Part shown: positions 1 through 64,000 of the stretch, piece by piece
Layout: each line of letters opens with the position of its first letter
How positions within the stretch are numbered: the first letter of the stretch is position 1
NCBI GenBank assembly: GCA_905182305.1
Contig: CAJJBB010000005.1
Span: forward strand, 186,001 to 250,000
From: Flavobacteria bacterium MS024-2A
GTDB taxonomy: Bacteria; Bacteroidota; Bacteroidia; Flavobacteriales; Flavobacteriaceae
Length of the DNA: 64,000 nucleotides
Direction of reading: 5' to 3'
Notes under the pieces: model-generated
The model's database searches: none
What the model saw: the letters and a program-made list of their open reading frames with translations, nothing else
Told to the model about the DNA's origin: nothing
Made by a program: the position numbers and the translations under genes

Positions 1-2
1 AT

Positions 3-1152
3 AGTCCAGAATTAATAGATTTCTTTGAAAAGGAGTTTTTAAATTCTAAACCCAAAGATTACAATACTGAAAAGTATAACTCCATATTTAGCAAACTAGA
101 AACATCACTACAAGAAGCTAAATTAAGCCACTTATTGCCCATTAAGATGGTTTACTTCAAAACATACACTAATGAGATAGTACGAGCCTTATATGGCACT
201 ACAGGGAAGAATACAGCAACAGAATATCTAAAGAAATTAAATACCATTCTAAAGGATTACGATTCAAATGAATTTAGAGATAAATATTTTGAAAAGTATT
301 ATCAAACTGAAGATAAAAAGCTAAAACGCCCTGTTAAAATAGAATCCGTTAACAACGCAATTAAAAAGATTAATTCACTTAAAAGGTTAGAAGCATTTTT
401 GTTTTGGCTTTATAGTTTCTGTTTAAGGGGTTTAGATGGGCAAGATGTTACTTTAGTAAGTGATGAATTATTAGTTGAAGATTATCCCCTTGCAGATTAT
501 ATTTACGATTTTGATATAGAAGGATATGATATGCCAATTCATATTGAATTAAAGCGTAAAAAAGACTGCTGCAAGAACCTTTACATTACTAATTAATGCT
601 TACCCTACATTAAGTATAAATGAACTTTTAAAAGAAGTTATACGGATCAATAGACCAGATGAGGTTAATGAAGATGATGGCTTAAAACTATTCAAGTGGG
701 ATAGACTAACCAATAAAAGAAAGTGGGATTTGTATGCTGATTTTTTACAAGGTAGATTAACAACGATATTAGGCAATAGTTTTAAATCAACTAGACATAC
801 GTTTACATCAACAGCCGATACACTAGGAGTTGCATTATCAGACCAAAGTGCATTAATAGGTAATAAATCAAGAAAAGGTTCAATAGCATCATATTCTACC
901 ATAGATGAAAAAAGACTTGATTACATACACTTGGATGTATTAGGACAGTATGATATAATAAGAACCTATATAAACCTATTAAAGCACATTAAAGAAACAG
1001 GGTTAATGCAAAATGCTGCAAGAACATTAGACAGCCAAGTATACGAATTGGATAAAACCCAACACCTTGATGAATCTTGGAGAACTATATTAGATAGGGA
1101 AACCTATAAAAGAAGAAAGCGTTCTTTTGATAGTGAGAAAAGATGTGATTAG
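3..1152 (+). pseudogene. Tyrosine recombinase (integrase), frameshifted and 5'-partial
   Basis: This is the body of a tyrosine site-specific recombinase of the Bacteroidota mobile-element type. The frame is open from the window edge, so the N-terminus lies outside. The first part carries the SAM-like core-binding region and the first catalytic arginine in the context YSFCLRGLDGQDV. The second part, in another frame, carries STRHTF (second arginine box) and the presumed nucleophile tyrosine in IASYST. The two parts join only through a +1 shift in the six-A run at about 556-561; joined there they read ELKRKKTAARTF, which fits the beta-hairpin lysine region. The usual HxxR and LGH histidines appear replaced (K and N), so the enzyme may have been decaying anyway. 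An assembly indel in the A run is the alternative. Confidence 0.75.
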
Positions 1153-1210
1153 AGAAAAACTTACTTAATACTCACCCTTTACGATTACAATACTTTGTTT
1201 GCATAAATTC

Positions 1211-1375
1211 TTATAAAGCCATTGTGGGAAAAAAAATATTAAACCGAAACAAAACATATCCTATTGCAGAAAAATATTCTCCATCTATAAGATTTATTAT
1301 AATTACAACAATCCAACCTGATTTTGCAATATAACCCAATATCCGAAAAACCAGTTGAGCAAATTTTGATTTCAT
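1211..1375 (-). CDS. Small hydrophobic protein, 54 aa
   Basis: Reading the minus strand from the ATG at 1375 gives a 54-residue protein. It starts MKSKFAQLVFRILGY, has a central hydrophobic stretch (WIVVIIINLI, about residues 21-30) and ends FFPTMAL. I do not recognise a family. Support comes from its start: the bases around and upstream of its ATG are a near-exact copy of those at the neighbouring lipoprotein gene, so both genes seem to use the same leader. It could be a one-helix membrane peptide. It is short and could also be chance coding created when the leader was duplicated. Confidence 0.4.
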   Translation of the reverse strand: MKSKFAQLVFRILGYIAKSGWIVVIIINLIDGEYFSAIGYVLFRFNIFFPTMAL

Positions 1376-1389
1376 ATGTGTTTAGTATC
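1371..1389 (-). repeat. Direct repeat, copy 1 (gene-start leader)
   Basis: The 19-base sequence ttcatatgtgtttagtatc occurs here and again at 1670-1688 in the same orientation. Read on the minus strand it contains an ATG preceded by GATACTAAACACAT, so each copy places a start codon and its leader in front of a small minus-strand gene. A related AACACATAT-ATG context precedes the serine recombinase at 1883 on the other strand. Confidence 0.8.
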
Positions 1390-1422
1390 TATCAAGGTTG
1401 ATTAGGGTTTATTTCTTCCATT

Positions 1423-1674
1423 TTAATAACAGTTTTTCTCTTGCATTTTTGAATCAATATAACTCATTAAATTAGCTGTTCCTGTTCCTGTTCTTGCTCT
1501 TTGGTTGTCAGAATTAGCTTCTGCAATATTAAAGTGGTATTGTAATTCATCACAATTAGAAGAATTAATTATTGCTTTTAAACTTGAACTATATTTAGAC
1601 CAATCAGGTTCAGAACTTAAATCCCCACAGCTAAAAAATATAATAGTTAGTAATAATAGTCCTACTTTTTTCAT
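1423..1674 (-). CDS. Small predicted lipoprotein, 83 aa
   Basis: The protein begins MKKVGLLLLTIIFFSCGD, a short lipoprotein signal with a lipobox-like FFSC placing the lipidated cysteine at residue 16. It should therefore be exported and membrane anchored. The remaining ~67 residues are polar with a second pair of cysteines (NCDEL and the C-terminal KNCY) that could form a disulfide. I do not recognise the family. It sits between a recombinase remnant and a serine recombinase, so it is probably cargo of the mobile region. The start is supported by the duplicated leader sequence covering its ATG. Confidence 0.6.
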   Translation of the reverse strand: MKKVGLLLLTIIFFSCGDLSSEPDWSKYSSSLKAIINSSNCDELQYHFNIAEANSDNQRARTGTGTANLMSYIDSKMQEKNCY

Positions 1675-1688
1675 ATGTGTTTAGTATC
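1670..1688 (-). repeat. Direct repeat, copy 2 (gene-start leader)
   Basis: Second copy of the 19-base sequence found at 1371-1389. It covers the ATG of the small lipoprotein gene. The two copies are about 300 bases apart and flank that gene, so recombination between them would remove or duplicate it. Confidence 0.8.
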
Positions 1689-1882
1689 CTTTAGTGAATC
1701 ACTATTCCTGATAACACCTTGTGTATAAACTCTTAAAGTATACTTGTTGTTTTATAATTTTTCAGAACCATTTAATACTAAATAAGGGGTATAAAGTTTA
1801 TAACGTTAAAAATAGTAGTTTAATACGTTAACCTTATAAAGTTTTAAAATAAATTTATATATTAGCTTTAAAGAACACATAT

Positions 1883-2509
1883 ATGAAACCTGCAAAGTAT
1901 GAAAGGGTAAGTACTAAAGAACAAAGTACTGCAAGGCAAAGACTAACTAAATTAGAAGATGGTACACCTGTTTTAGAAGTAGTAGATAAGTGTAGTGGTG
2001 TAATTCCATTCAAGGAACGTGATAATGCCCCAAAACTCCTTGTAATGGCTCAACGTGGCGATATAGATACGTTAATGGTACATTCAATTGATAGGTTAGG
2101 AAGGAACACTATAGATATACTTAAAACAGTTCAGGAATTTACTGAAATGGGCGTTAATGTAGTTTCTAAAACTGAAGGATTACAAACGCTTATTGATGGT
2201 AAAGAAAATCCTACTACAAAGATGATTCTATCTATAATGGCTACCCTTGCAGAGTGGGAATTGAAGAATAGTAAAGAACGTCAAGCTGAAGGTATAGAAC
2301 GTGCAAGGAAGAATGGTAGGTATAAGAATAACGGTGGCAATAAACCTAAAGAAACTACAGAACAGTTTTTTAATAAATCTAATGTGCAAATGTGCTTAAA
2401 AGAACTAAAGAATGGTGAGTCTATTAACCGTGCTTCAAAGATTGCAGGAGTATCATACCCTACTGCTCAAAAGGTTTTAAGACTTGCAGAGATTGAAGGA
2501 ATGTTGTGA
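1883..2509 (+). CDS. Serine recombinase (resolvase/invertase family)
   Basis: A 208-residue small serine recombinase. The N-terminal catalytic domain shows YERVSTKEQ with the nucleophile serine at residue 10, then the conserved DTLMVHSIDRLGRN segment (helix D/E region with the catalytic arginines), and ILSIMATLAEWE before the long E helix with ERQAEGIERARKNGRYK. The C-terminus (about 165-208) is a helix-turn-helix for site binding: INRASKIAGVSYPTAQKVL. Length and domain order match the Tn3-resolvase/invertase class rather than large integrases. The start ATG is preceded by an AACACATAT leader resembling the duplicated leader of the two nearby minus-strand genes. It is the only intact recombinase in the window. 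Its target (res site, inversion or excision) cannot be told from sequence. Confidence 0.9.
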   Translation: MKPAKYERVSTKEQSTARQRLTKLEDGTPVLEVVDKCSGVIPFKERDNAPKLLVMAQRGDIDTLMVHSIDRLGRNTIDILKTVQEFTEMGVNVVSKTEGLQTLIDGKENPTTKMILSIMATLAEWELKNSKERQAEGIERARKNGRYKNNGGNKPKETTEQFFNKSNVQMCLKELKNGESINRASKIAGVSYPTAQKVLRLAEIEGML

Positions 2510-2521
2510 TGTAATTGGCGA

Positions 2522-3481
2522 CTATTGTCTTAAATTTTTATACTTCTGCTTAATGAGAAACATTATATAATCAATGTCCGTATCCTTAAAGATAGATACT
2601 TTATATACAGTTCCTTTAGCACCACTTTTCCAAGTCCAAGAATCTTCTTTAGCAATCTTTTTTGGGTCATCAAGAATAAAGTAGTTTTTTGATGTTCTCC
2701 CATCTGTATATACATTACCCCTTGAAAAATCAACCCTTATACCTTTCTTTTGAAAGTTGAAATAAGCAATAGTTTTATTTTTTTTATCTTCAAAAAGTAG
2801 GCTTATATACTGTCTTTTTGGAACTATTTCAACACCATCTAATTCAATCATCAATTCTTTCAGTTCATTCCATTTCTCAACAATTGAATCATCTGATTTT
2901 GATAAGTGGTCTTGTTCTGTAAATACTTTTACTTCCTTGTTTATCTCACTAAAGGCATTATTCTTTTTTGTATCAGTTAGCGAACCAATACTTTCATTTG
3001 AATTTGATTTGTGTTTATTAAATACAATTGTGTTGTTTGTAAACCTTTTAATTTCCCAAAGTTCAAATGGTAGGTTATCAAAATTTACACTATCCTTTTG
3101 GTAAGAATTAAATGATTCAGCTACAAAAATTATTTTAGATTGCGACCAATCAACATCTTTCATTTCAAGAACCTTACCCTTGTGTTGAGATAGCCTTAAT
3201 AAGAAATCCGCCTTATTATTAAGCATTAGTTGCAAGTAGGTCATTCCTTGGTCTACAACAGAATAGCTACTTCCTTTTTTATACTCTACAATTACAAAGG
3301 AATTGTTTTCAAGGTCAAAGCAAAGAGTATCTATCCTGTATTTCTCAACCCTAAATTCTGATTCTATAAAATCTAATTCAAAAATTGATTCGGTATTCTT
3401 TTCTACTAATGCTTGAATATCCTTTTCAAGTTTAAAAGGTACAAGATTAACTTCTTCAAGATTTTCTTTGTTTAAATTGTC
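2522..3481 (-). pseudogene. NucS-like nuclease with DUF5655 domain, 5'-truncated
   Basis: An ATG-initiated reading would begin at 3244, but the coding frame continues upstream with clear homology and no ATG, GTG or TTG. It contains PFKLEKDIQ, then RIDTLCFD and VIVEYKKG, the PD-(D/E)XK nuclease core of the NucS-like proteins, followed by VVDQGMTYLQLML. The C-terminal ~100 residues (YISLLF, YFNFQKKGIRV, DIDYIMFLIKQKY) match DUF5655. Known relatives are predicted DNA-binding or DNA-cutting proteins often found on mobile elements. Only the first ~10 residues seem lost, at a junction near 3480 where an unrelated plus-strand fragment begins. Internal initiation at the ATG at 3244 would remove the catalytic core. 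It converges with the serine recombinase, 12 bases away. Confidence 0.7.
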
Positions 3482-3703
3482 TCTGGAGGAAATGAAAATG
3501 AATTTATTTTTGTCTATGCATTTGATGATTTTACAGAGCAGGGAAAATTTCCAAATACGGATAAATCGTTAAAAGAACTATATAATGAAATGTATAACGG
3601 TTCATATGATAAGGATTTAGATGTTTATAATGATGCGATAGAAATGTCAGGTAGACGACGAGAAACACTATCTTTAATTCCAAAGCTTTCAACAGAATTA
3701 TAG
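3476..3703 (+). pseudogene. 3' fragment of an unidentified plus-strand gene
   Basis: An open frame without a start codon runs into a TAG stop and reads like real coding sequence: EFIFVYAFDDF, then KFPNTDKSLKELYNEMYN, ending LSLIPKLSTEL. I do not recognise the family. Its beginning coincides with the lost 5' end of the NucS-like gene on the other strand. The simplest reading is that the mobile region to the left was inserted into, or recombined with, this gene, leaving only its last ~74 codons. Confidence 0.4.
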
Positions 3704-3758
3704 AATACACATATCGAATTTCAGAAATTAATATCGTTTTAAAATACTTTTAATTTTC

Positions 3759-3789
3759 AACCCTTTAATTAAGTTTATAGGGTTTTTTT
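3759..3789 (+). terminator. Intrinsic terminator-like hairpin, unit A
   Basis: AACCCT pairs with AGGGTT across a 14-base loop and is followed by a run of seven T. The same design (AACCC...GGGTT plus T tract) occurs after the two secreted-protein genes downstream. Confidence 0.55.
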
Positions 3790-3790
3790 A

Positions 3791-3890
3791 TTAATCCACA
3801 GGCATATCCCCTTCAGTAAGTTCTACAATTCACTTTACCAAGAATAAAACAAGCTACTAATGAAGTGATTGAAGACTTGCCGTTGTTTGT
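3791..3890. repeat. Dispersed repeat, copy A (about 100 bases)
   Basis: Starts at taatccacaggcatatc just after a terminator and continues through aagctactaatgaagtg to ttgccgttgtttgtt. It aligns along its length with copy C (5560-5655) with scattered substitutions, and its first ~35 bases align with copy B (4911-4942). On the minus strand the three copies share a stop-terminated frame reading ELTEGDMPVD here. This suggests the repeat derives from the 3' end of a convergent gene. It lies directly upstream of the promoter and leader of the 306-residue secreted protein. Confidence 0.75.
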
Positions 3891-3919
3891 TAAGTAAGTT
3901 CTGGGATTTGTTATATTTG
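3887..3919 (+). promoter_or_regulatory. Bacteroidota-type promoter
   Basis: TTG at 3887-3889, a 22-base spacer and TATATTTG at 3912-3919 match the Bacteroidota sigma-A pattern TTG-N(17-23)-TAnnTTTG. It would start transcription near 3923 and drive the secreted-protein gene beginning at 3948. Confidence 0.5.
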
Positions 3920-3925
3920 AGCATT

Positions 3926-3942
3926 ATTAATCATAAATCAAT
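3926..3942 (+). repeat. Shared leader sequence, copy 1
   Basis: attaatcataaatcaat lies here, five bases before the ATG at 3948, and again at 4963-4979 before the ATG at 4984. The similarity continues into the first codons of both genes (aaaATGAAxAAAAT), so the two genes share their 5' leaders as well as their 3' flanks. Confidence 0.75.
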
Positions 3943-3947
3943 TTAAA

Positions 3948-4868
3948 ATGAAGAAAATTATTTTATTATTATTTACCATTCCAGTAATCGCTTTTGCACA
4001 GAAAAAAAATAATGGAAAGGTTTACGATAAACATCCCGCAATAGATACCGCTCACAAGTTTGGTCAAGCCTGGATAAGCGGAGACATCGAAACACTTAAA
4101 AGTTTAGCAGGAGAGGGATTTAAAATGGCGAGTTCAATGAATAATAGTCCAAACTACAAGGGTGGAGACATCAATAATCTTCTTGGCCAATCTTCTTGGA
4201 TGAAAAAAAACTTTGTTAATATTTCCTTAAAAAATAGAGGACAGGCTTATTCGGATGCAATAGAGTATAAAAAATCAGGTCTTTTTGTTCAGACATTTCA
4301 AGAATTTATTGCTTGGGATAAAAATAATGGATTTAAAATAAGAACCCCTTTTAACGGAATCTTTGTATTTGATAAAAAAGGAGAGAAAATAGTTCGTTTT
4401 TGGTGGTCTGACAATCAAGCAGCATGGCAAAAATGGAATCTTTCTAGAGAAACAATTAAAAATGGAGTAGTGTTTAAAGACCATCCTTTTATCAGTAAAT
4501 TGAGAATGGTTTGGTATAATTTAGAACAGGGTAATGTTGAAGCTACTTTTCAGGATTTTTCTCCCAACGCAAAAATTTATGATAGTAATTTAATTGACAA
4601 GGATTTCAATTCTTTAGAAGAACAAATAGAAAATGTTAAAAATATCTTCAAAACCTTTGATTTATTATCAATTGATGAGGTTGGATTCCCTGATTATATT
4701 GATTATGAAGGTAGTGGAGGAGTTGTAATGTCCTGGTGTAATATGACAATGAAAAACAAGAAAACAGGGGAAATTAAAGTGCTAAAAGTGCACAGTCAAA
4801 TGTCATTTAACGATTCAGGGTCAATTGTGCGGGAAGATTTATATTACAATTCTAATATTTTAAATTAA
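3948..4868 (+). CDS. Secreted protein with two NTF2/SnoaL-like domains
   Basis: A 306-residue protein with a Sec signal peptide (MKKIILLLFTIPVIAFAQ, likely cut after AFA). The mature part appears to hold two related halves of NTF2/SnoaL-like fold. The first starts near residue 30 (HPAIDTAHKFGQAWISGDIE) and the second near 178 (HPFISKLRMVWYNLEQGNVE); both show the 'helix, then G-(D/N)-(I/V)-E' opening typical of the fold. No catalytic residues can be assigned. SnoaL-like proteins range from isomerases to ligand-binding stress proteins, so the role is open. The gene has its own promoter and terminator and lies between two copies of a repeat shared with the next gene. Confidence 0.7.
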   Translation: MKKIILLLFTIPVIAFAQKKNNGKVYDKHPAIDTAHKFGQAWISGDIETLKSLAGEGFKMASSMNNSPNYKGGDINNLLGQSSWMKKNFVNISLKNRGQAYSDAIEYKKSGLFVQTFQEFIAWDKNNGFKIRTPFNGIFVFDKKGEKIVRFWWSDNQAAWQKWNLSRETIKNGVVFKDHPFISKLRMVWYNLEQGNVEATFQDFSPNAKIYDSNLIDKDFNSLEEQIENVKNIFKTFDLLSIDEVGFPDYIDYEGSGGVVMSWCNMTMKNKKTGEIKVLKVHSQMSFNDSGSIVREDLYYNSNILN

Positions 4869-4883
4869 TACTTAATTTTAAAG

Positions 4884-4910
4884 ACCCTTCCAAGCGGAGG
4901 GTTTTCTTTT
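4884..4910 (+). terminator. Intrinsic terminator-like hairpin, unit B
   Basis: ACCCTTCC and GGAGGGT form an imperfect stem with a short loop, followed by TTTCTTTT. It ends the 306-residue secreted-protein gene and directly precedes repeat copy B. Confidence 0.6.
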
Positions 4911-4942
4911 AAACCCCAGGCATATCATCTTCTGTAAGTTCT
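4911..4942. repeat. Dispersed repeat, copy B (short form)
   Basis: aaaccccaggcatatcatc followed by ttctgtaagttcttta aligns with the start of copies A and C, then diverges into the leader of the next gene. The minus-strand frame reads ELTEDDMPGV before the stop. Confidence 0.65.
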
Positions 4943-4962
4943 TTATTGTTACCTTCAATTCT

Positions 4963-4979
4963 ATTAATCATAAATCAAT
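4963..4979 (+). repeat. Shared leader sequence, copy 2
   Basis: Exact 17-base copy of attaatcataaatcaat, four bases before the ATG of the 166-residue secreted protein. No TAnnTTTG box lies just upstream, unlike copy 1. Confidence 0.75.
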
Positions 4980-4983
4980 CAAA

Positions 4984-5484
4984 ATGAAAAAAATACTTTT
5001 AGTTACAGCCCTTCTTTTTATGTCCAATGCATTTGCAACTGACGATGAAGACACCTTTAATCAACTTAAACAACTCGAGGGTAAATGGGTGGGAACAATT
5101 AATTATTCCAATAGAGACGCTGAACCTATAAACTTACAGTATAGTATCCGTTCAAATGGAAGCGCACTTTTAGAAGAGAGTAATGAGGGAGGTACTGAAA
5201 TGATGACTATTTTTAACCTTCACAATGATAATATTTTAGCAACACACTATTGTGCAGCACAAAACCGCCCTGTTGCAGAGCTTAAATCCAATAAAAGTGG
5301 AATTATAAGTTTAGTGACAAATCAAGCAAAAAGCGGATTGGACTCAAATAAAGAGATGTTTGTTGAATCTTGGGAACTAAATCTAATGCTGGAAAATAAA
5401 GACATATTTATTTATGAATACAAAACTATTGGTCCAGATGGTTCAGGTTTCACTGCCAAAGCTGAAATGAAACGAGTAAAATAA
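4984..5484 (+). CDS. Secreted lipocalin-like protein (DUF1579-like)
   Basis: A 166-residue protein with a signal peptide (MKKILLVTALLFMSNAFA). The mature part begins with LKQLEGKWVGTINY, the opening strand typical of small lipocalin-like or DUF1579-type beta barrels. It continues with GTEMMTIFNLH and ATHYCAAQNRP, which resemble conserved positions of that group. A ligand-binding or periplasmic stress role is possible but not shown. The gene lacks an obvious promoter box and may be read from upstream through the weaker terminator B. It shares leader and 3' flank with the preceding gene but not its protein sequence. Confidence 0.7.
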   Translation: MKKILLVTALLFMSNAFATDDEDTFNQLKQLEGKWVGTINYSNRDAEPINLQYSIRSNGSALLEESNEGGTEMMTIFNLHNDNILATHYCAAQNRPVAELKSNKSGIISLVTNQAKSGLDSNKEMFVESWELNLMLENKDIFIYEYKTIGPDGSGFTAKAEMKRVK

Positions 5485-5526
5485 TTAGTCTATCTGTTTT
5501 AAACTATAGCTTAATTCTTAAGCAAG

Positions 5527-5558
5527 AACCCTCTAATTATTTTCAGAGGGTTTTCTTT
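5527..5558 (+). terminator. Intrinsic terminator, unit C
   Basis: AACCCTCT and AGAGGGTT form a perfect 8-bp stem around a 10-base loop, followed by TTCTTTT. It ends the 166-residue secreted-protein gene and precedes repeat copy C. Confidence 0.8.
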
Positions 5559-5559
5559 T

Positions 5560-5655
5560 AAACCACAGGTATATCATCTTCAGTGAGTTTTACAATACAC
5601 TTTAACAAGAATGAAACAAGCCACTAGTGAAGTGAGTGAAGACTTGCCTTTGTTT
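5560..5655. repeat. Dispersed repeat, copy C
   Basis: Begins aaaccacaggtatatcatc and runs to ttgcctttgtttata, aligning over nearly its whole length with copy A (3791-3890). The minus-strand frame reads KLTEDDIPVV before the stop. It stops at the 3' end of the glycosyltransferase gene on the minus strand, so it marks the right edge of the repeat-bearing region. Confidence 0.75.
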
Positions 5656-5659
5656 ATAC

Positions 5660-7066
5660 CTACTTAATTTTTTTTTTAATGTACCTATATAGAGCTCTTT
5701 TCTTGTGCGACCTTATTAAGGTTAATTTTAGTTTAATATGAGGGGCAACTTGTTTCCAGCGTTTATGGCTAATCAGGATGTAAAAATCCTGAGGTTTTAA
5801 TGTAAGCTTATCAAGAGTAAAGCTATTTACTTTTTTGATATTCCCTTTTGTGTAAAATTGACTTGAATAGCTTTTAAAATCTAAAGTATAGATGTTTGTA
5901 TTTTTAATTTCACTCACTAAATATTTATCAGTATTATTTTCAAGTAACGGATTTGCAAAACCACTTAGGTATATAACCAGAAGTAAGACTGGAATTATAA
6001 GACCAATTTTAAGGAAAAGAACTCTCGCTTTAATTTCGAACCAATAATTATGAATCCATAAAGCCATTGGAATAGTTACAGGAAGAATATAGGGATGTAT
6101 AAGGCTTTTAGAAGTAGTAAAAAACAATGGTGTCCAAACAATCCAAGTGAGTAAAAATAAAGCCCAAGAATTTGTTTTTAATTTTTTAAAATTTTTCCAT
6201 AAAGTTTGAATAAAAATAAGAGACCAAGGCAAGCAAAAGATCAACAGAAACCCCCAAACAATTCCAAAGGGTTGTTGCTTGGCAAACCCATATTTATCAC
6301 CTACCCATCCTGAATTAAAATAACGGTTAAAATGTTCGCCTACAATAAAATAATCTATAAATCCAGGCGAGGCTGCTTCCGCTAGAAAATACCAGGGTAA
6401 CGCAATTAAAATAATTAAAAAACTCCCCAACACCCAGGGGGCTTTTTTTAATGAGCTTATTAAATTATTTTGAATTAGACACCAAATCAAAATAGGGGGT
6501 AAGGTAAGGACAACAATAATAGGTCCTTTTGCAAGAAGTCCCAATCCAAGACCTAAAAAAAAAAGATATCCCCAAGCGGTAGAGGCTTTTTTTTGGATGC
6601 TTTTCCAAAAAGACAGCATTACAACCGTTATGCTAAGAGTCAGGAAAACATCTGTAGAGACTACACCAGAATGTAAATAAAATTCCGGAAGACTTAAAAG
6701 GATGATACCAGGTAAATAAGATGAGTTAGTACGTTTTTGACCAAATTTCCCAATCCACCATCCAATAAAACCACAAACTAATAAATAAGGAAGACGAACA
6801 AAAAACGCACTGTCATCAAAAAGAGTTATACTTAAAGCACTAGCCCAGCTTGACAATGGAGGTTTTGCCCAAAATGGAACTCCATAATCAATTTGAAGTA
6901 CAACCCAGTTTTGGGTCTCGGCCATTATCCTTGCAATTTCAGCATACCGTGCTTCTGTTTTATCCATTAAAGGAATAACGATATTTAGAAACCCTCTAAT
7001 AAGTAGTAACACCCAAAATATAATCCGTAAAGTTTTGTTGCTTTCTAATTTGGAAATTCGAATCAT
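5660..7066 (-). CDS. ArnT-like glycosyltransferase, PMT/GT83 type
   Basis: A 468-residue polytopic membrane protein. The first periplasmic loop has the family's catalytic acidic motif as DKTEARYAEIAR (about residues 35-46), followed by PFWAKPPLSSW, typical of ArnT-like enzymes. These take a sugar from a polyprenyl-phosphate carrier and add it to lipid A, glycans or proteins on the outer face of the inner membrane. About a dozen hydrophobic segments follow, with a short C-terminal soluble part. The start overlaps the end of the upstream GT2 gene by four bases, suggesting translational coupling. The pair would make and use a polyprenyl-phosphate sugar; the acceptor is unknown. Confidence 0.85.
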   Translation of the reverse strand: MIRISKLESNKTLRIIFWVLLLIRGFLNIVIPLMDKTEARYAEIARIMAETQNWVVLQIDYGVPFWAKPPLSSWASALSITLFDDSAFFVRLPYLLVCGFIGWWIGKFGQKRTNSSYLPGIILLSLPEFYLHSGVVSTDVFLTLSITVVMLSFWKSIQKKASTAWGYLFFLGLGLGLLAKGPIIVVLTLPPILIWCLIQNNLISSLKKAPWVLGSFLIILIALPWYFLAEAASPGFIDYFIVGEHFNRYFNSGWVGDKYGFAKQQPFGIVWGFLLIFCLPWSLIFIQTLWKNFKKLKTNSWALFLLTWIVWTPLFFTTSKSLIHPYILPVTIPMALWIHNYWFEIKARVLFLKIGLIIPVLLLVIYLSGFANPLLENNTDKYLVSEIKNTNIYTLDFKSYSSQFYTKGNIKKVNSFTLDKLTLKPQDFYILISHKRWKQVAPHIKLKLTLIRSHKKRALYRYIKKKIK

Positions 7067-7791
7067 CTGTAATGTCTGTATATTTTTAATAAATCAAACC
7101 AGACTTTGATCCCATAAAATAGTGATACCTTACTGTTTTCTGAGTCAATCCATGATGAAAGCGGCACCTCTAAAATCTTAGTTTGTATTTTAGTCCTCCC
7201 AAAATGGTTGATTAGGCGATAGAAGATTTCCACGTCAAATAACCAGCGTGTTAAAAATGCTTCATTAAATATCAATGTTACCCATTCTCTAGAAAATATT
7301 TTACAGCCACATTGTGAATCATAAATGGGGAGTCTCAACATTTTTGAAATAAAAGTAGCAATGATACGTCCAATGATAAAGCGATGAGTTTTACGTCGTA
7401 TGTTATTGTCTAGCTTTTTAATGCGCGATCCAAAAACAAAAGAAGTTTCTTTTGTTAATTTTTCTGAGAGGAGAATGCATTCTTCTATTGAGGTTGATAA
7501 ATCAGCATCTAAAAAAGCAAAGCGGTCAAATTTATTATTTTTAAGCGCACTGTTCATTCCTAGTCTTACAGCAGCTGCTTTTCCTTCGTTTTTCTTTTGG
7601 TTTATAACACTGATATTTTTAGGGAACTTAATTCGCAAGTCTTCTAAAATAGAATCAGTATTATCAGAAGATCCATCATTTACAAAATAAATTGATACGG
7701 CAGAATGTTTTTTTACAAATGAAACAAAACGATTCACTGGAAAACGTGATGCTTCATTGTAACAAGGAATAATTATAGCGGTATGAACCAT
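7063..7791 (-). CDS. GT2 polyprenyl-phosphate glycosyltransferase
   Basis: A 242-residue DPM1/ArnC-like family 2 glycosyltransferase. It opens with TAIIIPCYNEASRF (nucleotide-binding strand and loop). The metal-binding DXD-type motif appears as FLDADLS around residue 100, after VNDGSSDN, and GSRIKK follows. It probably transfers a sugar from a nucleotide sugar to polyprenyl phosphate on the cytoplasmic face. The ATG at 7791 is preferred over an in-frame TTG nine bases upstream because relatives start close to the IIIPCYNE strand. It is the first gene of a two-gene operon with the ArnT-like enzyme. Confidence 0.87.
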   Translation of the reverse strand: MVHTAIIIPCYNEASRFPVNRFVSFVKKHSAVSIYFVNDGSSDNTDSILEDLRIKFPKNISVINQKKNEGKAAAVRLGMNSALKNNKFDRFAFLDADLSTSIEECILLSEKLTKETSFVFGSRIKKLDNNIRRKTHRFIIGRIIATFISKMLRLPIYDSQCGCKIFSREWVTLIFNEAFLTRWLFDVEIFYRLINHFGRTKIQTKILEVPLSSWIDSENSKVSLFYGIKVWFDLLKIYRHYR

Positions 7792-8030
7792 TGAAATCAA
7801 CTTAAATAAATAATAAAACTATAAAGAAATTAAAAAAAATTCATTGAGATTCTATTAAGACTAAAATACCCTATTAGTTCAGTTTTTGTGATATAAATAA
7901 ATATAGGCATTCTTAGTATAAAAATTTGAATTTTAGTGTTTTGAATACTCCTTGAAATGATTTATAAACAAAAAGCAGTTAATTATGTTATTTTTTTCGA
8001 TAAAAAGCGTAAGTGATTAAAAAAAATTCA

Positions 8031-8038
8031 TAAATTTG
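8031..8038 (+). promoter_or_regulatory. -7 promoter box of tuf
   Basis: TAAATTTG matches the Bacteroidota -7 element TAnnTTTG and would start transcription about 30 bases before the tuf ATG. No TTG is seen at the proper distance upstream, so only one element is supported. The rest of the ~280-base gap between the divergent genes is AT-rich with no other recognisable feature. Confidence 0.45.
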
Positions 8039-8072
8039 CGCTCCTAAAAATAACATTGAAACAACAATAATT

Positions 8073-9260
8073 ATGGCTAAAGAGAAATTTGACAGGTCGA
8101 AACCCCACTTAAATATTGGAACTATTGGTCACGTAGACCATGGTAAAACAACCCTAACTGCGGCAATTACAAAAGTACTTGCTGATCAAGGTTTTTCAGA
8201 AGCTAGTAGCTTCGATCAAATAGATAATGCTCCTGAAGAAAAAGAGCGTGGAATTACAATTAACACTTCACATGTAGAATACCAAACGGCAAATCGTCAT
8301 TATGCCCACGTTGACTGTCCAGGTCACGCCGATTATGTAAAAAACATGGTTACTGGTGCTGCTCAAATGGATGGTGCTATCCTTGTTGTTGCTGCAACTG
8401 ATGGTCCTATGCCACAAACTAGAGAGCATATATTATTAGGCCGTCAGGTAGGTATACCACGTCTTGTTGTTTTTATGAATAAAGCAGACATGGTTGATGA
8501 TGAAGAATTAATTGAATTAGTTGAAATGGAAGTACGTGAATTACTTTCTTTTTACGACTACGATGGAGATAATTCTCCTGTAGTTTTAGGATCTGCACTT
8601 GGCGCTCTTAATGGAGAACAAAAATGGGTTGATTCGGTTATGAAATTAATGGAAGAAGTTGATACTTGGATTGAACTTCCCAAGCGTGATGTTGAAAAAG
8701 ACTTTTTAATGCCTGTTGAGGATGTTTTCTCAATCACAGGACGTGGAACTGTTGCAACAGGTAGAATTGAAACTGGAGTAGCTAATACAGGTGACGAAAT
8801 AGACATCATTGGTATGGGTGCTGAAAAATTGAAATCCACAATTACTGGGGTTGAGATGTTTCGTAAAATTTTAGATAGAGGAGAAGCAGGAGATAACGTA
8901 GGAATTCTTTTAAGAGGTATTGAGAAAAGCGATATCACAAGAGGAATGGTAATGTGTAAATTAGGCTCTGTAACACCACACGCTAAGTTTAAAGCTGAAG
9001 TATATATTCTTAAAAAAGAAGAGGGTGGACGTCACACACCATTCCATAACAACTACCGACCTCAGTTCTATGTTAGAACGACTGACGTTACGGGAAACAT
9101 TATGCTTCCTGATGGAGTTGAAATGGTGATGCCAGGAGATAACCTAACAATTAACGTTGATTTGATTCAGCCAATTGCCTTAAGTATTGGATTGCGTTTT
9201 GCAATTCGTGAAGGAGGAAGAACAGTAGGTGCGGGACAGGTTACGGAGATCCTAGACTAA
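8073..9260 (+). CDS. tuf: Elongation factor Tu
   Basis: The 395-residue GTPase that delivers aminoacyl-tRNA to the ribosome. The G1 P-loop GHVDHGKT is at 19-26, the switch region RGITIN follows, then DCPGHADY (G3, about 81) and NKAD (G4, about 136). Domains 2 and 3 are complete, with [11 protein letters not shown] and the C-terminal [10 protein letters not shown]. Length is normal. It opens the conserved tuf-trnW-secE-nusG-rpl-rpo block, but an intrinsic terminator follows, so the downstream genes are likely transcribed at a lower level. Confidence 0.98.
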
Positions 9261-9289
9261 CCAAAAATGTTTTTAATATGATACTCCAA

Positions 9290-9316
9290 GGTATCCCGTT
9301 TTACGGGATGCCTTTT
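9290..9316 (+). terminator. Intrinsic terminator after tuf
   Basis: GGTATCCCG and CGGGATGCC pair (one G-T pair) around TTTTA and are followed by TTTT. It separates the highly expressed tuf gene from the tRNA and secE. Confidence 0.8.
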
Positions 9317-9329
9317 GTGTCACATAAAA

Positions 9330-9402
9330 ACGGGTTTAGCTCAGTTGGTAGAGCACTGGTCTCCAAAACCAGGTGTCGGGAGTTCGAGCCTCTCAACCCG
9401 TG
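9330..9402 (+). tRNA. trnW: tRNA-Trp (CCA)
   Basis: A complete cloverleaf can be folded by hand. The acceptor arm pairs ACGGGTT with AACCCGT, the D arm is GCTC...GAGC, and the anticodon arm CTGGT/ACCAG has the loop CTCCAAA and anticodon CCA. The T arm is GGGAG/CTCTC with TTCGAGC, and the discriminator is G. The 3' CCA is not encoded. A tRNA-Trp between tuf and secE is the usual bacterial arrangement. Confidence 0.95.
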
Positions 9403-9423
9403 CATAATTAGAAAAAGTAAAGC

Positions 9424-9618
9424 ATGCAACTTTTTATATCATATATTAAAGATTCTTTCGAAGAATTAAAAAACAATGTTTCGTGGACAGAGCGTTCCGA
9501 ATTACAGCGACTAGTTGTTGTTGTACTTGTTTTTTCAATTTTGTTTTCCCTTGCGATTTGGGGAGCAGATACAGTTCTTTCAAGAATTATTCAATTTTAT
9601 TTCAACTTGATCGGTTAA
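9424..9618 (+). CDS. secE: Preprotein translocase subunit SecE
   Basis: A 64-residue SecE, the small essential subunit that clamps SecY in the inner-membrane translocon. An amphipathic N-terminal helix (FISYIKDSFEELKNNVSW) is followed by one membrane segment at about 30-55 (LVVVVLVFSILFSLAIWGA). This is the short, single-span form. It sits between tRNA-Trp and nusG and stops two bases before the nusG ATG, so the two genes are almost certainly co-transcribed. Confidence 0.95.
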   Translation: MQLFISYIKDSFEELKNNVSWTERSELQRLVVVVLVFSILFSLAIWGADTVLSRIIQFYFNLIG

Positions 9619-9620
9619 TC

Positions 9621-10175
9621 ATGACAACAACTACTTCAGATAAGAAATGGTACGTTGTTCGTGCTGTCAGTGGTCAAGAGGCCAAAATTAAAGACTACAT
9701 TATGTCTGAGGTTTCTCGTTTTGGATATGATCATCTTGTAGAAGACATTTTGGTCCCTACGGAGAAAGTAATCCAAATTCGTAATGGTAAAAAGATAAAT
9801 AAAGAACGGGTCTATTTTCCAGGGTATATTATGGTTAAAGCTAATTTGACAGGAGAGTTACCTCATATTATTAAGTCAGTGACAAATGTAATTGGTTTTT
9901 TAGGAGAGACTAAAGGAGGTGAACCTGTTCCGTTAAGAATTTCAGAAGTAAATAGAATGTTAGGTAAAGTAGATGAGCTCGCTCTTTCTACAGAACATAT
10001 TTCTATCCCGTTTTCACATGGAGAAAATATAAAAGTAATTGATGGTCCTTTTAATGGATTTAATGGAGTGATTGAAAAAATAAATGAAGAAAAGCGCAAA
10101 CTTGAGGTAATGGTTAAGATTTTTGGTAGAAAAACACCTTTAGAACTTAGCTATATGCAAGTAGAGAAAATATAA
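9621..10175 (+). CDS. nusG: Transcription termination/antitermination factor NusG
   Basis: A 184-residue NusG that binds the RNA polymerase clamp and links it to Rho or to ribosomal protein S10. The NGN domain begins KKWYVVRAVSGQE and contains the conserved FPGYIMVK. The C-terminal KOW domain has GPFNGFNGVIEKI. The ATG two bases after the secE stop is chosen; a longer in-frame reading would run back through secE in another frame and lacks homology. Confidence 0.96.
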   Translation: MTTTTSDKKWYVVRAVSGQEAKIKDYIMSEVSRFGYDHLVEDILVPTEKVIQIRNGKKINKERVYFPGYIMVKANLTGELPHIIKSVTNVIGFLGETKGGEPVPLRISEVNRMLGKVDELALSTEHISIPFSHGENIKVIDGPFNGFNGVIEKINEEKRKLEVMVKIFGRKTPLELSYMQVEKI

Positions 10176-10191
10176 ATGTTACACTAATAAA

Positions 10192-10230
10192 TTGAATTTT
10201 GTGTATTTGCTTCCGCCTTACACAATTCAA
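10192..10230 (+). promoter_or_regulatory. Hairpin in the nusG-rplK gap
   Basis: TTGAA and TTGTGTA (10192-10205, with a two-base bulge) pair with TACACAA and TTCAA (10219-10230) around a 13-base loop. There is no T run, so it is not a simple terminator. A leader element in front of rplK-rplA is the likeliest role, since these operons are often controlled by L1 or L10 binding, but the loop does not let me name a binding protein. Confidence 0.45.
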
Positions 10231-10244
10231 AATTAAATTACATA

Positions 10245-10682
10245 ATGGCAAAAGAAGTAAGTAAAGTTTTAAAACTACAAGTTCGGGGAGGTGCTGCGAA
10301 TCCATCGCCACCGGTTGGACCCGCGCTGGGTGCTGCAGGAGTCAATATCATGGAGTTTTGCAAACAATTCAATGCAAGAACCCAAGATAAACCAGGTAAA
10401 GTATTACCGGTTGCGATTACTGTTTATGTTGACAAATCTTTTGAATTTGTTATCAAGACACCTCCAGCGGCCGTTCAACTGATGGAAGCAGCCAAAGCTA
10501 AAAAAGGTTCTGGAGAACCCAATCGAAATAAAGTCGCTACAGTTACTTGGGATCAAGTCAAACTCATCGCTGAGGATAAAATGCCTGATCTCAATGCATT
10601 TACCATCGAGTCTGCTATGAAGATGATTGCTGGTACAGCGCGTTCAATGGGTTTTAAAGTTTCTGGAGAAGCTCCCTTTTAA
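10245..10682 (+). CDS. rplK: 50S ribosomal protein L11
   Basis: A 145-residue L11, which binds 23S rRNA in the GTPase-associated centre. The N-terminal domain has the proline-rich [11 protein letters not shown], the site of thiostrepton interaction. The C-terminal RNA-binding domain ends [11 protein letters not shown]. It is first of the rplK-rplA-rplJ-rplL series, all on the plus strand with gaps of about 17 to 70 bases. Confidence 0.97.
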
Positions 10683-10699
10683 TTTATTAATACAAAGCA

Positions 10700-11389
10700 A
10701 TGGCTAAATTAACTAAGAAACAAAAGGAGTCTCGTGCGAAAGTAGATCCCAAAAATCTATATACGCTTAAAGAAGCTTCCGAATTGGTGAAAGAAATTAC
10801 CACTACAAAATTTGATGCGAGCATTGACTTGGCAATTCGTTTAGGGGTAGATCCTAAAAAAGCCAATCAAATGGTTCGTGGTGTCGTTACCTTACCGCAT
10901 GGAACAGGTAAAGACGTTCGCGTTCTTGCACTCGTTACCCCAGATAAAGAAGCAGAGGCTAAAGAAGCAGGTGCTGATTTTATAGGATTGGATGAATATT
11001 TGCAGAAAATCAAAGATGGTTGGACAGATGTTGATGTAATTGTAACGATGCCAAGTGTGATGGGTAAATTAGGCCCATTAGGACGCGTATTAGGTCCCCG
11101 CGGTTTAATGCCTAATCCTAAAACTGGTACGGTAACAATGGATATCAAGAAAGCAGTAACTGACGTTAAAGGAGGTAAGATTGATTTTAAAGTTGATAAA
11201 ACTGGAATCGTTCATGCTGCCATTGGAAAAGCATCTTTTACCGCTGACAAAATTTACGAAAATGCCGATGAACTATTGAAGACTATTTCGAAATTGAAGC
11301 CTTCTACAACCAAAGGAATATATGTAAAAAGCGTTTTCATGTCAAGTACCATGAGCCCGAGTATATCAATTGATGCCAAATTGGGTTAA
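10700..11389 (+). CDS. rplA: 50S ribosomal protein L1
   Basis: A 229-residue L1 of the ribosome's mobile stalk, and in many bacteria a translational repressor of its own operon. Characteristic segments are [17 protein letters not shown], the central [22 protein letters not shown] and the C-terminal [15 protein letters not shown]. Length is normal. It follows rplK by 17 bases. Confidence 0.97.
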
Positions 11390-11406
11390 CGCACTAAATT
11401 TAAGTA

Positions 11407-11922
11407 ATGACTAGACAAGAAAAACACGATGCAATAGAAAACCTTAAAGAAGCTTTAGTGGGTGTGAAAACACTTTATTTAGCTGATATTGAGGGATTAG
11501 ATGCCAGGCAAACAAACGCATTAAGACGCGCTTGTTTTAAAGAAAATGTCAAATTACAAGTGGTAAAAAACACACTTCTTGCTAAAGCCATGGAGGCTTC
11601 CACCCATGACTTTGGTGAATTGACGGGAATCCTTAAAGGAAATACGTCCTTGATGTTTTCAGAGACTGGAAATGCACCTGCAAAGGTGATTAAGAACTTT
11701 AGAAAAAAGTCAGATCTACCCATTTTAAAAGGAGCCTTCATTGAAGAAGCAATTTATTTAGGAGATGACCAAATTGATGCACTTGTTGCTATTAAATCTA
11801 AAGAAGAGTTGATTGGAGATATTATTATGCTGTTACAATCTCCAGCCAAAAATGTTGTTTCTGCACTTCAATCGGGAGGTGGGAAATTATCTGGAATCCT
11901 TACAACACTTTCAGAACGTTAA
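11407..11922 (+). CDS. rplJ: 50S ribosomal protein L10
   Basis: A 171-residue L10 that anchors L7/L12 dimers on the ribosome. The N-terminal rRNA-binding part includes LRRACFKENVKLQVVKNTLLAKA, and the C-terminal helix (about 150-171) is the L7/L12 docking region. It follows rplA by 17 bases and precedes rplL by 67. Confidence 0.96.
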   Translation: MTRQEKHDAIENLKEALVGVKTLYLADIEGLDARQTNALRRACFKENVKLQVVKNTLLAKAMEASTHDFGELTGILKGNTSLMFSETGNAPAKVIKNFRKKSDLPILKGAFIEEAIYLGDDQIDALVAIKSKEELIGDIIMLLQSPAKNVVSALQSGGGKLSGILTTLSER

Positions 11923-11989
11923 ACCCGATATAATAAGTAAGCACTCAATATAGATATATATTAAATTTTAATTAGATAAATTATTAACA

Positions 11990-12367
11990 ATGGCAGATTT
12001 AAAAAAATTCGCAGAACAATTAGTCAATATGACTGTAAAAGAAGTCAATGAGTTGGCTGACATTTTAAAAGATGAGTACGGTATAGAGCCTGCAGCAGCT
12101 GCAGTAGCTATTGCCGGACCAGCAGCAGGTGGCGGAGACGCTGGAGCTGAGGAAAAGTCAGAATTTGACGTGATCCTTAAAGCAGCAGGTGGTTCAAAAC
12201 TAGCTGTAGTAAAATTAGTAAAAGAGTTAACAGGTCTTGGGCTTAAAGAAGCAAAAGGACTAGTTGACGCAGCACCTAGCCCTTTGAAAGAAGGAATTGC
12301 TAAGGATGAAGCGGAAGCGCTTAAAAATTCTCTAGAAGAAGCAGGAGCTGAGGTTGAACTTAAGTAG
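11990..12367 (+). CDS. rplL: 50S ribosomal protein L7/L12
   Basis: A 125-residue L7/L12. The N-terminal dimerisation domain is followed by an alanine/glycine-rich hinge ([15 protein letters not shown]) and the C-terminal factor-binding domain with [20 protein letters not shown]. It recruits translational GTPases to the ribosome. A strong terminator-like hairpin follows, which would let more stalk protein than RNA polymerase be made from the same transcript. Confidence 0.97.
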
Positions 12368-12387
12368 TCTCAACCATAATCATTAAA

Positions 12388-12430
12388 GGTATAGGTCTTT
12401 AGATTTAACTAAAGACCTATACCCTTTTTT
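12388..12430 (+). terminator. Attenuator/terminator between rplL and rpoB
   Basis: GGTATAGGTCTTTAG (12388-12402) and CTAAAGACCTATACC (12409-12423) form a perfect 15-bp stem with the six-base loop ATTTAA, followed by C and six T. It is the strongest intrinsic terminator in the window. In Escherichia coli a partial terminator at the same position lowers rpoBC relative to the ribosomal genes; the same role is inferred here. No TAnnTTTG box is evident between it and rpoB, so rpoBC probably depends on readthrough. Confidence 0.85.
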
Positions 12431-12473
12431 AGTAAGCCCATTTTGTGTTATTGACCATTAAAAAAAAAGTTAG

Positions 12474-15400
12474 ATGCCTAGTAAACAAAGCCAAAGAACA
12501 AATTTTGCCGGAGCTAAACATACTCCAATGTACCCGGATTTCCTGGATATTCAGATTAAATCTTTCCAGGACTTTTTCCAACTAGAAACCAAATCTGACG
12601 AACGTAACGAAGAAGGACTTTTCAATACGTTTAAAGAAAATTTTCCAATCACCGATACAAGAAATCAATTTGTTTTAGAGTTTATCGACTATTTCGTTGA
12701 TCCTCCACGATACTCTATTCAAGAATGTATAGAACGTGGTTTAACTTATTCCGTCCCCTTAAAAGCGCGTTTAAAATTATACTGTACTGATCCTGAACAT
12801 GAGGATTTTGAAACTATAGTACAAGACGTTTTTTTAGGAACAATACCATACATGACACCAAGCGGTACTTTTGTAATCAATGGTGCGGAACGAATTGTAG
12901 TTTCTCAACTTCACCGTTCTCCAGGTGTATTTTTTGGCCAATCTTTCCATGCCAATGGAACTAAATTATATTCTGCTCGAGTAATTCCTTTCAAGGGTTC
13001 TTGGATTGAATTTGCGACTGATATTAATAGTGTAATGTACGCATACATTGATCGTAAGAAAAAACTACCTGTAACGACTCTTTTCAGAGCCATTGGTTTT
13101 GAATCTGATCGTGATATCCTAGAAATATTTGATCTTGCAGAAGAAATCAAAGTCTCTAAAACAGGACTTAAAAAAATATTAGGCAGAAAATTAGCGGCAC
13201 GTGTTTTAAAAACATGGCATGAAGATTTTGTAGACGAAGATACTGGTGAAGTAATTTCTATTGAAAGAAATGAAATCATAATTGATCGTGATACTATTAT
13301 TGAGAAAGAGCATGTTGAAGAAATTCTTGGAGGAAATGTTAAGAATGTCTTATTGCATAAAGTTGATGCACACTTGTCGGACTATGCGATTATTTACAAC
13401 ACTTTACAAAAAGACCCGACAAACTCAGAAAAGGAAGCCGTAGAACATATTTATCGTCAATTACGTAATGCGGAACCACCAGATGAGGATACTGCACGTG
13501 GAATTATTGACAAGTTATTCTTCTCTGATCAACGTTATAACCTTGGTGAGGTTGGACGTTACAGGATGAATAAAAAATTAGGCCTAGATATTGGAATGGA
13601 CAAGCTAGTGTTAACAAAGCTTGACATTATTACTATCATCAAATATTTAATAGAGTTGATTAACTCAAAAGCAGAGATCGATGATATTGACCACTTATCT
13701 AACAGACGCGTCCGAACGGTAGGAGAACAATTATCTTCTCAGTTTGGTGTAGGACTAGCAAGAATGGCAAGGACCATTCGTGAGCGTATGAACGTTCGTG
13801 ACAATGAAGTGTTCACTCCTATAGACTTGATTAATGCAAAAACACTGTCATCTGTTATTAATAGTTTCTTTGGAACTAACCAGTTATCTCAGTTTATGGA
13901 TCAAACTAATCCTTTAGCAGAAATAACCCACAAGCGTCGTCTTTCTGCCCTAGGACCAGGAGGCCTTTCTAGAGAACGTGCAGGGTTTGAGGTTAGAGAT
14001 GTACATTACACTCACTACGGAAGATTATGTCCTATTGAAACACCTGAAGGACCTAATATTGGACTAATTTCTTCATTAAGTGTTTTTGCTAAAGTAAATA
14101 ACCTTGGATTTATTGAAACTCCTTACCGTAAGGTAGAAAATGGAATCATAAATCTTAAGGAAACAATTTATTTAAGTGCAGAGGAAGAAGAAAATCAATT
14201 AATCACTCAAGCGAACATAAACTTTGACAAGGCTGGTAAAATTCTTGACGAAAAAGTAATTGCAAGAGATCAAGCTGATTTCCCTGTTGTTGGTCCAAAT
14301 CAAGTAAATTATACTGATGTTGCTCCTAACCAAATAGCTTCTATTTCAGCATCCCTAATTCCATTCTTGGAGCATGATGATGCCAATCGAGCATTAATGG
14401 GGTCAAACATGATGCGCCAGGCTGTTCCTTTATTACGTCCTGAAGCTCCTATTGTTGGAACTGGATTAGAAAAGCAAGTAGCTTCAGATTCTCGTGTTTT
14501 AATTAATGCTGAGAACGATGGAGTTGTAGAATATGTAGATGCTAATAAAATCACGATTAAATATGATTATTCTGATCAAGATAATTTAATCAGCTTTGAC
14601 GGAGACACTAAATCATACAACTTGATTAAGTTTAGAAAAACAAATCAGGGTACTTGTATCAATCTAAAACCAATCATTAAAAAAGGAGATAAAGTTACAA
14701 AAGGACAAGTATTATGCCAAGGGTATGCTACAGAATCTGGTGAACTAGCTTTGGGAAGAAACTTGAAAGTAGCCTTCATGCCTTGGAAGGGATATAACTT
14801 TGAGGATGCGATTGTGATTTCAGAAAAAGTAGTACGCCAGGATATTTTCACCTCTATTCATATAGATGAATATTCTTTAGATGTACGCGACACTAAACTT
14901 GGTACTGAAGAGCTAACAAATGACATTCCAAATGTTAGCGAAGAAGCAACTAAAGATTTAGATGAAAACGGAATGATTCGTATAGGTGCAGAAGTGAATC
15001 CTGGTGATATTTTAATCGGAAAGATCACTCCAAAAGGAGAGTCAGACCCTACACCAGAAGAAAAATTGTTGCGTGCTATCTTTGGAGATAAAGCGGGTGA
15101 TGTTAAAGATGCTTCTTTAAAAGCACCACCATCATTACGCGGAGTTGTAATTGATAAAAAATTATTTACACGCTCTGTAAAAGATAAACGTAAAAGAAAC
15201 GATGATAAATTAGAGTTAGAAACATTAGAAGACTCTTTTGATGATAAATCCGATGCTTTAAAAGCAGTATTAGTTGAAAAACTATTTACTGTTGTTAACG
15301 GTAAAACATGTCAAGGAGTTCAAAATGATTTAGGTGAAGAGATTTTGCCAAAAGGGAAAAAGTATTCGCTTAAGCTACTTGCTTCTGTGGAAGACTACAC

Positions 15401-16283
15401 ACACCTTACTAAAGGTTCATGGACAACTACAAAAGAGATCAATGAGTCGATTGCTAATTTGATACACAATTATAAAATCAAAGAAAACGACCTTCAAGGA
15501 TCACTTAGACGCGAAAAGTTCACCATTAGTGTTGGAGATGAGTTACCTGCAGGAATTAAAAAATTAGCTAAAATTTATATAGCCAAAAAGCGAAAACTTA
15601 AGGTAGGGGATAAAATGGCGGGACGTCATGGAAACAAGGGTATCGTAGCTCGTATTGTACGTGAAGAAGAAATGCCTTTCTTAGAAGATGGGACCCCCGT
15701 TGATATTGTATTAAACCCACTGGGAGTTCCTTCTCGAATGAACATTGGTCAGATCTATGAAACCGTATTAGGTTGGGCAGGTCAGAACCTTGGAGAGAAG
15801 TATGCAACACCAATTTTTGATGGAGCAACCATTGAGCAAATCAATGTATTGACAGAAAAAGGTAATGTTCCACAATATGGACATACTTATTTATATGACG
15901 GTGGAACCGGAGAACGTTTTGATCAACCTGCGACAGTAGGAGTAATCTATATGTTAAAATTAGGACATATGGTAGATGACAAAATGCACTCACGTTCTAT
16001 TGGACCTTATTCATTAATTACGCAACAACCTCTTGGAGGAAAAGCGCAATTCGGAGGACAACGTTTTGGAGAAATGGAAGTTTGGGCTTTGGAAGCATAT
16101 GGTGCTTCAAGTACATTACAAGAAATTTTAACAGTTAAATCTGATGATGTTGTTGGAAGAGCAAAAACATATGAAGCAATTGTCAAAGGTGATACATTAC
16201 CAGAACCTGGCTTACCAGAATCCTTTAATGTGCTTATGCATGAACTAAAAGGACTTGGACTCGACATTCGATTGGAAGAATAA
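12474..16283 (+). CDS. rpoB: RNA polymerase beta subunit
   Basis: A 1269-residue beta subunit. The rifampicin pocket is [13 protein letters not shown] from residue 469, then [13 protein letters not shown]. The resistance-associated positions are in their sensitive state (aspartate 476, histidine 486 and serine 491, equal to 516, 526 and 531 in E. coli). The hybrid-binding lysine region ([14 protein letters not shown]) and the C-terminal [24 protein letters not shown] are present. The enzyme is complete and of usual Bacteroidota length. It precedes rpoC by 24 bases. Confidence 0.98.
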
Positions 16284-16307
16284 TTTAATTTAAGACGACA
16301 TTTAGCC

Positions 16308-19300
16308 ATGGCTAGAAATAACGAAATAATTACCCAAAAAAAATTCAATAAAATTGCAATCGGATTAGCTTCTCCTGAAGTTATTCTTGGTAACTCGCGC
16401 GGAGAAGTTCTCAAGCCTGAAACCATTAATTACCGTACGCACAAACCAGAACGTGACGGACTATTCTGTGAGCGTATTTTTGGTCCTGTTAAGGATTTTG
16501 AATGTGCTTGTGGAAAATACAAACGTATTCGTTACAAAGGAATTGTTTGTGACCGTTGTGGGGTGGAAGTAACTGAGAAAAAAGTACGCCGTGACCGAGT
16601 AGGACACATAAATCTCGTAGTTCCTGTAGCTCATATTTGGTATTTCCGTTCGCTTCCTAACAAAATAGGATACTTACTAGGATTACCTTCCAAGAAATTG
16701 GATATGATTATCTATTATGAGCGTTATGTTGTAATTCAACCTGGAATTGCTAAAAATGAAGAAGGTGAACCTCTTCAAATTATGGACTTCCTTACAGAAG
16801 AAGAGTACCTGAACGTAATGGAACAAGTACCACCTGAAAATCAATACAAAGAAGATAGTGATCCAGATAAATTCATTGCCAAAATGGGTGCTGAATGTTT
16901 AATTGAATTACTTTCTCGTATTGATTTAGAAGTATTATCATTCGAATTACGTCATAAAGCTAATAACGAAACCTCTAAACAACGTAAAACAGAAGCTTTA
17001 AAAAGACTTCAAGTAGTAGAAGCTTTTCGTGATGCAAATCAACGAGGCGAAAACCTTCCTCAATGGATGATTATGAAAGTGGTTCCAGTAATTCCTCCAG
17101 AATTACGGCCATTAGTTCCATTAGATGGTGGTCGTTTTGCGACTTCAGATTTAAATGATCTTTATCGCCGTGTGATTATTAGGAACAACCGTCTGAAAAG
17201 ATTGGTAGAGATTAAAGCGCCTGAGGTAATTCTTAGAAATGAGAAACGTATGTTACAAGAATCTGTAGATTCTTTATTTGACAATACGCGTAAATCATCA
17301 GCTGTAAAAACAGACTCTAACCGACCCTTAAAATCACTTTCAGATTCATTAAAAGGGAAACAGGGACGTTTCCGTCAAAACTTATTAGGGAAACGTGTTG
17401 ATTATTCGGCACGTTCTGTAATTGTTGTAGGACCAGAATTGAAATTATTTGAATGTGGATTGCCAAAAGATATGGCGGCGGAACTATATAAACCATTTAT
17501 TATTCGAAAGATTATTGAAAGGGGAATTGTGAAAACAGTTAAATCTGCCAAAAAAATTATAGACCGTAAAGAACCTGTAGTTTGGGATATCTTAGAAAAT
17601 GTTTTAAAAGGACACCCGGTTATGTTAAACCGTGCTCCCACATTACACCGTCTTGGTATACAAGCTTTTCAACCAAAATTAATTGAAGGTAAAGCAATTC
17701 AATTACATCCCTTAGTTTGTACAGCTTTTAATGCCGATTTTGACGGTGATCAAATGGCAGTACATTTGCCTTTAGGACCAGAAGCTATTTTAGAATGTCA
17801 ACTTTTAATGTTGGCTTCTCACAGTATTTTGAATCCTGCAAATGGATCACCAATTACGGTTCCATCACAGGATATGGTATTGGGGCTTTATTATATGACC
17901 AAAGCAAGAAAGTCTACTGCTAAGAATAAAGTTAAAGGAGAAGGTTTGATTTTCTATTCTACAGAAGAAGTTCACATTGCACTTAATGAAAAACGTGTTG
18001 ATCTTAATGCAATGATTAAAATCAGAGCTAAAAATTTCAATAAAGAAGGAGAATTAGAATTTCAAATCATCGATACCACAGTTGGACGTGTTTTGTTTAA
18101 CGAAGTTGTTCCAGATCAGGCAGGTTTCTTTAATGTTGTCTTGACTAAGAAAAATCTTAGAGAAATTATTGGGGATATATTAAAAGTAACGAGTGTTCCA
18201 GAAACTGCTGAATTTTTAGATAAAATCAAAGGAATGGGATATGGTTTTGCCTTTAAAGGGGGGCTTTCCTTCAGTTTGGGAGATATTATTATTCCGCCAG
18301 AGAAATCATCGATGATTAATGATGCTAATATTCAAGTTGATGGTGTTATTGGAAACTATAACATGGGATTAATCACCAATAACGAGCGTTATAACCAGGT
18401 AATTGATATTTGGACGTCTACCAATGCTATGTTGACTGAATTAGCTATGAAACGAATTAGCGAAGACCAACAAGGATTTAATTCTGTATTTATGATGTTA
18501 GATTCTGGTGCTCGTGGATCTAAAGAACAGATTCGTCAGTTAACAGGAATGCGTGGTTTGATGGCCAAACCTAAAAAATCGAATGTAGGAGGTGGTGAGA
18601 TTATAGAAAATCCAATTCTTTCTAACTTTAAAGAAGGACTTTCTATTTTAGAATATTTTATTTCAACACACGGTGCTCGTAAAGGATTAGCAGATACCGC
18701 ACTTAAGACTGCTGATGCAGGTTATTTAACAAGACGTTTACATGATGTTTCTCAAGATGTGATTGTAAACCTTGAAGATTGTGAAACATTACGTGGTATA
18801 GAAGTAAAACCACTTAAGAAAAACGAAGAGATTGTTGAGTCACTTGGTGAACGTATTTTAGGGCGTGTAGCGCTTCATGATATTATTGATCCAAGAACAA
18901 ACGATGTTTTAGTTGAAGCTGGAGAAGAAATCAAGGATGCGCATGTGAATCTTATTCAAAAGACACCATTAGAATCTGTTGAAGTTCGTTCACCACTTAC
19001 ATGTGCTACAAAACGAGGTATTTGTTCTAAATGTTACGGACGTAACCTAGCCACAAATAAAATGGTTCAACGTGGGGAAGCTGTTGGAGTTATTGCAGCT
19101 CAATCGATTGGAGAACCTGGAACTCAGTTAACACTCAGAACTTTCCACGTTGGTGGTGTTGCTGGAAATATTTCTGAAGAAAATAAACTTTTGGCTAAGT
19201 TTGAGGGTATTGCGGAAATTGAAGACCTTAAAACAGTGCAAGGTAAAGATGCTGACGGTAATGATGCTGAGATTGTAATTTCACGTACTTCTGAAATTAA

Positions 19301-20609
19301 AATTTTAGATGCTAAAACTAAAAGTGTTTTAAGCACAAAGAATATACCCTATGGTTCTTCTATCCATATTAAAAATGGAGCAAAACTAAAACAAGATGTT
19401 TTAATTTGTAAATGGGATCCATTTAACGGAGTTATTGTATCTGAGTTTGCTGGTAAAATTATGTTTGAGAATATTGAACAAGGAATTACCTACCAGGTAG
19501 AGATTGACGAACAAACTGGTTTCCAAGAAAAAGTAATTTCGGAATCTAGAAACAAAAAAGTAGTTCCAACCCTATCTATTGCTGATAAAAAAGGCGTCAT
19601 TCTACGTTCTTATAATCTTCCGGTAGGAGCACACCTTATCGTAAATGATGGTGATAAAATTGATGTGGGAAAAATATTAGTGAAAATTCCAAGAAAATCC
19701 GCTAAATCAGGTGATATTACAGGAGGTTTACCACGTGTTACAGAATTATTTGAAGCACGGAATCCTTCTAACCCTGCAGTAGTTTCTGAAATTGATGGAG
19801 TAGTTTCTTTTGGTAAAATAAAAAGAGGTAATCGTGAAATCATTGTAGAATCTAAGTTTGGTGATATCAAGAAGTATTTAGTAAAATTGTCAAATCAGAT
19901 TTTAGTTCAGGAAAACGATTTTGTAAAAGCAGGAATGTCATTGTCTGATGGAGCTACAACTCCTGCAGATATTTTAAAAATTAAAGGACCTTCAGCTGTT
20001 CAACAATACTTAGTAAATGAAATTCAAGAAGTATATCGTTTACAAGGAGTGAAAATTAATGATAAGCACTTCGAAGTAGTCGTTCGTCAAATGATGCGTA
20101 AAGTTAGAATTCAAGATCCAGGAGATTCGATTTTCTTAGAGAATCAATTAATTTTCCGGTATGATTTTATTACAGAAAATGATAACTTATATGGTATGAA
20201 AATTATTGAAGATGTTGGTGCTTCTGAGAACTTGAAACAAGGACAGATTGTATCAGCGCGTCAACTGCGGGATGAAAATTCTTTACTTACAAGAGAAGAT
20301 AAGCAGTTGATTTTAGCTCGTGATGCATCACCAGCGACAGCTACCCCTGAATTACAAGGGATAACAAGAGCTTCACTTCAAACTAAATCCTTTATTTCTG
20401 CTGCATCATTCCAAGAAACAACCAAAGTACTAAATGAAGCTGCAGTTAGTGGTAAAGTTGATTTCTTAGAGGGATTAAAAGAGAATGTAATTGTAGGGCA
20501 TAAAATCCCAGCAGGTACAGGACTTAGATCATACAACGATGTGATTGTTGGATCTAAAGAAGAGTACAATAGTCTATTGATTGATAAAGAAGAAGAAATA
20601 AGTTTCTAG
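16308..20609 (+). CDS. rpoC: RNA polymerase beta' subunit
   Basis: A 1433-residue beta' subunit. The N-terminal zinc ribbon is [20 protein letters not shown]. The active-site magnesium motif NADFDGDQM is at residues 475-483, and the trigger-loop region includes [18 protein letters not shown] second cysteine cluster, [13 protein letters not shown], is present. The subunit is complete and co-transcribed with rpoB. The next gene starts three bases after its stop. Confidence 0.98.
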
Positions 20610-20612
20610 ACT

Positions 20613-20927
20613 ATGAGTGATAAAAAAGCTAGTAATGAGCAGCAACTTAATATTTCTATTGATGAAGCCACCTCTGACGGCGTTTATTCTAATTTAGCAA
20701 TCATTAACCATTCAACTTCTGAGTTTATAGTTGATTTTATTACTGTAATGCCAGGATCGCCCAAGGCAAGGGTGAAATCGCGTGTAATTTTAACACCTGA
20801 ACACGCCAAACGTTTTTTTAAAGCTTTAGGGGATAATATTAAGCGTTTTGAAACTACAAATGGTGATATCACAACAAATGAACCCCCTTCAATCCCTCTT
20901 AATTTTGGGCCTACGGGAGAGGCGTAA
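20613..20927 (+). CDS. DUF3467 family protein
   Basis: A 104-residue protein of DUF3467, a family regularly found just after rpoC in Bacteroidota. The core reads GVYSNLAIINHSTSEFIVDF and PGSPKARVKSRVILTPEHAKRF, with an unstructured proline-rich tail. Function is not established; the three-base spacing to rpoC suggests a role with RNA polymerase or co-expression only. It ends the operon at a bidirectional terminator. Confidence 0.88.
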   Translation: MSDKKASNEQQLNISIDEATSDGVYSNLAIINHSTSEFIVDFITVMPGSPKARVKSRVILTPEHAKRFFKALGDNIKRFETTNGDITTNEPPSIPLNFGPTGEA

Positions 20928-20932
20928 ATAAC

Positions 20933-20970
20933 AAAAAAAAACCGCAATCAGAATTGCGGTTTTTTTTTAT
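20933..20970. terminator. Bidirectional intrinsic terminator
   Basis: AACCGCAAT and ATTGCGGTT pair around a short loop, with an A run before and a T run after. It serves the rpoC operon on the plus strand and prfC on the minus strand, whose stop codon lies at the edge of the T run. Confidence 0.88.
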
Positions 20971-22554
20971 TCAATACTCTGATGTATAATGAAATTTCAC
21001 TTCTTTAAATTTTTCCTGAGTCATTTGAAGAGAAAAAGCTGAGTCAGCTAGGAAAACTAATTTTCCACTCTTGTCTTTGGCAAGAAATTTTTGTTTAATT
21101 CGTTGAAATTCGTTGAAATTCGTACTTTCAGATTTTGCTTCTACCCAGCAGGCTTTGTATACATTCAAATTTTCAAAGCTACACTTTGCTCCATATTCAT
21201 GAAGTAAACGATATTGAATTACTTCAAACTGAAGAGCTCCTACTGTACCAATTACTTTCCTTCCATTTAAATCTAAGGTAAATAGTTGGGCAACACCCTC
21301 GTCCATTAATTGGTTAATTCCCTTGGCAAGTTGCTTTGATTTAAGTGGATCATTGTTGTTAATGAATCGAAAATGTTCAGGGGAAAAACTGGGAATACCC
21401 TTAAATTGTAATATATCACCTGAAGTAAGTGTATCACCAATTTTAAAATTTCCTGTATCATGAATACCAACTATATCTCCTGGATAGGAAATATCTACTA
21501 TTTGTTTTTTTTCTGCAAAAAAGGCATTTGGTGATGAAAATTTTAATTTTTTATTTAAACGGACGTGGTGGTATGGGGTATTGCGTTCAAAAGTTCCTGA
21601 CACAATTTTTATAAATGCTAAACGATCTCGGTGTTTGGGATCCATATTAGCATGAATCTTAAAAACAAAACCAGCAAATTTTTTATCATCAGGTTTCACC
21701 AATCTTATGTCAGATTCTTTAGCCAATGGTTCAGGAGCAATTTCAATAAAGCAATTGAGCAATTCTTGAACCCCAAAATTATTTAATGCAGAACCAAACA
21801 ATACAGGTTGAAGTGTCCCGTCTAGGTATTCTTGTTGGTCAAAGGGTGGATAAACTCCTTCAATTAATTCCAATTCATCTTTTAAGTTAATAAGTCCTGT
21901 TGTTCCAATTTCAGCAACCAATTCTGGAGCATCTAATGATTTAAACTTCTGTTTCTTTCCAATGATTTGTTTACTTTCATCCTGAAATAGTTGAATATTT
22001 TTTTCCCAAATATTATAGATTCCTTTAAAATCGTACCCCATCCCAATAGGGATTGATAATGGAGTAACACGGAGACCTAACTTTTGCTCTACTTCATCCA
22101 TCAAGTCAAATGCATCTTTTCCCTCTCGATCTAGCTTATTTATAAATACAATTATTGGTATTTTTCGCATCCGACAAACCTCTACTAATTTTTCTGTCTG
22201 TTCTTCAACTCCTTTAGCCACATCTATGACTACAATCACACTGTCAACAGCTGTAAGCGTTCTAAAGGTATCCTCAGAAAAGTCTTTGTGGCCTGGAGTA
22301 TCTAGAATATTTATTTTTTTGTCTTTATAAACAAAGGCTAAAACCGATGTAGCGACAGAAATTCCACGCTGCCGCTCAATCTCCATAAAATCACTGGTAG
22401 CGCCTTTTTTTATTTTATTAGATTTTACAGCACCCGCTTCTTGAATTGCTCCTCCAAATAAAAGCAATTTTTCCGTTAAAGTTGTCTTACCTGCATCAGG
22501 GTGGGATATAATCCCAAAAGTTCGACGGCGTTTGATTTCTTCTATAAAATCCAT
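20971..22554 (-). CDS. prfC: Peptide chain release factor 3
   Basis: A 527-residue GTPase that removes RF1 and RF2 from the ribosome after termination. The P-loop SHPDAGKT is at residues 17-24, followed by RQRGISVATS (switch I), DTPGHKDFSEDT (G3) and NKLDREG (G4). The sequence has the RF3-specific insert QEAGAVK and full domains 2 and 3, which separate it from EF-G. Near the C-terminus a 10-base DNA unit (cgttgaaatt) is repeated in tandem but the frame is intact. It ends at a shared terminator. Confidence 0.95.
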   Translation of the reverse strand: MDFIEEIKRRRTFGIISHPDAGKTTLTEKLLLFGGAIQEAGAVKSNKIKKGATSDFMEIERQRGISVATSVLAFVYKDKKINILDTPGHKDFSEDTFRTLTAVDSVIVVIDVAKGVEEQTEKLVEVCRMRKIPIIVFINKLDREGKDAFDLMDEVEQKLGLRVTPLSIPIGMGYDFKGIYNIWEKNIQLFQDESKQIIGKKQKFKSLDAPELVAEIGTTGLINLKDELELIEGVYPPFDQQEYLDGTLQPVLFGSALNNFGVQELLNCFIEIAPEPLAKESDIRLVKPDDKKFAGFVFKIHANMDPKHRDRLAFIKIVSGTFERNTPYHHVRLNKKLKFSSPNAFFAEKKQIVDISYPGDIVGIHDTGNFKIGDTLTSGDILQFKGIPSFSPEHFRFINNNDPLKSKQLAKGINQLMDEGVAQLFTLDLNGRKVIGTVGALQFEVIQYRLLHEYGAKCSFENLNVYKACWVEAKSESTNFNEFQRIKQKFLAKDKSGKLVFLADSAFSLQMTQEKFKEVKFHYTSEY

Positions 22555-22647
22555 GTGTAAAATTTAAGTAAAAGTATCATAAATAATGGCCTAAGCGAAA
22601 AGATTCTTAATAGGTTTTTGTGAAAATTATGGGTAATTTTGAATTTT

Positions 22648-23163
22648 ATGGAAGAAGAAGTTATTCTCGTTGATACAAATGATGTCCCTATAGGCACAAT
22701 GTCAAAAATGGAAGCACACGAAAAGGCAATCTTACATCGTGCTTTTTCTGTTTTTATTCTAAACAAAGAAGGACAGCTTATGTTACAACAACGTGCTTTA
22801 AGCAAATATCATTCTCCTGGTCTTTGGACTAATACTTGTTGTAGCCACCAAAGGCTTGGAGAGAATAATTTAGAAGCCGGAACTAGGAGATTACAAGAAG
22901 AAATGGGTTTTAAAACCTCTTTAGAAGAGTTGTTTAGTTTTGTATATAAAGCCCCCTTTGATAATGGACTTACTGAACATGAATTTGATCATGTTATTTT
23001 AGGTTATTATGATTCTGAACCCATTATTAATCGTGAAGAAGTAGCAAACTGGAAATGGATGAATCTTGAAGAAATTATAACAGAAATAAAAACTAATCCC
23101 GATAATTATACGGCTTGGTTTAAGATCATTTTTGATCGATTCTATAATCATATAAAAGTATAA
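22648..23163 (+). CDS. idi: Isopentenyl-diphosphate delta-isomerase, type I
   Basis: A 171-residue Nudix-fold enzyme interconverting isopentenyl and dimethylallyl diphosphate for isoprenoid synthesis. The catalytic cysteine lies in WTNTCCSH (residue 64 or 65), with metal-binding HEKAILHRAFSVF upstream and the Nudix helix as RRLQEEMGF. The ATG at 22648 is preferred over an in-frame TTG nine bases upstream. A TAATTTTG box at 22634-22641 ends six bases before the ATG, but no proper -33 element is seen. It is followed two bases later by queD, so the two are co-transcribed. Confidence 0.93.
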   Translation: MEEEVILVDTNDVPIGTMSKMEAHEKAILHRAFSVFILNKEGQLMLQQRALSKYHSPGLWTNTCCSHQRLGENNLEAGTRRLQEEMGFKTSLEELFSFVYKAPFDNGLTEHEFDHVILGYYDSEPIINREEVANWKWMNLEEIITEIKTNPDNYTAWFKIIFDRFYNHIKV

Positions 23164-23165
23164 CT

Positions 23166-23573
23166 ATGCGTGTAACTATTAGTAGAAAAGCTCATTTTAA
23201 TGCAGCACATCGTTTGTTTAGAAAAGATTGGTCTGATGCTCAAAACATTTCTGTTTTTGGCAAATGTTCTAATCCTCATTACCACGGGCATAATTATGAA
23301 TTAATTGCTCATATTACCGGTGAAATTGATCCAGAAACAGGATATGTCATGGACATGAAAGTTTTAAAAGATTTGATTAAAGAAAAAATTGAAGATGAGT
23401 TTGACCATAAAAACCTTAACGAAGAAGTTCCGGAGTTTATAGATTTAATTCCGACAGCTGAAAATATGGCAGTTGTCATATATCAAAAGTTAATACCACA
23501 TTTAAATGATAAACATGATTTATCTGTAACATTATATGAAACTCCTAGGAACTACGTAACTTTTTCGGGTTAA
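23166..23573 (+). CDS. queD: 6-carboxytetrahydropterin synthase family (QueD/PTPS)
   Basis: A 135-residue member of the 6-pyruvoyl/6-carboxy-tetrahydropterin synthase family. Zinc ligands are visible as histidine 15 (FNAAH) and histidines 40 and 42 (HYHGHNY), and the catalytic cysteine is residue 34 (FGKCSN). In most bacteria this enzyme makes 6-carboxytetrahydropterin for queuosine, but a tetrahydrobiopterin or folate role cannot be excluded; no other queuosine gene is nearby. It follows idi by two bases. Confidence 0.85.
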   Translation: MRVTISRKAHFNAAHRLFRKDWSDAQNISVFGKCSNPHYHGHNYELIAHITGEIDPETGYVMDMKVLKDLIKEKIEDEFDHKNLNEEVPEFIDLIPTAENMAVVIYQKLIPHLNDKHDLSVTLYETPRNYVTFSG

Positions 23574-23666
23574 ACTATATTCAATCAAAAAAAATAGTAG
23601 CTTAGATTTCATTTTTATGATCTAAAAAAACACATTATATTAATAAATAAATAAACTTATAAAATA

Positions 23667-23936
23667 ATGCCAAGTAGTATTAAACAACTAAAGAAAGACA
23701 TCAATAATGACATTGGTGATTTAATTGAAGAAATTTATTTGTGGGAACTTTCAAATCCAAGCGCTGACTTAACCAAAAGTGAAAAGATAATTGATGAAGC
23801 TATAATTATTTTTGATAGCTTGATACATAAAGTTAATTCCGTTAAAGGTGACAACATTAAAAAGCAGTTTAAAAGCATTCAAGAAGAGAAAACAAAAGCG
23901 ATAACGGATTTAATGAAAAAAACGTTAAAACTTTAA
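23667..23936 (+). CDS. Small conserved-looking helical protein, 89 aa
   Basis: An 89-residue soluble protein, mostly helical and highly charged, starting MPSSIKQLKKDINNDIGDL and ending TDLMKKTLKL. It has no signal peptide or cysteine and could form a helical bundle or coiled coil. I cannot assign a function. It starts 93 bases after queD and converges with the DUF4369 lipoprotein gene, ending one base before that gene's stop. Codon use looks like the neighbours. Confidence 0.65.
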   Translation: MPSSIKQLKKDINNDIGDLIEEIYLWELSNPSADLTKSEKIIDEAIIIFDSLIHKVNSVKGDNIKKQFKSIQEEKTKAITDLMKKTLKL

Positions 23937-23937
23937 A

Positions 23938-24672
23938 TCATTTTTTTTCAGTACTTCTTCTTTTTTCAAGATAATTCACAAATTCTATCCCATATTTTGA
24001 GTTTCTCACTTCGGGCGTCATTTTAACGGCTATAGAGTCTAAGAGTGATAAGTTAGCGTCATATACTTCAGTTAACGCAAGATATGGCGCTATATTTTGA
24101 TCAGTGTTTTGCGCAGCAAAATTGATAGTATACAAGTATCTCCTTTTTAATAAATTATCAATTTTTTGTTGTAATGAATCACTTTTTTTTGAGTTTCTCT
24201 TCAATTGAGCTTTATAAAACCCTTCAATCAATTCTAAATTTTGTTCATTAAATTTCTTGTTAAATGAAAGGTATTCTTGAAGTAATTTTTGATTTTTTGA
24301 ACCTTTAATTTCCGCACTACTGTCAAAAGTCTTCAGGAGTGTATTAATTTCAATTGTTCCTTTTTCACCAAAAAATAAAATACGATCATTCAGACTGTCT
24401 CCATCTTCCTTATCTAAATAGAGATAAAAAATTTCAGCTGTTTTAATAGGTGTTTCAAAACTAAAGTTTGGCGTTCCTTTGACTAAAGTCGAATCAATAT
24501 TAACTAAGAGAGTATCTTCCATTTTTTGAAGGTATAATTTCCCTTTTCGAAGCCCTTCAATTCTACCTTTGACAATCATGTTGTCAATATTACTTTTAGG
24601 TTTTGGTTCACACCCCGTTATTAAAATTAAAGCAATAAGGGATATTGAAAAACGAATATGTATTCTCAGCAT
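23938..24672 (-). CDS. DUF4369-containing lipoprotein
   Basis: A 244-residue predicted lipoprotein: a hydrophobic N-terminus ending LITGC gives the lipidated cysteine. The following ~100 residues (VKGRIEGLRKGKLYLQKMED, then SFETPIKTAEIFYLYL) match DUF4369, a beta-rich domain common in Bacteroidota and often fused to thioredoxin-like domains; here a helical region follows and no CxxC motif is present. The ATG at 24672 is chosen over an upstream TTG because it places the signal properly. It lies two bases after the DUF5916 gene stop, so the two probably form an operon. Confidence 0.82.
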   Translation of the reverse strand: MLRIHIRFSISLIALILITGCEPKPKSNIDNMIVKGRIEGLRKGKLYLQKMEDTLLVNIDSTLVKGTPNFSFETPIKTAEIFYLYLDKEDGDSLNDRILFFGEKGTIEINTLLKTFDSSAEIKGSKNQKLLQEYLSFNKKFNEQNLELIEGFYKAQLKRNSKKSDSLQQKIDNLLKRRYLYTINFAAQNTDQNIAPYLALTEVYDANLSLLDSIAVKMTPEVRNSKYGIEFVNYLEKRRSTEKK

Positions 24673-24674
24673 AA

Positions 24675-26885
24675 TTATATATTTAACCAATAAGTAAGTT
24701 TAAGGTTAAAACTACGATATCTTGGCGAGAAATTATCAGTACTGATATAATTATCATTATAAACAATATATAAATCAGATAACGGTGCAAAGCGCCATTG
24801 TAATCTTGAATTTACACCAAGATTTTCTCCTTGTGAATTGTATTGTACAAAGGTGGTCCAGAATAAAGTTTTTGTAAACGTAAAATCAAGTTTAGGACTA
24901 ATTAGCCAAATATCTTTTGAGCTATAAGGTTCGGGGAGTTTGATAGCATTGAAATTTACAATCATACTTGCATTGAAAATAGGTTGTTTTCGCCACTTAA
25001 ATTCATTTTCTACAGCAAATTTGGTTCCGTTGTAAAACGAACCATATGATATTTTGGAGTCAAAATTGAATTTTTTTCTTTGGTCAGAACGATAGCCCAA
25101 TTCTATATCTGTAAAGTTATAACTTGAATTTGATGGAAGATCGATTCCATCACTACTTCGTGTAGGATCAAAACCATCTGTCAAAAATTCATAACGATTT
25201 ATAATTCTTAAATCTAAACTAGTGTTGTTTAAATAGCGTTTTCTAAATGTAGAAATAAACCAGCGATCGGTTAGCTTATAATCTATTGTTGGATTGAACA
25301 CAAAAAAGGTTCGTTCGCTAAATTCATAACTAGTCACGTTGGGATTTTTTGGATAAATACGATAGGTGTATTCTGGAGAAAGTTTTAAAAACCCAGTTCT
25401 CCTAAAGAAACCTAGGTTAGACCTGAAGTCTTCCCCTCCGTGAATTACTTCCATTCCTACTCTGTTTCTGAGCGTATTTCTTTGCAGTCTAACACCAGAA
25501 ATGATATCGTCATCATCTAAACCTTCTGTAAATGATTTATGGAAGAAAGCACGCCCTGTCCATTTACTATCCGGAGAGGCTAAATTGTATTCAATTCCAG
25601 TAACGCTATTCTTTTTTTCTTCTTCTGAAATAAAATCATACTCTTTTGTTGTTCTTCTGTCTATGAAAAAGAAACTAACATTTGAACGAGTAAAGACTTT
25701 TTGTCGAAGTGTAAAAACAGTATTTAAATTGGAAGGAATTTCATTAGCAATATCAGCATCAGTGAGTATGTTTAGAAATCCTAATCTAAGGTTAGAGTTT
25801 AATTTTCCACTAAGACGTGCCCCAGCAATAATTTTGTTTTCAATGGTATTTCCATCTAAATCTTCTGCAACACCAATTCTTCTTGAAAAGAAAGGCGCAA
25901 CATCATTATTCGCTCCAAAATCTTTAAATAAGTCATCGTTTTGTGTAAAAAACTGTCTTTTCTCTGGGAGTGAAATTGCAAATCGAGTGAGGTTTACGAC
26001 TTGATCATCTACCTCTACTTGAGAAAAATCTGGATTAAGGGTAAGGTCTAAATTGAGAGCGTTTCCTATTGGAATCTTTGCATCACCACCTACTGATAAG
26101 TTAAAATCACTTGTGTTATTTTCAAAATCTTCAAATTTTGCTGCACTTATATAGGGTATGATGGATATGGGATTTTGAGCTTTTTTTAAAGGTTCTTCAA
26201 AAATCATTTTCCCCATAAAGGCAAGATTCCCAATGGTTTGGTTTTGAGGTGTTTGAGCCCATGAGCTTGTTTCATTTCCTTCAAAGTTTCTTCTAAAAAG
26301 ATTAAATCGCCAAGAAGTTTGGGTGTTGTCATAAAAGAAAGCACTAAAGGGAATCTTAAATTCAGCGGTGTACTTTCCCTCTTCAATTGTAGTTTCTACA
26401 GTCCATTTTGTATCCCATGCATAGTTTCTGTCGGTTCGATAGTTTTGATTTCCTCCTGATATTAATCCATCTGATTTTAACCCTAAGGGGTTCGTTGCAA
26501 ATGAAAAAGCATTGGTTGCATCATTAAAAGTGTCAAAGAGTAAAGTGACAGAATCGGATTCATACCATTCAAAGTCTCGCTTTAAACTAGGTGTCGTAAA
26601 AGTGTTTCCATTGGTTGTTAATTCAATTAAAATATAGAGGTTTTGATCATCGCGAAGCATTTTGAATTGAGTTTGTTTATTTGCTTGAAGCGTATCAGTG
26701 GGTCGCCACATCCAAAAGCTACTGCTCCATTTTGCTTTCTCCCATTGAATTTCTTTAGAAAGACCATCAATTTTAATACCTCCTTTTATGGAATTCACAA
26801 ATAATTCCTTTTCTTCTTGACCTATTACAAAAGATGTAATAAGAGTCGAAAAAATCAAAAGTAAATTCAGGAGTATTTTTCTCAA
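24675..26885 (-). CDS. DUF5916 outer-membrane protein with CBM9-like domain
   Basis: A 736-residue exported protein with a signal peptide (LLLIFSTLITSFVIGQ). The N-terminal ~200 residues resemble a family 9 carbohydrate-binding domain (KIDGLSKEIQWEKAKW, then ESDSVTLLFDTF). The rest matches DUF5916, including LDLTLNPDFSQVEVDDQVVNLTRF and PEKRQFFTQN, followed by alternating strands typical of an outer-membrane beta barrel and a terminal aromatic (YWLNI). Substrate is unknown. It is co-directional with the DUF4369 lipoprotein gene. Confidence 0.87.
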   Translation of the reverse strand: MRKILLNLLLIFSTLITSFVIGQEEKELFVNSIKGGIKIDGLSKEIQWEKAKWSSSFWMWRPTDTLQANKQTQFKMLRDDQNLYILIELTTNGNTFTTPSLKRDFEWYESDSVTLLFDTFNDATNAFSFATNPLGLKSDGLISGGNQNYRTDRNYAWDTKWTVETTIEEGKYTAEFKIPFSAFFYDNTQTSWRFNLFRRNFEGNETSSWAQTPQNQTIGNLAFMGKMIFEEPLKKAQNPISIIPYISAAKFEDFENNTSDFNLSVGGDAKIPIGNALNLDLTLNPDFSQVEVDDQVVNLTRFAISLPEKRQFFTQNDDLFKDFGANNDVAPFFSRRIGVAEDLDGNTIENKIIAGARLSGKLNSNLRLGFLNILTDADIANEIPSNLNTVFTLRQKVFTRSNVSFFFIDRRTTKEYDFISEEEKKNSVTGIEYNLASPDSKWTGRAFFHKSFTEGLDDDDIISGVRLQRNTLRNRVGMEVIHGGEDFRSNLGFFRRTGFLKLSPEYTYRIYPKNPNVTSYEFSERTFFVFNPTIDYKLTDRWFISTFRKRYLNNTSLDLRIINRYEFLTDGFDPTRSSDGIDLPSNSSYNFTDIELGYRSDQRKKFNFDSKISYGSFYNGTKFAVENEFKWRKQPIFNASMIVNFNAIKLPEPYSSKDIWLISPKLDFTFTKTLFWTTFVQYNSQGENLGVNSRLQWRFAPLSDLYIVYNDNYISTDNFSPRYRSFNLKLTYWLNI

Positions 26886-26988
26886 ATTGTTAGATTTTAT
26901 TTTCAGAATAGCAAAAATAGTATACTACATTTGACAATTCATCTTCAATAAGGTTTAATTTTAAAAAAACAAACGTTTATAAAAATTT

Positions 26989-27795
26989 ATGAAATTAAAA
27001 ACATACACTAATAAAGTTTTCATAATGATTTTTTCATTATTACCAATCATAGCTTATTCAAGTGAATTTAATATTTTTGAAACCTGGGGAGCCACAGGCC
27101 ACCGTGTTATTGGTGAAGTTGCCAACCTACATATATCTAAACGAACAGCGAAAGCATTAAATGAATTATTGGAAGGTGAATCCCTAGCATATGTTTCTAA
27201 CTTTGGAGATGACATAAAGTCTGACAAAAAATATAACAAATACTATTCATGGCATTACGCAAATTTGGATCTAGATCAAACTTATGCTGAAAGTGACAAA
27301 AATCCCAAAGGAGATATCATTATTGCTATTCAAAATTGTATTAATATTTTAAAGAATAGTAATGAGTCAAAAGGGCGAAAACAATTTTTCCTAAAATTAT
27401 TAATACATTTTATAGGAGATTTACACCAGCCATTACATTTAGGACAATTAAAAAATAAGGGTGGGAATGATATAAAAGTTAAATGGTTTGGAAAAAATTC
27501 TAATCTTCATAGAGTTTGGGATAGTGGAATCATTGACAGTCATGGTATGAGTTATTCGGAAATGACAGTAAACCTACCTGTTTTAACTGCTTTTGAAATT
27601 AAATCTCTCAAAAATAATTCATTAAATGATTGGTTATTAGAAATCCACGCTTTAACAAATAGAATTTATATCACCTTACCTGAAAAAACTAATTTAGGAT
27701 ATAAATATCGATATGAATATATAAATATTGTTCGCAAGCAATTATTAAATGGGGGTATTCATTTGGCGACAGTTCTCAATGATATTTTCGAATAA
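26989..27795 (+). CDS. S1/P1-type nuclease, secreted
   Basis: A 268-residue zinc-dependent nuclease of the S1/P1 family, cutting single-stranded nucleic acids and releasing 5'-phosphates. After a signal peptide the conserved start ETWGATGHRVIGEVA is seen. Zinc ligands follow in YYSWHYANLD, LLIHFIGDLHQPLHLG and NLHRVWDSGII. In the fungal enzymes the mature N-terminal tryptophan binds zinc; tryptophan 33 is the candidate. It probably scavenges phosphate and nucleosides in the periplasm or outside. It diverges from the DUF5916 operon. Confidence 0.92.
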   Translation: MKLKTYTNKVFIMIFSLLPIIAYSSEFNIFETWGATGHRVIGEVANLHISKRTAKALNELLEGESLAYVSNFGDDIKSDKKYNKYYSWHYANLDLDQTYAESDKNPKGDIIIAIQNCINILKNSNESKGRKQFFLKLLIHFIGDLHQPLHLGQLKNKGGNDIKVKWFGKNSNLHRVWDSGIIDSHGMSYSEMTVNLPVLTAFEIKSLKNNSLNDWLLEIHALTNRIYITLPEKTNLGYKYRYEYINIVRKQLLNGGIHLATVLNDIFE

Positions 27796-27812
27796 GCAAT
27801 ATTTTTTTATAC

Positions 27813-28448
27813 TTATATAATTTTGCGAAACGTTAAATTAATTCGCGGTGAAACAGTCCTTGTTGTTTTGGGTATTTGATGAATCCAGTGATGTTGTAAT
27901 TCTCCACTCATAATTAAAAGACTTCCATGCGCTAATTTCAATTTTATTCGTTGATCTTTTAATTTTTTATGTTTTAAATGAAAATATCTTTCTTCTCCTA
28001 AACTCAGTGATGCAATGGAAGGATTTATTCCTAAGGCTGACTCATTGTCTGCATGCCATCCATTGCTGTCTTTTCCATTACGATATAAATTAAGTAATAC
28101 TGAATTATATGAATTTGGTTTTATATGTTCAATTTCAGCAAGAATTTGAAGTAGTTCATTTGTCATTGCTCTAGGTTGCATAGTAATATTAGAGTAGGTG
28201 TAGGGTTTTTGTTGAATTGAATGAAGTGAGGTTAATCTAGGCTGGTCATATATTTTCCCATACACTGTTATCTTATCTTGTCTCCAGGGAATTGTATCTT
28301 CTAATTTTTTTAATAACAGGTCGGCTGCATTTTTTTCTTTAAAATTTGGTATATAAAGTATTTCACCATCTTTGATTTTTGGTGAAAAGGCATCATTTTT
28401 TTTTAGAAATAATTCCATCACTTGATTCTTTGTCAATGTAATATTCAT
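27813..28448 (-). CDS. AlkB-like 2-oxoglutarate/Fe(II) dioxygenase
   Basis: A 211-residue dioxygenase of the AlkB/ABH2-like group, which reverses alkylation damage of DNA or RNA bases. The iron ligands are histidine 132 and aspartate 134 (NGWHADNE) with histidine 190 (WIHQIPK). The 2-oxoglutarate arginines are 202 and 208 (PRINLTFR). NSVLLNLYRNGKDSNGWHAD is characteristic of the short bacterial ALKBH2-type members. It follows htpG across a strong terminator, so it probably has its own promoter within or after that hairpin region. Confidence 0.9.
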   Translation of the reverse strand: MNITLTKNQVMELFLKKNDAFSPKIKDGEILYIPNFKEKNAADLLLKKLEDTIPWRQDKITVYGKIYDQPRLTSLHSIQQKPYTYSNITMQPRAMTNELLQILAEIEHIKPNSYNSVLLNLYRNGKDSNGWHADNESALGINPSIASLSLGEERYFHLKHKKLKDQRIKLKLAHGSLLIMSGELQHHWIHQIPKTTRTVSPRINLTFRKII

Positions 28449-28453
28449 AGATC

Positions 28454-28486
28454 AAAAAAATGGGAAATTTAAATTTCCCATTTTTT
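28454..28486 (-). terminator. Intrinsic terminator after htpG
   Basis: TGGGAAATTT and AAATTTCCCA form a near-perfect palindrome flanked by A and T runs. It lies three bases after the htpG stop on the minus strand and just before the AlkB-like gene. Confidence 0.85.
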
Positions 28487-28488
28487 AA

Positions 28489-30372
28489 TTATTTAATTAA
28501 ATCAACGCTTCGCTGAATAAATTGGGTCAATGCTTCTCCTTTTAATAAGTTTTGAGATAGTTTTGCAAGATCCAATGCTTGTTGAATTAAGCGAACTCGT
28601 TTCTTTTCTGTTTTAGTAGTTAATATTTCATTTGTGAGCTCATGATTAGTGTTCACTACTAAATTATACATGTCAGGCATATTACCCATCATCATTCCAC
28701 CGCCACCAGTTTGTTGCATTTCCTTCATTCGTCTCATGAATTCAGGTTGCGTAAGAACAAAAGGTAATGCTTGACTATCCATTGCTTCAAGTTGAACAGT
28801 ATATCCACCTTCTTTTACAACAGCTTCAATGATTGGCTTAAGATCCTCTTGCTCTTTTTCAGAAAGTTTTGAAAGTGTGGCTTCTTCTTTTTTAATTAGA
28901 TTTTCAGCAGTATCCCCATCTACACGAACAAAAGAAATATTTTCTTTACTTCCTTCTAATTTTTGAATTAAATGACCAATTATGGGAGAATCCAATAATA
29001 ACACTTTATACCCTTTGTTTTTTGCCTGAGTAATATAGCTATGTTGATCCTCTGCATTTGAGGCATAAAGAATGATCAGCTTATCATCCTTGTCAGTTTG
29101 AGTATCTTTTATTGTTTCTTGTAATTCTTTAAAAGTGAAAAATTCTCCATCGGTAGTTGGAAAAAGCGCAAAGCTTTCTGCCTTATCAAAAAACTTATCT
29201 TCACTTAGCATTCCATATTCGATAACAACTTTTATATCATTCCATTTTTCTTCAAAACCTTTACGGTCTTTTTTAAATAGACTGCTTAACTTGTCAGCTA
29301 CCTTTTTAGTTATGTAATTACTTATTTTTTTAACAGCTCCATCGGCTTGAAGGTAACTTCTAGATACATTAAGCGGAATATCAGGAGAGTCAATTACACC
29401 TCTAAGAAGTGTTAAGAATTCAGGAACAATTCCTTCAACATTATCAGTAACAAATACTTGATTTTGATAGAGTTGAATTCTATCTTTTTGAACATTAAGA
29501 TCATTATTTAGCTTCGGAAAATATAATATACCTGTCAAGTTAAATGGGTAATCTACATTTAAATGAATGTTAAATAAAGGTTCTTCAAATTGCATGGGAT
29601 ATAATTCCCGATAAAAGCTTTTATAATCATCTTCTTTTAAATCAGCTGGTTTTTTAGTCCAAGCAGGATCAGGATTATTTATGAAATTATCAACAGTAAT
29701 CGTTTCTGCTTTTGCATCCTTAGCTGCATCTTTAGGTAAGGGGAGTGTTTCTTCACGTGTTCCAAACTTAATTGGAATGGGCATGAATTTATTGTATTTA
29801 TTTAATAATTCATTGATTCTAGCTTCTTCTAAAAACTCTTTAGAATCCTTATCTATATGAAGAATAATTTCCGTTCCTCGGGTAGTTTTGTCCGCTAACT
29901 CTAAAGTATATTCTGGTGATCCATCGCATACCCATCGAGAAGCAGGACCATCTTTGTGTGATTTTGTGATGATTTCCACTTTTTCAGAAACCATAAATGC
30001 AGAATAAAAACCAAGTCCAAAATGACCAATAATTCCACTGTCTTTAGCGCTGTCTTTATACTGTTCTAAGAATTCTTCAGCACCTGAAAAGGCAACTTCA
30101 TTAATATATTTTTGAACTTCCTCTTCTGTCATTCCAATTCCTTGGTCAATAACATGAAGTTTTTTTCCTTTTTTATCAATTTTTATTTCAATGTGCTGTG
30201 CTCCTAAATCGCCTTTTATTTCTCCTAAACTACTTAAGTGTTGAAGTTTGGTAGTAGCATCTGTGGCATTAGAAATTAATTCTCTTAAAAAAATCTCGTG
30301 ATCACTGTAAAGAAATTTTTTAATTAGTGGGAAGATGTTTTCAACAGCAACATTAATTTTTCCTGTACTCAT
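28489..30372 (-). CDS. htpG: Molecular chaperone HtpG (Hsp90)
   Basis: A 627-residue bacterial Hsp90. The N-terminal GHKL ATPase domain shows FLRELISNATDA (catalytic glutamate), DQGIGMT and GHFGLGFYSAFMV. The middle domain has the client/ATP-contact region with NVSRSYLQ, and the C-terminal dimerisation domain is complete. The ATG giving MSTGKINVAVE is used; an upstream in-frame start would add 15 residues lacking homology. Full length and followed by a strong terminator. Confidence 0.95.
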   Translation of the reverse strand: MSTGKINVAVENIFPLIKKFLYSDHEIFLRELISNATDATTKLQHLSSLGEIKGDLGAQHIEIKIDKKGKKLHVIDQGIGMTEEEVQKYINEVAFSGAEEFLEQYKDSAKDSGIIGHFGLGFYSAFMVSEKVEIITKSHKDGPASRWVCDGSPEYTLELADKTTRGTEIILHIDKDSKEFLEEARINELLNKYNKFMPIPIKFGTREETLPLPKDAAKDAKAETITVDNFINNPDPAWTKKPADLKEDDYKSFYRELYPMQFEEPLFNIHLNVDYPFNLTGILYFPKLNNDLNVQKDRIQLYQNQVFVTDNVEGIVPEFLTLLRGVIDSPDIPLNVSRSYLQADGAVKKISNYITKKVADKLSSLFKKDRKGFEEKWNDIKVVIEYGMLSEDKFFDKAESFALFPTTDGEFFTFKELQETIKDTQTDKDDKLIILYASNAEDQHSYITQAKNKGYKVLLLDSPIIGHLIQKLEGSKENISFVRVDGDTAENLIKKEEATLSKLSEKEQEDLKPIIEAVVKEGGYTVQLEAMDSQALPFVLTQPEFMRRMKEMQQTGGGGMMMGNMPDMYNLVVNTNHELTNEILTTKTEKKRVRLIQQALDLAKLSQNLLKGEALTQFIQRSVDLIK

Positions 30373-30529
30373 GTTTTTATTTTTTAATTTATAATTTATT
30401 TGCAAAAAAAATACCATTCTTTAAAGTGTGACAAGATGGCATTTTTTCGAAATTAAAGATGTTTAAGTTATAGAAAGAAATGATAAACACTTTATATTTG
30501 CAATCACATTAACCATTAGGTAAATAACT

Positions 30530-31171
30530 ATGGATTTGAAACAGAAAATTTACGATGCATATAGCACCCAGGTATTAGAACATGAAAAGGAGCCAAAATC
30601 TGTTTATTTGTTTTGTAAAAAAAATAAAATAGAAGAAACAGACTTTTACAAGTACTTTGCATCATTAGAGGATATTAAAGTAAGTATTTTTAGTAAATTT
30701 TTTGATAATGCTTATACGCTAATTAGTAAAGAAAAAGGTTTTGATGCCCAAGTGCCAAAGGAGAAATTACTTTCTTTTTATTTTACTTTTTTTGAGGTAT
30801 TGCAACTAAATAGAAGTTATGTTTTGTTCATTCTTTCAAATTCAGGTGAGAAAATGCAAAAGCTTTCTTCACTGAGAAGATTGCGTAATTCTTTTAAACA
30901 ATTTGCCTCAGGTTTGATCGAACAAGGGAATACTTCAAAACAATCCATATTAACAAAGCATCCCGAATTAATTTTTTCTGAGGGCGCTTGGTTACAATTA
31001 TTATTTCTTTTAAAATTTTGGATGGAAGACAGCTCTCCTAGTTTTGAAAAAACAGATATAGCTATTGAGAAGTCGGTACAAACTGTTTTTGAGTTATTTG
31101 ATAATACCCCATTAGATAGTGTTATTGATTTCGGAAAATTTCTTTGGAATGAAAAATTTAAAATTTCTTGA
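30530..31171 (+). CDS. TetR-family transcriptional regulator
   Basis: A 213-residue helical protein fitting the TetR fold: an N-terminal helix-turn-helix region (about 1-55, with SVYLFCKKNKIEETDFYKYFASLEDIK, a degenerate TetR HTH) and a helical ligand domain. It ends directly at the TTG start of the ABC1 kinase gene. The pair TetR-ABC1 is common in Flavobacteriaceae. A -7 box TATATTTG at 30493-30500 lies upstream. Its ligand is unknown. Confidence 0.75.
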   Translation: MDLKQKIYDAYSTQVLEHEKEPKSVYLFCKKNKIEETDFYKYFASLEDIKVSIFSKFFDNAYTLISKEKGFDAQVPKEKLLSFYFTFFEVLQLNRSYVLFILSNSGEKMQKLSSLRRLRNSFKQFASGLIEQGNTSKQSILTKHPELIFSEGAWLQLLFLLKFWMEDSSPSFEKTDIAIEKSVQTVFELFDNTPLDSVIDFGKFLWNEKFKIS

Positions 31172-32482
31172 TTGAAAACTTTAGATTCAATTCCAACAAA
31201 TAAAATTGAACGTGCTTCTAAATTGGTTTCAACTGGAATAAAGGTTGGAGGGAACTATATTCGATATTATGGAGAAAAAATTATCAGTGGAGATGACAAT
31301 AAAACTAAACTAAATGAAAATAATGCGAAAGATATCTATGACGGCCTAAAGCAACTCAAAGGAAGTGCTTTGAAAGTCGCACAAATGTTGAGCATGGAAA
31401 AAAATTTATTGCCTAAAGCGTATGTTGAGCAATTTGGTTTGGCTCAATTTTCTGTGCCCCCCTTGTCTGCTGCATTAGTAAAAAAAACCATACGTAAATA
31501 CTTGGGAGCAGATCCAGAAACAGTTTTTGATACGTTTGAAGCTCACTCTAAGAATGCAGCCAGTATCGGCCAGGTTCACCGAGCTTCAAAAGAAGGAAAA
31601 AAACTTGCTGTCAAAATTCAATATCCTGGAGTGGCAAATAGTATTAGCTCTGATTTGGCTTTGGTAAAGCCTATTGCTTTAAAAATGTTTAACCTTAAAG
31701 GAAAAGATACCCAGAAATATTTCAAAGAAGTAGAAGATAAACTCTTAGAAGAAACAGATTATTTACAAGAGTTAAGAAATAGTCAATTTATTTCTGAAAA
31801 AGCTGCTAAGATTTCTAATCTTAAATTCCCAAATTACTATTCAAAATGGACTACTGCTAAAATTTTAACAATGGACTGGATGGATGGTATTCATCTGGCA
31901 CAATACACTTCATTAGATAATGAGAAACAAGAGGTTAAAAATAAAATAGGACAAACCCTTTGGGATTTTTATATGTTTCAAATTCATGGATTGAGAAAAG
32001 TACAAGCTGACCCACATCCAGGAAACTTTATGGTTGATGAGGAGCGAAATTTAATCGCAATTGATTTTGGCTGCATGAAATCGATACCCAAAGATTTTTA
32101 TCACCCCTACTTTGAGCTATCTAAGAAGGAAAATATTGATGATATTATTTCTTTTAATCGATTATTACGTGAGTTAGAAATTCTTCTTCCATCAGACTCA
32201 GAAGATGAAATAATTTATTTTACTGAGCTATTCCAACGTATGATGAATCTTTTCACTCTTCCTTTTCATAAATCAAGTTTTGATTTTTCAAGTATTAAAT
32301 TTTGGGAAGGAATCACCAACCTTTCAAAAGACCTTGCCGGGGACTCACAACTCAGAAAAATGAATGGAAATAGAGGTTCAAAACACTTCATATACATCAA
32401 TAGAACTTTTTTTGGACTATATCATTTACTCCATGATTTGAAGGCTGAAATTCAAACGGAAGAATTTAAAAAATATCTTTAA
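31172..32482 (+). CDS. ABC1/UbiB-family atypical kinase
   Basis: A 436-residue AarF/ABC1/UbiB-family protein. The KxGQ-like segment appears as LKGSALKVAQML, the nucleotide loop as AASIGQVHRA followed by KLAVKIQYP (lysine), and catalytic positions as QADPHPGNFMV and IAIDFGCM. Family members support quinone or isoprenoid-lipid metabolism by ATPase activity. It uses a TTG start immediately after the stop of the TetR gene; the N-terminus MKTLDSIPTNKIERASKLV fits relatives, which supports that start. The two genes are translationally linked. Confidence 0.88.
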   Translation: MKTLDSIPTNKIERASKLVSTGIKVGGNYIRYYGEKIISGDDNKTKLNENNAKDIYDGLKQLKGSALKVAQMLSMEKNLLPKAYVEQFGLAQFSVPPLSAALVKKTIRKYLGADPETVFDTFEAHSKNAASIGQVHRASKEGKKLAVKIQYPGVANSISSDLALVKPIALKMFNLKGKDTQKYFKEVEDKLLEETDYLQELRNSQFISEKAAKISNLKFPNYYSKWTTAKILTMDWMDGIHLAQYTSLDNEKQEVKNKIGQTLWDFYMFQIHGLRKVQADPHPGNFMVDEERNLIAIDFGCMKSIPKDFYHPYFELSKKENIDDIISFNRLLRELEILLPSDSEDEIIYFTELFQRMMNLFTLPFHKSSFDFSSIKFWEGITNLSKDLAGDSQLRKMNGNRGSKHFIYINRTFFGLYHLLHDLKAEIQTEEFKKYL

Positions 32483-32554
32483 AACTTTCCCTGTGACATC
32501 AAGTTGGTGAAGCCATTTAAATTGATTATTTTCCATAAATTTTAAAATAAGCAT

Positions 32555-33562
32555 ATGTTTAATTCTAAGATCATTGGTGTCGGAAAGTACCTGCCCAAAA
32601 ATGTAGTTTCTAATGCTGATTTAGAAAAAACTATGGACACTTCAAATGAATGGATTGTTGAAAGAACTGGAATTCAAGAACGAAGACATATAAAAAAAGG
32701 TGATAATGATGGTGTAGCAACCATGGGAGTAAAAGCTTCTAAAATTGCACTAGAACGAGCTAATATCAATGCTCAAGATATTGATTTGATTCTTTTGGCA
32801 ACTCTGAGTCCAGATTATTATTTCCCTGGATCTGGAGTATTGGTTCAAGATGCATTAGAAATTCCTGACTGTCCTGCAATGGATATTCGCATGCAATGTT
32901 CAGGTTTTGTTTATGCATTAGCTACTGCAGATCAATTTATAAAAACTGGAATGTATAAAAATGTATTAGTAATTGGTTCAGAATATCATTCTGGTGGTTT
33001 GGACATGACTTCACGAGGTAGAAATGTTTCTGTTATTTTTGGTGATGGAGCTGGTGCTGTAGTTATGACCCGTACCGAAAACAATAAGGAAGGTATTCTT
33101 TCTTCACATTTACACTCTGAAGGAAAACATGCAAAAGAACTCTCTTTAATTGGTCCAAATACTGGAAGATGGGTTCCTGAGATTATTACAGAAAACGACC
33201 CAGAGGATATTTCTTATTACCCTTATATGAATGGACAATTTGTTTTTAAAAATGCTATCGTTCGTTTTACTGAGGTAATTAATGAGGGATTGAAAAAAAC
33301 AGGATGGTCTGCTAATGAAATTGGAATGTTGATTCCGCATCAAGCAAACCTCAGGATTGCACAATTTGTTCAAAAGAAATTTGGATTAAGTGATGACCAA
33401 GTTTATAATAATATTCAACGTTACGGAAACACAACAGCAGCTTCTATTCCAATTGCTTTAACGGAAGCTTGGGAAGAAGGTAAGATTGTACCGGGTACTA
33501 AAGTCGTTTTAGCAGCTTTTGGAAGTGGATTTACATGGGGTAGTGTCATGATTCAATGGTAA
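32555..33562 (+). CDS. fabH: Beta-ketoacyl-ACP synthase III
   Basis: A 335-residue thiolase-fold synthase of the FabH type, condensing acyl-CoA with malonyl-ACP to begin fatty acid chains. The catalytic triad is cysteine 115 (RMQCSGFVYAL), histidine in LIPHQANLRI and asparagine in YGNTTAAS. The N-terminus WIVERTGIQERR is typical. It is not next to plsX or rpmF, so it may be a second, specialised KAS III rather than the housekeeping copy. The following gene overlaps its stop by seven bases. Confidence 0.88.
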   Translation: MFNSKIIGVGKYLPKNVVSNADLEKTMDTSNEWIVERTGIQERRHIKKGDNDGVATMGVKASKIALERANINAQDIDLILLATLSPDYYFPGSGVLVQDALEIPDCPAMDIRMQCSGFVYALATADQFIKTGMYKNVLVIGSEYHSGGLDMTSRGRNVSVIFGDGAGAVVMTRTENNKEGILSSHLHSEGKHAKELSLIGPNTGRWVPEIITENDPEDISYYPYMNGQFVFKNAIVRFTEVINEGLKKTGWSANEIGMLIPHQANLRIAQFVQKKFGLSDDQVYNNIQRYGNTTAASIPIALTEAWEEGKIVPGTKVVLAAFGSGFTWGSVMIQW

Positions 33563-33927
33563 AATTCAAAACTCTTGTAATAGGAGCTAGTATAAATCCT
33601 GAGCGCTATGCTTACAAAGCTATTCACTTACTTGTTAAACATGAAATTGAGGTAGTTCCCATGGCTGTAAAGCCCGGATTTGTTGCGAACTTATTAATAG
33701 TATCACCTCTTATTGTTCAAATTGACATTCATACCATTACATTATACATAAGCGCTTCCAAACAAGAATCTTATTATGATTTTATTTTAAAAATTAACCC
33801 TAAGCGGGTGCTTTTTAATCCAGGGACTGAGAATCCTAAGTTAGCTAAGTTGTTAAATGAAAAAGGTATTTTGTGGGAAAATGCCTGTACATTAGTTTTA
33901 CTTTCTACGAATCAGTACAAGACCTAA
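33556..33927 (+). CDS. CoA-binding domain protein
   Basis: A 123-residue Rossmann-like CoA-binding protein of the YccU type. It starts FKTLVIGASINPERYAYKA (dinucleotide-style glycine loop) and has KPGFVANLLIVSPL and RVLFNPGTENPKLAKLL, positions seen in the family. The precise role is unknown. It overlaps fabH by seven bases and its 3' end overlaps the convergent symporter gene by 30 bases. Confidence 0.85.
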   Translation: MVKFKTLVIGASINPERYAYKAIHLLVKHEIEVVPMAVKPGFVANLLIVSPLIVQIDIHTITLYISASKQESYYDFILKINPKRVLFNPGTENPKLAKLLNEKGILWENACTLVLLSTNQYKT

Positions 33928-35358
33928 GAATGTAAAAAACCCATTTAAAGGGAGTAATTCATATCCTAATTCATAACCGCCAAGACTTGCAGCATTTAAA
34001 TTTCCTAAAATACTAATTAGCGTTAAGGAACCTAAAATCACCCACCAGACTTTTTTATCATTAATCTCATAAGAAGTAAATATTCCAAACGCGAATAAAC
34101 CCAGTAGTGGCCCATAGGTATATCCAGCTACGGTTAATAATCCGTCAATTACATTGCGGTCAAGAATGTGCTTAAAAAGTATGACCACGAGAATAAGTAA
34201 AACACTCATACCTAAATGTGTCTTTTTTCTGAGAATTTTTTGTTTTCTTTCATCATATTTTTTAATATTAAGAAAGTCAATACAAAAAGAGGTTGTAAGT
34301 GAAGTCAGTGCACTGTCAGCACTACTGTAAGCAGCGGCAATCAAACCAAGTATAAAGGTAACGGCAACTGCAATCCCTAAGGGACCATTTAATGCTATTT
34401 CAGGAAAGAGAAGGTCTGTTTTTTGACTTCCATCCATTGATGGAATGGGTATTCCTTTGCTTTCTGCATATATAAAAAGTAATGCACCTAATAACATAAA
34501 AAGACCTGTCACAATTACCAAAACAAAACTAAAAACTATCATGTTTTTCTGTGCATCTTTTAAGGATCTACAACTTAAGTTTTTTTGCATCATATCTTGA
34601 TCTAGTCCTGTCATGCATATTGTCACAAAGGCACCGCCAATAAAAGATTTAAGAAAATGATTTCTACTCAGTAGAGAATCGGTGACAAAAACTTTATTGT
34701 ATTGTGAGAGTTCGGATGATTTAAGAAATTCTAAAAACGACCAGTCCAATGCCTGGTTAATATATGCAATCGACAAAATCACAGAAATTATCATTAGCAT
34801 TGTTTGAAGAGTGTCAGTTAATACAATGGTTTTAATTCCCCCTCTTTGAGTGTAAACCCATATTAAAACTATGGATAAAATAACTGTGATTTCAAAAGGA
34901 ATACTCCAAGCGTCAAAAATAAATTGTTGTAGAACAATTGCCACTAAAAATAAGCGGAAAGCAGCTCCTAAAACTCTAGAGATAAAGAAAAAAAAAGCAC
35001 CAGCTCTATGACTATTTTGCCCCAACCTGCTGTTTAAATATTCGTAAATTGAAGTAACATTATTTTTATAATATACTGGCAATAGAACATAAGCCACCAC
35101 AAAATAACCCACTAAATATCCCATAACTACCTGAAAATAAGTAAACTGAGATTCTTGTACCCAGCCTGGAACAGAAATAAAAGTGACCCCGGAGAGGGAA
35201 GCCCCTACCATTCCAAAAGCAACTAAATACCATGGTGAATTTCGATTTGCTTTAAAAAAACTTTCATTTGAATCTTCTTTTCCTGTAACATAAGCAATTC
35301 CAACTAATACCAAAAAATAACCTATAATAAGGCATAGAATAAAAAAAGGTGAAATCAT
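33898..35358 (-). CDS. Sodium:solute symporter family protein
   Basis: A 486-residue inner-membrane protein with about 13 hydrophobic segments, of the SSS (SLC5) family that couples sodium to uptake of a sugar, amino acid or other small solute. Visible motifs include GMVGASLSGVTFISVPGW (near the sodium site of helix 1), TGLDQDMMQKNLSC and ILGLIAAAYSSADSALTSL with serines of the second sodium site. The substrate cannot be told. It diverges from recR and converges with the CoA-binding gene. Confidence 0.88.
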   Translation of the reverse strand: MISPFFILCLIIGYFLVLVGIAYVTGKEDSNESFFKANRNSPWYLVAFGMVGASLSGVTFISVPGWVQESQFTYFQVVMGYLVGYFVVAYVLLPVYYKNNVTSIYEYLNSRLGQNSHRAGAFFFFISRVLGAAFRLFLVAIVLQQFIFDAWSIPFEITVILSIVLIWVYTQRGGIKTIVLTDTLQTMLMIISVILSIAYINQALDWSFLEFLKSSELSQYNKVFVTDSLLSRNHFLKSFIGGAFVTICMTGLDQDMMQKNLSCRSLKDAQKNMIVFSFVLVIVTGLFMLLGALLFIYAESKGIPIPSMDGSQKTDLLFPEIALNGPLGIAVAVTFILGLIAAAYSSADSALTSLTTSFCIDFLNIKKYDERKQKILRKKTHLGMSVLLILVVILFKHILDRNVIDGLLTVAGYTYGPLLGLFAFGIFTSYEINDKKVWWVILGSLTLISILGNLNAASLGGYELGYELLPLNGFFTFLGLVLIRRK

Positions 35359-35421
35359 TTTAAAGTATTAAGTTGTCAAAGATACAAATTAGATACATCT
35401 CATATTTTTGTAAATTAGCCT

Positions 35422-36042
35422 ATGGATTTTTCTTCAAAACTGCTTGAAAATGCTGTACAAGAAATTGCGCAACTTCCAGGAATTGGTAAACGTACAGCTT
35501 TGAGATTAGCACTTCATTTACTTAAACAGCCTGTTGATCATACACTTATGCTGACTTCAGCAATATCATCATTTCGCGAAGGTGTTATTTTTTGTGAAAA
35601 ATGTCATAATTTGTCGGACGTTCCTTTATGTGAAATATGTGCAAGTTTGAAACGGAATAAAAAATTATTATGTGTTGTAGAAGACATTCGCGATGTTATG
35701 GCCATAGAAAATACAGGACAGTATAATGGATTATACCATGTTCTAGGGGGTATAATATCTCCAATGGATGGGGTAGGACCAAAAGATTTAACAATCGAAT
35801 CATTAATGCAAAAAGTTAAAAATGAAGAATTTAGTGAGCTTATTTTTGCGTTAAGCGCGACAATGGAGGCAGACACTACTAATTTTTATATTTATAAATT
35901 ATTAAGTCGATATTCAGTAAAAACATCCACTATAGCAAGAGGAATTCCTGTTGGAGATGAATTAGAATATACAGATGAGGTTACATTGGGGAGAAGTATT
36001 TTGGCAAGAATTCCCTTTGAAGCCTCTATTTCTAAAAGTTAA
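35422..36042 (+). CDS. recR: Recombination mediator protein RecR
   Basis: A 206-residue RecR, which with RecO loads RecA on gapped DNA. The N-terminal helix-hairpin-helix is [17 protein letters not shown]; the zinc finger cysteines are 58, 61, 70 and 73; and the Toprim domain has [12 protein letters not shown] and [14 protein letters not shown]. Length is normal. A TATTTTTG box at 35403-35410 lies 11 bases before the ATG. Confidence 0.95.
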
Positions 36043-36124
36043 ATTCACTTTTTACACCTAGAAGAATTAGGTAAAAGCTTCATGCAATGTCAAAATTTGA
36101 TACTTTTGCAAAAGAACATACTAC

Positions 36125-37498
36125 ATGGCACAATATTTTTTAAAATTACCTAAAATGGGAGAAAGCGTTGCCGAAGCTACTGTTACTAAATGGCTTAAAG
36201 AAATAGGCGATTCTATTTCTTTGGACGACCCTATTGTGGAAATTGCAACTGATAAAGTTGATACAGATGTTTCTGCTGAAGTATCTGGTATATTACTTGA
36301 AAAACGATTTGAGGAAAATGCGGTAGTTGCCGTTGGTGATGTATTGGCAGTTATTGAAACTGAAGGTGAATCAGTGGAGCATTCTTCCGCTCCCTCCGCG
36401 GAATTAATCGAAGAAAAAGCACCAGATATTGAGGATAATATTAAGGAAGAAGAATCACTACCACCAATACTAGAAGAATATACAGAAGTACTTTTAGACG
36501 AAATTAAAACAGTACAAGAAACAGTTCAAATTACCACAAAAGAATCTTCAAAATTTTATTCTCCTTTAGTTCGAAATATTGCACAAGAAGAAGGAATTTC
36601 CCCAGAAATTCTTCACACTATAATGGGAACTGGTAAAGACCAGAGGGTTACTAAAAAAGATATTTTGACTTTTATTAAAAATCGTTCTTCCTCTGAAGCG
36701 TTAATCAATGAAAAGCCTACCCAAACTATTATTTCAAAAACTATAGCAGCTGAAACTGCTGTTGGTACTCAAGGTATTAGTTTGACAGGAAATGATCAGA
36801 TTCTTGAAATGACTCGAATGGAAAAACTGATTGCAACTCACATGAAGTCAAGTATACAAACTGCGGCCCATGTTCAATCATTTATAGAAGTAGATGTCAC
36901 CAATTTATGGAATTGGAGAGAAGAAGCTAAAAATGCTTTTCAAAAAAGAGAAAATGAGAAACTCACATTTACTCCTTTATTCATGACAGCAATTATTAAG
37001 GCTCTTCGTGATTACCCTCAATTAAATAGCACTATTCAAGGAGAAAAAATTATTATTAAACAGGCTATCAATCTTGGAATGGCAACTGCACTTTCTGATG
37101 GAAATTTAATTGTACCTGTAATTAAAAATGCAGATCATTTTAACTTAGTTGGCTTAGCCAAAGCTGTTAATGACTTAGCAAAAAGATCTAGGAATAACGC
37201 TTTAAAACCCGATGAGGTTCAGGATGGAACTTATACATTTACCAATATTGGAATGTTTGGTTCTATTATGGGTACACCAATTATTAATCAACCCCAAGTT
37301 GGTATTTTAGCCATAGGCGCTATACGCAAAATGCCTGCTGTAATTGAAACTCCTGAGGGCGATTTCATTGGTATTAGACATAAAGTAATCTTATCTCATA
37401 GTTATGATCACAGAATAATAAATGGTGCAGCCGGAGGCCTTTTTGTGAAGCGTGTTGCAGAATATCTTGAAAATTGGGAAGAACCCTTCCCTTATTAA
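36125..37498 (+). CDS. Lipoyl acyltransferase E2 of a 2-oxo acid dehydrogenase
   Basis: A 457-residue E2 component. The N-terminal lipoyl domain has its lysine at residue 44 (EIATDKVDTD). An acidic linker follows, then the peripheral-subunit binding domain (about 135-170, FYSPLVRNIAQEEGIS) and the C-terminal catalytic domain with the active histidine in SYDHRIINGAAGG. Sequence style suggests a branched-chain or generic 2-oxo acid dehydrogenase rather than the pyruvate complex, but this is inference. A -7 box TACTTTTG at 36101-36108 is present. The E1 and E3 genes are not adjacent. Confidence 0.88.
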   Translation: MAQYFLKLPKMGESVAEATVTKWLKEIGDSISLDDPIVEIATDKVDTDVSAEVSGILLEKRFEENAVVAVGDVLAVIETEGESVEHSSAPSAELIEEKAPDIEDNIKEEESLPPILEEYTEVLLDEIKTVQETVQITTKESSKFYSPLVRNIAQEEGISPEILHTIMGTGKDQRVTKKDILTFIKNRSSSEALINEKPTQTIISKTIAAETAVGTQGISLTGNDQILEMTRMEKLIATHMKSSIQTAAHVQSFIEVDVTNLWNWREEAKNAFQKRENEKLTFTPLFMTAIIKALRDYPQLNSTIQGEKIIIKQAINLGMATALSDGNLIVPVIKNADHFNLVGLAKAVNDLAKRSRNNALKPDEVQDGTYTFTNIGMFGSIMGTPIINQPQVGILAIGAIRKMPAVIETPEGDFIGIRHKVILSHSYDHRIINGAAGGLFVKRVAEYLENWEEPFPY

Positions 37499-37512
37499 AA
37501 CCTAAATAAAAA

Positions 37513-38286
37513 ATGAAACTTCAACTCTCTATACCACTTTGTTTTTTTGATCTAGAAACTACAGGTACTGATATTTCAAAGGATAGAATTGTAGAAATTG
37601 CTATTTTGAAATTACACCCAGACGGGACTCAAGATAAGAAAGAGTGGCGTATCAATCCTGAGCAATCAATTCCACCAGAAGTAACAGCTGTTCATGGAAT
37701 CACCAATGAAATGGTTGCCAATGAGGCTACTTTTAAAGAACGTTCAAATGAAATATATAGCTTTCTAAAAGGATGTGATCTTGCTGGATATAATTCGGAT
37801 CGTTTTGATATTCCTTTGCTTGTAGAAGAGCTACTAAGGGCTGAAGTAAAATTCGATTTCAAGAATATAAAAACGGTTGATGTTCAAACGATATTTCATA
37901 AAATGGAACAACGAACCCTCACTGCAGCCCTTCGTTTTTATTGTAACGAAGATCTTACAGATGCTCATTCTGCTCATGCTGATACAAAAGCGACACACGA
38001 TGTTCTTATCGCTCAACTTGACCGTTATAAAGATTTAGAGCCTAACATTGATTTTTTAAATGAATTTAGTACCCGTAGAAAAACAGTTGACTTTGCTGGT
38101 TTTGTTATTTATGACAAAATGGGGGAACCTTGTTTTGGATTTGGAAAACATAAAGGTAAAAAGGTAATAGATATTCTTGCATCAGAGCCAGGATATTTTG
38201 GGTGGGTTTTAAATGCTGATTTCCCTCGCTATACTAAAAAAGTTTTGACGGAAATCAGATTACAAGCAATGAATACTAAAGAATAA
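37513..38286 (+). CDS. DEDDh 3'-5' exonuclease
   Basis: A 257-residue protein with a DnaQ-like exonuclease domain: FFDLETTGTD (aspartate 13 and glutamate 15), AGYNSDRFDIPLL and AHSAHADTKATHDV (histidine and last aspartate). The C-terminal ~60 residues (FGFGKHKGKKVIDILASEPG and YFGWVL) form a small domain seen in other exonuclease-like proteins of this phylum. It may proofread or process DNA ends; a polymerase association is not shown. It lies 14 bases after the E2 gene and four before the FAH gene. Confidence 0.87.
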   Translation: MKLQLSIPLCFFDLETTGTDISKDRIVEIAILKLHPDGTQDKKEWRINPEQSIPPEVTAVHGITNEMVANEATFKERSNEIYSFLKGCDLAGYNSDRFDIPLLVEELLRAEVKFDFKNIKTVDVQTIFHKMEQRTLTAALRFYCNEDLTDAHSAHADTKATHDVLIAQLDRYKDLEPNIDFLNEFSTRRKTVDFAGFVIYDKMGEPCFGFGKHKGKKVIDILASEPGYFGWVLNADFPRYTKKVLTEIRLQAMNTKE

Positions 38287-38290
38287 ACAA

Positions 38291-38902
38291 GTGAAAATTA
38301 TTTGTATTGGGAGAAATTATGCAGCTCACATAAAAGAGTTAGAAAACGAAAAACCAGAGAATCCAGTCTTGTTTTTAAAACCCGATACAACTATACTTCA
38401 GAAAAATCAACCTTTTTTTATTCCACATTTTAGTAATGATATTCACTATGAAGTTGAAATTTTGGTTCGTATTGAAAAGTTAGGAAAACATATAGCTCCT
38501 CATTTTGCGCCTAAATATTATTCTCAAATTGGTTTGGGAATTGACTTTACCGCAAGAACAGTTCAAAATGAATTAAAGCAAAAGGGGCTTCCTTGGGAAA
38601 AAGCTAAAGCATTTGACGGTTCATCCTTAATAGGGGATTGGTTTGATAAAGAGACTTTTAAATCCTTAGATGAATTGTCATTTCGACTAGACAAAAATGG
38701 TATAACAGTTCAAGAAACTACAACAGAATACATGCTCTGGAAAATTGATGAACTTATTTCATATTGCTCACAATATTTTACTTTAAAAATTGGAGATGTG
38801 ATTTTTACAGGAACACCAGCAGGTGTCGGTCCAGTTGCTATAGAAGACCATTTGGTTGGCTTTATTGAAAATAAACAAGCCTTTTCTGTTAAGATAAAAT
38901 AA
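38291..38902 (+). CDS. Fumarylacetoacetate hydrolase family protein
   Basis: A 203-residue FAH-fold enzyme of the short FAHD1-like form. It begins MKIICIGRNYAAHIKEL from a GTG codon and has the metal-binding HYEVEILVRI and the conserved IGLGIDFTARTVQ and GDVIFTGTPAGVGP. Family members act as hydrolases or decarboxylases of oxo acids such as acylpyruvates or oxaloacetate. The substrate is not certain. cinA begins one base after its stop. Confidence 0.87.
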   Translation: MKIICIGRNYAAHIKELENEKPENPVLFLKPDTTILQKNQPFFIPHFSNDIHYEVEILVRIEKLGKHIAPHFAPKYYSQIGLGIDFTARTVQNELKQKGLPWEKAKAFDGSSLIGDWFDKETFKSLDELSFRLDKNGITVQETTTEYMLWKIDELISYCSQYFTLKIGDVIFTGTPAGVGPVAIEDHLVGFIENKQAFSVKIK

Positions 38903-38903
38903 T

Positions 38904-40145
38904 ATGAAAGCAGAATTAATAACTATTGGAGACGAAATTTTAATTGGGCAAATTATCAATACAAATGCTGTTTTTTTAGCCAAAGAATTAAATAAAATTG
39001 GAATAGAAATTGCTCAGATTACTAGTATTTCTGATCAAAAAGAACATATTATTGAAGCTTTAGACGCCTCAACTAAACGAGCAGAAGTTGTGATCCTTAC
39101 CGGTGGATTGGGTCCTACTAAAGACGATTTAACAAAGCATACACTGTGTGAATATTTTAACGATACTTTAATAGAAAATGAGGAAATTCTAGGTCATATA
39201 GAAGAGATTTTTAAAAAATATGTAAATACACCTATCAATAATCAAAATCGTCAACAGGCACTCCTTCCGTCAAAAGCAAGTATTTTTAAAAATGATCATG
39301 GAACAGCTTCTGGAATGTGGTTTGAAAAAAAAGGCCAAGTCATTATTTCGCTTCCTGGGGTTCCCTTTGAAATGAAATCTTTGATGAATCAAAGTGTTAT
39401 TCCACAACTTCAAAAGCACTTCACTCGTCCGTTTATTTTACACAAAACAATTATGACTTATGGTCTTGGTGAAAGTGCTATAGCAGAGCGTATTGAAGTT
39501 TGGGAAAATAATTTACCACAAACAATTAAGCTAGCCTATCTTCCTAACCTTGGTAGGGTTAGAATTCGTTTATCATCGGTGGGATCAGATGAGGAACTAC
39601 TTAAAAATACTATTGATAGTGAAATAGAAAAGTTATTACCTCTTATAAATGATATTTTTGTTGGTTTTGAAGATTTGACTTCTTTGGAGATTCAAATAAA
39701 AGAAGGTTTTGTGAATCAACAAAAAACTTTAGCATTGGCAGAAAGTTGTACGGGAGGAGAAATTGCATCTCGTTTGACACAAGTAGCAGGAGCTTCCGAG
39801 TACTTTAAGGGCTGTGCTGTTGCCTATCACACGCAAAGTAAAACAGATTTGTTAGGAGTTTCAGCGGCTTTAATTAATAAATACTCTGTTGTCAGCAAAG
39901 AAGTTGCTTCAGCAATGGCAGAAAATGCAAGAAAAAAATTCAATGCTACAGTTGGATTATCAACTACTGGAAATGCAGGACCATCAAAAGGGGACTCTGA
40001 TGCAGAAATCGGAACCGTTTGGATAGCTATAGCTACTCAAGATAAAATAGTTACTGAAAAGTTTCTTTTTGGAATACACCGTGAACGAGTAATTGGTAAG
40101 TCTGTAAACAAAGCCCTTGAGCTACTAATGAATCAAACCATTTAA
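38904..40145 (+). CDS. cinA: CinA-family protein
   Basis: A 413-residue CinA. The N-terminal MoaB/MogA-like domain has ITIGDEILIGQI and TGGLGPTKDDLT. The C-terminal PncC-like nicotinamide-nucleotide amidohydrolase domain has LALAESCTGGEIASRLT and STTGNAGPSKGDSD. It likely removes deamidated pyridine nucleotides. The tight spacing with the FAH gene suggests co-transcription. The 170-base gap that follows contains only the rpmB promoter. Confidence 0.92.
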   Translation: MKAELITIGDEILIGQIINTNAVFLAKELNKIGIEIAQITSISDQKEHIIEALDASTKRAEVVILTGGLGPTKDDLTKHTLCEYFNDTLIENEEILGHIEEIFKKYVNTPINNQNRQQALLPSKASIFKNDHGTASGMWFEKKGQVIISLPGVPFEMKSLMNQSVIPQLQKHFTRPFILHKTIMTYGLGESAIAERIEVWENNLPQTIKLAYLPNLGRVRIRLSSVGSDEELLKNTIDSEIEKLLPLINDIFVGFEDLTSLEIQIKEGFVNQQKTLALAESCTGGEIASRLTQVAGASEYFKGCAVAYHTQSKTDLLGVSAALINKYSVVSKEVASAMAENARKKFNATVGLSTTGNAGPSKGDSDAEIGTVWIAIATQDKIVTEKFLFGIHRERVIGKSVNKALELLMNQTI

Positions 40146-40262
40146 GTAATAATAATGTTTAATTATTTTTCTTAACAGACTTTTTAACGTGTTAAAATTA
40201 AATCATACAAATACCCTTATATTTAAAATTCAAAAAACTCTTTAAAATTTAGGCAAACTATT

Positions 40263-40291
40263 TTGTTACTCTATAAAAAACAGTAAATTTG
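40263..40291 (+). promoter_or_regulatory. Promoter of the rpmB operon
   Basis: TTG at 40263-40265, an 18-base spacer and TAAATTTG at 40284-40291 match the Bacteroidota consensus fully. Transcription would begin near 40295, about 20 bases before the rpmB ATG. Confidence 0.75.
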
Positions 40292-40314
40292 CACCCACGT
40301 TAAAAAAGACGAAA

Positions 40315-40554
40315 ATGTCAAAAATTTGTGAATTAACCGGAAAACGCGTAATGTTTGGAAACAATGTTTCTAAAGCCTTAAATCGTACTAAGCGCCGTTT
40401 TGATGCGAATATTATTAAAAAACGTTTTTATATTCCTGAAGAAGATAAGTGGGTTTCCCTTACTATATCAACAGCGACTCTGAAAACAATCAACAAAAAA
40501 GGAATTTCTCCTGTTTTGAAAGAAGCCAGAGAGAAAGGACATTATAAAGGGTAA
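40315..40554 (+). CDS. rpmB: 50S ribosomal protein L28
   Basis: A 79-residue L28. It begins [29 protein letters not shown], the usual opening; only two cysteine-like zinc positions are reduced, as in non-zinc forms. It leads the rpmB-rpmG-DUF4295 operon, with four bases to rpmG. Confidence 0.96.
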
Positions 40555-40558
40555 TACA

Positions 40559-40741
40559 ATGGCAAAGAAAGGAAATAGAGTACAGGTTATTTTAGAATGT
40601 ACAGAGCACAAAGAAACTGGACGTGCTGGTACCTCTCGTTATATAACAACCAAAAACAAGAAAAACTCTCCTGAGCGTTTGGAAATTAAAAAATTCAACC
40701 CGATTTTAAAAAAAATGACGGTTCATAAAGAAATTAAATAA
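40559..40741 (+). CDS. rpmG: 50S ribosomal protein L33
   Basis: A 60-residue L33, beginning [21 protein letters not shown] with [17 protein letters not shown]-like sequence following. It has one of the usual zinc-binding cysteines but not the CxxC pairs, so it is the zinc-independent form. It lies between rpmB and the DUF4295 gene. Confidence 0.95.
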
Positions 40742-40744
40742 GTC

Positions 40745-40897
40745 ATGGCAAAGAAATCCGTAGCATCATTACAGACAGGTTCAAAAAGATTAACCAAAGC
40801 CATTAAGATGGTAAAAAAGGAAGGTAGTAACTCATACAGTTTTGTTGAAACTATTATTGCACCTGATCACGCCGTTAAATGGTTAGACAAAAAATAA
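40745..40897 (+). CDS. DUF4295 family small basic protein
   Basis: A 50-residue basic protein read from the ATG at 40745: MAKKSVASLQTGSKRLTKAI at the start and DHAVKWLDKK at the end. It matches DUF4295, which in Bacteroidota nearly always follows rpmB and rpmG and is thought to be a ribosome-associated protein specific to the phylum. It begins three bases after the L33 stop and is followed by the operon's terminator. Confidence 0.92.
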   Translation: MAKKSVASLQTGSKRLTKAIKMVKKEGSNSYSFVETIIAPDHAVKWLDKK

Positions 40898-40916
40898 GAT
40901 TTTTAAATCTCAAAAT

Positions 40917-40944
40917 AAAAGCTACTTTTAAGGTAGCTTTTTTT
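40917..40944 (+). terminator. Intrinsic terminator after the rpmB operon
   Basis: AAAGCTAC and GTAGCTTT pair around a seven-base loop and are followed by a T run. It separates the ribosomal genes from ftsY, which begins 14 bases later. Confidence 0.82.
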
Positions 40945-40957
40945 ATACAATAAAGTT

Positions 40958-41911
40958 ATGGGAAAACTTAGTGATTTTTTTTCAAAACAAGACCAAGATA
41001 TGCTTGATCGTGGGCTTTCCAATACTAAGAAATCTTTTTTTTCAAGACTTGGTTCGGTTGTAATTGGTAAATCAAAAATTGATGAAGATGTTCTAGATGA
41101 ATTAGAAACTATTTTAATCCAGTCAGATGTTGGTGTTGCTACAACTTTAAAAATAATTGCTGCTTTAGAAGCGAGAATAGCAAAAGATAAATACTTAAAA
41201 ACAGAAGATCTTATTCAGAGAATGCAAGAAGAAATTCTTGCTCTTTTGGTTAATTCAGAGAAAAATACTCAAAGTAGTTTTGATGACAGCCTTAAATCGC
41301 AACCTCATGTTGTTATGGTTGTGGGAGTGAATGGTGTTGGTAAAACAACCTCAGTAGGAAAGTTGGCTCATCAATACAAAAAAGCGGGTAAAAAAGTAAT
41401 GTTAGGTGCAGCAGACACTTTTCGTGCCGGTGCAATTGATCAATTACAGATTTGGGCAGATCGTGTTGAGGTTCCTTTGGTGCGTCAAGATATGGGAAGT
41501 GATCCAGCCTCTGTAGCCTTTGATACCCTAGAGTCTGCAAAAGCACAAGGTAGCGATATTGTATTTATTGATACTGCAGGACGCTTGCACAATAAGGTAA
41601 ATCTTATGAATGAATTGACCAAGGTGAAGCGAGTAATGTCTAAGATTATTACAGATGCTCCCCATGAAGTTCTTCTAGTTCTGGATGGTTCAACGGGTCA
41701 AAATGCATTTGAACAGGCAAAACAATTTACTGCCGCAACTGATGTTAGTAGTTTGGCCATAACAAAATTAGATGGTACAGCCAAAGGTGGAGTATTATTA
41801 GGAATATCTGATCAGTTTCAGATTCCGGTAAAGTATATAGGTGTTGGAGAGGGAATTGATGATATTCAAGTTTTTAACCCAAAAGCCTACATAAAAACTC
41901 TTTTTAGCTAA
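40958..41911 (+). CDS. ftsY: Signal recognition particle receptor FtsY
   Basis: A 317-residue SRP receptor GTPase that docks ribosome-SRP complexes at the inner membrane. It has the N-terminal four-helix bundle, P-loop GVNGVGKT at 123-130, DTFRAGAIDQL, DTAGRLHN and TKLDGTAKGG. The acidic A domain is almost absent, as is normal in this phylum. It is followed by a hydrolase gene two bases after the stop. Confidence 0.95.
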   Translation: MGKLSDFFSKQDQDMLDRGLSNTKKSFFSRLGSVVIGKSKIDEDVLDELETILIQSDVGVATTLKIIAALEARIAKDKYLKTEDLIQRMQEEILALLVNSEKNTQSSFDDSLKSQPHVVMVVGVNGVGKTTSVGKLAHQYKKAGKKVMLGAADTFRAGAIDQLQIWADRVEVPLVRQDMGSDPASVAFDTLESAKAQGSDIVFIDTAGRLHNKVNLMNELTKVKRVMSKIITDAPHEVLLVLDGSTGQNAFEQAKQFTAATDVSSLAITKLDGTAKGGVLLGISDQFQIPVKYIGVGEGIDDIQVFNPKAYIKTLFS

Positions 41912-41913
41912 TT

Positions 41914-42924
41914 ATGATTAAAGATTATAGTTTGAAAATATTAAAAGTAATGGCCTCGGTGTTTTTAATTCTGGGGGCTATTTATTTAGTTGGACCTAGG
42001 GTTGAGACTCCAGAGTTTAGCTATGATGTCCTTGAGGTTCCTGACAACTTGGTCAAACTTCAAAACTGGATTAATGAAAAAGAGATTTCACAGGGGAATG
42101 TTCGTCCAGGTAATGCCTCTAAAATAATTTTTAACGATTCTATTGCTAATAAAACAGAATATAGTGTCATTTATTTTCATGGATTTATGGCATCTGGAAT
42201 AGAAGGAGATCCTGTTCATCGTGATATTGCTAAAGCGCTTGGAGCAAATTTATATATACCAAGACTTTTTGGACACGGCCTGGAAGAAGAAGAATCTATG
42301 CTTAACTTTAATAATAATGATTTTTGGAAGTCAGGAAAACAGGCCTTAGAAGTTGCTAAAAAACTAGGTGAAAAAGTAATTATTTTAGGAACAAGCCATG
42401 GCGGGTCATTAGCACTTGCTTTAGGCGGTGATCCTTCTATAGAAGCTATGCTTTTATTTGGCCCCAATATAGCTGTATTTGACCCTAAAGCTAAATTATT
42501 ATCAAAACCTTGGGGATTACAAATCGGTCGTTTAGTAAAGGGAGGAAACTATCACGAGTCGGAAGCTAATGATGAAAAGAAAAAGTATTGGTCTACTAAA
42601 ACTCGTTTAGAGGCTGTTGCGCATATGCAGAAGTTTTTAGATATTAAAATGAGGCGTTCTGTCTTTAAAAAAGTTAAAGTTCCTGTATTTCTTGCCTATT
42701 ATTATAAAAACGATAGCTTACAAGATAACGTAGTCTCTGTCCCTGCCATGTTAAAGATGTATGATCAATTAGGAACGCCAGACTCCTTAAAGGTAAAGAA
42801 AGCCTTTCCAGAAGCTGGTGCTCATGTACTTACTTCATATATGACGACCCAAAATTACGATGTTGTAACAAAAGCTTCTTTAGCTTTTTTATCAAAAACA
42901 ATAACGCCTAATAAACCTAAATAG
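41914..42924 (+). CDS. Alpha/beta hydrolase, membrane-anchored
   Basis: A 336-residue alpha/beta hydrolase with an N-terminal hydrophobic anchor (about 9-27). The oxyanion loop is YFHGFMASG and the nucleophile is serine 161 in GTSHGG; a likely catalytic histidine is in GAHVLTS near the C-terminus. It could be an esterase, lipase or serine aminopeptidase-like enzyme. It starts two bases after ftsY and 13 before rimO, suggesting an operon. Confidence 0.8.
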   Translation: MIKDYSLKILKVMASVFLILGAIYLVGPRVETPEFSYDVLEVPDNLVKLQNWINEKEISQGNVRPGNASKIIFNDSIANKTEYSVIYFHGFMASGIEGDPVHRDIAKALGANLYIPRLFGHGLEEEESMLNFNNNDFWKSGKQALEVAKKLGEKVIILGTSHGGSLALALGGDPSIEAMLLFGPNIAVFDPKAKLLSKPWGLQIGRLVKGGNYHESEANDEKKKYWSTKTRLEAVAHMQKFLDIKMRRSVFKKVKVPVFLAYYYKNDSLQDNVVSVPAMLKMYDQLGTPDSLKVKKAFPEAGAHVLTSYMTTQNYDVVTKASLAFLSKTITPNKPK

Positions 42925-42937
42925 GTTTCATTAAATT

Positions 42938-44242
42938 ATGAGAACAAAATCTACTCAAAAAAATACAATCAATGTTATTACTTTAGGTTGTTCAAAAAAC
43001 GTTTATGATTCAGAAGTACTTATGGGTCAGTTGCGTGCAAGCGATAAAAAAGTAGTTCATCAAGAGGAAGGAAATATTGTTGTAATAAATACCTGTGGAT
43101 TTATTGATAATGCAAAAGAAGAATCTGTGAATACCATTCTTGAGCAAGTTAAAAATAAAGAAGCAGGAAAAGTTGATAAAGTTTATGTAACAGGATGTTT
43201 AAGTGAGCGTTACAAGCCTGACTTGCAAAAAGAAATTCCTCAAGTTGATGAATATTTTGGAACAACAGACCTTCCACAATTATTAAAGGTTTTAGGAGCA
43301 GATTATAAACATGAATTAGTGGGGGAGCGAATTCTAACAACTCCAAAGCATTTTGCTTATTTAAAAGTTTCTGAAGGCTGTGACCGCCCATGTTCTTTTT
43401 GTGCTATTCCTTTAATGCGAGGTAGTCACCGCTCAACACCAATAGAAGAAGTCGTGAAACAAGCGCGTCAATTAGCTAAAGAAGGTGTAAAAGAATTGAT
43501 GTTGATAGCACAAGATTTAACATATTACGGACTGGACCTTTATAAAGAACGAAAATTAGCTGATTTACTTTTAGCGCTCGTTGATGTTGAGGGTATAGAA
43601 TGGATTCGATTACATTATGCTTTTCCAACTGGCTTTCCGGAAAATGTTTTACAAGTGATGCGTGAGCAACCTAAAGTATGTAATTACTTAGACATACCCT
43701 TGCAGCATATTGCAGATCCCATTCTTAAGTCAATGCGAAGAGGAACCACAAAAGAAAAGACCACCAATTTATTAAAGAAATTTCGTGCTGAGGTGCCTGG
43801 AATAATTCTTAGAACTTCATTAATTGTTGGATATCCCGGAGAAACAGAAGAAGATTTTGATACCCTAAAAAATTGGGTTAAAGAAATGCGTTTTGAGCGC
43901 CTAGGATGTTTTACTTATAGTCACGAAGAGAATACCCATGCCCATCAATTAAAAGATGATGTGACTGAACAGGTTAAGCAAGAACGTTCCAATGCCATTA
44001 TGGAAATTCAGTCACAAATTTCCTGGGAACACAACCAATCGTGTGTGGGGAAAACCTACCGTTGTTTAATTGACCGTAAAGAAGGTGAGAATTATGTAGG
44101 GAGAACTTTTATGGATTCTCCAGATGTTGATAATGAGGTATTAGTAAATGCAACCACTCATTATCTAAAGCAAGGTGAATTTGTAGACTTATTAATAACT
44201 GAAGCTTCAGACTACGACTTAATAGGAACACCTATTAAATAA
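42938..44242 (+). CDS. rimO: Ribosomal protein S12 methylthiotransferase RimO
   Basis: A 434-residue radical SAM enzyme adding a methylthio group to an aspartate of S12. The N-terminal UPF0004 domain holds cluster cysteines 18, 53 and 87; the radical SAM cysteines are 148, 152 and 155 in CDRPCSFC; and a C-terminal TRAM domain is present. IPLQHIADPILKSMRRG fits RimO rather than MiaB. It converges with the M14 peptidase gene. Confidence 0.93.
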   Translation: MRTKSTQKNTINVITLGCSKNVYDSEVLMGQLRASDKKVVHQEEGNIVVINTCGFIDNAKEESVNTILEQVKNKEAGKVDKVYVTGCLSERYKPDLQKEIPQVDEYFGTTDLPQLLKVLGADYKHELVGERILTTPKHFAYLKVSEGCDRPCSFCAIPLMRGSHRSTPIEEVVKQARQLAKEGVKELMLIAQDLTYYGLDLYKERKLADLLLALVDVEGIEWIRLHYAFPTGFPENVLQVMREQPKVCNYLDIPLQHIADPILKSMRRGTTKEKTTNLLKKFRAEVPGIILRTSLIVGYPGETEEDFDTLKNWVKEMRFERLGCFTYSHEENTHAHQLKDDVTEQVKQERSNAIMEIQSQISWEHNQSCVGKTYRCLIDRKEGENYVGRTFMDSPDVDNEVLVNATTHYLKQGEFVDLLITEASDYDLIGTPIK

Positions 44243-44257
44243 GCTTACAAGGTTTTT

Positions 44258-46702
44258 TTAAAAGAAAAGAGCATTGGCAAACACTATTTTTCCTGAATAC
44301 CAAAAGCTTCTAAAAAGTACATTATCAACCAGGTAAATAATATTCCCTCTACCTAGAGATTCTTCTCCAAAAATTAGTGATTTCTTCTGACGTTCAATTG
44401 CTTTATACCCTATAAATCCAGCTGAGGGAAGAGTATTTTCTTTTATGAAGGCCGCATTGTTACCGTTTTCTATAAAAGAATATGCTTGTTCGTTTAATTT
44501 TAAACTATAGTAACTATCTAAACCAAAACTTAGTGGGTGAGTTTTATCAAGAGATACTGCGTAAATACTTCCCGTTGTAATCTCACTAATCTCATTTCTT
44601 TCTAGTTCTCCTTTGGGAATTAGTGTCATTTCACTTACAATATTTTTCTTTTTTTCTAATTTAAAAAAATCAGTATTTGCAAACTTGTTTAAAGCTCCAG
44701 AAATAGCAATAATTTTTCCTCCTTTACGAATCCATTCAATAATTTTATCATTAGTGTTATTGGTTTTCCACTTCTCATAATATCCATTTGGAATGATTAG
44801 TTGATCAATTTCTGATAACGCACTTCCTAACCTATTTTCATCAATTTGCATTAAAGGATACGCCAATTGTTGTTCAAAATAATGCCATACTTCTCCATAG
44901 CTTAAAGTAGAAGCATCATCACTTCTAAGGATAGCAATTTTAGGTGGTTTAATCAAGTGTAATTCATTGGCACCTAAATCAGGTCCCGAAGTTGAATATC
45001 CCGTTGTTATGGGGTATAATTTTCTATTAAACTCTTTTGCAAGACTAGCGATCTTCTTAAGATAATTTTCATGGTTTAAATTATCTCCTTTAAGAATAAA
45101 AATACTTCCTGGATTCCAGTTTTTCCCACTATTTGAAATGGGTAGGCTAGTGTATCTAATTCCAATTCTTTGTTTAAGCAGTGCCGCTATAAATTTTGCG
45201 TCATTAAAGCTACCATAGGAAAGTGCATACCCATACATTTCCTCTGAAAGCACACTATTTGTTTTTCTATTAATCTTTACAGCTTCGGTTTCAACTTCTT
45301 CTTTTGTGGCAATTGCTTTTAGACCATATGCATAGGGTAAAGACCATGCTGTTATGTCATATGTAAGCGAATCATTTAATTTAGTTTGCGGCTCTAAAAG
45401 GACCTGTGCCATTTTTCCTTTAGGCTGATTGGTAGGAACTACAAGTGCATTTTTTGAAAAGGAGGTATTAGTAGTTTTTTGTTTTTGATAATTGAATCCT
45501 TTTAAAGTATTATTTTTCTTTAATGCATAGCTTTTTATATCATGTTTATTTAAGAGTGAAGCTAAAGCATCAATTTTATCAACATTACCCTCTAGCACAA
45601 AGTTTTTGTACTTTAAATTTTTATTTTTAAAATATGCTTGATAATTTTCATTGAGTATTTTTTTGTTTTTCACAGCCATTTCAACTGTAGAAATTCCTGT
45701 AGTATAGTGGTGTTCAATTCGGTCAATGAGCGTTAACTCAATATTCTCATTGTTGTCAATACCTAAGCCAGCAACTCCACCTCCTGCTTGTTCATAGGTC
45801 ATGCCAATTGATCCTAAAAACATTGGATAACTGTCACCATAACTAGGATAGAGTAAGTCAAAATTTTGTTTAGTAAAATAAAACCATCCTTCTTTATCAA
45901 AATAACTTGCGTGGTTTTTGCCAATTGCATCTTGAAAGTCAATTTGAAAATTAGTTATAACTTCATGAAGTGGTTCTGCTGCTGGTGCAAAATAATATGG
46001 ATTATTAATTCCTTGTTCATGAAAGTCAACATGAATATGAGGTAACCAAAGATTATATTTTTTTACACGTTGTTCTGACTCTAGTTGGGTTAGCCAAGCC
46101 CAGTCACGGTTTAAATCAAACATATAATGATTGCTTCTTCCGTTGTGCCAAGATTCTCTATGTTCAAGCGTTAAACCATTACTGTCATAAGGAGTGCTTT
46201 TTGTTTGGTTATAAAAATTCACATAACGATCTCGTCCATCGGGGTTAATACATGGATCTATAATCACAATGGTATCTTTCAGCCAATCACTATATTTTGT
46301 GAGTAATGCATGGGCTGTTTTCATTGCAGCCTCTGTACTCGAGGATTCATTTCCGTGAACGTTATAGCTGAGCCATACTATTGCTTTTTCATTATTCATA
46401 GGGCCTTTTTCCATACCACTATTTTGTAAATGTGTTTTTCTGATTGACTCAAGATTTTTCAAGTTTTCAGGAGAAGAAATAAAAGCCAATTGAAGTAAGC
46501 GACCTTCATTGGTTTTTCCGTAAGATTGCAACTGAAGAGCTTCGGATCCAGTCTCTAAATGTTTAAAATAATCAACTACTTGATGGTGTCTTGAGAATTT
46601 GGTGCCTAGGGAATACCCTAAATATTCTTTTGGAGATTGAATTTGAGCTTGAATAAAAATTGCAAACAATATGAACAGGCTGCTGAGAAATTTTTTACAC
46701 AT
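44258..46702 (-). CDS. Secreted M14 zinc carboxypeptidase
   Basis: An 814-residue exported peptidase with a signal peptide (LFILFAIFIQAQ). The M14 zinc motif HxxE is at histidine 116 and glutamate 119 (YNVHGNESSS). The substrate arginine/asparagine region is NPDGRDRY, the third zinc ligand lies in HIHVDFHEQG, and the catalytic glutamate is likely in GMTYEQAGG. The C-terminal half resembles a class I glutamine amidotransferase-like fold (KIAILRSDDAS, then WIRKGGKIIAISGA) of uncertain role. It probably digests peptides in the periplasm or outside. It converges with rimO. Confidence 0.88.
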   Translation of the reverse strand: MCKKFLSSLFILFAIFIQAQIQSPKEYLGYSLGTKFSRHHQVVDYFKHLETGSEALQLQSYGKTNEGRLLQLAFISSPENLKNLESIRKTHLQNSGMEKGPMNNEKAIVWLSYNVHGNESSSTEAAMKTAHALLTKYSDWLKDTIVIIDPCINPDGRDRYVNFYNQTKSTPYDSNGLTLEHRESWHNGRSNHYMFDLNRDWAWLTQLESEQRVKKYNLWLPHIHVDFHEQGINNPYYFAPAAEPLHEVITNFQIDFQDAIGKNHASYFDKEGWFYFTKQNFDLLYPSYGDSYPMFLGSIGMTYEQAGGGVAGLGIDNNENIELTLIDRIEHHYTTGISTVEMAVKNKKILNENYQAYFKNKNLKYKNFVLEGNVDKIDALASLLNKHDIKSYALKKNNTLKGFNYQKQKTTNTSFSKNALVVPTNQPKGKMAQVLLEPQTKLNDSLTYDITAWSLPYAYGLKAIATKEEVETEAVKINRKTNSVLSEEMYGYALSYGSFNDAKFIAALLKQRIGIRYTSLPISNSGKNWNPGSIFILKGDNLNHENYLKKIASLAKEFNRKLYPITTGYSTSGPDLGANELHLIKPPKIAILRSDDASTLSYGEVWHYFEQQLAYPLMQIDENRLGSALSEIDQLIIPNGYYEKWKTNNTNDKIIEWIRKGGKIIAISGALNKFANTDFFKLEKKKNIVSEMTLIPKGELERNEISEITTGSIYAVSLDKTHPLSFGLDSYYSLKLNEQAYSFIENGNNAAFIKENTLPSAGFIGYKAIERQKKSLIFGEESLGRGNIIYLVDNVLFRSFWYSGKIVFANALFF

Positions 46703-46792
46703 AATTTATTTTTTCAACTTTAAATTTACACTTTCTAATTCAACTCTAAATTTCTTTTCCCAAAAAACGAATATATTTACACAAAATCATTC

Positions 46793-48414
46793 ATGAACAA
46801 ACAACACATTCCTTTTCGAGATACAGGTCGTTTTTCCAGTTTGATTTGTGATTATTTATCAGAGAATGATTCTTTAAAGCCTTTTTATGGTTTATTTCCA
46901 ACCCTGAATAATTTTAAAACTCAGATCACTGATAAAACTGAAAGTTATTCAGCTACCCATCGAAACGTATTAGTTCAAACTCTTCGAGAGCAATATGAAA
47001 CAATAACACCCTCTTCTTTAGTACTTGAAAACTTAGATCTTTTAGCTCAAAAAAATACATTTACCATTACTACAGGTCATCAATTGAGTCTAATGACAGG
47101 ACCCTTATATTTTATTTATAAAATTATTAGTACAATAAATTTATGTGAACAATTAAAAGTTAAATACCCTGCTTCAAATTTTGTTCCAGTATATTGGATG
47201 GCCAGTGAAGATCATGATTTTGAGGAAATTAGTTCTTTTAGATTTCAAGATAAACGTATTAATTGGCACCGTGATTCTGCGGGGGCTGTTGGTGAAATTT
47301 CTTTAGATGATTTGCAAGAGGTTTTGGATGTTTTTGAGCAGTATTTAGGCACCTCAGTAAATTCAAATACAATTCGTAAATGGATCACTGAAAGTTACCG
47401 TGCTTCTCATAACCTTTCTGAAGCCACCTTTCGTTTGGTTAATGAACTTTTTGGTGACAAGGGTTTAATAATTTTAGAACCAAACAAACCTGCGTTAAAA
47501 AAATTATTCATACCTATTTTAAAAGAGGAACTTACCAGTCAGCATTCTTTTAAGAATGTAATACAGTCAAGTAGAAAATATACAAAAAACGTATAGCTAC
47601 CTCGTTCATTCCTCAAGTGAATCCCAGAGAAATTAATTTATTTTATTTAGCAAAAAACAATCGCTATCGTATTGAAAAAGAAGCTGGAGAATTTTCGTTA
47701 AATGGAACTGAAGAGCGTTTTTCTGAAGCTAGTTTTTTAAAAATTTTAGAAATTCATCCTGAATATTTTTCTCCAAATGTTATTTTGCGTCCAGTTTATC
47801 AAGAGGTTATTTTACCTAATTTATGCTACATTGGTGGTGGTGGAGAGATTGCCTATTGGTTTCAACTAAAAAAACATTTTGATTTTTTAAAGATTCCTTT
47901 TCCTGTTTTACTTTTGAGGAACTCGGCAGTCATTTATTCTAAAAAAACTGCTAAAAAAATCAAAAATCTAGATTTAGATGTGTCAGATTTTTTCTTAAAA
48001 AGAAATATTATAATCAACAAAAAGATTCGAGAAGTAAGTGATATTGATCTTGACTTATCCTTCTTGAAAACTCAATTAAATAAACAATTTGATTATTTAA
48101 ATAAATTAGTTGCAAAAACAGATAAGTCTTTTGAAGGAGCAGTTACTGCTCAAAATATAAAACAGTTAAAAGGTATTTCTAATCTAGAGAAACGATTATT
48201 AAAGGCACAAAAAAAGGTGCTTGCAGATAAAGTTAACCGCCTTGTAGATCTTCACGACCAGCTTTTTCCTGATGATACACTTCAAGAGCGAACCATAAAT
48301 TTTGTATCTCTTTATCTTAAGATGGGAGATGCTTTTTTGCCAACTCTTTTTGAAGCGACTGGATCCTATGAATCCAAATTTTGTTTTACTGGAATATTAG
48401 CCATAGAAAAATAG
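46793..48414 (+). pseudogene. bshC: BshC, putative cysteine ligase of bacillithiol synthesis, split by a frameshift
   Basis: The first part (267 codons) opens MNKQHIPFRDTGRFSSL and contains FTITTGHQLSLMTGPLYF and VYWMASEDHDF. The second part contains QVNPREINLFYL, VILPNLCYIGGGGEIAYWFQLK, and the C-terminal coiled coil. Both belong to BshC, which adds cysteine to glucosaminyl-malate. The two frames join by a -1 shift at A-AAA-AAC (47584-47590), in correct register for a slippery heptamer, and the joined protein would be about 540 residues, the usual BshC length. Either programmed -1 frameshifting, an inactivating indel in the A run, or an assembly error could explain it; the last is a serious possibility. 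Confidence 0.85.
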
Positions 48415-48444
48415 ATTGATTTTTTTTGTTGGTAGCCAGTCTCC

Positions 48445-48474
48445 TTGTTTTATTCGGCTATAATTGTATTTTTG
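48445..48474 (+). promoter_or_regulatory. Promoter of guaA, likely leaderless
   Basis: TTG at 48445-48447, a 19-base spacer and TATTTTTG at 48467-48474 match the Bacteroidota promoter consensus. The -7 box ends four bases before the guaA ATG (48478), so transcription should start at or next to the start codon. Confidence 0.6.
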
Positions 48475-48477
48475 CTC

Positions 48478-50007
48478 ATGCAAGAAAAAGTTCTTATTCT
48501 CGATTTTGGTTCTCAGTATACCCAATTAATTGCACGCCGTGTTCGTGAATTATTCATTTACTGTGAAATTCATCCGTTCAACAATCCGCCAAAAGATATC
48601 ACTAGTTTTAAAGCTGTAATTTTATCAGGTTCTCCTTTCTCAGTTCGAAGTGATGAGCCCCCTCACCCTGACTTAAAAGAAATTAAAGGAAAAATACCCC
48701 TATTAGGTATCTGTTATGGAGCACAATATCTTGCCCATTTTTTCGGTGGCAAAGTTAGTCCATCAAATACCCGTGAATATGGTCGTGCACATTTAACAAA
48801 CATAGATTCTAGAGCCCTTTTTTTTAAAAAAATTGGTAATAATAGTCAAGTTTGGATGAGCCATGGGGACACTATTTTGAGTCTTCCCGAAGGTGCAGAA
48901 TTATTAGCAAGTACCGAAGATGTCGAAAATGCAGCATATAAGTTAAAGGACGAAGATACTTATGCAATTCAGTTTCATCCTGAGGTATACCATTCTCTAG
49001 AAGGAAAACAAATCTTAGAAAACTTTTTGGTTGATATAGCCGGAGTACATCAAGACTGGACCCCTGATTCTTTTGTGGATATGACCGTTCAAGAAATTAA
49101 AAAAAGAGTGGGTGATGGTAAGGTAATTCTAGGTCTTTCGGGAGGAGTTGACTCTTCTGTCGCTGCAATCTTATTGCACAAAGCTATTGGAAACAAACTC
49201 AATTGTATTTTTGTGAATAATGGGTTACTTCGAAAAGATGAATTTGACCAAGTGTTGGATCAGTATTCAGGAATGGGACTTAATGTTAAAGGAGTTGATG
49301 CATCTGAAATGTTTCTAAATGCCTTGGATGGTGTTTCAGACCCTGAAACTAAACGCAAAATTATTGGCAAAACATTTATTGATGTTTTTGATTCTGAAGC
49401 TAATAAAGTAGAGGGTGTAAAGTGGTTAGCTCAAGGCACCATATATCCAGATGTTATAGAATCTATTTCTGTAAATGGACCTTCAGCCACAATAAAATCA
49501 CATCATAATGTTGGTGGTCTGCCAGATTATATGAAATTAGAATTAGTAGAGCCCTTGCGAATGCTGTTTAAGGATGAAGTTCGAAGAGTAGGGAAAAGCA
49601 TGGGAATGGATTCAGAACTTTTGGGAAGACACCCGTTTCCTGGACCTGGTTTAGCCATTCGTATTTTAGGAGAGATTACAAAAGAAAAAGTAAGAATGCT
49701 TCAAGAAGTGGACGCTATTTTTATTCAAGGTTTAAAGACTTGGAATTTATATGATGAAGTTTGGCAAGCAGGAGCTATTTTTCTTCCTGTCAATAGTGTA
49801 GGAGTAATGGGAGATGAACGAACATATGAGAGTTGTGTGGCTTTGAGAGCAGTCCAGTCTACAGATGGTATGACTGCAGATTGGGTTAATTTACCCTATG
49901 AATTTTTACAGAAAACATCTAATGATATAATAAACAATGTAAAAGGTGTTAATCGAGTGGTATATGATATTAGTTCTAAGCCACCTGCAACAATTGAATG
50001 GGAATAG
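48478..50007 (+). CDS. guaA: GMP synthase (glutamine-hydrolysing)
   Basis: A 509-residue enzyme converting XMP to GMP with glutamine and ATP. The glutamine amidotransferase domain has nucleophile cysteine 79 (GICYGAQ) and the histidine/glutamate pair in FHPEVYHS. The ATP-pyrophosphatase loop is [10 protein letters not shown], and the C-terminal XMP-binding domain has [16 protein letters not shown]. The ATG giving [17 protein letters not shown] is chosen; relatives start here and an upstream ATG would add 11 residues without homology. Confidence 0.96.
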
Positions 50008-50027
50008 TTTTTGCTAATAATTAAGGA

Positions 50028-51779
50028 ATGAAACAAATTAAAATACTTTTCACATTACTTCTTTTTTTGGGAAGCTTGAATCTTTCAGCACAAACCCCAG
50101 AGAAATTCCGTAATCATAGAGTAGGTAAAAAGGAAACCTTATCATCTATAATAGAGAGGTATGGTATTTCTAAAACTCAATTGTTACAGTATAACCCACT
50201 AGTGGATCGAGTTGGGATTAAAAGAAAGATGACACTGCGCATTCCAGTCTATAAAAAGGAATTATTAATTAATGAACAGACACTTGGAATAAAGGAAGTC
50301 GAAAACGATAGTTTTATTCATTTGGTAGCTCCTAAAGAAACAAAGTGGCGTTTAGCATACAAATACAATACTACTATTAGAATTTTAGATTCTTTAAACC
50401 CTCAAATAAAAGAAGGACTAAAAATAGGACAACGATTAATTATGCCGACTGCTGTTGCTGCTAAAATTATTCCAGAAAAAGATTCACTTTTCAATTATTA
50501 TAAAGTGCTTCCTAAAGAAGGGTTTTATCGTATTGAAAAAAAGTTAGGAGTGAACAAGCGTGTTTTGGATTCTTTGAACCCTAATATAGAAACTACTGGT
50601 CTTCAACCAGGGATGATTCTAAAAATTCCAGGAATGCAAAGTGGTGTCTTAAAAGTTGAAAACGATCTGTTGGTAGAAAGAGTTAATTTATTAGACTCCA
50701 CACTTCAGAAATCTAAAATAAAATTGGGTGTCTTGTTACCCTTTAGAGCTAGTGAAATTGTCTTTGATTCTATTGTAGACACAGAAAAAATTCTGGAAGG
50801 AAGAAACCTTCATACCATTTCACTTGATTTTTATACAGGGGTTCAATTTGCGATAAAAAAAGCAGCTATTAAGGGAATTGATGTTGAGCTTACCACCTTA
50901 GATACTGAAAATAATCCTACAATTCTTCAAGAAATTATTCGTTCTGATGTGCTTAAAGATTTAGATTTTATAGTGGGACCTCTAATACCTAAAAATTTTA
51001 ATATTATTTCGAATGCGCCTTCTTTGAGCCAACTAATTAAAATTGCGCCTCTTTCTTCTGTTCCAGTTGTTTTAAGGAAAAATGTTTTTCAATCGGTTAC
51101 CGAAGAAGCTCATTTTAGATCTAAAATGTATAGACATTTAGTATCCGTTATTGATACTACTCAAAATGTAGTTATTGTGGCTGATTCCTCACATCGAGAT
51201 ATAGAAAAAGAGCTTAAGTTAAAGTTTCCCTGGGCTATTACAATTCGTCCAGAATTACAAGATTATATTCTACCGGAGTTAGTAGACTCTTTGTTGGTTG
51301 ATTCTTTGCCTAATAAAGTACTTTTTGAGTCTAAATCTTTTCCGCTCATTGCCAGTGCTATCTCTCAATTTAATGCGCAGAACTCAAAAGATAGAGAAGT
51401 TCAAGTCTTTACTACTTTCAGGGGAAATGCTTATGACAATGAAAATTTATCACTCAGTATGTTGGGGGGGGTGAAATTTACTTATCCAGTAGGCTTTAAG
51501 CCATTGGATGAGGATTCATCCCGAGCTTTCATTGAGAATTACATCAATTATTATGGAAAACCTCCAACAAAAGAAGCACTTCGCGGGTATGATGTAACAC
51601 TTGATGCTATTTTACGAACAGCAGTTGCGAAAGACCTCAAAAAATCACTAGAATTAGGAGAAACAGGATATTCTTCTAATCGTTTTTTGTATCATAAAAA
51701 CATTAATGAGTCCTTTTCTAATGAGGCATTTTTTATTTTGCAGCATAAGGGCTATGAAATATTAGAGATAAAAGAATAG
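50028..51779 (+). CDS. LysM-domain protein with periplasmic-binding-like domain
   Basis: A 583-residue exported protein. A signal peptide (LLLFLGSLNLSAQ) precedes LysM-type repeats: HRVGKKETLSSIIERYGIS, then one near 90-125 with PQIKEGLKIGQRLIMP, and one near 155-195 with YYKVLPKEGFYRIEKKLG. These bind peptidoglycan. The remainder (from about 225, SKIKLGVLLPFRASE) resembles a type 1 periplasmic ligand-binding fold. It may sense or hold a ligand at the cell wall; the role is not established. It lies between guaA and pyrG, all on one strand. Confidence 0.82.
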   Translation: MKQIKILFTLLLFLGSLNLSAQTPEKFRNHRVGKKETLSSIIERYGISKTQLLQYNPLVDRVGIKRKMTLRIPVYKKELLINEQTLGIKEVENDSFIHLVAPKETKWRLAYKYNTTIRILDSLNPQIKEGLKIGQRLIMPTAVAAKIIPEKDSLFNYYKVLPKEGFYRIEKKLGVNKRVLDSLNPNIETTGLQPGMILKIPGMQSGVLKVENDLLVERVNLLDSTLQKSKIKLGVLLPFRASEIVFDSIVDTEKILEGRNLHTISLDFYTGVQFAIKKAAIKGIDVELTTLDTENNPTILQEIIRSDVLKDLDFIVGPLIPKNFNIISNAPSLSQLIKIAPLSSVPVVLRKNVFQSVTEEAHFRSKMYRHLVSVIDTTQNVVIVADSSHRDIEKELKLKFPWAITIRPELQDYILPELVDSLLVDSLPNKVLFESKSFPLIASAISQFNAQNSKDREVQVFTTFRGNAYDNENLSLSMLGGVKFTYPVGFKPLDEDSSRAFIENYINYYGKPPTKEALRGYDVTLDAILRTAVAKDLKKSLELGETGYSSNRFLYHKNINESFSNEAFFILQHKGYEILEIKE

Positions 51780-51806
51780 ATAATACTGGCAAGAAGTTAC
51801 TATTGA

Positions 51807-53462
<1,656 letters not shown>

Positions 53463-53484
53463 GCTTAACTTTTGAAAAAAAACT

Positions 53485-55314
53485 ATGGAAGAAAAGAAGT
53501 TTGACCCCTTACAGTTTATAGGATTTATCCTTATTGCATTAATCCTTACCTGGATGTTGTACAGGAATGGACCTACAGAAGAACAGAAATCAGAATCAAA
53601 GACGATTACTGAACAAGACATTACTTCTCCTTCTAGTCCAGAAGAAAGTGAAACTTCAGCAGCCTTTATTCAACAACAAAAAGTAGAAAGCTTTGGAGAC
53701 CTTGGAACTTTATTTAAGTCAAATTCTGTTGAAAATGTTTCTATTTCTACAGAAAATATTAGCTATGAAGTTCAGTCCAAAGGTGCTCAAATTGTAGTTT
53801 TACAATTAGATAAGTTTGAAAATTTTGCAGACAATTCACTACGATTAATTTCAGAGTCCAATACCGACTTTAATGTTAAATTATCGACTTTGGATGGGCG
53901 TGTATTAAATACACGAGATATATTTTTCACACCTACTTTGACCGATCAGGCTGACTCATATAAGCTTTTAATGACTGCTAGTATCAGTACTAGACAAAGT
54001 ATTGTGTTTGAATATGTTTTTCCTAAACAGGGATATCTCTATACAGTAAATCTCAAAACCGATGGAATGCAAACATTATTAAATTCCAGTACTCCTCCTG
54101 ATTTTTCATGGAAAACAGATGCTTTTAGAAATTCAAGAAGTATTGACTATGAGAATCGTTATACAGAATTTACTTTTGGTTATGAAGAAGATCGCGTTGA
54201 TTATTTATCTTTAAATGGTGAAGATAAAGAGTCACGTGATGGAATTCGATGGATTTCATATAGACAACATTTCTTCAGCTCTATTTTAATTCCATCCACT
54301 CCGATAGCTTCTGCAGAATTAACTTCTATTGATTTAGCAAGTGAAGAAAATTTGGAAGAAAAATTCACAAAAACATTTAAAACATCATATTCCCTGGGAT
54401 TAACGGATGGAAATTTGAATACCCAATTAACCTTTTATAACGGCCCTACAGACTATGACTCTCTCAAAGCTTTAGACGGTGACTTAGAAACATCTATTCC
54501 AATGGGATGGGGTATTTTTGGTTGGATTAATCGTGTGATTTTCTTGCCTTTATTTGGGTTTTTATCCTCTTTTTTATCATTTGGAATCGCAATTATTGTT
54601 ATGACAGTTATTGTTCGTTTAGCCATGTCACCCGTTACCTATAAGTCGTATGTTTCTCAAATTAAAATGAAGGTATTACGACCTGATATTGAGATAATTA
54701 ATAATAAATATAAAGATGACGCTGTAAAACGTCAACAAGAAACCATGAGCTTATACTCTAGGGCGGGTGCAAACCCAATGTCAGGATGTGTTCCTGCTCT
54801 ATTGCAATTACCTATTTTTTATGCACTATTTTCTTTCTTTCCTGTAGCTTTTGTGCTTCGTGATAAGAGTTTCTTATGGGCAGATGACTTGTCATCTTAT
54901 GATTCTGTATATGATTTAGGTTTTAGTATTCCTTTTTATGGAGATCACATTAGTTTGTTTCCTATTCTGGCCTCCATAGCTATTTTCTTTTATACCCAAA
55001 TGACCACAGGTCAACAAGCAATGCCACAGCAGCCTGGCATGCCCAACATGAAAATAATCATGTATTTAATGCCTCTAATGATGTTGTTTTTTTTCAATAA
55101 CTATGCCAGTGGTTTAAGTTTGTATTATTTCGTTTCAAATCTTTTGACTATTATCTTGATGTTGGTGATCAAAAACTATATCGTTAATGATCAAAAAATT
55201 CTTTCTAAAATTGAAGAAAACAAAAAGAAGCCTAAAAAAGCAGGTGGTTTTTCTTCAAGACTTCAAAAAGCAATGGAGCAAGCTGAAAAGCAAAAAAAAG
55301 CAGGGCGTAAATAA
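53485..55314 (+). CDS. yidC: Membrane protein insertase YidC
   Basis: A 609-residue YidC. An N-terminal membrane segment (FIGFILIALILTWML) is followed by a large periplasmic beta domain. The conserved insertase core starts around residue 345 with GWGIFGWINRVIFLPLFGFL, and NPMSGCVPALLQLPIFYALF marks the hydrophilic groove helices. A basic cytoplasmic tail ends the protein. It inserts membrane proteins with or without SecYEG. It follows pyrG by 22 bases and precedes mnmA by 27. Confidence 0.95.
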   Translation: MEEKKFDPLQFIGFILIALILTWMLYRNGPTEEQKSESKTITEQDITSPSSPEESETSAAFIQQQKVESFGDLGTLFKSNSVENVSISTENISYEVQSKGAQIVVLQLDKFENFADNSLRLISESNTDFNVKLSTLDGRVLNTRDIFFTPTLTDQADSYKLLMTASISTRQSIVFEYVFPKQGYLYTVNLKTDGMQTLLNSSTPPDFSWKTDAFRNSRSIDYENRYTEFTFGYEEDRVDYLSLNGEDKESRDGIRWISYRQHFFSSILIPSTPIASAELTSIDLASEENLEEKFTKTFKTSYSLGLTDGNLNTQLTFYNGPTDYDSLKALDGDLETSIPMGWGIFGWINRVIFLPLFGFLSSFLSFGIAIIVMTVIVRLAMSPVTYKSYVSQIKMKVLRPDIEIINNKYKDDAVKRQQETMSLYSRAGANPMSGCVPALLQLPIFYALFSFFPVAFVLRDKSFLWADDLSSYDSVYDLGFSIPFYGDHISLFPILASIAIFFYTQMTTGQQAMPQQPGMPNMKIIMYLMPLMMLFFFNNYASGLSLYYFVSNLLTIILMLVIKNYIVNDQKILSKIEENKKKPKKAGGFSSRLQKAMEQAEKQKKAGRK

Positions 55315-55341
55315 TACTAATTTACTGCGTATCTTTGTGTT

Positions 55342-56526
55342 ATGAAAAAAGGACGGGTAATCGTTGGTCTTTCTGGGGGTGTAGACTCTAGTGTTGCTGC
55401 CAATCTTCTTAAAGAAGAGGGGTATGAGGTCATTGGACTTTTTATGAAAAACTGGCATGATGAGTCTGTAACTCTTTCTAATGAATGTCCATGGCTAGAG
55501 GATAGTAATGACGCCATGCTTGTGGCAGAAAAATTAGGAATTCCTTTTCAAACCGTAGATTTAAGCAAAGAATATAAAGAACGTATTGTTGATTATATGT
55601 TTGATGAATACGCTAAAGGTCGAACGCCAAACCCAGATATTTTATGTAATCGAGAAATAAAGTTTGATGTTTTTTTAGAGATTGCTTTATCGCTAGGGGC
55701 AAATTTTGTTGCTACAGGGCATTACTGTCAAAAAGAAGAACTTGTTTCTTCTTCAGACGAAAAGTTTTATCGTCTTTTAGCTGGTGCTGACACTAATAAA
55801 GATCAGTCTTATTTTTTATGCCAATTAACTCAAAAACAATTATCAAAGGTCTTATTTCCCATAGGCCATTTACAGAAAGAGCAGGTAAGAAAGATTGCCT
55901 TAAAACAGGATTTAGTAACTGCAGAGAAAAAAGATTCTCAAGGCCTCTGTTTTATTGGAAAAGTTAGACTTCCTGATTTTTTACAACAACAGTTAAAACC
56001 CAAAGCGGGAACAATCATTGAAATTCCAAATAATCTTTCTGTTTACTCTAAATCTGAAATACATCAAGATGATTTAGTAAATCGTTCCAAAAAGTTACGC
56101 TACCAGCCCACAGACGGAGTCGAAGTTGGCAAACATAATGGAGCTCATTTTTATACCATCGGGCAGCGTAAAGGACTTGGTGTAGGGGGAAATGTAGAGC
56201 CTTTGTTCATTATTGATACTAATGTGGATGATAATACCATTTATGTAGGGCAAGGGAAAGCACACCCGGGGTTATTTCGCTATGCATTAAAGGTAGCTCA
56301 AGAGGATATCCACTGGGTTCGAGATGACTTAAAGTTAAAGTCTGGAGAAACTTTATCAGTACATGCTCGAATTCGATACAGACAAGCGTTGCAACAAGCA
56401 ACTCTTTTTCAGACAAAGGATGCTCTTTACGTTTCCTTTGAAAATCCTCAATCTGCAATAACTTCAGGACAATTTGTTGCCTGGTATCAAAAACAAGAAC
56501 TTATAGGTTCTGGTGTAATTACTTAG
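55342..56526 (+). CDS. mnmA: tRNA-specific 2-thiouridylase MnmA
   Basis: A 394-residue enzyme forming 2-thiouridine at position 34 of certain tRNAs. The PP-loop is GLSGGVDSS at residues 9-17. The catalytic cysteines are in [12 protein letters not shown] and [10 protein letters not shown]. The PRC-barrel-like C-terminal domain is complete. A TATCTTTG box (55330-55337) ends four bases before the ATG, which could again give a leaderless message, although no -33 TTG is seen. Confidence 0.95.
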
Positions 56527-56632
56527 TTATCCCAACTTTTCATTTGATGAATTGCTTCTTTTACACCTTAGAGCTAGATTTTTTATAATCTTATTTATAC
56601 TTTAGTATTTTATAAATTTATCGAGTCTATTT

Positions 56633-58717
56633 ATGAGACAAATACTCTCTTATCAATTATATTTTTTTCTGATGCTCAATGGTTTTTTTACTTCTTACTC
56701 ATATTCACAAATAAATCAAAATAATTTAAGTCTTGAGTCAAGTGCTTACTTGCTTCAACATGCTAAAAATCCGATCAACTGGCAGCGTTGGGATAAAAAA
56801 CTCTACAACACTAATAATACTGATAATAAATTACTTGTGGTAAGTATAGGTTATTCAAGTTGTCATTGGTGTCATGTAATGGAAAAAGAAACTTTTGAAG
56901 ATTCTGGTGTAGCTTCATTTATGAATGAAAAATTTATAAGTATTAAGGTTGATCGAGAGGAAAACCCTGAGATTGATAATATATACATGACAGCCACTCA
57001 AATGATGACAGGTAGGGGGGGATGGCCTTTAAATGTAGTATGCCTGCCCGACGGAAGGCCAGTTTATGGAGGTACTTACCACACCAAGGAGCAATGGCTT
57101 GAGGTATTGGGTAAAATTCAAAAAGTTTATGATAATGACAAAAAACAACTCTATGGAATTGCTGAAAAAGTAGAAAAAGGAATCCAAGAGGTCAACCGTT
57201 TTGAATATACCGAAGAAGAAGCAGATTTTAAGCCTCAATTACTACAAAATGAAATGAAGATTTGGACTAGCCAATGGGATATGATTAATGGAGGCGAAAA
57301 GCAAAATCAAAAATTTATTACACCCACGAAATTTAATTACATTCAACAGTATCAACATCTGAATGAAGACCCTAAAATCAAAGCTTATTTTAAGAACACC
57401 CTAGAAAATATAGCCAATAGTGGTATAGTTGATCATTTGGAAGGTGGTTTTTACCGCTACACTGTAGATCCAGAATGGAAAATTCCCCATTTTGAAAAAA
57501 TGCTTTATGATAATGCGCAGCTTTTATCTCTTTACGCAAATGCTTATAAAGAATTTAAATCACCACTATTTAAATCAACTGTCTATAAAACATTTGATTT
57601 TCTTCAAAAGAGAATGGAAAATATCGAAGGGGGTTATTTTTCTGCTATTGATGCTGACAATGAACAAGGAGAAGGACGCTACTATATGTTTAATGTTGAT
57701 GAAATTAAAAAAGCTGCTGGTCAAGACTTATCTATGATTTTGGACTATTATCAAATCGAATTGGACAAACCTATTGAAAATTCTTTTTATCATCTGAGGA
57801 AAACAAATGACTTTAATATTTTTCTGAAAAAATATTCCATTACCAATGATCAACTAGTTGAGAAACAACAAAAGTGGGAGAGTCAATTTGAGGAATTAAA
57901 AGAAAAGAGAGAATTTCCTTTAACAGATAAAAAAATTATTACTTCCTGGAATGCACAAATGGTATCGGGATTATTAAATTCTTTCGAGGCCTTTGGGGAT
58001 AAACAATTTCTTAACCAAGCACATAGAACGTTTACCTTCCTTCGAGAAAATTTAATTTCTGGAGCAGAGCTGATGCACACTTTTCAAGCCAATAAAGCAA
58101 AAATGGAAGCTAATTTGGAAGATTACTCCTTTATGATTAGAGCTGCATTAGGCCTCTATCAGAATACAGGAAACGTAGATTATTTGGAACAAGCTGATGA
58201 ATTAACTGAAAATGCAATAAAAAACTTTGAAACAACTAAAAACCCATTTTTTACCTATACTAAAAACCCTGTAATGTTTTCAGAAATAATCTCTGTTAAT
58301 GACAACGTTATTCCATCGGCTAATGCAATTATGGCAGAAAATCTTTGGACACTTGGACATCTTTTGGAGAAAAAGGAGTACAGTGCTAAAGCAAAAAAAA
58401 TGCTGGATGTAATGACTTCATATTTCAATGAAGGGAGAGGAAGTGATTACAGCCAGTGGGCACAATTAATCACTAAAGAAGCTTTTTCATATAAAGAAGT
58501 TGTTATTGTTGGTCCAGAGGCACAAAATGTCAATCAAGAAATTCAGCAAAATTATCTCCCCAATGTACTTTTTCAAATTAGCAATAAACCGAGAGAATTA
58601 CCTTTGCTAAAAGACCGTTTTTTTAAAAAAGAAACTCTTATATATGTTTGCGAAAATAAAGTTTGTTTGAGACCCTCAGAAACAGTTGTAGATGCATTAA
58701 AGCAAATTAATAATTAA
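56633..58717 (+). CDS. DUF255 thioredoxin-like protein (YyaL/SPATA20 family)
   Basis: A 694-residue protein. An N-terminal hydrophobic segment, possibly a signal, precedes NLSLESSAYLLQHAKNPINW, the family's hallmark. The thioredoxin-like DUF255 domain has the active-site pair at cysteines 77 and 80 (YSSCHWCHVM). The rest is an alpha/alpha toroid related to glycoside-processing enzymes (YRYTVDPEWKIPHFEKMLYDNAQLL). Function of the family is not settled. An exported form with a signal peptide would be notable, since many relatives are cytoplasmic. Confidence 0.88.
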   Translation: MRQILSYQLYFFLMLNGFFTSYSYSQINQNNLSLESSAYLLQHAKNPINWQRWDKKLYNTNNTDNKLLVVSIGYSSCHWCHVMEKETFEDSGVASFMNEKFISIKVDREENPEIDNIYMTATQMMTGRGGWPLNVVCLPDGRPVYGGTYHTKEQWLEVLGKIQKVYDNDKKQLYGIAEKVEKGIQEVNRFEYTEEEADFKPQLLQNEMKIWTSQWDMINGGEKQNQKFITPTKFNYIQQYQHLNEDPKIKAYFKNTLENIANSGIVDHLEGGFYRYTVDPEWKIPHFEKMLYDNAQLLSLYANAYKEFKSPLFKSTVYKTFDFLQKRMENIEGGYFSAIDADNEQGEGRYYMFNVDEIKKAAGQDLSMILDYYQIELDKPIENSFYHLRKTNDFNIFLKKYSITNDQLVEKQQKWESQFEELKEKREFPLTDKKIITSWNAQMVSGLLNSFEAFGDKQFLNQAHRTFTFLRENLISGAELMHTFQANKAKMEANLEDYSFMIRAALGLYQNTGNVDYLEQADELTENAIKNFETTKNPFFTYTKNPVMFSEIISVNDNVIPSANAIMAENLWTLGHLLEKKEYSAKAKKMLDVMTSYFNEGRGSDYSQWAQLITKEAFSYKEVVIVGPEAQNVNQEIQQNYLPNVLFQISNKPRELPLLKDRFFKKETLIYVCENKVCLRPSETVVDALKQINN

Positions 58718-58765
58718 CCCTAACCAAGAATAAAGTGTTAAGTCTGTACATTTTAAAAAAATTAA

Positions 58766-58888
58766 TTATTTAGATGAAGTAATTTGGTTAGGTTCGACTT
58801 GTGTCTTTAAATTTTGAGTAATGTAGTCTCCTATTTCATTTCCTTGGTTTACTCTTGTTTTTAATGAGGTTAGGAAGATAGTGATATT
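58766..58888 (-). pseudogene. C-terminal coding remnant, unidentified
   Basis: A 41-codon minus-strand frame with coding-like composition, SLKTRVNQGNEIGDYI followed by TQNLKTQVEPN, ends with a stop at 58766. It is cut off upstream by a stop two codons before the recognisable part. I do not know the family; it looks like the tail of a once longer gene. Confidence 0.3.
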
Positions 58889-59095
58889 TCATGCTTTGCG
58901 TTCTCTTCTTCTCCGCATTAGAGTCCTGAAAGCCCAGTGTTTTTTGAACTTATTTATTTTAGATGCCTGAAGAGTTGCCTTTTCTCTGTTTTTGCAATCA
59001 TCAATCTAATATCCCAAATTTAGCGGTTTAATTTTTGAGTATCTTTAAGTATTCAAATAAAAATCTAATTCAATTTACATGATGTATTTACTAAC

Positions 59096-59120
59096 CAGGG
59101 ATAGATAGCCTTAATCCCTG
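59096..59120. other. Hairpin upstream of Rep remnant
   Basis: CAGGGAT and ATCCCTG form a perfect 7-bp inverted repeat with an 11-base loop, 23 bases before the first codon of the Rep remnant. HUH replication proteins nick at hairpins, but no nick motif can be named here. Confidence 0.3.
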
Positions 59121-59142
59121 CTATGCTCTAATCTTAACCAAA

Positions 59143-59489
59143 ATGAACTTAGCTAAAGATTACGCAAGCTTACTTCAACAACTTCAATGGAACTACTTCA
59201 TCACCTGTAGAACTCCATATAAGATCCACACAATGACAGTGAGGAACTGGATCACTAAACTCCTCAAGGCATCTAATAAGGTGGAACAGGCATTCTATGT
59301 TCAGAGAGAGACAAGGGAGATTATAATAACCTGCATGTACATATGCTTATTGGCACTAATACAGACATGACCTATAAAGAAGTTAAGTATGGACTTGGAA
59401 ATGTTTCTGTGGCAGACTATCAACCAAATATTTATTTTTATTTACCTAAATTTAAAATATTAATAAAACCATATTGTAAAAAAATTTAA
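59143..59489 (+). pseudogene. HUH-type replication initiator remnant, frameshifted
   Basis: The first frame reads LQWNYFITCRTPYKI and TVRNWITKLL followed by AFYVQ; after a shift in the AGAGAGAG run near 59303-59310 another frame continues GDYNNLHVHMLIGTNTDMTYKEV. Together they resemble a replication initiator of small plasmids or filamentous phages: an N-terminal WxYFITCR strand and the HxH (HUH) metal motif LHVHMLI. The tyrosine nucleophile and C-terminal half are missing or unrecognisable. The open frame runs to the base before the LacI-type start, though homology probably ends near 59430. This is a relic of an integrated replicon. Confidence 0.55.
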
Positions 59490-60509
59490 ATGGGAAGAAT
59501 TACTATTACGGATATTGCAAAAAAACTGAAGGTTGCCCCTTCTACTGTCTCGAGGGCGCTTAATAATCACGCGTCAATTAGTGAAAAAACAAAAAACGAT
59601 GTGATAGCATTGGCTGAAAAGCTTAATTATGAACCAAATATTATGGCCATCAATCTACTTCATAGAAAATCAAATTTGATTGGAGTGATTGTACCGCATA
59701 TTACGAGTCATTTTTATTCTGCTATTATAACTTCCATTCAAGACATGCTATCAAATACTACTTTCAACCTAATGGTATGTATTTCTAACGAATCCTTTGA
59801 AGAGGAAGTTTTGCTTATTCAAAAACTAGAAAAGCTTCATGTTGACGGAGTTTTAATATGCACCTCTTCCGAAACGAATAATTTTGATCATTTAAAAAAA
59901 ATGCAAAATAAAGGAATCCCTGTCGTTGTTTTTGATAGAGATTGCTCCGGATTAAAAGCAGATAAAGTCCTAGTTGATTGTTATAGCGGTTCATTTGAAG
60001 CAGTAGAATCTTTAATCCAAAGTGGTTGTAAAAAAATCGCTCATTTAGCAGGTCCCCAAAACTCAAGCACCACCAAGCAACGTCTAAATGGATATTTAGA
60101 TGCTTTAAAAAAGAATAAGATTCCCATTATAAAAGAATACATTCATCATGTATCTGAGTTTACTTTCAATAGCGGCATTAAGGCTTCTGAAGTTCTTTTA
60201 AAACTTAAAAATTCCCCTGATGCAATTTTTGCGGTTAATGACAACATTGCCATCGCAGCGATAAATGTTGCCAAAAAAATGAGCATAAAAATTCCAGAAG
60301 AGCTTTCTATTGTTGGTTTTAACGACGATCCCCATTCGTCATTTATGACCCCTTCTCTCTCTACAGTACTTCAACCAATATTCAGTATTGGAATGCTATC
60401 GGCTAGAATTTTATTACATCACTTGAAGGGTGTCAATACAAAAATTGAATTTCGCCATGAGGTTTTTAAAACCGAATTGATAATTCGTGAGTCTTCAAAA
60501 TTTCTTTAA
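59490..60509 (+). CDS. LacI-family transcriptional regulator
   Basis: A 339-residue regulator. The N-terminal helix-turn-helix and hinge helix are TITDIAKKLKVAPSTVSRALNNH and the hinge EKLNYEPNIMAINL. The periplasmic-binding-like effector domain has IGVIVPHITSHFYSAII and DGVLICTSS. It lies directly upstream of the inositol catabolic genes in the same direction and is the likely regulator, answering to inositol or an intermediate (inference). A candidate operator lies between it and the aldolase gene. Confidence 0.9.
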   Translation: MGRITITDIAKKLKVAPSTVSRALNNHASISEKTKNDVIALAEKLNYEPNIMAINLLHRKSNLIGVIVPHITSHFYSAIITSIQDMLSNTTFNLMVCISNESFEEEVLLIQKLEKLHVDGVLICTSSETNNFDHLKKMQNKGIPVVVFDRDCSGLKADKVLVDCYSGSFEAVESLIQSGCKKIAHLAGPQNSSTTKQRLNGYLDALKKNKIPIIKEYIHHVSEFTFNSGIKASEVLLKLKNSPDAIFAVNDNIAIAAINVAKKMSIKIPEELSIVGFNDDPHSSFMTPSLSTVLQPIFSIGMLSARILLHHLKGVNTKIEFRHEVFKTELIIRESSKFL

Positions 60510-60557
60510 TGAGAGAGTGTATAGCAAACAAATTATTAAGTTTTATCAAATATTTTG

Positions 60558-60571
60558 TGCAAAGGTTTGCA
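60558..60571 (+). promoter_or_regulatory. Candidate LacI-type operator
   Basis: TGCAAAGGTTTGCA is a 14-base inverted repeat of TGCAAA with a two-base centre, the size and form of LacI-family operators. It lies 87 bases before the aldolase ATG, in the gap following the LacI-type gene. Confidence 0.55.
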
Positions 60572-60657
60572 TAAAATTAAGTTTTTATTAGCTTTTTTAT
60601 AATCAATTAATTATTATTTTCAAATTGATATTTTTAAAACAGATATTATAATAATGT

Positions 60658-61599
60658 ATGATCGTTAATTCTAAAGTTTTATTCGACAAATGCTACGGTA
60701 GGTATGCAATTCCGGCAGTAAATGTTTTTACTATGGAGCAAGTTTTGGGTCTATTTAAGGCAGGAGCGCATGCCAACTCACCTTTTCTGGTTCAACTTAC
60801 TCCAGTTGCCAGGAATTATGCAAGTCCCTTAATGATGATGGCGATGATCAATGCCGCAGCGAAAACTTATCCTAAAGCCGTTTATTGTGTTCACTTAGAC
60901 CACGGCGATGAAGCCCATGCATTTGATGCTATAAAATCAAATGAATACCAGTCTGTAATGATTGACGCATCACATGATGATTTTGAAAATAATATAAAGA
61001 GAACCTCTGAAGTAGTTCAAGCAGCGCACAAAAACGGTATTTTCGTTGAAGCCGAATTAGGGGTATTAAGCGGAGTTGAAGATGATATTTCCATTGATGA
61101 AAAAGATTCTAAATATACAAAGCCCTCTGAAGTATCCGAGTTTGTCGCTCGAACCAAATGCGATAGTATTGCAGTAGCGGTTGGGACCAGTCATGGAGCC
61201 TATAAGTTTTCAGGGGGACAAGGAATTCAATTTGACATCCTTAAAGAAATACAAGAACGCATCCCTAATTTTCCCATTGTACTTCATGGAGGTTCGTCGG
61301 TTAATGATGCGGAGATAAAAAGAATTAATGCGACTGGCGGTCAACTCAATCAAAATGCTGCCGGTGTTTCGCAGGAGGAGATTGTTGAAGCGATAAAATA
61401 TGGTATTTGTAAAATTAATATTGCAACAGATGCGCGTTTACTTTGGACTCGCGTTCACAGAGAGTTCTTTAGAGATTCGCCCGAACTTTTTGATCCCATA
61501 AACCCCGGTAAAATCTACATCGAAGAATATGTAACGTTTATGGAACAAAAATTTGATTTGTTAGGGGCAACTGGAAAAGCAATTGAATTCAATCAATAA
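60658..61599 (+). CDS. Class II fructose-bisphosphate aldolase family, probable inositol-pathway aldolase
   Basis: A 313-residue class II aldolase. Zinc and catalytic residues appear as YCVHLDHGD (histidine 79, aspartate 81, histidine 82), VGTSHGAY and VLHGGSS with the phosphate-binding ATDARLLW. The position ahead of iolB and iolC suggests cleavage of 5-dehydro-2-deoxygluconate-6-phosphate to dihydroxyacetone phosphate and malonate semialdehyde (an IolJ role), by inference; a plain fructose- or tagatose-bisphosphate activity is the alternative. Five bases separate it from iolB. Confidence 0.85.
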   Translation: MIVNSKVLFDKCYGRYAIPAVNVFTMEQVLGLFKAGAHANSPFLVQLTPVARNYASPLMMMAMINAAAKTYPKAVYCVHLDHGDEAHAFDAIKSNEYQSVMIDASHDDFENNIKRTSEVVQAAHKNGIFVEAELGVLSGVEDDISIDEKDSKYTKPSEVSEFVARTKCDSIAVAVGTSHGAYKFSGGQGIQFDILKEIQERIPNFPIVLHGGSSVNDAEIKRINATGGQLNQNAAGVSQEEIVEAIKYGICKINIATDARLLWTRVHREFFRDSPELFDPINPGKIYIEEYVTFMEQKFDLLGATGKAIEFNQ

Positions 61600-61604
61600 A
61601 AAAA

Positions 61605-62483
61605 ATGAACACTAAAAATCAACTACTCGTCGAACCTAAAAAAGGTTCTAATGTCTACCAAAGCGTGACGCCTGAAAGTGCAAATTGGAATTATTTAAGT
61701 TTTGAGGCGAGGATTCTCAATCAGTACGAAGTCTGGGAACACAACACCCTAGACAATGAAATGGTGATTGTTTTATTAAGTGGAAACTTTAAGGTTACAA
61801 GTGATAAAGGGAGCTGGGAAACAGTCAATGGTAGGAAAGACGTCTTTAGCGGCGTTGCACATACCCTTTATCTTCCCATCAACACTTCGTTTAAGCTGAC
61901 GGCAACAAGCGAAAAACTTGACATCGCCTATGGCTGGTGTAAATCCGAAGAATCTTTTCCCCCAAAATTTGTTACCCCGGAGGAGACTCCCGTTGTGATT
62001 TTTGGAGGAGACAATGCCACAAGACAATTCAATGATCTTATCCCTCCCGGTTTTGGTTGCAGCAAAATTGTTTGTAGAGAGGTTTATACCCCTTCCGGTA
62101 ACTGGAGTTCTTTTCCAGCCCATAAACACGATGAGAGAATTTTAGATGAAAAAGGAAATGTTTTAGAACCCATACAGGAGGAAACTTATTTTTACAAGTT
62201 CCAAAAACCTGAGGCCTATGCAATTCAGCAAGTTTATACAAAAGACAAATCCCTTGATGAAATCGTGAGACCTCATCACAATGAAGTGGTGATGATTCCA
62301 AAAGGATTTCATCCTGTGGTGGCAGAACATGGTTTTCATTGTTACTACTTGAATTTTTTAGCTGGAACTGACCAATGTTTGGCAAATACGACTGATCCTG
62401 ATCATGAATGGATTTATAATTCTTGGAGTGCAAAAGACAATAGGTTACCGCTAGTAACCGCAGAAATGAATAATAAAGACTAA
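61605..62483 (+). CDS. iolB: 5-deoxy-glucuronate isomerase
   Basis: A 292-residue IolB, a bicupin that converts 5-deoxyglucuronate to 5-dehydro-2-deoxygluconate. Recognisable are NWSSFPAHKHDE (metal-binding histidines), EETYFYKFQKP, and NEVVMIPKGFHPVVAEHGF in the second cupin. The family is highly specific, so the operon's inositol role rests mainly on this gene and iolC. Three bases separate it from iolC. Confidence 0.93.
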   Translation: MNTKNQLLVEPKKGSNVYQSVTPESANWNYLSFEARILNQYEVWEHNTLDNEMVIVLLSGNFKVTSDKGSWETVNGRKDVFSGVAHTLYLPINTSFKLTATSEKLDIAYGWCKSEESFPPKFVTPEETPVVIFGGDNATRQFNDLIPPGFGCSKIVCREVYTPSGNWSSFPAHKHDERILDEKGNVLEPIQEETYFYKFQKPEAYAIQQVYTKDKSLDEIVRPHHNEVVMIPKGFHPVVAEHGFHCYYLNFLAGTDQCLANTTDPDHEWIYNSWSAKDNRLPLVTAEMNNKD

Positions 62484-62486
62484 TAA

Positions 62487-63500
62487 ATGAACGCGAATAA
62501 ACACGATATAATTACTTTTGGAAGGTCTTCAATTGATCTTTATTCCCAAAATATTGGGGCACCATTTAGTCTGATTAAAGGATTCGATGCCTTTGTAGGA
62601 GGTTCCCCTCTAAATATCGCAGTTGGCTGTACTAGGTTGGGACTTGACGCCAGTTTATTATCCGCAGTTGGAGACGACAAGGTTGGAGAGTTTTTAATTA
62701 ATTTTTTAACCGAAGAGGGAGTAAATATTACCAACGTCCCCACTAAAAAGGGAACAAGAACAAGCGCTGTTATTCTTGGAATCGAACCACCTGATAAATT
62801 TCCACTCGTTTATTACAGAGACAACGCTTCTGACAGTCAGGTAGATATTGACGATGTAGATCGCGCCAATATCTCAGACTATAAAGTGCTATTAATTAAT
62901 GGTACTGCTATGAACATTGAACCCACCCGAAGCGCAACTTTTTATGCAACTGAAGTGGCGTTAAAAAACAATGTGAAAGTGGTTTTAGATTTAGATTTTA
63001 GAGCAGATCAATGGCACGACTATCGAGCTTTTGGGGTTACCATGAGGGCTATTTTACCTCGGGTTAAAATCGCAATTGGGACAGAAGAAGAAATCCTAGC
63101 TGCTACGATGGAAAATGTCTCCCAGGTTGAAATAAAGGACCAACAAATATCAGCCCCTGAAATTAAGGGGGATATTGACTTGGCCATCAAAAAAATATTA
63201 GCCACTGGTGTAGAAAAGCTAATCGTAAAAAGAGGTGAAAAAGGCGCGAGTATTCACAGTCGTGATGGAAAAATGACTTCAGTCCCTGGGTTTCCTGTTG
63301 AAATTCTCAACGTTTTAGGTGCAGGAGATGCTTTTGCGAGTGGCTTTCTCTATGGTATAATCAATGACTGGAATCTATACAAATCTTGCAGAATGGGTAA
63401 CGCCAGTGGAGCCCACGTAGTGACACAAAAAGGATGTGCAAATTTCATGCCCACCCTAGAACAATCCCTTGATTTTATAAATAAAAATGGTGGGTTTTAA
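62487..63500 (+). CDS. iolC: 5-dehydro-2-deoxygluconokinase
   Basis: A 337-residue PfkB-family kinase phosphorylating 5-dehydro-2-deoxygluconate. The N-terminal signature region is FDAFVGGSPLNIAVGCTRLG, and the C-terminal signature with the catalytic aspartate is VLGAGDAFASGFLYG. Context between iolB and iolD supports IolC over other PfkB sugar kinases. Confidence 0.92.
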   Translation: MNANKHDIITFGRSSIDLYSQNIGAPFSLIKGFDAFVGGSPLNIAVGCTRLGLDASLLSAVGDDKVGEFLINFLTEEGVNITNVPTKKGTRTSAVILGIEPPDKFPLVYYRDNASDSQVDIDDVDRANISDYKVLLINGTAMNIEPTRSATFYATEVALKNNVKVVLDLDFRADQWHDYRAFGVTMRAILPRVKIAIGTEEEILAATMENVSQVEIKDQQISAPEIKGDIDLAIKKILATGVEKLIVKRGEKGASIHSRDGKMTSVPGFPVEILNVLGAGDAFASGFLYGIINDWNLYKSCRMGNASGAHVVTQKGCANFMPTLEQSLDFINKNGGF

Positions 63501-63511
63501 TTTTATTAAAA

Positions 63512-64000
63512 ATGAAAACAAAAAAATTAACGGTCGGACAAGCAACAATTGAGTTTTTAAAAAATCAATATATTGAGCGCGATGGTCATCAGCAAAAATT
63601 TTTTGCAGGATGCTTTGGAATTTTAGGTCACGGTAATGTTGCCGGTATTGGTCAAGCCCTTCATCAAAATACTGATTTTCCATTTTACGTCGCCAGAAAC
63701 GAGCAAGCGATGGTGCACTCCGCCGCCGCTTATGCCAAAGTCAAAAACCGATTACAAACTTTTGTTTGCACGACCTCGATCGGCCCTGGGGCTACAAACA
63801 TGATAACGGGAGCAGCAGCGGCCACTATCAATAGAATTCCAGTACTTTTAATTCCTGGAGATATTTTTGCTACAAGACAAGTAGCTCCCGTTCTGCAACA
63901 GTTGGAATCTAATTTCACCCAAGACATCTCTGTCAATGATTGTTTTAAACCCGTTTCAAAATATTGGGATAGAATAAATCGTCCAGAGCAACTTATTACT
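63512..64000 (+). CDS. iolD: 3D-(3,5/4)-trihydroxycyclohexane-1,2-dione hydrolase, 5' part
   Basis: The first ~163 codons of a thiamine-diphosphate enzyme, cut by the window edge. It starts MKTKKLTVGQATIEFLKNQ, then FFAGCFGILGHGNVAGIGQAL and FYVARNEQAMVHSAAAYAK with the conserved glutamate, and TTSIGPGATNMITGAA. These fit IolD, which opens the inositol-derived ring. It follows iolC by 11 bases. Confidence 0.93.
   Translation, partial: MKTKKLTVGQATIEFLKNQYIERDGHQQKFFAGCFGILGHGNVAGIGQALHQNTDFPFYVARNEQAMVHSAAAYAKVKNRLQTFVCTTSIGPGATNMITGAAAATINRIPVLLIPGDIFATRQVAPVLQQLESNFTQDISVNDCFKPVSKYWDRINRPEQLIT

What the first reader, a model, noticed from the sequence alone, without database searches (positions are those of the whole stretch)
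3759..5655. Two secreted-protein genes set in repeated flanks, like cassettes
Three co-oriented repeat copies (3791-3890, 4911-4942, 5560-5655), each just after a terminator of the same AACCC...GGGTT design, bracket two genes for exported proteins. These two genes also share a 17-base leader and first codons but not protein sequence. Genes exchanged between constant flanks would produce this pattern. It could be a cassette-like acquisition site, duplicated 3' and 5' regions with different inserts, or a family of exported proteins that diversify in place. A neighbouring serine recombinase offers a possible mover (inference).
Basis: partly seen in the sequence, partly recalled or inferred. Interest (0 to 1): 0.6.

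Follow-up and report, generated by a model that had tools for sequence, protein, structure and literature searches.

The report
Integron-like gene cassettes in marine flavobacteria
The repeats around these two genes look like the junction sites of a gene-swapping system that resembles, but does not match, the integrons that spread resistance genes; its likely engine is an enzyme whose own gene ends in the same site.

Summary
The repeat core is a 35-bp site (TAAACCACAGGCATATCATCTTCAGTAAGTTC[TA]GG), found 56 times in this genome and in 33 of 38 genomes of the genus, mostly in one-way arrays with different small genes between copies. On the other strand the site is the 3' end of a tyrosine recombinase gene. 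Full-length copies lie in 5 of 38 genus genomes, none in the own assembly; further sites follow the gene end in the three whose contig goes on. At the same locus the closest of nine compared relatives has a 94% identical flank but unrelated cargo. Genes are reshuffled between arrays, and some are 92-98% identical at DNA level to another genus where a 3-kb core gene is 79%. Best reading: an integron-like cassette system, independent of IntI, whose recombinase acts on a site inside its own gene end. No activity was shown; all evidence is comparative. The serine recombinase is not supported as mover. Related recombinases occur in 20 of 395 Flavobacteriales genomes, with repeats of their own 3' end in 9 of 16 testable loci. 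No description was found in the open-access library searched.

The parts
3758..3783 (+). terminator-like inverted repeat before site 1
   Evidence: sequence by eye; not found by the strict scan
3792..3826 (+). recombination site 1 (35-bp core; head of a long composite copy, 3792-3890)
   Evidence: matrix score 50.0; repeat family
3827..3890 (+). composite tail of site 1: remnant of the 3' end of a 70-aa gene ('gene B', ..EDLPLFVK stop)
   Evidence: sequence; full-length gene B copies elsewhere
3925..3950 (+). shared leader of cassette 1
3948..4868 (+). cassette 1 gene: exported protein of 306 aa, no Pfam family
   Evidence: distant homologue G050:C1:90890, 26% over 153 aa
4884..4905 (+). terminator of cassette 1
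4910..4944 (+). recombination site 2 (short form)
   Evidence: matrix score 48.1
4962..4986 (+). shared leader of cassette 2
4984..5484 (+). cassette 2 gene: exported protein of 166 aa; 62% homologue on the contig that carries a full recombinase gene in genome G049
5526..5552 (+). terminator-like inverted repeat of cassette 2
   Evidence: sequence by eye; not found by the strict scan
5559..5593 (+). recombination site 3 (head of a long composite copy to 5655)
   Evidence: matrix score 44.1
5594..5655 (+). composite tail of site 3 (gene B 3' end); array edge
5660..7066 (-). conserved chromosomal flank: PMT-family glycosyltransferase; the alignment with G007 resumes at 5668
   Evidence: PF02366; 94.1% over 5668-9300; 91% aa
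1883..2509 (+). serine recombinase (resolvase) in the neighbouring mobile-element region; not the likely mover
   Evidence: PF00239

Best explanation
The window holds a short array of mobile gene cassettes. A typical cassette here is site - leader - one small gene (often exported) - terminator - next site. The 35-bp site is a copy of the 3' end of the gene of a tyrosine recombinase of about 350 aa, on the opposite strand; in genomes with the full gene, further sites follow downstream of the gene's last codons. Inferred mechanism: the recombinase recombines the site in its own 3' end with sites at cassette ends, so cassettes are excised and inserted site by site, as in an integron, and each insertion beside the recombinase gene rebuilds its C-terminus. 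Shown by comparison: sites, arrays, site at the gene end, different cargo at one locus, reshuffling, transfer between genera. Inferred: that this enzyme does it, circular intermediates, and the cut point within the site. In the present genome no copy of the enzyme gene was found, so its arrays may be stranded, fed in trans, or the gene may lie in an assembly gap.
For: Site count: 56 in this genome, 33 of 38 genus genomes. Sharp borders, about 35 bp, over 133 unique sites. In the stretches read from 24 genomes 89 of 102 neighbouring sites under 4 kb apart point the same way, median spacing 970 bp (binomial P 4e-15). Site on the other strand = ..LTYLRGLEIPELTEEDMPVV-stop of a PF00589 recombinase. 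Full genes in G017, G021, G045, G049, G015, split frame in G010. Further sites downstream of the gene end: 4 in G021, 5 in G049, 1 in G010 (plus 4 upstream of it), 1 in G017, 4 in G608; in G045 and G015 the contig ends there. Within the genus, codons identical given the same residue: last 11 codons 78/82, the 11 before 86/100, rest 724/1541. Same locus, different cargo: flank 94.1% over 3634 bp in G007, cassettes unrelated; no site between the same flanking genes in G001 and G023. Five genes in four consecutive G007 intervals map to four separate places in G000. 8 of 13 homologous interval pairs (3 gene families) align to within 90 nt of both sites. G000-G151 homologues 97.8, 94.8, 93.9, 91.7% DNA versus 79% for a 3-kb core gene.
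Against: No experiment, no circular intermediate, no polymorphism within one strain. Only 5 of 38 genus genomes hold a full-length gene although 33 of 38 hold sites. The cut point is not resolved. A test for coding selection on the pooled sites was not significant (P 0.20), and another frame had a higher synonymous share (0.52 vs 0.32). In the wider set of 19 recombinases the 3' end is only mildly more conserved at DNA level (1234/2282 vs 9429/21877) and is not the top window. 7 of 16 testable recombinase loci outside the family show no repeats of their 3' end in the stretch fetched; the nearly complete G034 has one weak 30-nt second copy. Of the four cross-genus pairs, one (93.9%) does not end at sites, and in another homology runs about 60 nt past a site. 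5 of 13 interval pairs do not align to both sites. 13 of 102 neighbours are in opposite orientation. Some cargo pairs are plain paralogues.
Confidence: 0.72

Rival explanations
1. Tandem accretion: whole integrative elements, each with its own recombinase, insert one after another at the recombinase gene's 3' end; later deletions leave the 3' ends as scars between leftover genes. No cassette-by-cassette exchange.
For: Some sites keep 34-79 codons of recombinase remnant; an 11-kb mobile-element region lies between two sites at this locus; related recombinases outside the order show no repeats of their 3' end.
Against: In 101 of 133 sites the recombinase frame stays open for under 30 residues and the border is sharp; single-gene units align site to site; genes that neighbour each other in one genome are scattered in another.
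Confidence: 0.17
2. Homologous recombination between dispersed repeats (sites, leaders, terminators) shuffles genes without any dedicated recombinase.
For: Leader and terminator modules are shared too; in two of four cross-genus pairs homology does not stop at sites.
Against: A 35-bp imperfect site is short for this; 89 of 102 neighbours have one orientation; it does not explain why the repeat is a recombinase gene end in several families.
Confidence: 0.08
3. A classical integron, or a cluster of attC sites that lost its IntI.
For: Array anatomy and cargo are the same in kind. Three genus genomes hold another recombinase with 113-131 bits to the IntI model (not followed up).
Against: 0 of 38 genomes pass the IntI model cut-off of 265 bits; the site-bearing recombinase scores 21-30 bits; no conserved long hairpin in the sites; the site ends GTTC[TA]GG, unlike the GTTRRRY box (recalled). 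Of the three genomes with the IntI-like gene, one (G018) has no site.
Confidence: 0.03

Closest known systems
Integrons (IntI / attI / attC; PMC8618304, passages read)
   Same: tyrosine recombinase next to a one-way array of small mobile genes, each with one recombination site; arrays without a recombinase also occur (like CALINs)
   Different: recombinase is not IntI by profile; site is a short copy of the recombinase gene's own 3' end with no attC-like fold seen; array lies downstream of the gene; many cassettes share leader and terminator modules
dif modules of Acinetobacter (XerCD; PMC6449649, abstract and outline read)
   Same: small genes moved between short tyrosine-recombinase sites
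   Different: a dedicated recombinase rather than XerCD (inferred); sites mostly in one orientation, while dif sites alternate (recalled)
Phage/ICE-type tyrosine recombinases with an arm-binding domain (classification in PMC8138268, passages read)
   Same: PF00589 catalytic domain; predicted N-terminal three strands plus helix before the core domains
   Different: associated with cassette arrays instead of one element

Membership tests
Integron | IntI-type integrase (TIGR02249 above cut-off) | tested here: not met
   0 of 38 genus genomes over the cut-off; site-bearing recombinase 21.4 and 29.5 bits vs 265
Integron | attC: imperfect palindrome that folds as a single strand | tested here: inconclusive
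   no clear excess over shuffles for the three window copies (best z -0.98); 36 long copies give only a 6-pair local hairpin. No attC covariance model was run
Integron | tandem array of small cassettes, one site each, same orientation | tested here: met
   89 of 102 neighbours same orientation; of those 89 intervals 46 hold one ORF of 45 aa or more, 21 two, 3 none; longest ORF along the site in 73 of 86
Integron | integrase gene with attachment site at the head of the array | tested here: met
   G021, G049, G608; weaker in G010 and G017, one further downstream site each
Integron | recombinase-catalysed excision and insertion | not testable with these tools
   needs an assay; only comparative exchange is shown
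dif modules | sites in alternating orientation (recalled) | tested here: not met
   89 of 102 neighbours in the same orientation
dif modules | XerC/XerD dif-like site sequence | not tested
   dif consensus not scanned
Tyrosine recombinase (PF00589) | catalytic R, K, R, H, Y residues | tested here: met
   PF00589 E 8e-11; invariant R208, K236, R299, H300, H322, Y331 in 19 sequences (role of these columns by recalled family pattern)
Arm-binding-domain recombinases | N-terminal three-strand/one-helix domain | tested here: inconclusive
   predicted strands 10-13, 19-25, 28-32 and helix 49-69, mean pLDDT 87.7; full lambda Int aligned over 9-342 but rmsd 12

The most novel reading that the evidence does not exclude
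An integron-equivalent that arose separately: a phage/ICE-type recombinase domesticated into a cassette-capture platform in small-genome marine Flavobacteriales, with its recombination site inside its own coding end, so that every cassette taken up beside it rewrites the enzyme's C-terminus. Cassettes, and perhaps the recombinase, move between genera and families.
Probability: 0.5. Interest if true: 0.9.

Novelty: new variant of a known kind. Interest (0 to 1): 0.8.

Why it matters
Integrons are the textbook case of cassette capture and have one recombinase family and one kind of site. A second solution with another recombinase and another kind of site, in abundant ocean bacteria, would show the design evolved more than once, would be missed by finders built on IntI and attC, and would explain how streamlined flavobacteria swap exported proteins. 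A cultured isolate (Ca. Arcticimaribacter forsetii AHE01FL; abstract of PMC9122927) carries at least two sites, so it is testable.

Tried and rejected
Rejected: serine recombinase as mover (no link of sites to it found; a fragment of a similar gene lies in one other array). attC-like hairpin of the long form: folding of window copies not clearly better than shuffles and no conserved long stem. A transposon with two outward gene ends and an inner deletion: the full recombinase genes read here have no gene B beside them. Coding selection on the pooled sites: not significant. First structure model with 5 sequences was poor (pLDDT 61.6); the second with 19 was used. Rfam: only a tRNA in window 1-9500. 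IMG/VR pattern scan for the site: none. Phage and plasmid collections, recombinase protein: only remote partial matches. IMG/VR protein scan: 5 distant loci, 26-30%. Class-level relatives G698 and G1013 show no repeats of their 3' end in the stretch read, beyond a 20-nt match at E 0.04. The IntI-like genes of G018, G047 and G006 were not followed up. Families absent from the fold list were not taken as excluded.

Not in print as far as searched: (integron/cassette terms; organism names; dif modules) in the open-access library; subscription papers and preprints are not covered. Papers: PMC9122927, PMC2668756, PMC8138268, PMC8618304 passages only; PMC6449649 abstract and outline; all others as search listings.

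Full report
What is there. The window's repeat was searched in 40 genomes: 22 matches in the own genome (1.86 Mb, 11 contigs), matches at E 0.01 in 18 of 25 genomes of the genus and 1 of 15 outside. Many copies lie in series. Two forms exist, long (as at 3792 and 5559) and short (as at 4910). Over 133 unique copies with at most 5 mismatches, information content is high over 35 bases only, T|AAACCACAGGCATATCATCTTCAGTAAGTTC[TA]GG, and falls off on both sides. A matrix from these copies scores them 27-63 and gives 0 hits of 14 or more in 1.0 Mb of reversed sequence. A sequence-only model finds 56 copies in this genome and at least one in 33 of 38 genomes of the genus. In the family, 6 of 299 genomes in 4 of 236 genera match with at most 3 mismatches. 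A scan of about 85,000 species genomes gives 25 stretches, all in records titled Flavobacteriaceae, Cryomorphaceae, Flavobacteriales or named members (MS024-2A, UBA980, Ca. Arcticimaribacter forsetii).

Arrays. In the stretches read from 24 genomes there are 170 sites with a matrix score of 20 or more; of 102 neighbours under 4 kb apart, 89 point the same way, median spacing 970 bp (P 4e-15 against one half). Of these 89 intervals, 46 hold one ORF of 45 aa or more, 21 two, 3 none; the longest ORF follows the site's direction in 73 of 86; 57 of 86 have a signal-like N-terminus by a crude rule. Of ten cassette proteins scanned, five had any Pfam match at E 0.01: SnoaL-like, DUF4440 or InlB-repeat domains. 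A leader (TATTAATCATAAATCAATTAAAATG) recurs 19 times with at most 3 mismatches in the own genome, control 0; comparing with the sites, 14 of the 19 lie within 200 bases downstream of a site.

What the site is. On the other strand the site reads PELTEDDMPVV-stop, and in two loci this frame stays open for over 210 residues: it is the end of a tyrosine recombinase..LYSFRHSGAIDIFKRTGSITKLQKAMGHSSINVSLTYLRGLEIPELTEEDMPVV (PF00589). A search of 38 genus genomes finds it in 12: open frames of 348-365 aa in G017, G021, G045, G049 and G015, a split frame in G010, fragments in six; none in the own genome at E 1e-8. Downstream of the gene end lie 4 further sites in G021, 5 in G049, 1 in G010 within the 2.8 kb read (and 4 upstream of the gene), 1 in G017; in G045 and G015 the contig ends there. 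Among the five full genes, codons for the same residue are identical in 78 of 82 cases over the last 11 codons, 86 of 100 over the 11 before, and 724 of 1541 over the rest: the gene end is held, or kept alike, at DNA level, as a recombination site would be. In 19 recombinases across the order the contrast is weak (1234/2282 vs 9429/21877) and another window scores higher, so each lineage seems to have its own site sequence.

Exchange. At the window's locus the right flank is 94.1% identical to G007 over 3634 bp, starting at 5668, just after site 3; to the left only sites, leaders and signal-peptide starts match, and G007 carries other cassettes there. In G001 and G023 the glycosyltransferase gene (PF02366) sits about 0.7 and 1.3 kb from the S30AE gene (PF02482) beside xerD, with no site scoring 18 or more; G021 has other sites and genes there, in mixed orientation. 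Five genes in four consecutive intervals of G007 (C26, 53733 to 57534) have their homologues at C6:1.4k, C6:224k, C1:157k (two) and C6:214k in G000, 84-94% aa. Of 13 homologous interval pairs, 8, from three gene families, align to within 90 nt of both sites (my count). Against G151, of another genus, four homologues are 97.8% (726 nt), 94.8% (483), 93.9% (1625) and 91.7% (638) identical, while 3 kb of the 1269-aa gene at 12474, taken as rpoB by position and size, is 79% identical: recent transfer between genera. Of these four, the 93.9% pair does not end at sites, and in the 97.8% pair the match runs about 60 nt past a site.

How wide. The recombinase family is found at E 1e-30 in 20 of 395 Flavobacteriales genomes, 8 of 109 genera, in four further families, and in 2 of 395 genomes across the phylum, both outside the order, whose stretches show no arrays. 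Of 20 loci fetched, 16 have more than 400 nt downstream; 9 of these, some with only the 3' part of the gene, show nearby repeats of the gene's own 3' end at E 1e-7 or better. G608 (contig CATIQX010000212.1 by length) has a full gene followed by four further copies, each keeping up to 66 bp of the gene end. In a tree, G017 groups with G608 (99/99) and G049 with a second G608 copy (100/98) although they belong to different families. Either the recombinase moves between families or these short contigs are misbinned: G608 is a 230-contig assembly with 5% contamination.

What kind of enzyme. It falls below the IntI, XerC and XerD cut-offs. The AlphaFold model (mean pLDDT 87.7) matches XerA, Tre/Cre, IntI4 and Tn1549 integrase about equally (Z 15.5-16.1), so fold does not choose among them. 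The predicted N-terminal strands and helix suggest an arm-binding domain, which the classification in PMC8138268 (passages read) ties to phage and ICE recombinases; simple ones such as IntI lack it.

Mechanism. I think the enzyme recombines its own gene-end site with cassette-end sites, giving one-way arrays beside the gene, and that arrays without the gene are stranded or served in trans. Shown: sites, arrays, gene-end identity, exchange. Inferred: the enzyme's role, circles, cut point. About a quarter of sites (36 of 133) carry an extra tail from the 3' end of a 70-aa gene; why is not known.

Membership. It works like an integron but fails one tested defining feature (IntI profile) and shows no support for another (attC fold), so I do not file it as one.

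Limits. Most genomes are metagenome assemblies, and many recombinase contigs end just past the gene; arrays nonetheless lie inside long contigs (G001, 1.13 Mb) and two sites lie in the isolate's chromosome. Contig-length matches link some handles to named records (for example G007 to CAJQQG01, G151 to CAJIYH01, G052 to the MS024-2A bin FRAM18_bin210); this is inference, and so is the genus, probably that of MS024-2A (NS5_D in PMC9122927, passages).

Noticed in passing
window 3-596 and 730-1152 (L014 15198-16653): A phage-type integrase in two frames, beside a second tRNA-Gly(tcc)/tRNA-Thr(ggt) pair (L014 14910-15067) that repeats the pair at 5361-5518: an integrative element between two cassette sites.
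   Followed up: partly
L016 9781-9993 and relatives: A 70-aa gene family (..GVPNK..EDLPLFV) whose 3' end is fused to 36 of 133 sites; several full copies lie in or near arrays.
   Followed up: partly
L018 from 6657, L039 from 5770: A shared cassette start with a conserved, apparently non-coding stretch (..CGTACCAACCGAT..CTCGAGACACGGTGG..) in two genera; might be a structured RNA.
   Followed up: no
window 1370-1389 and 1669-1688: Identical 20-base repeats near two small minus-strand ORFs.
   Followed up: no
L020 4774-5085 (G000:C6:217773): A fragment 82.7% like the window's serine recombinase between sites of another array region.
   Followed up: no
G018:C55, G047:C66, G006:C46 (L033-L035): Recombinases with 113-131 bits to the integron integrase model, below its cut-off, in three genomes of the genus.
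   Followed up: no
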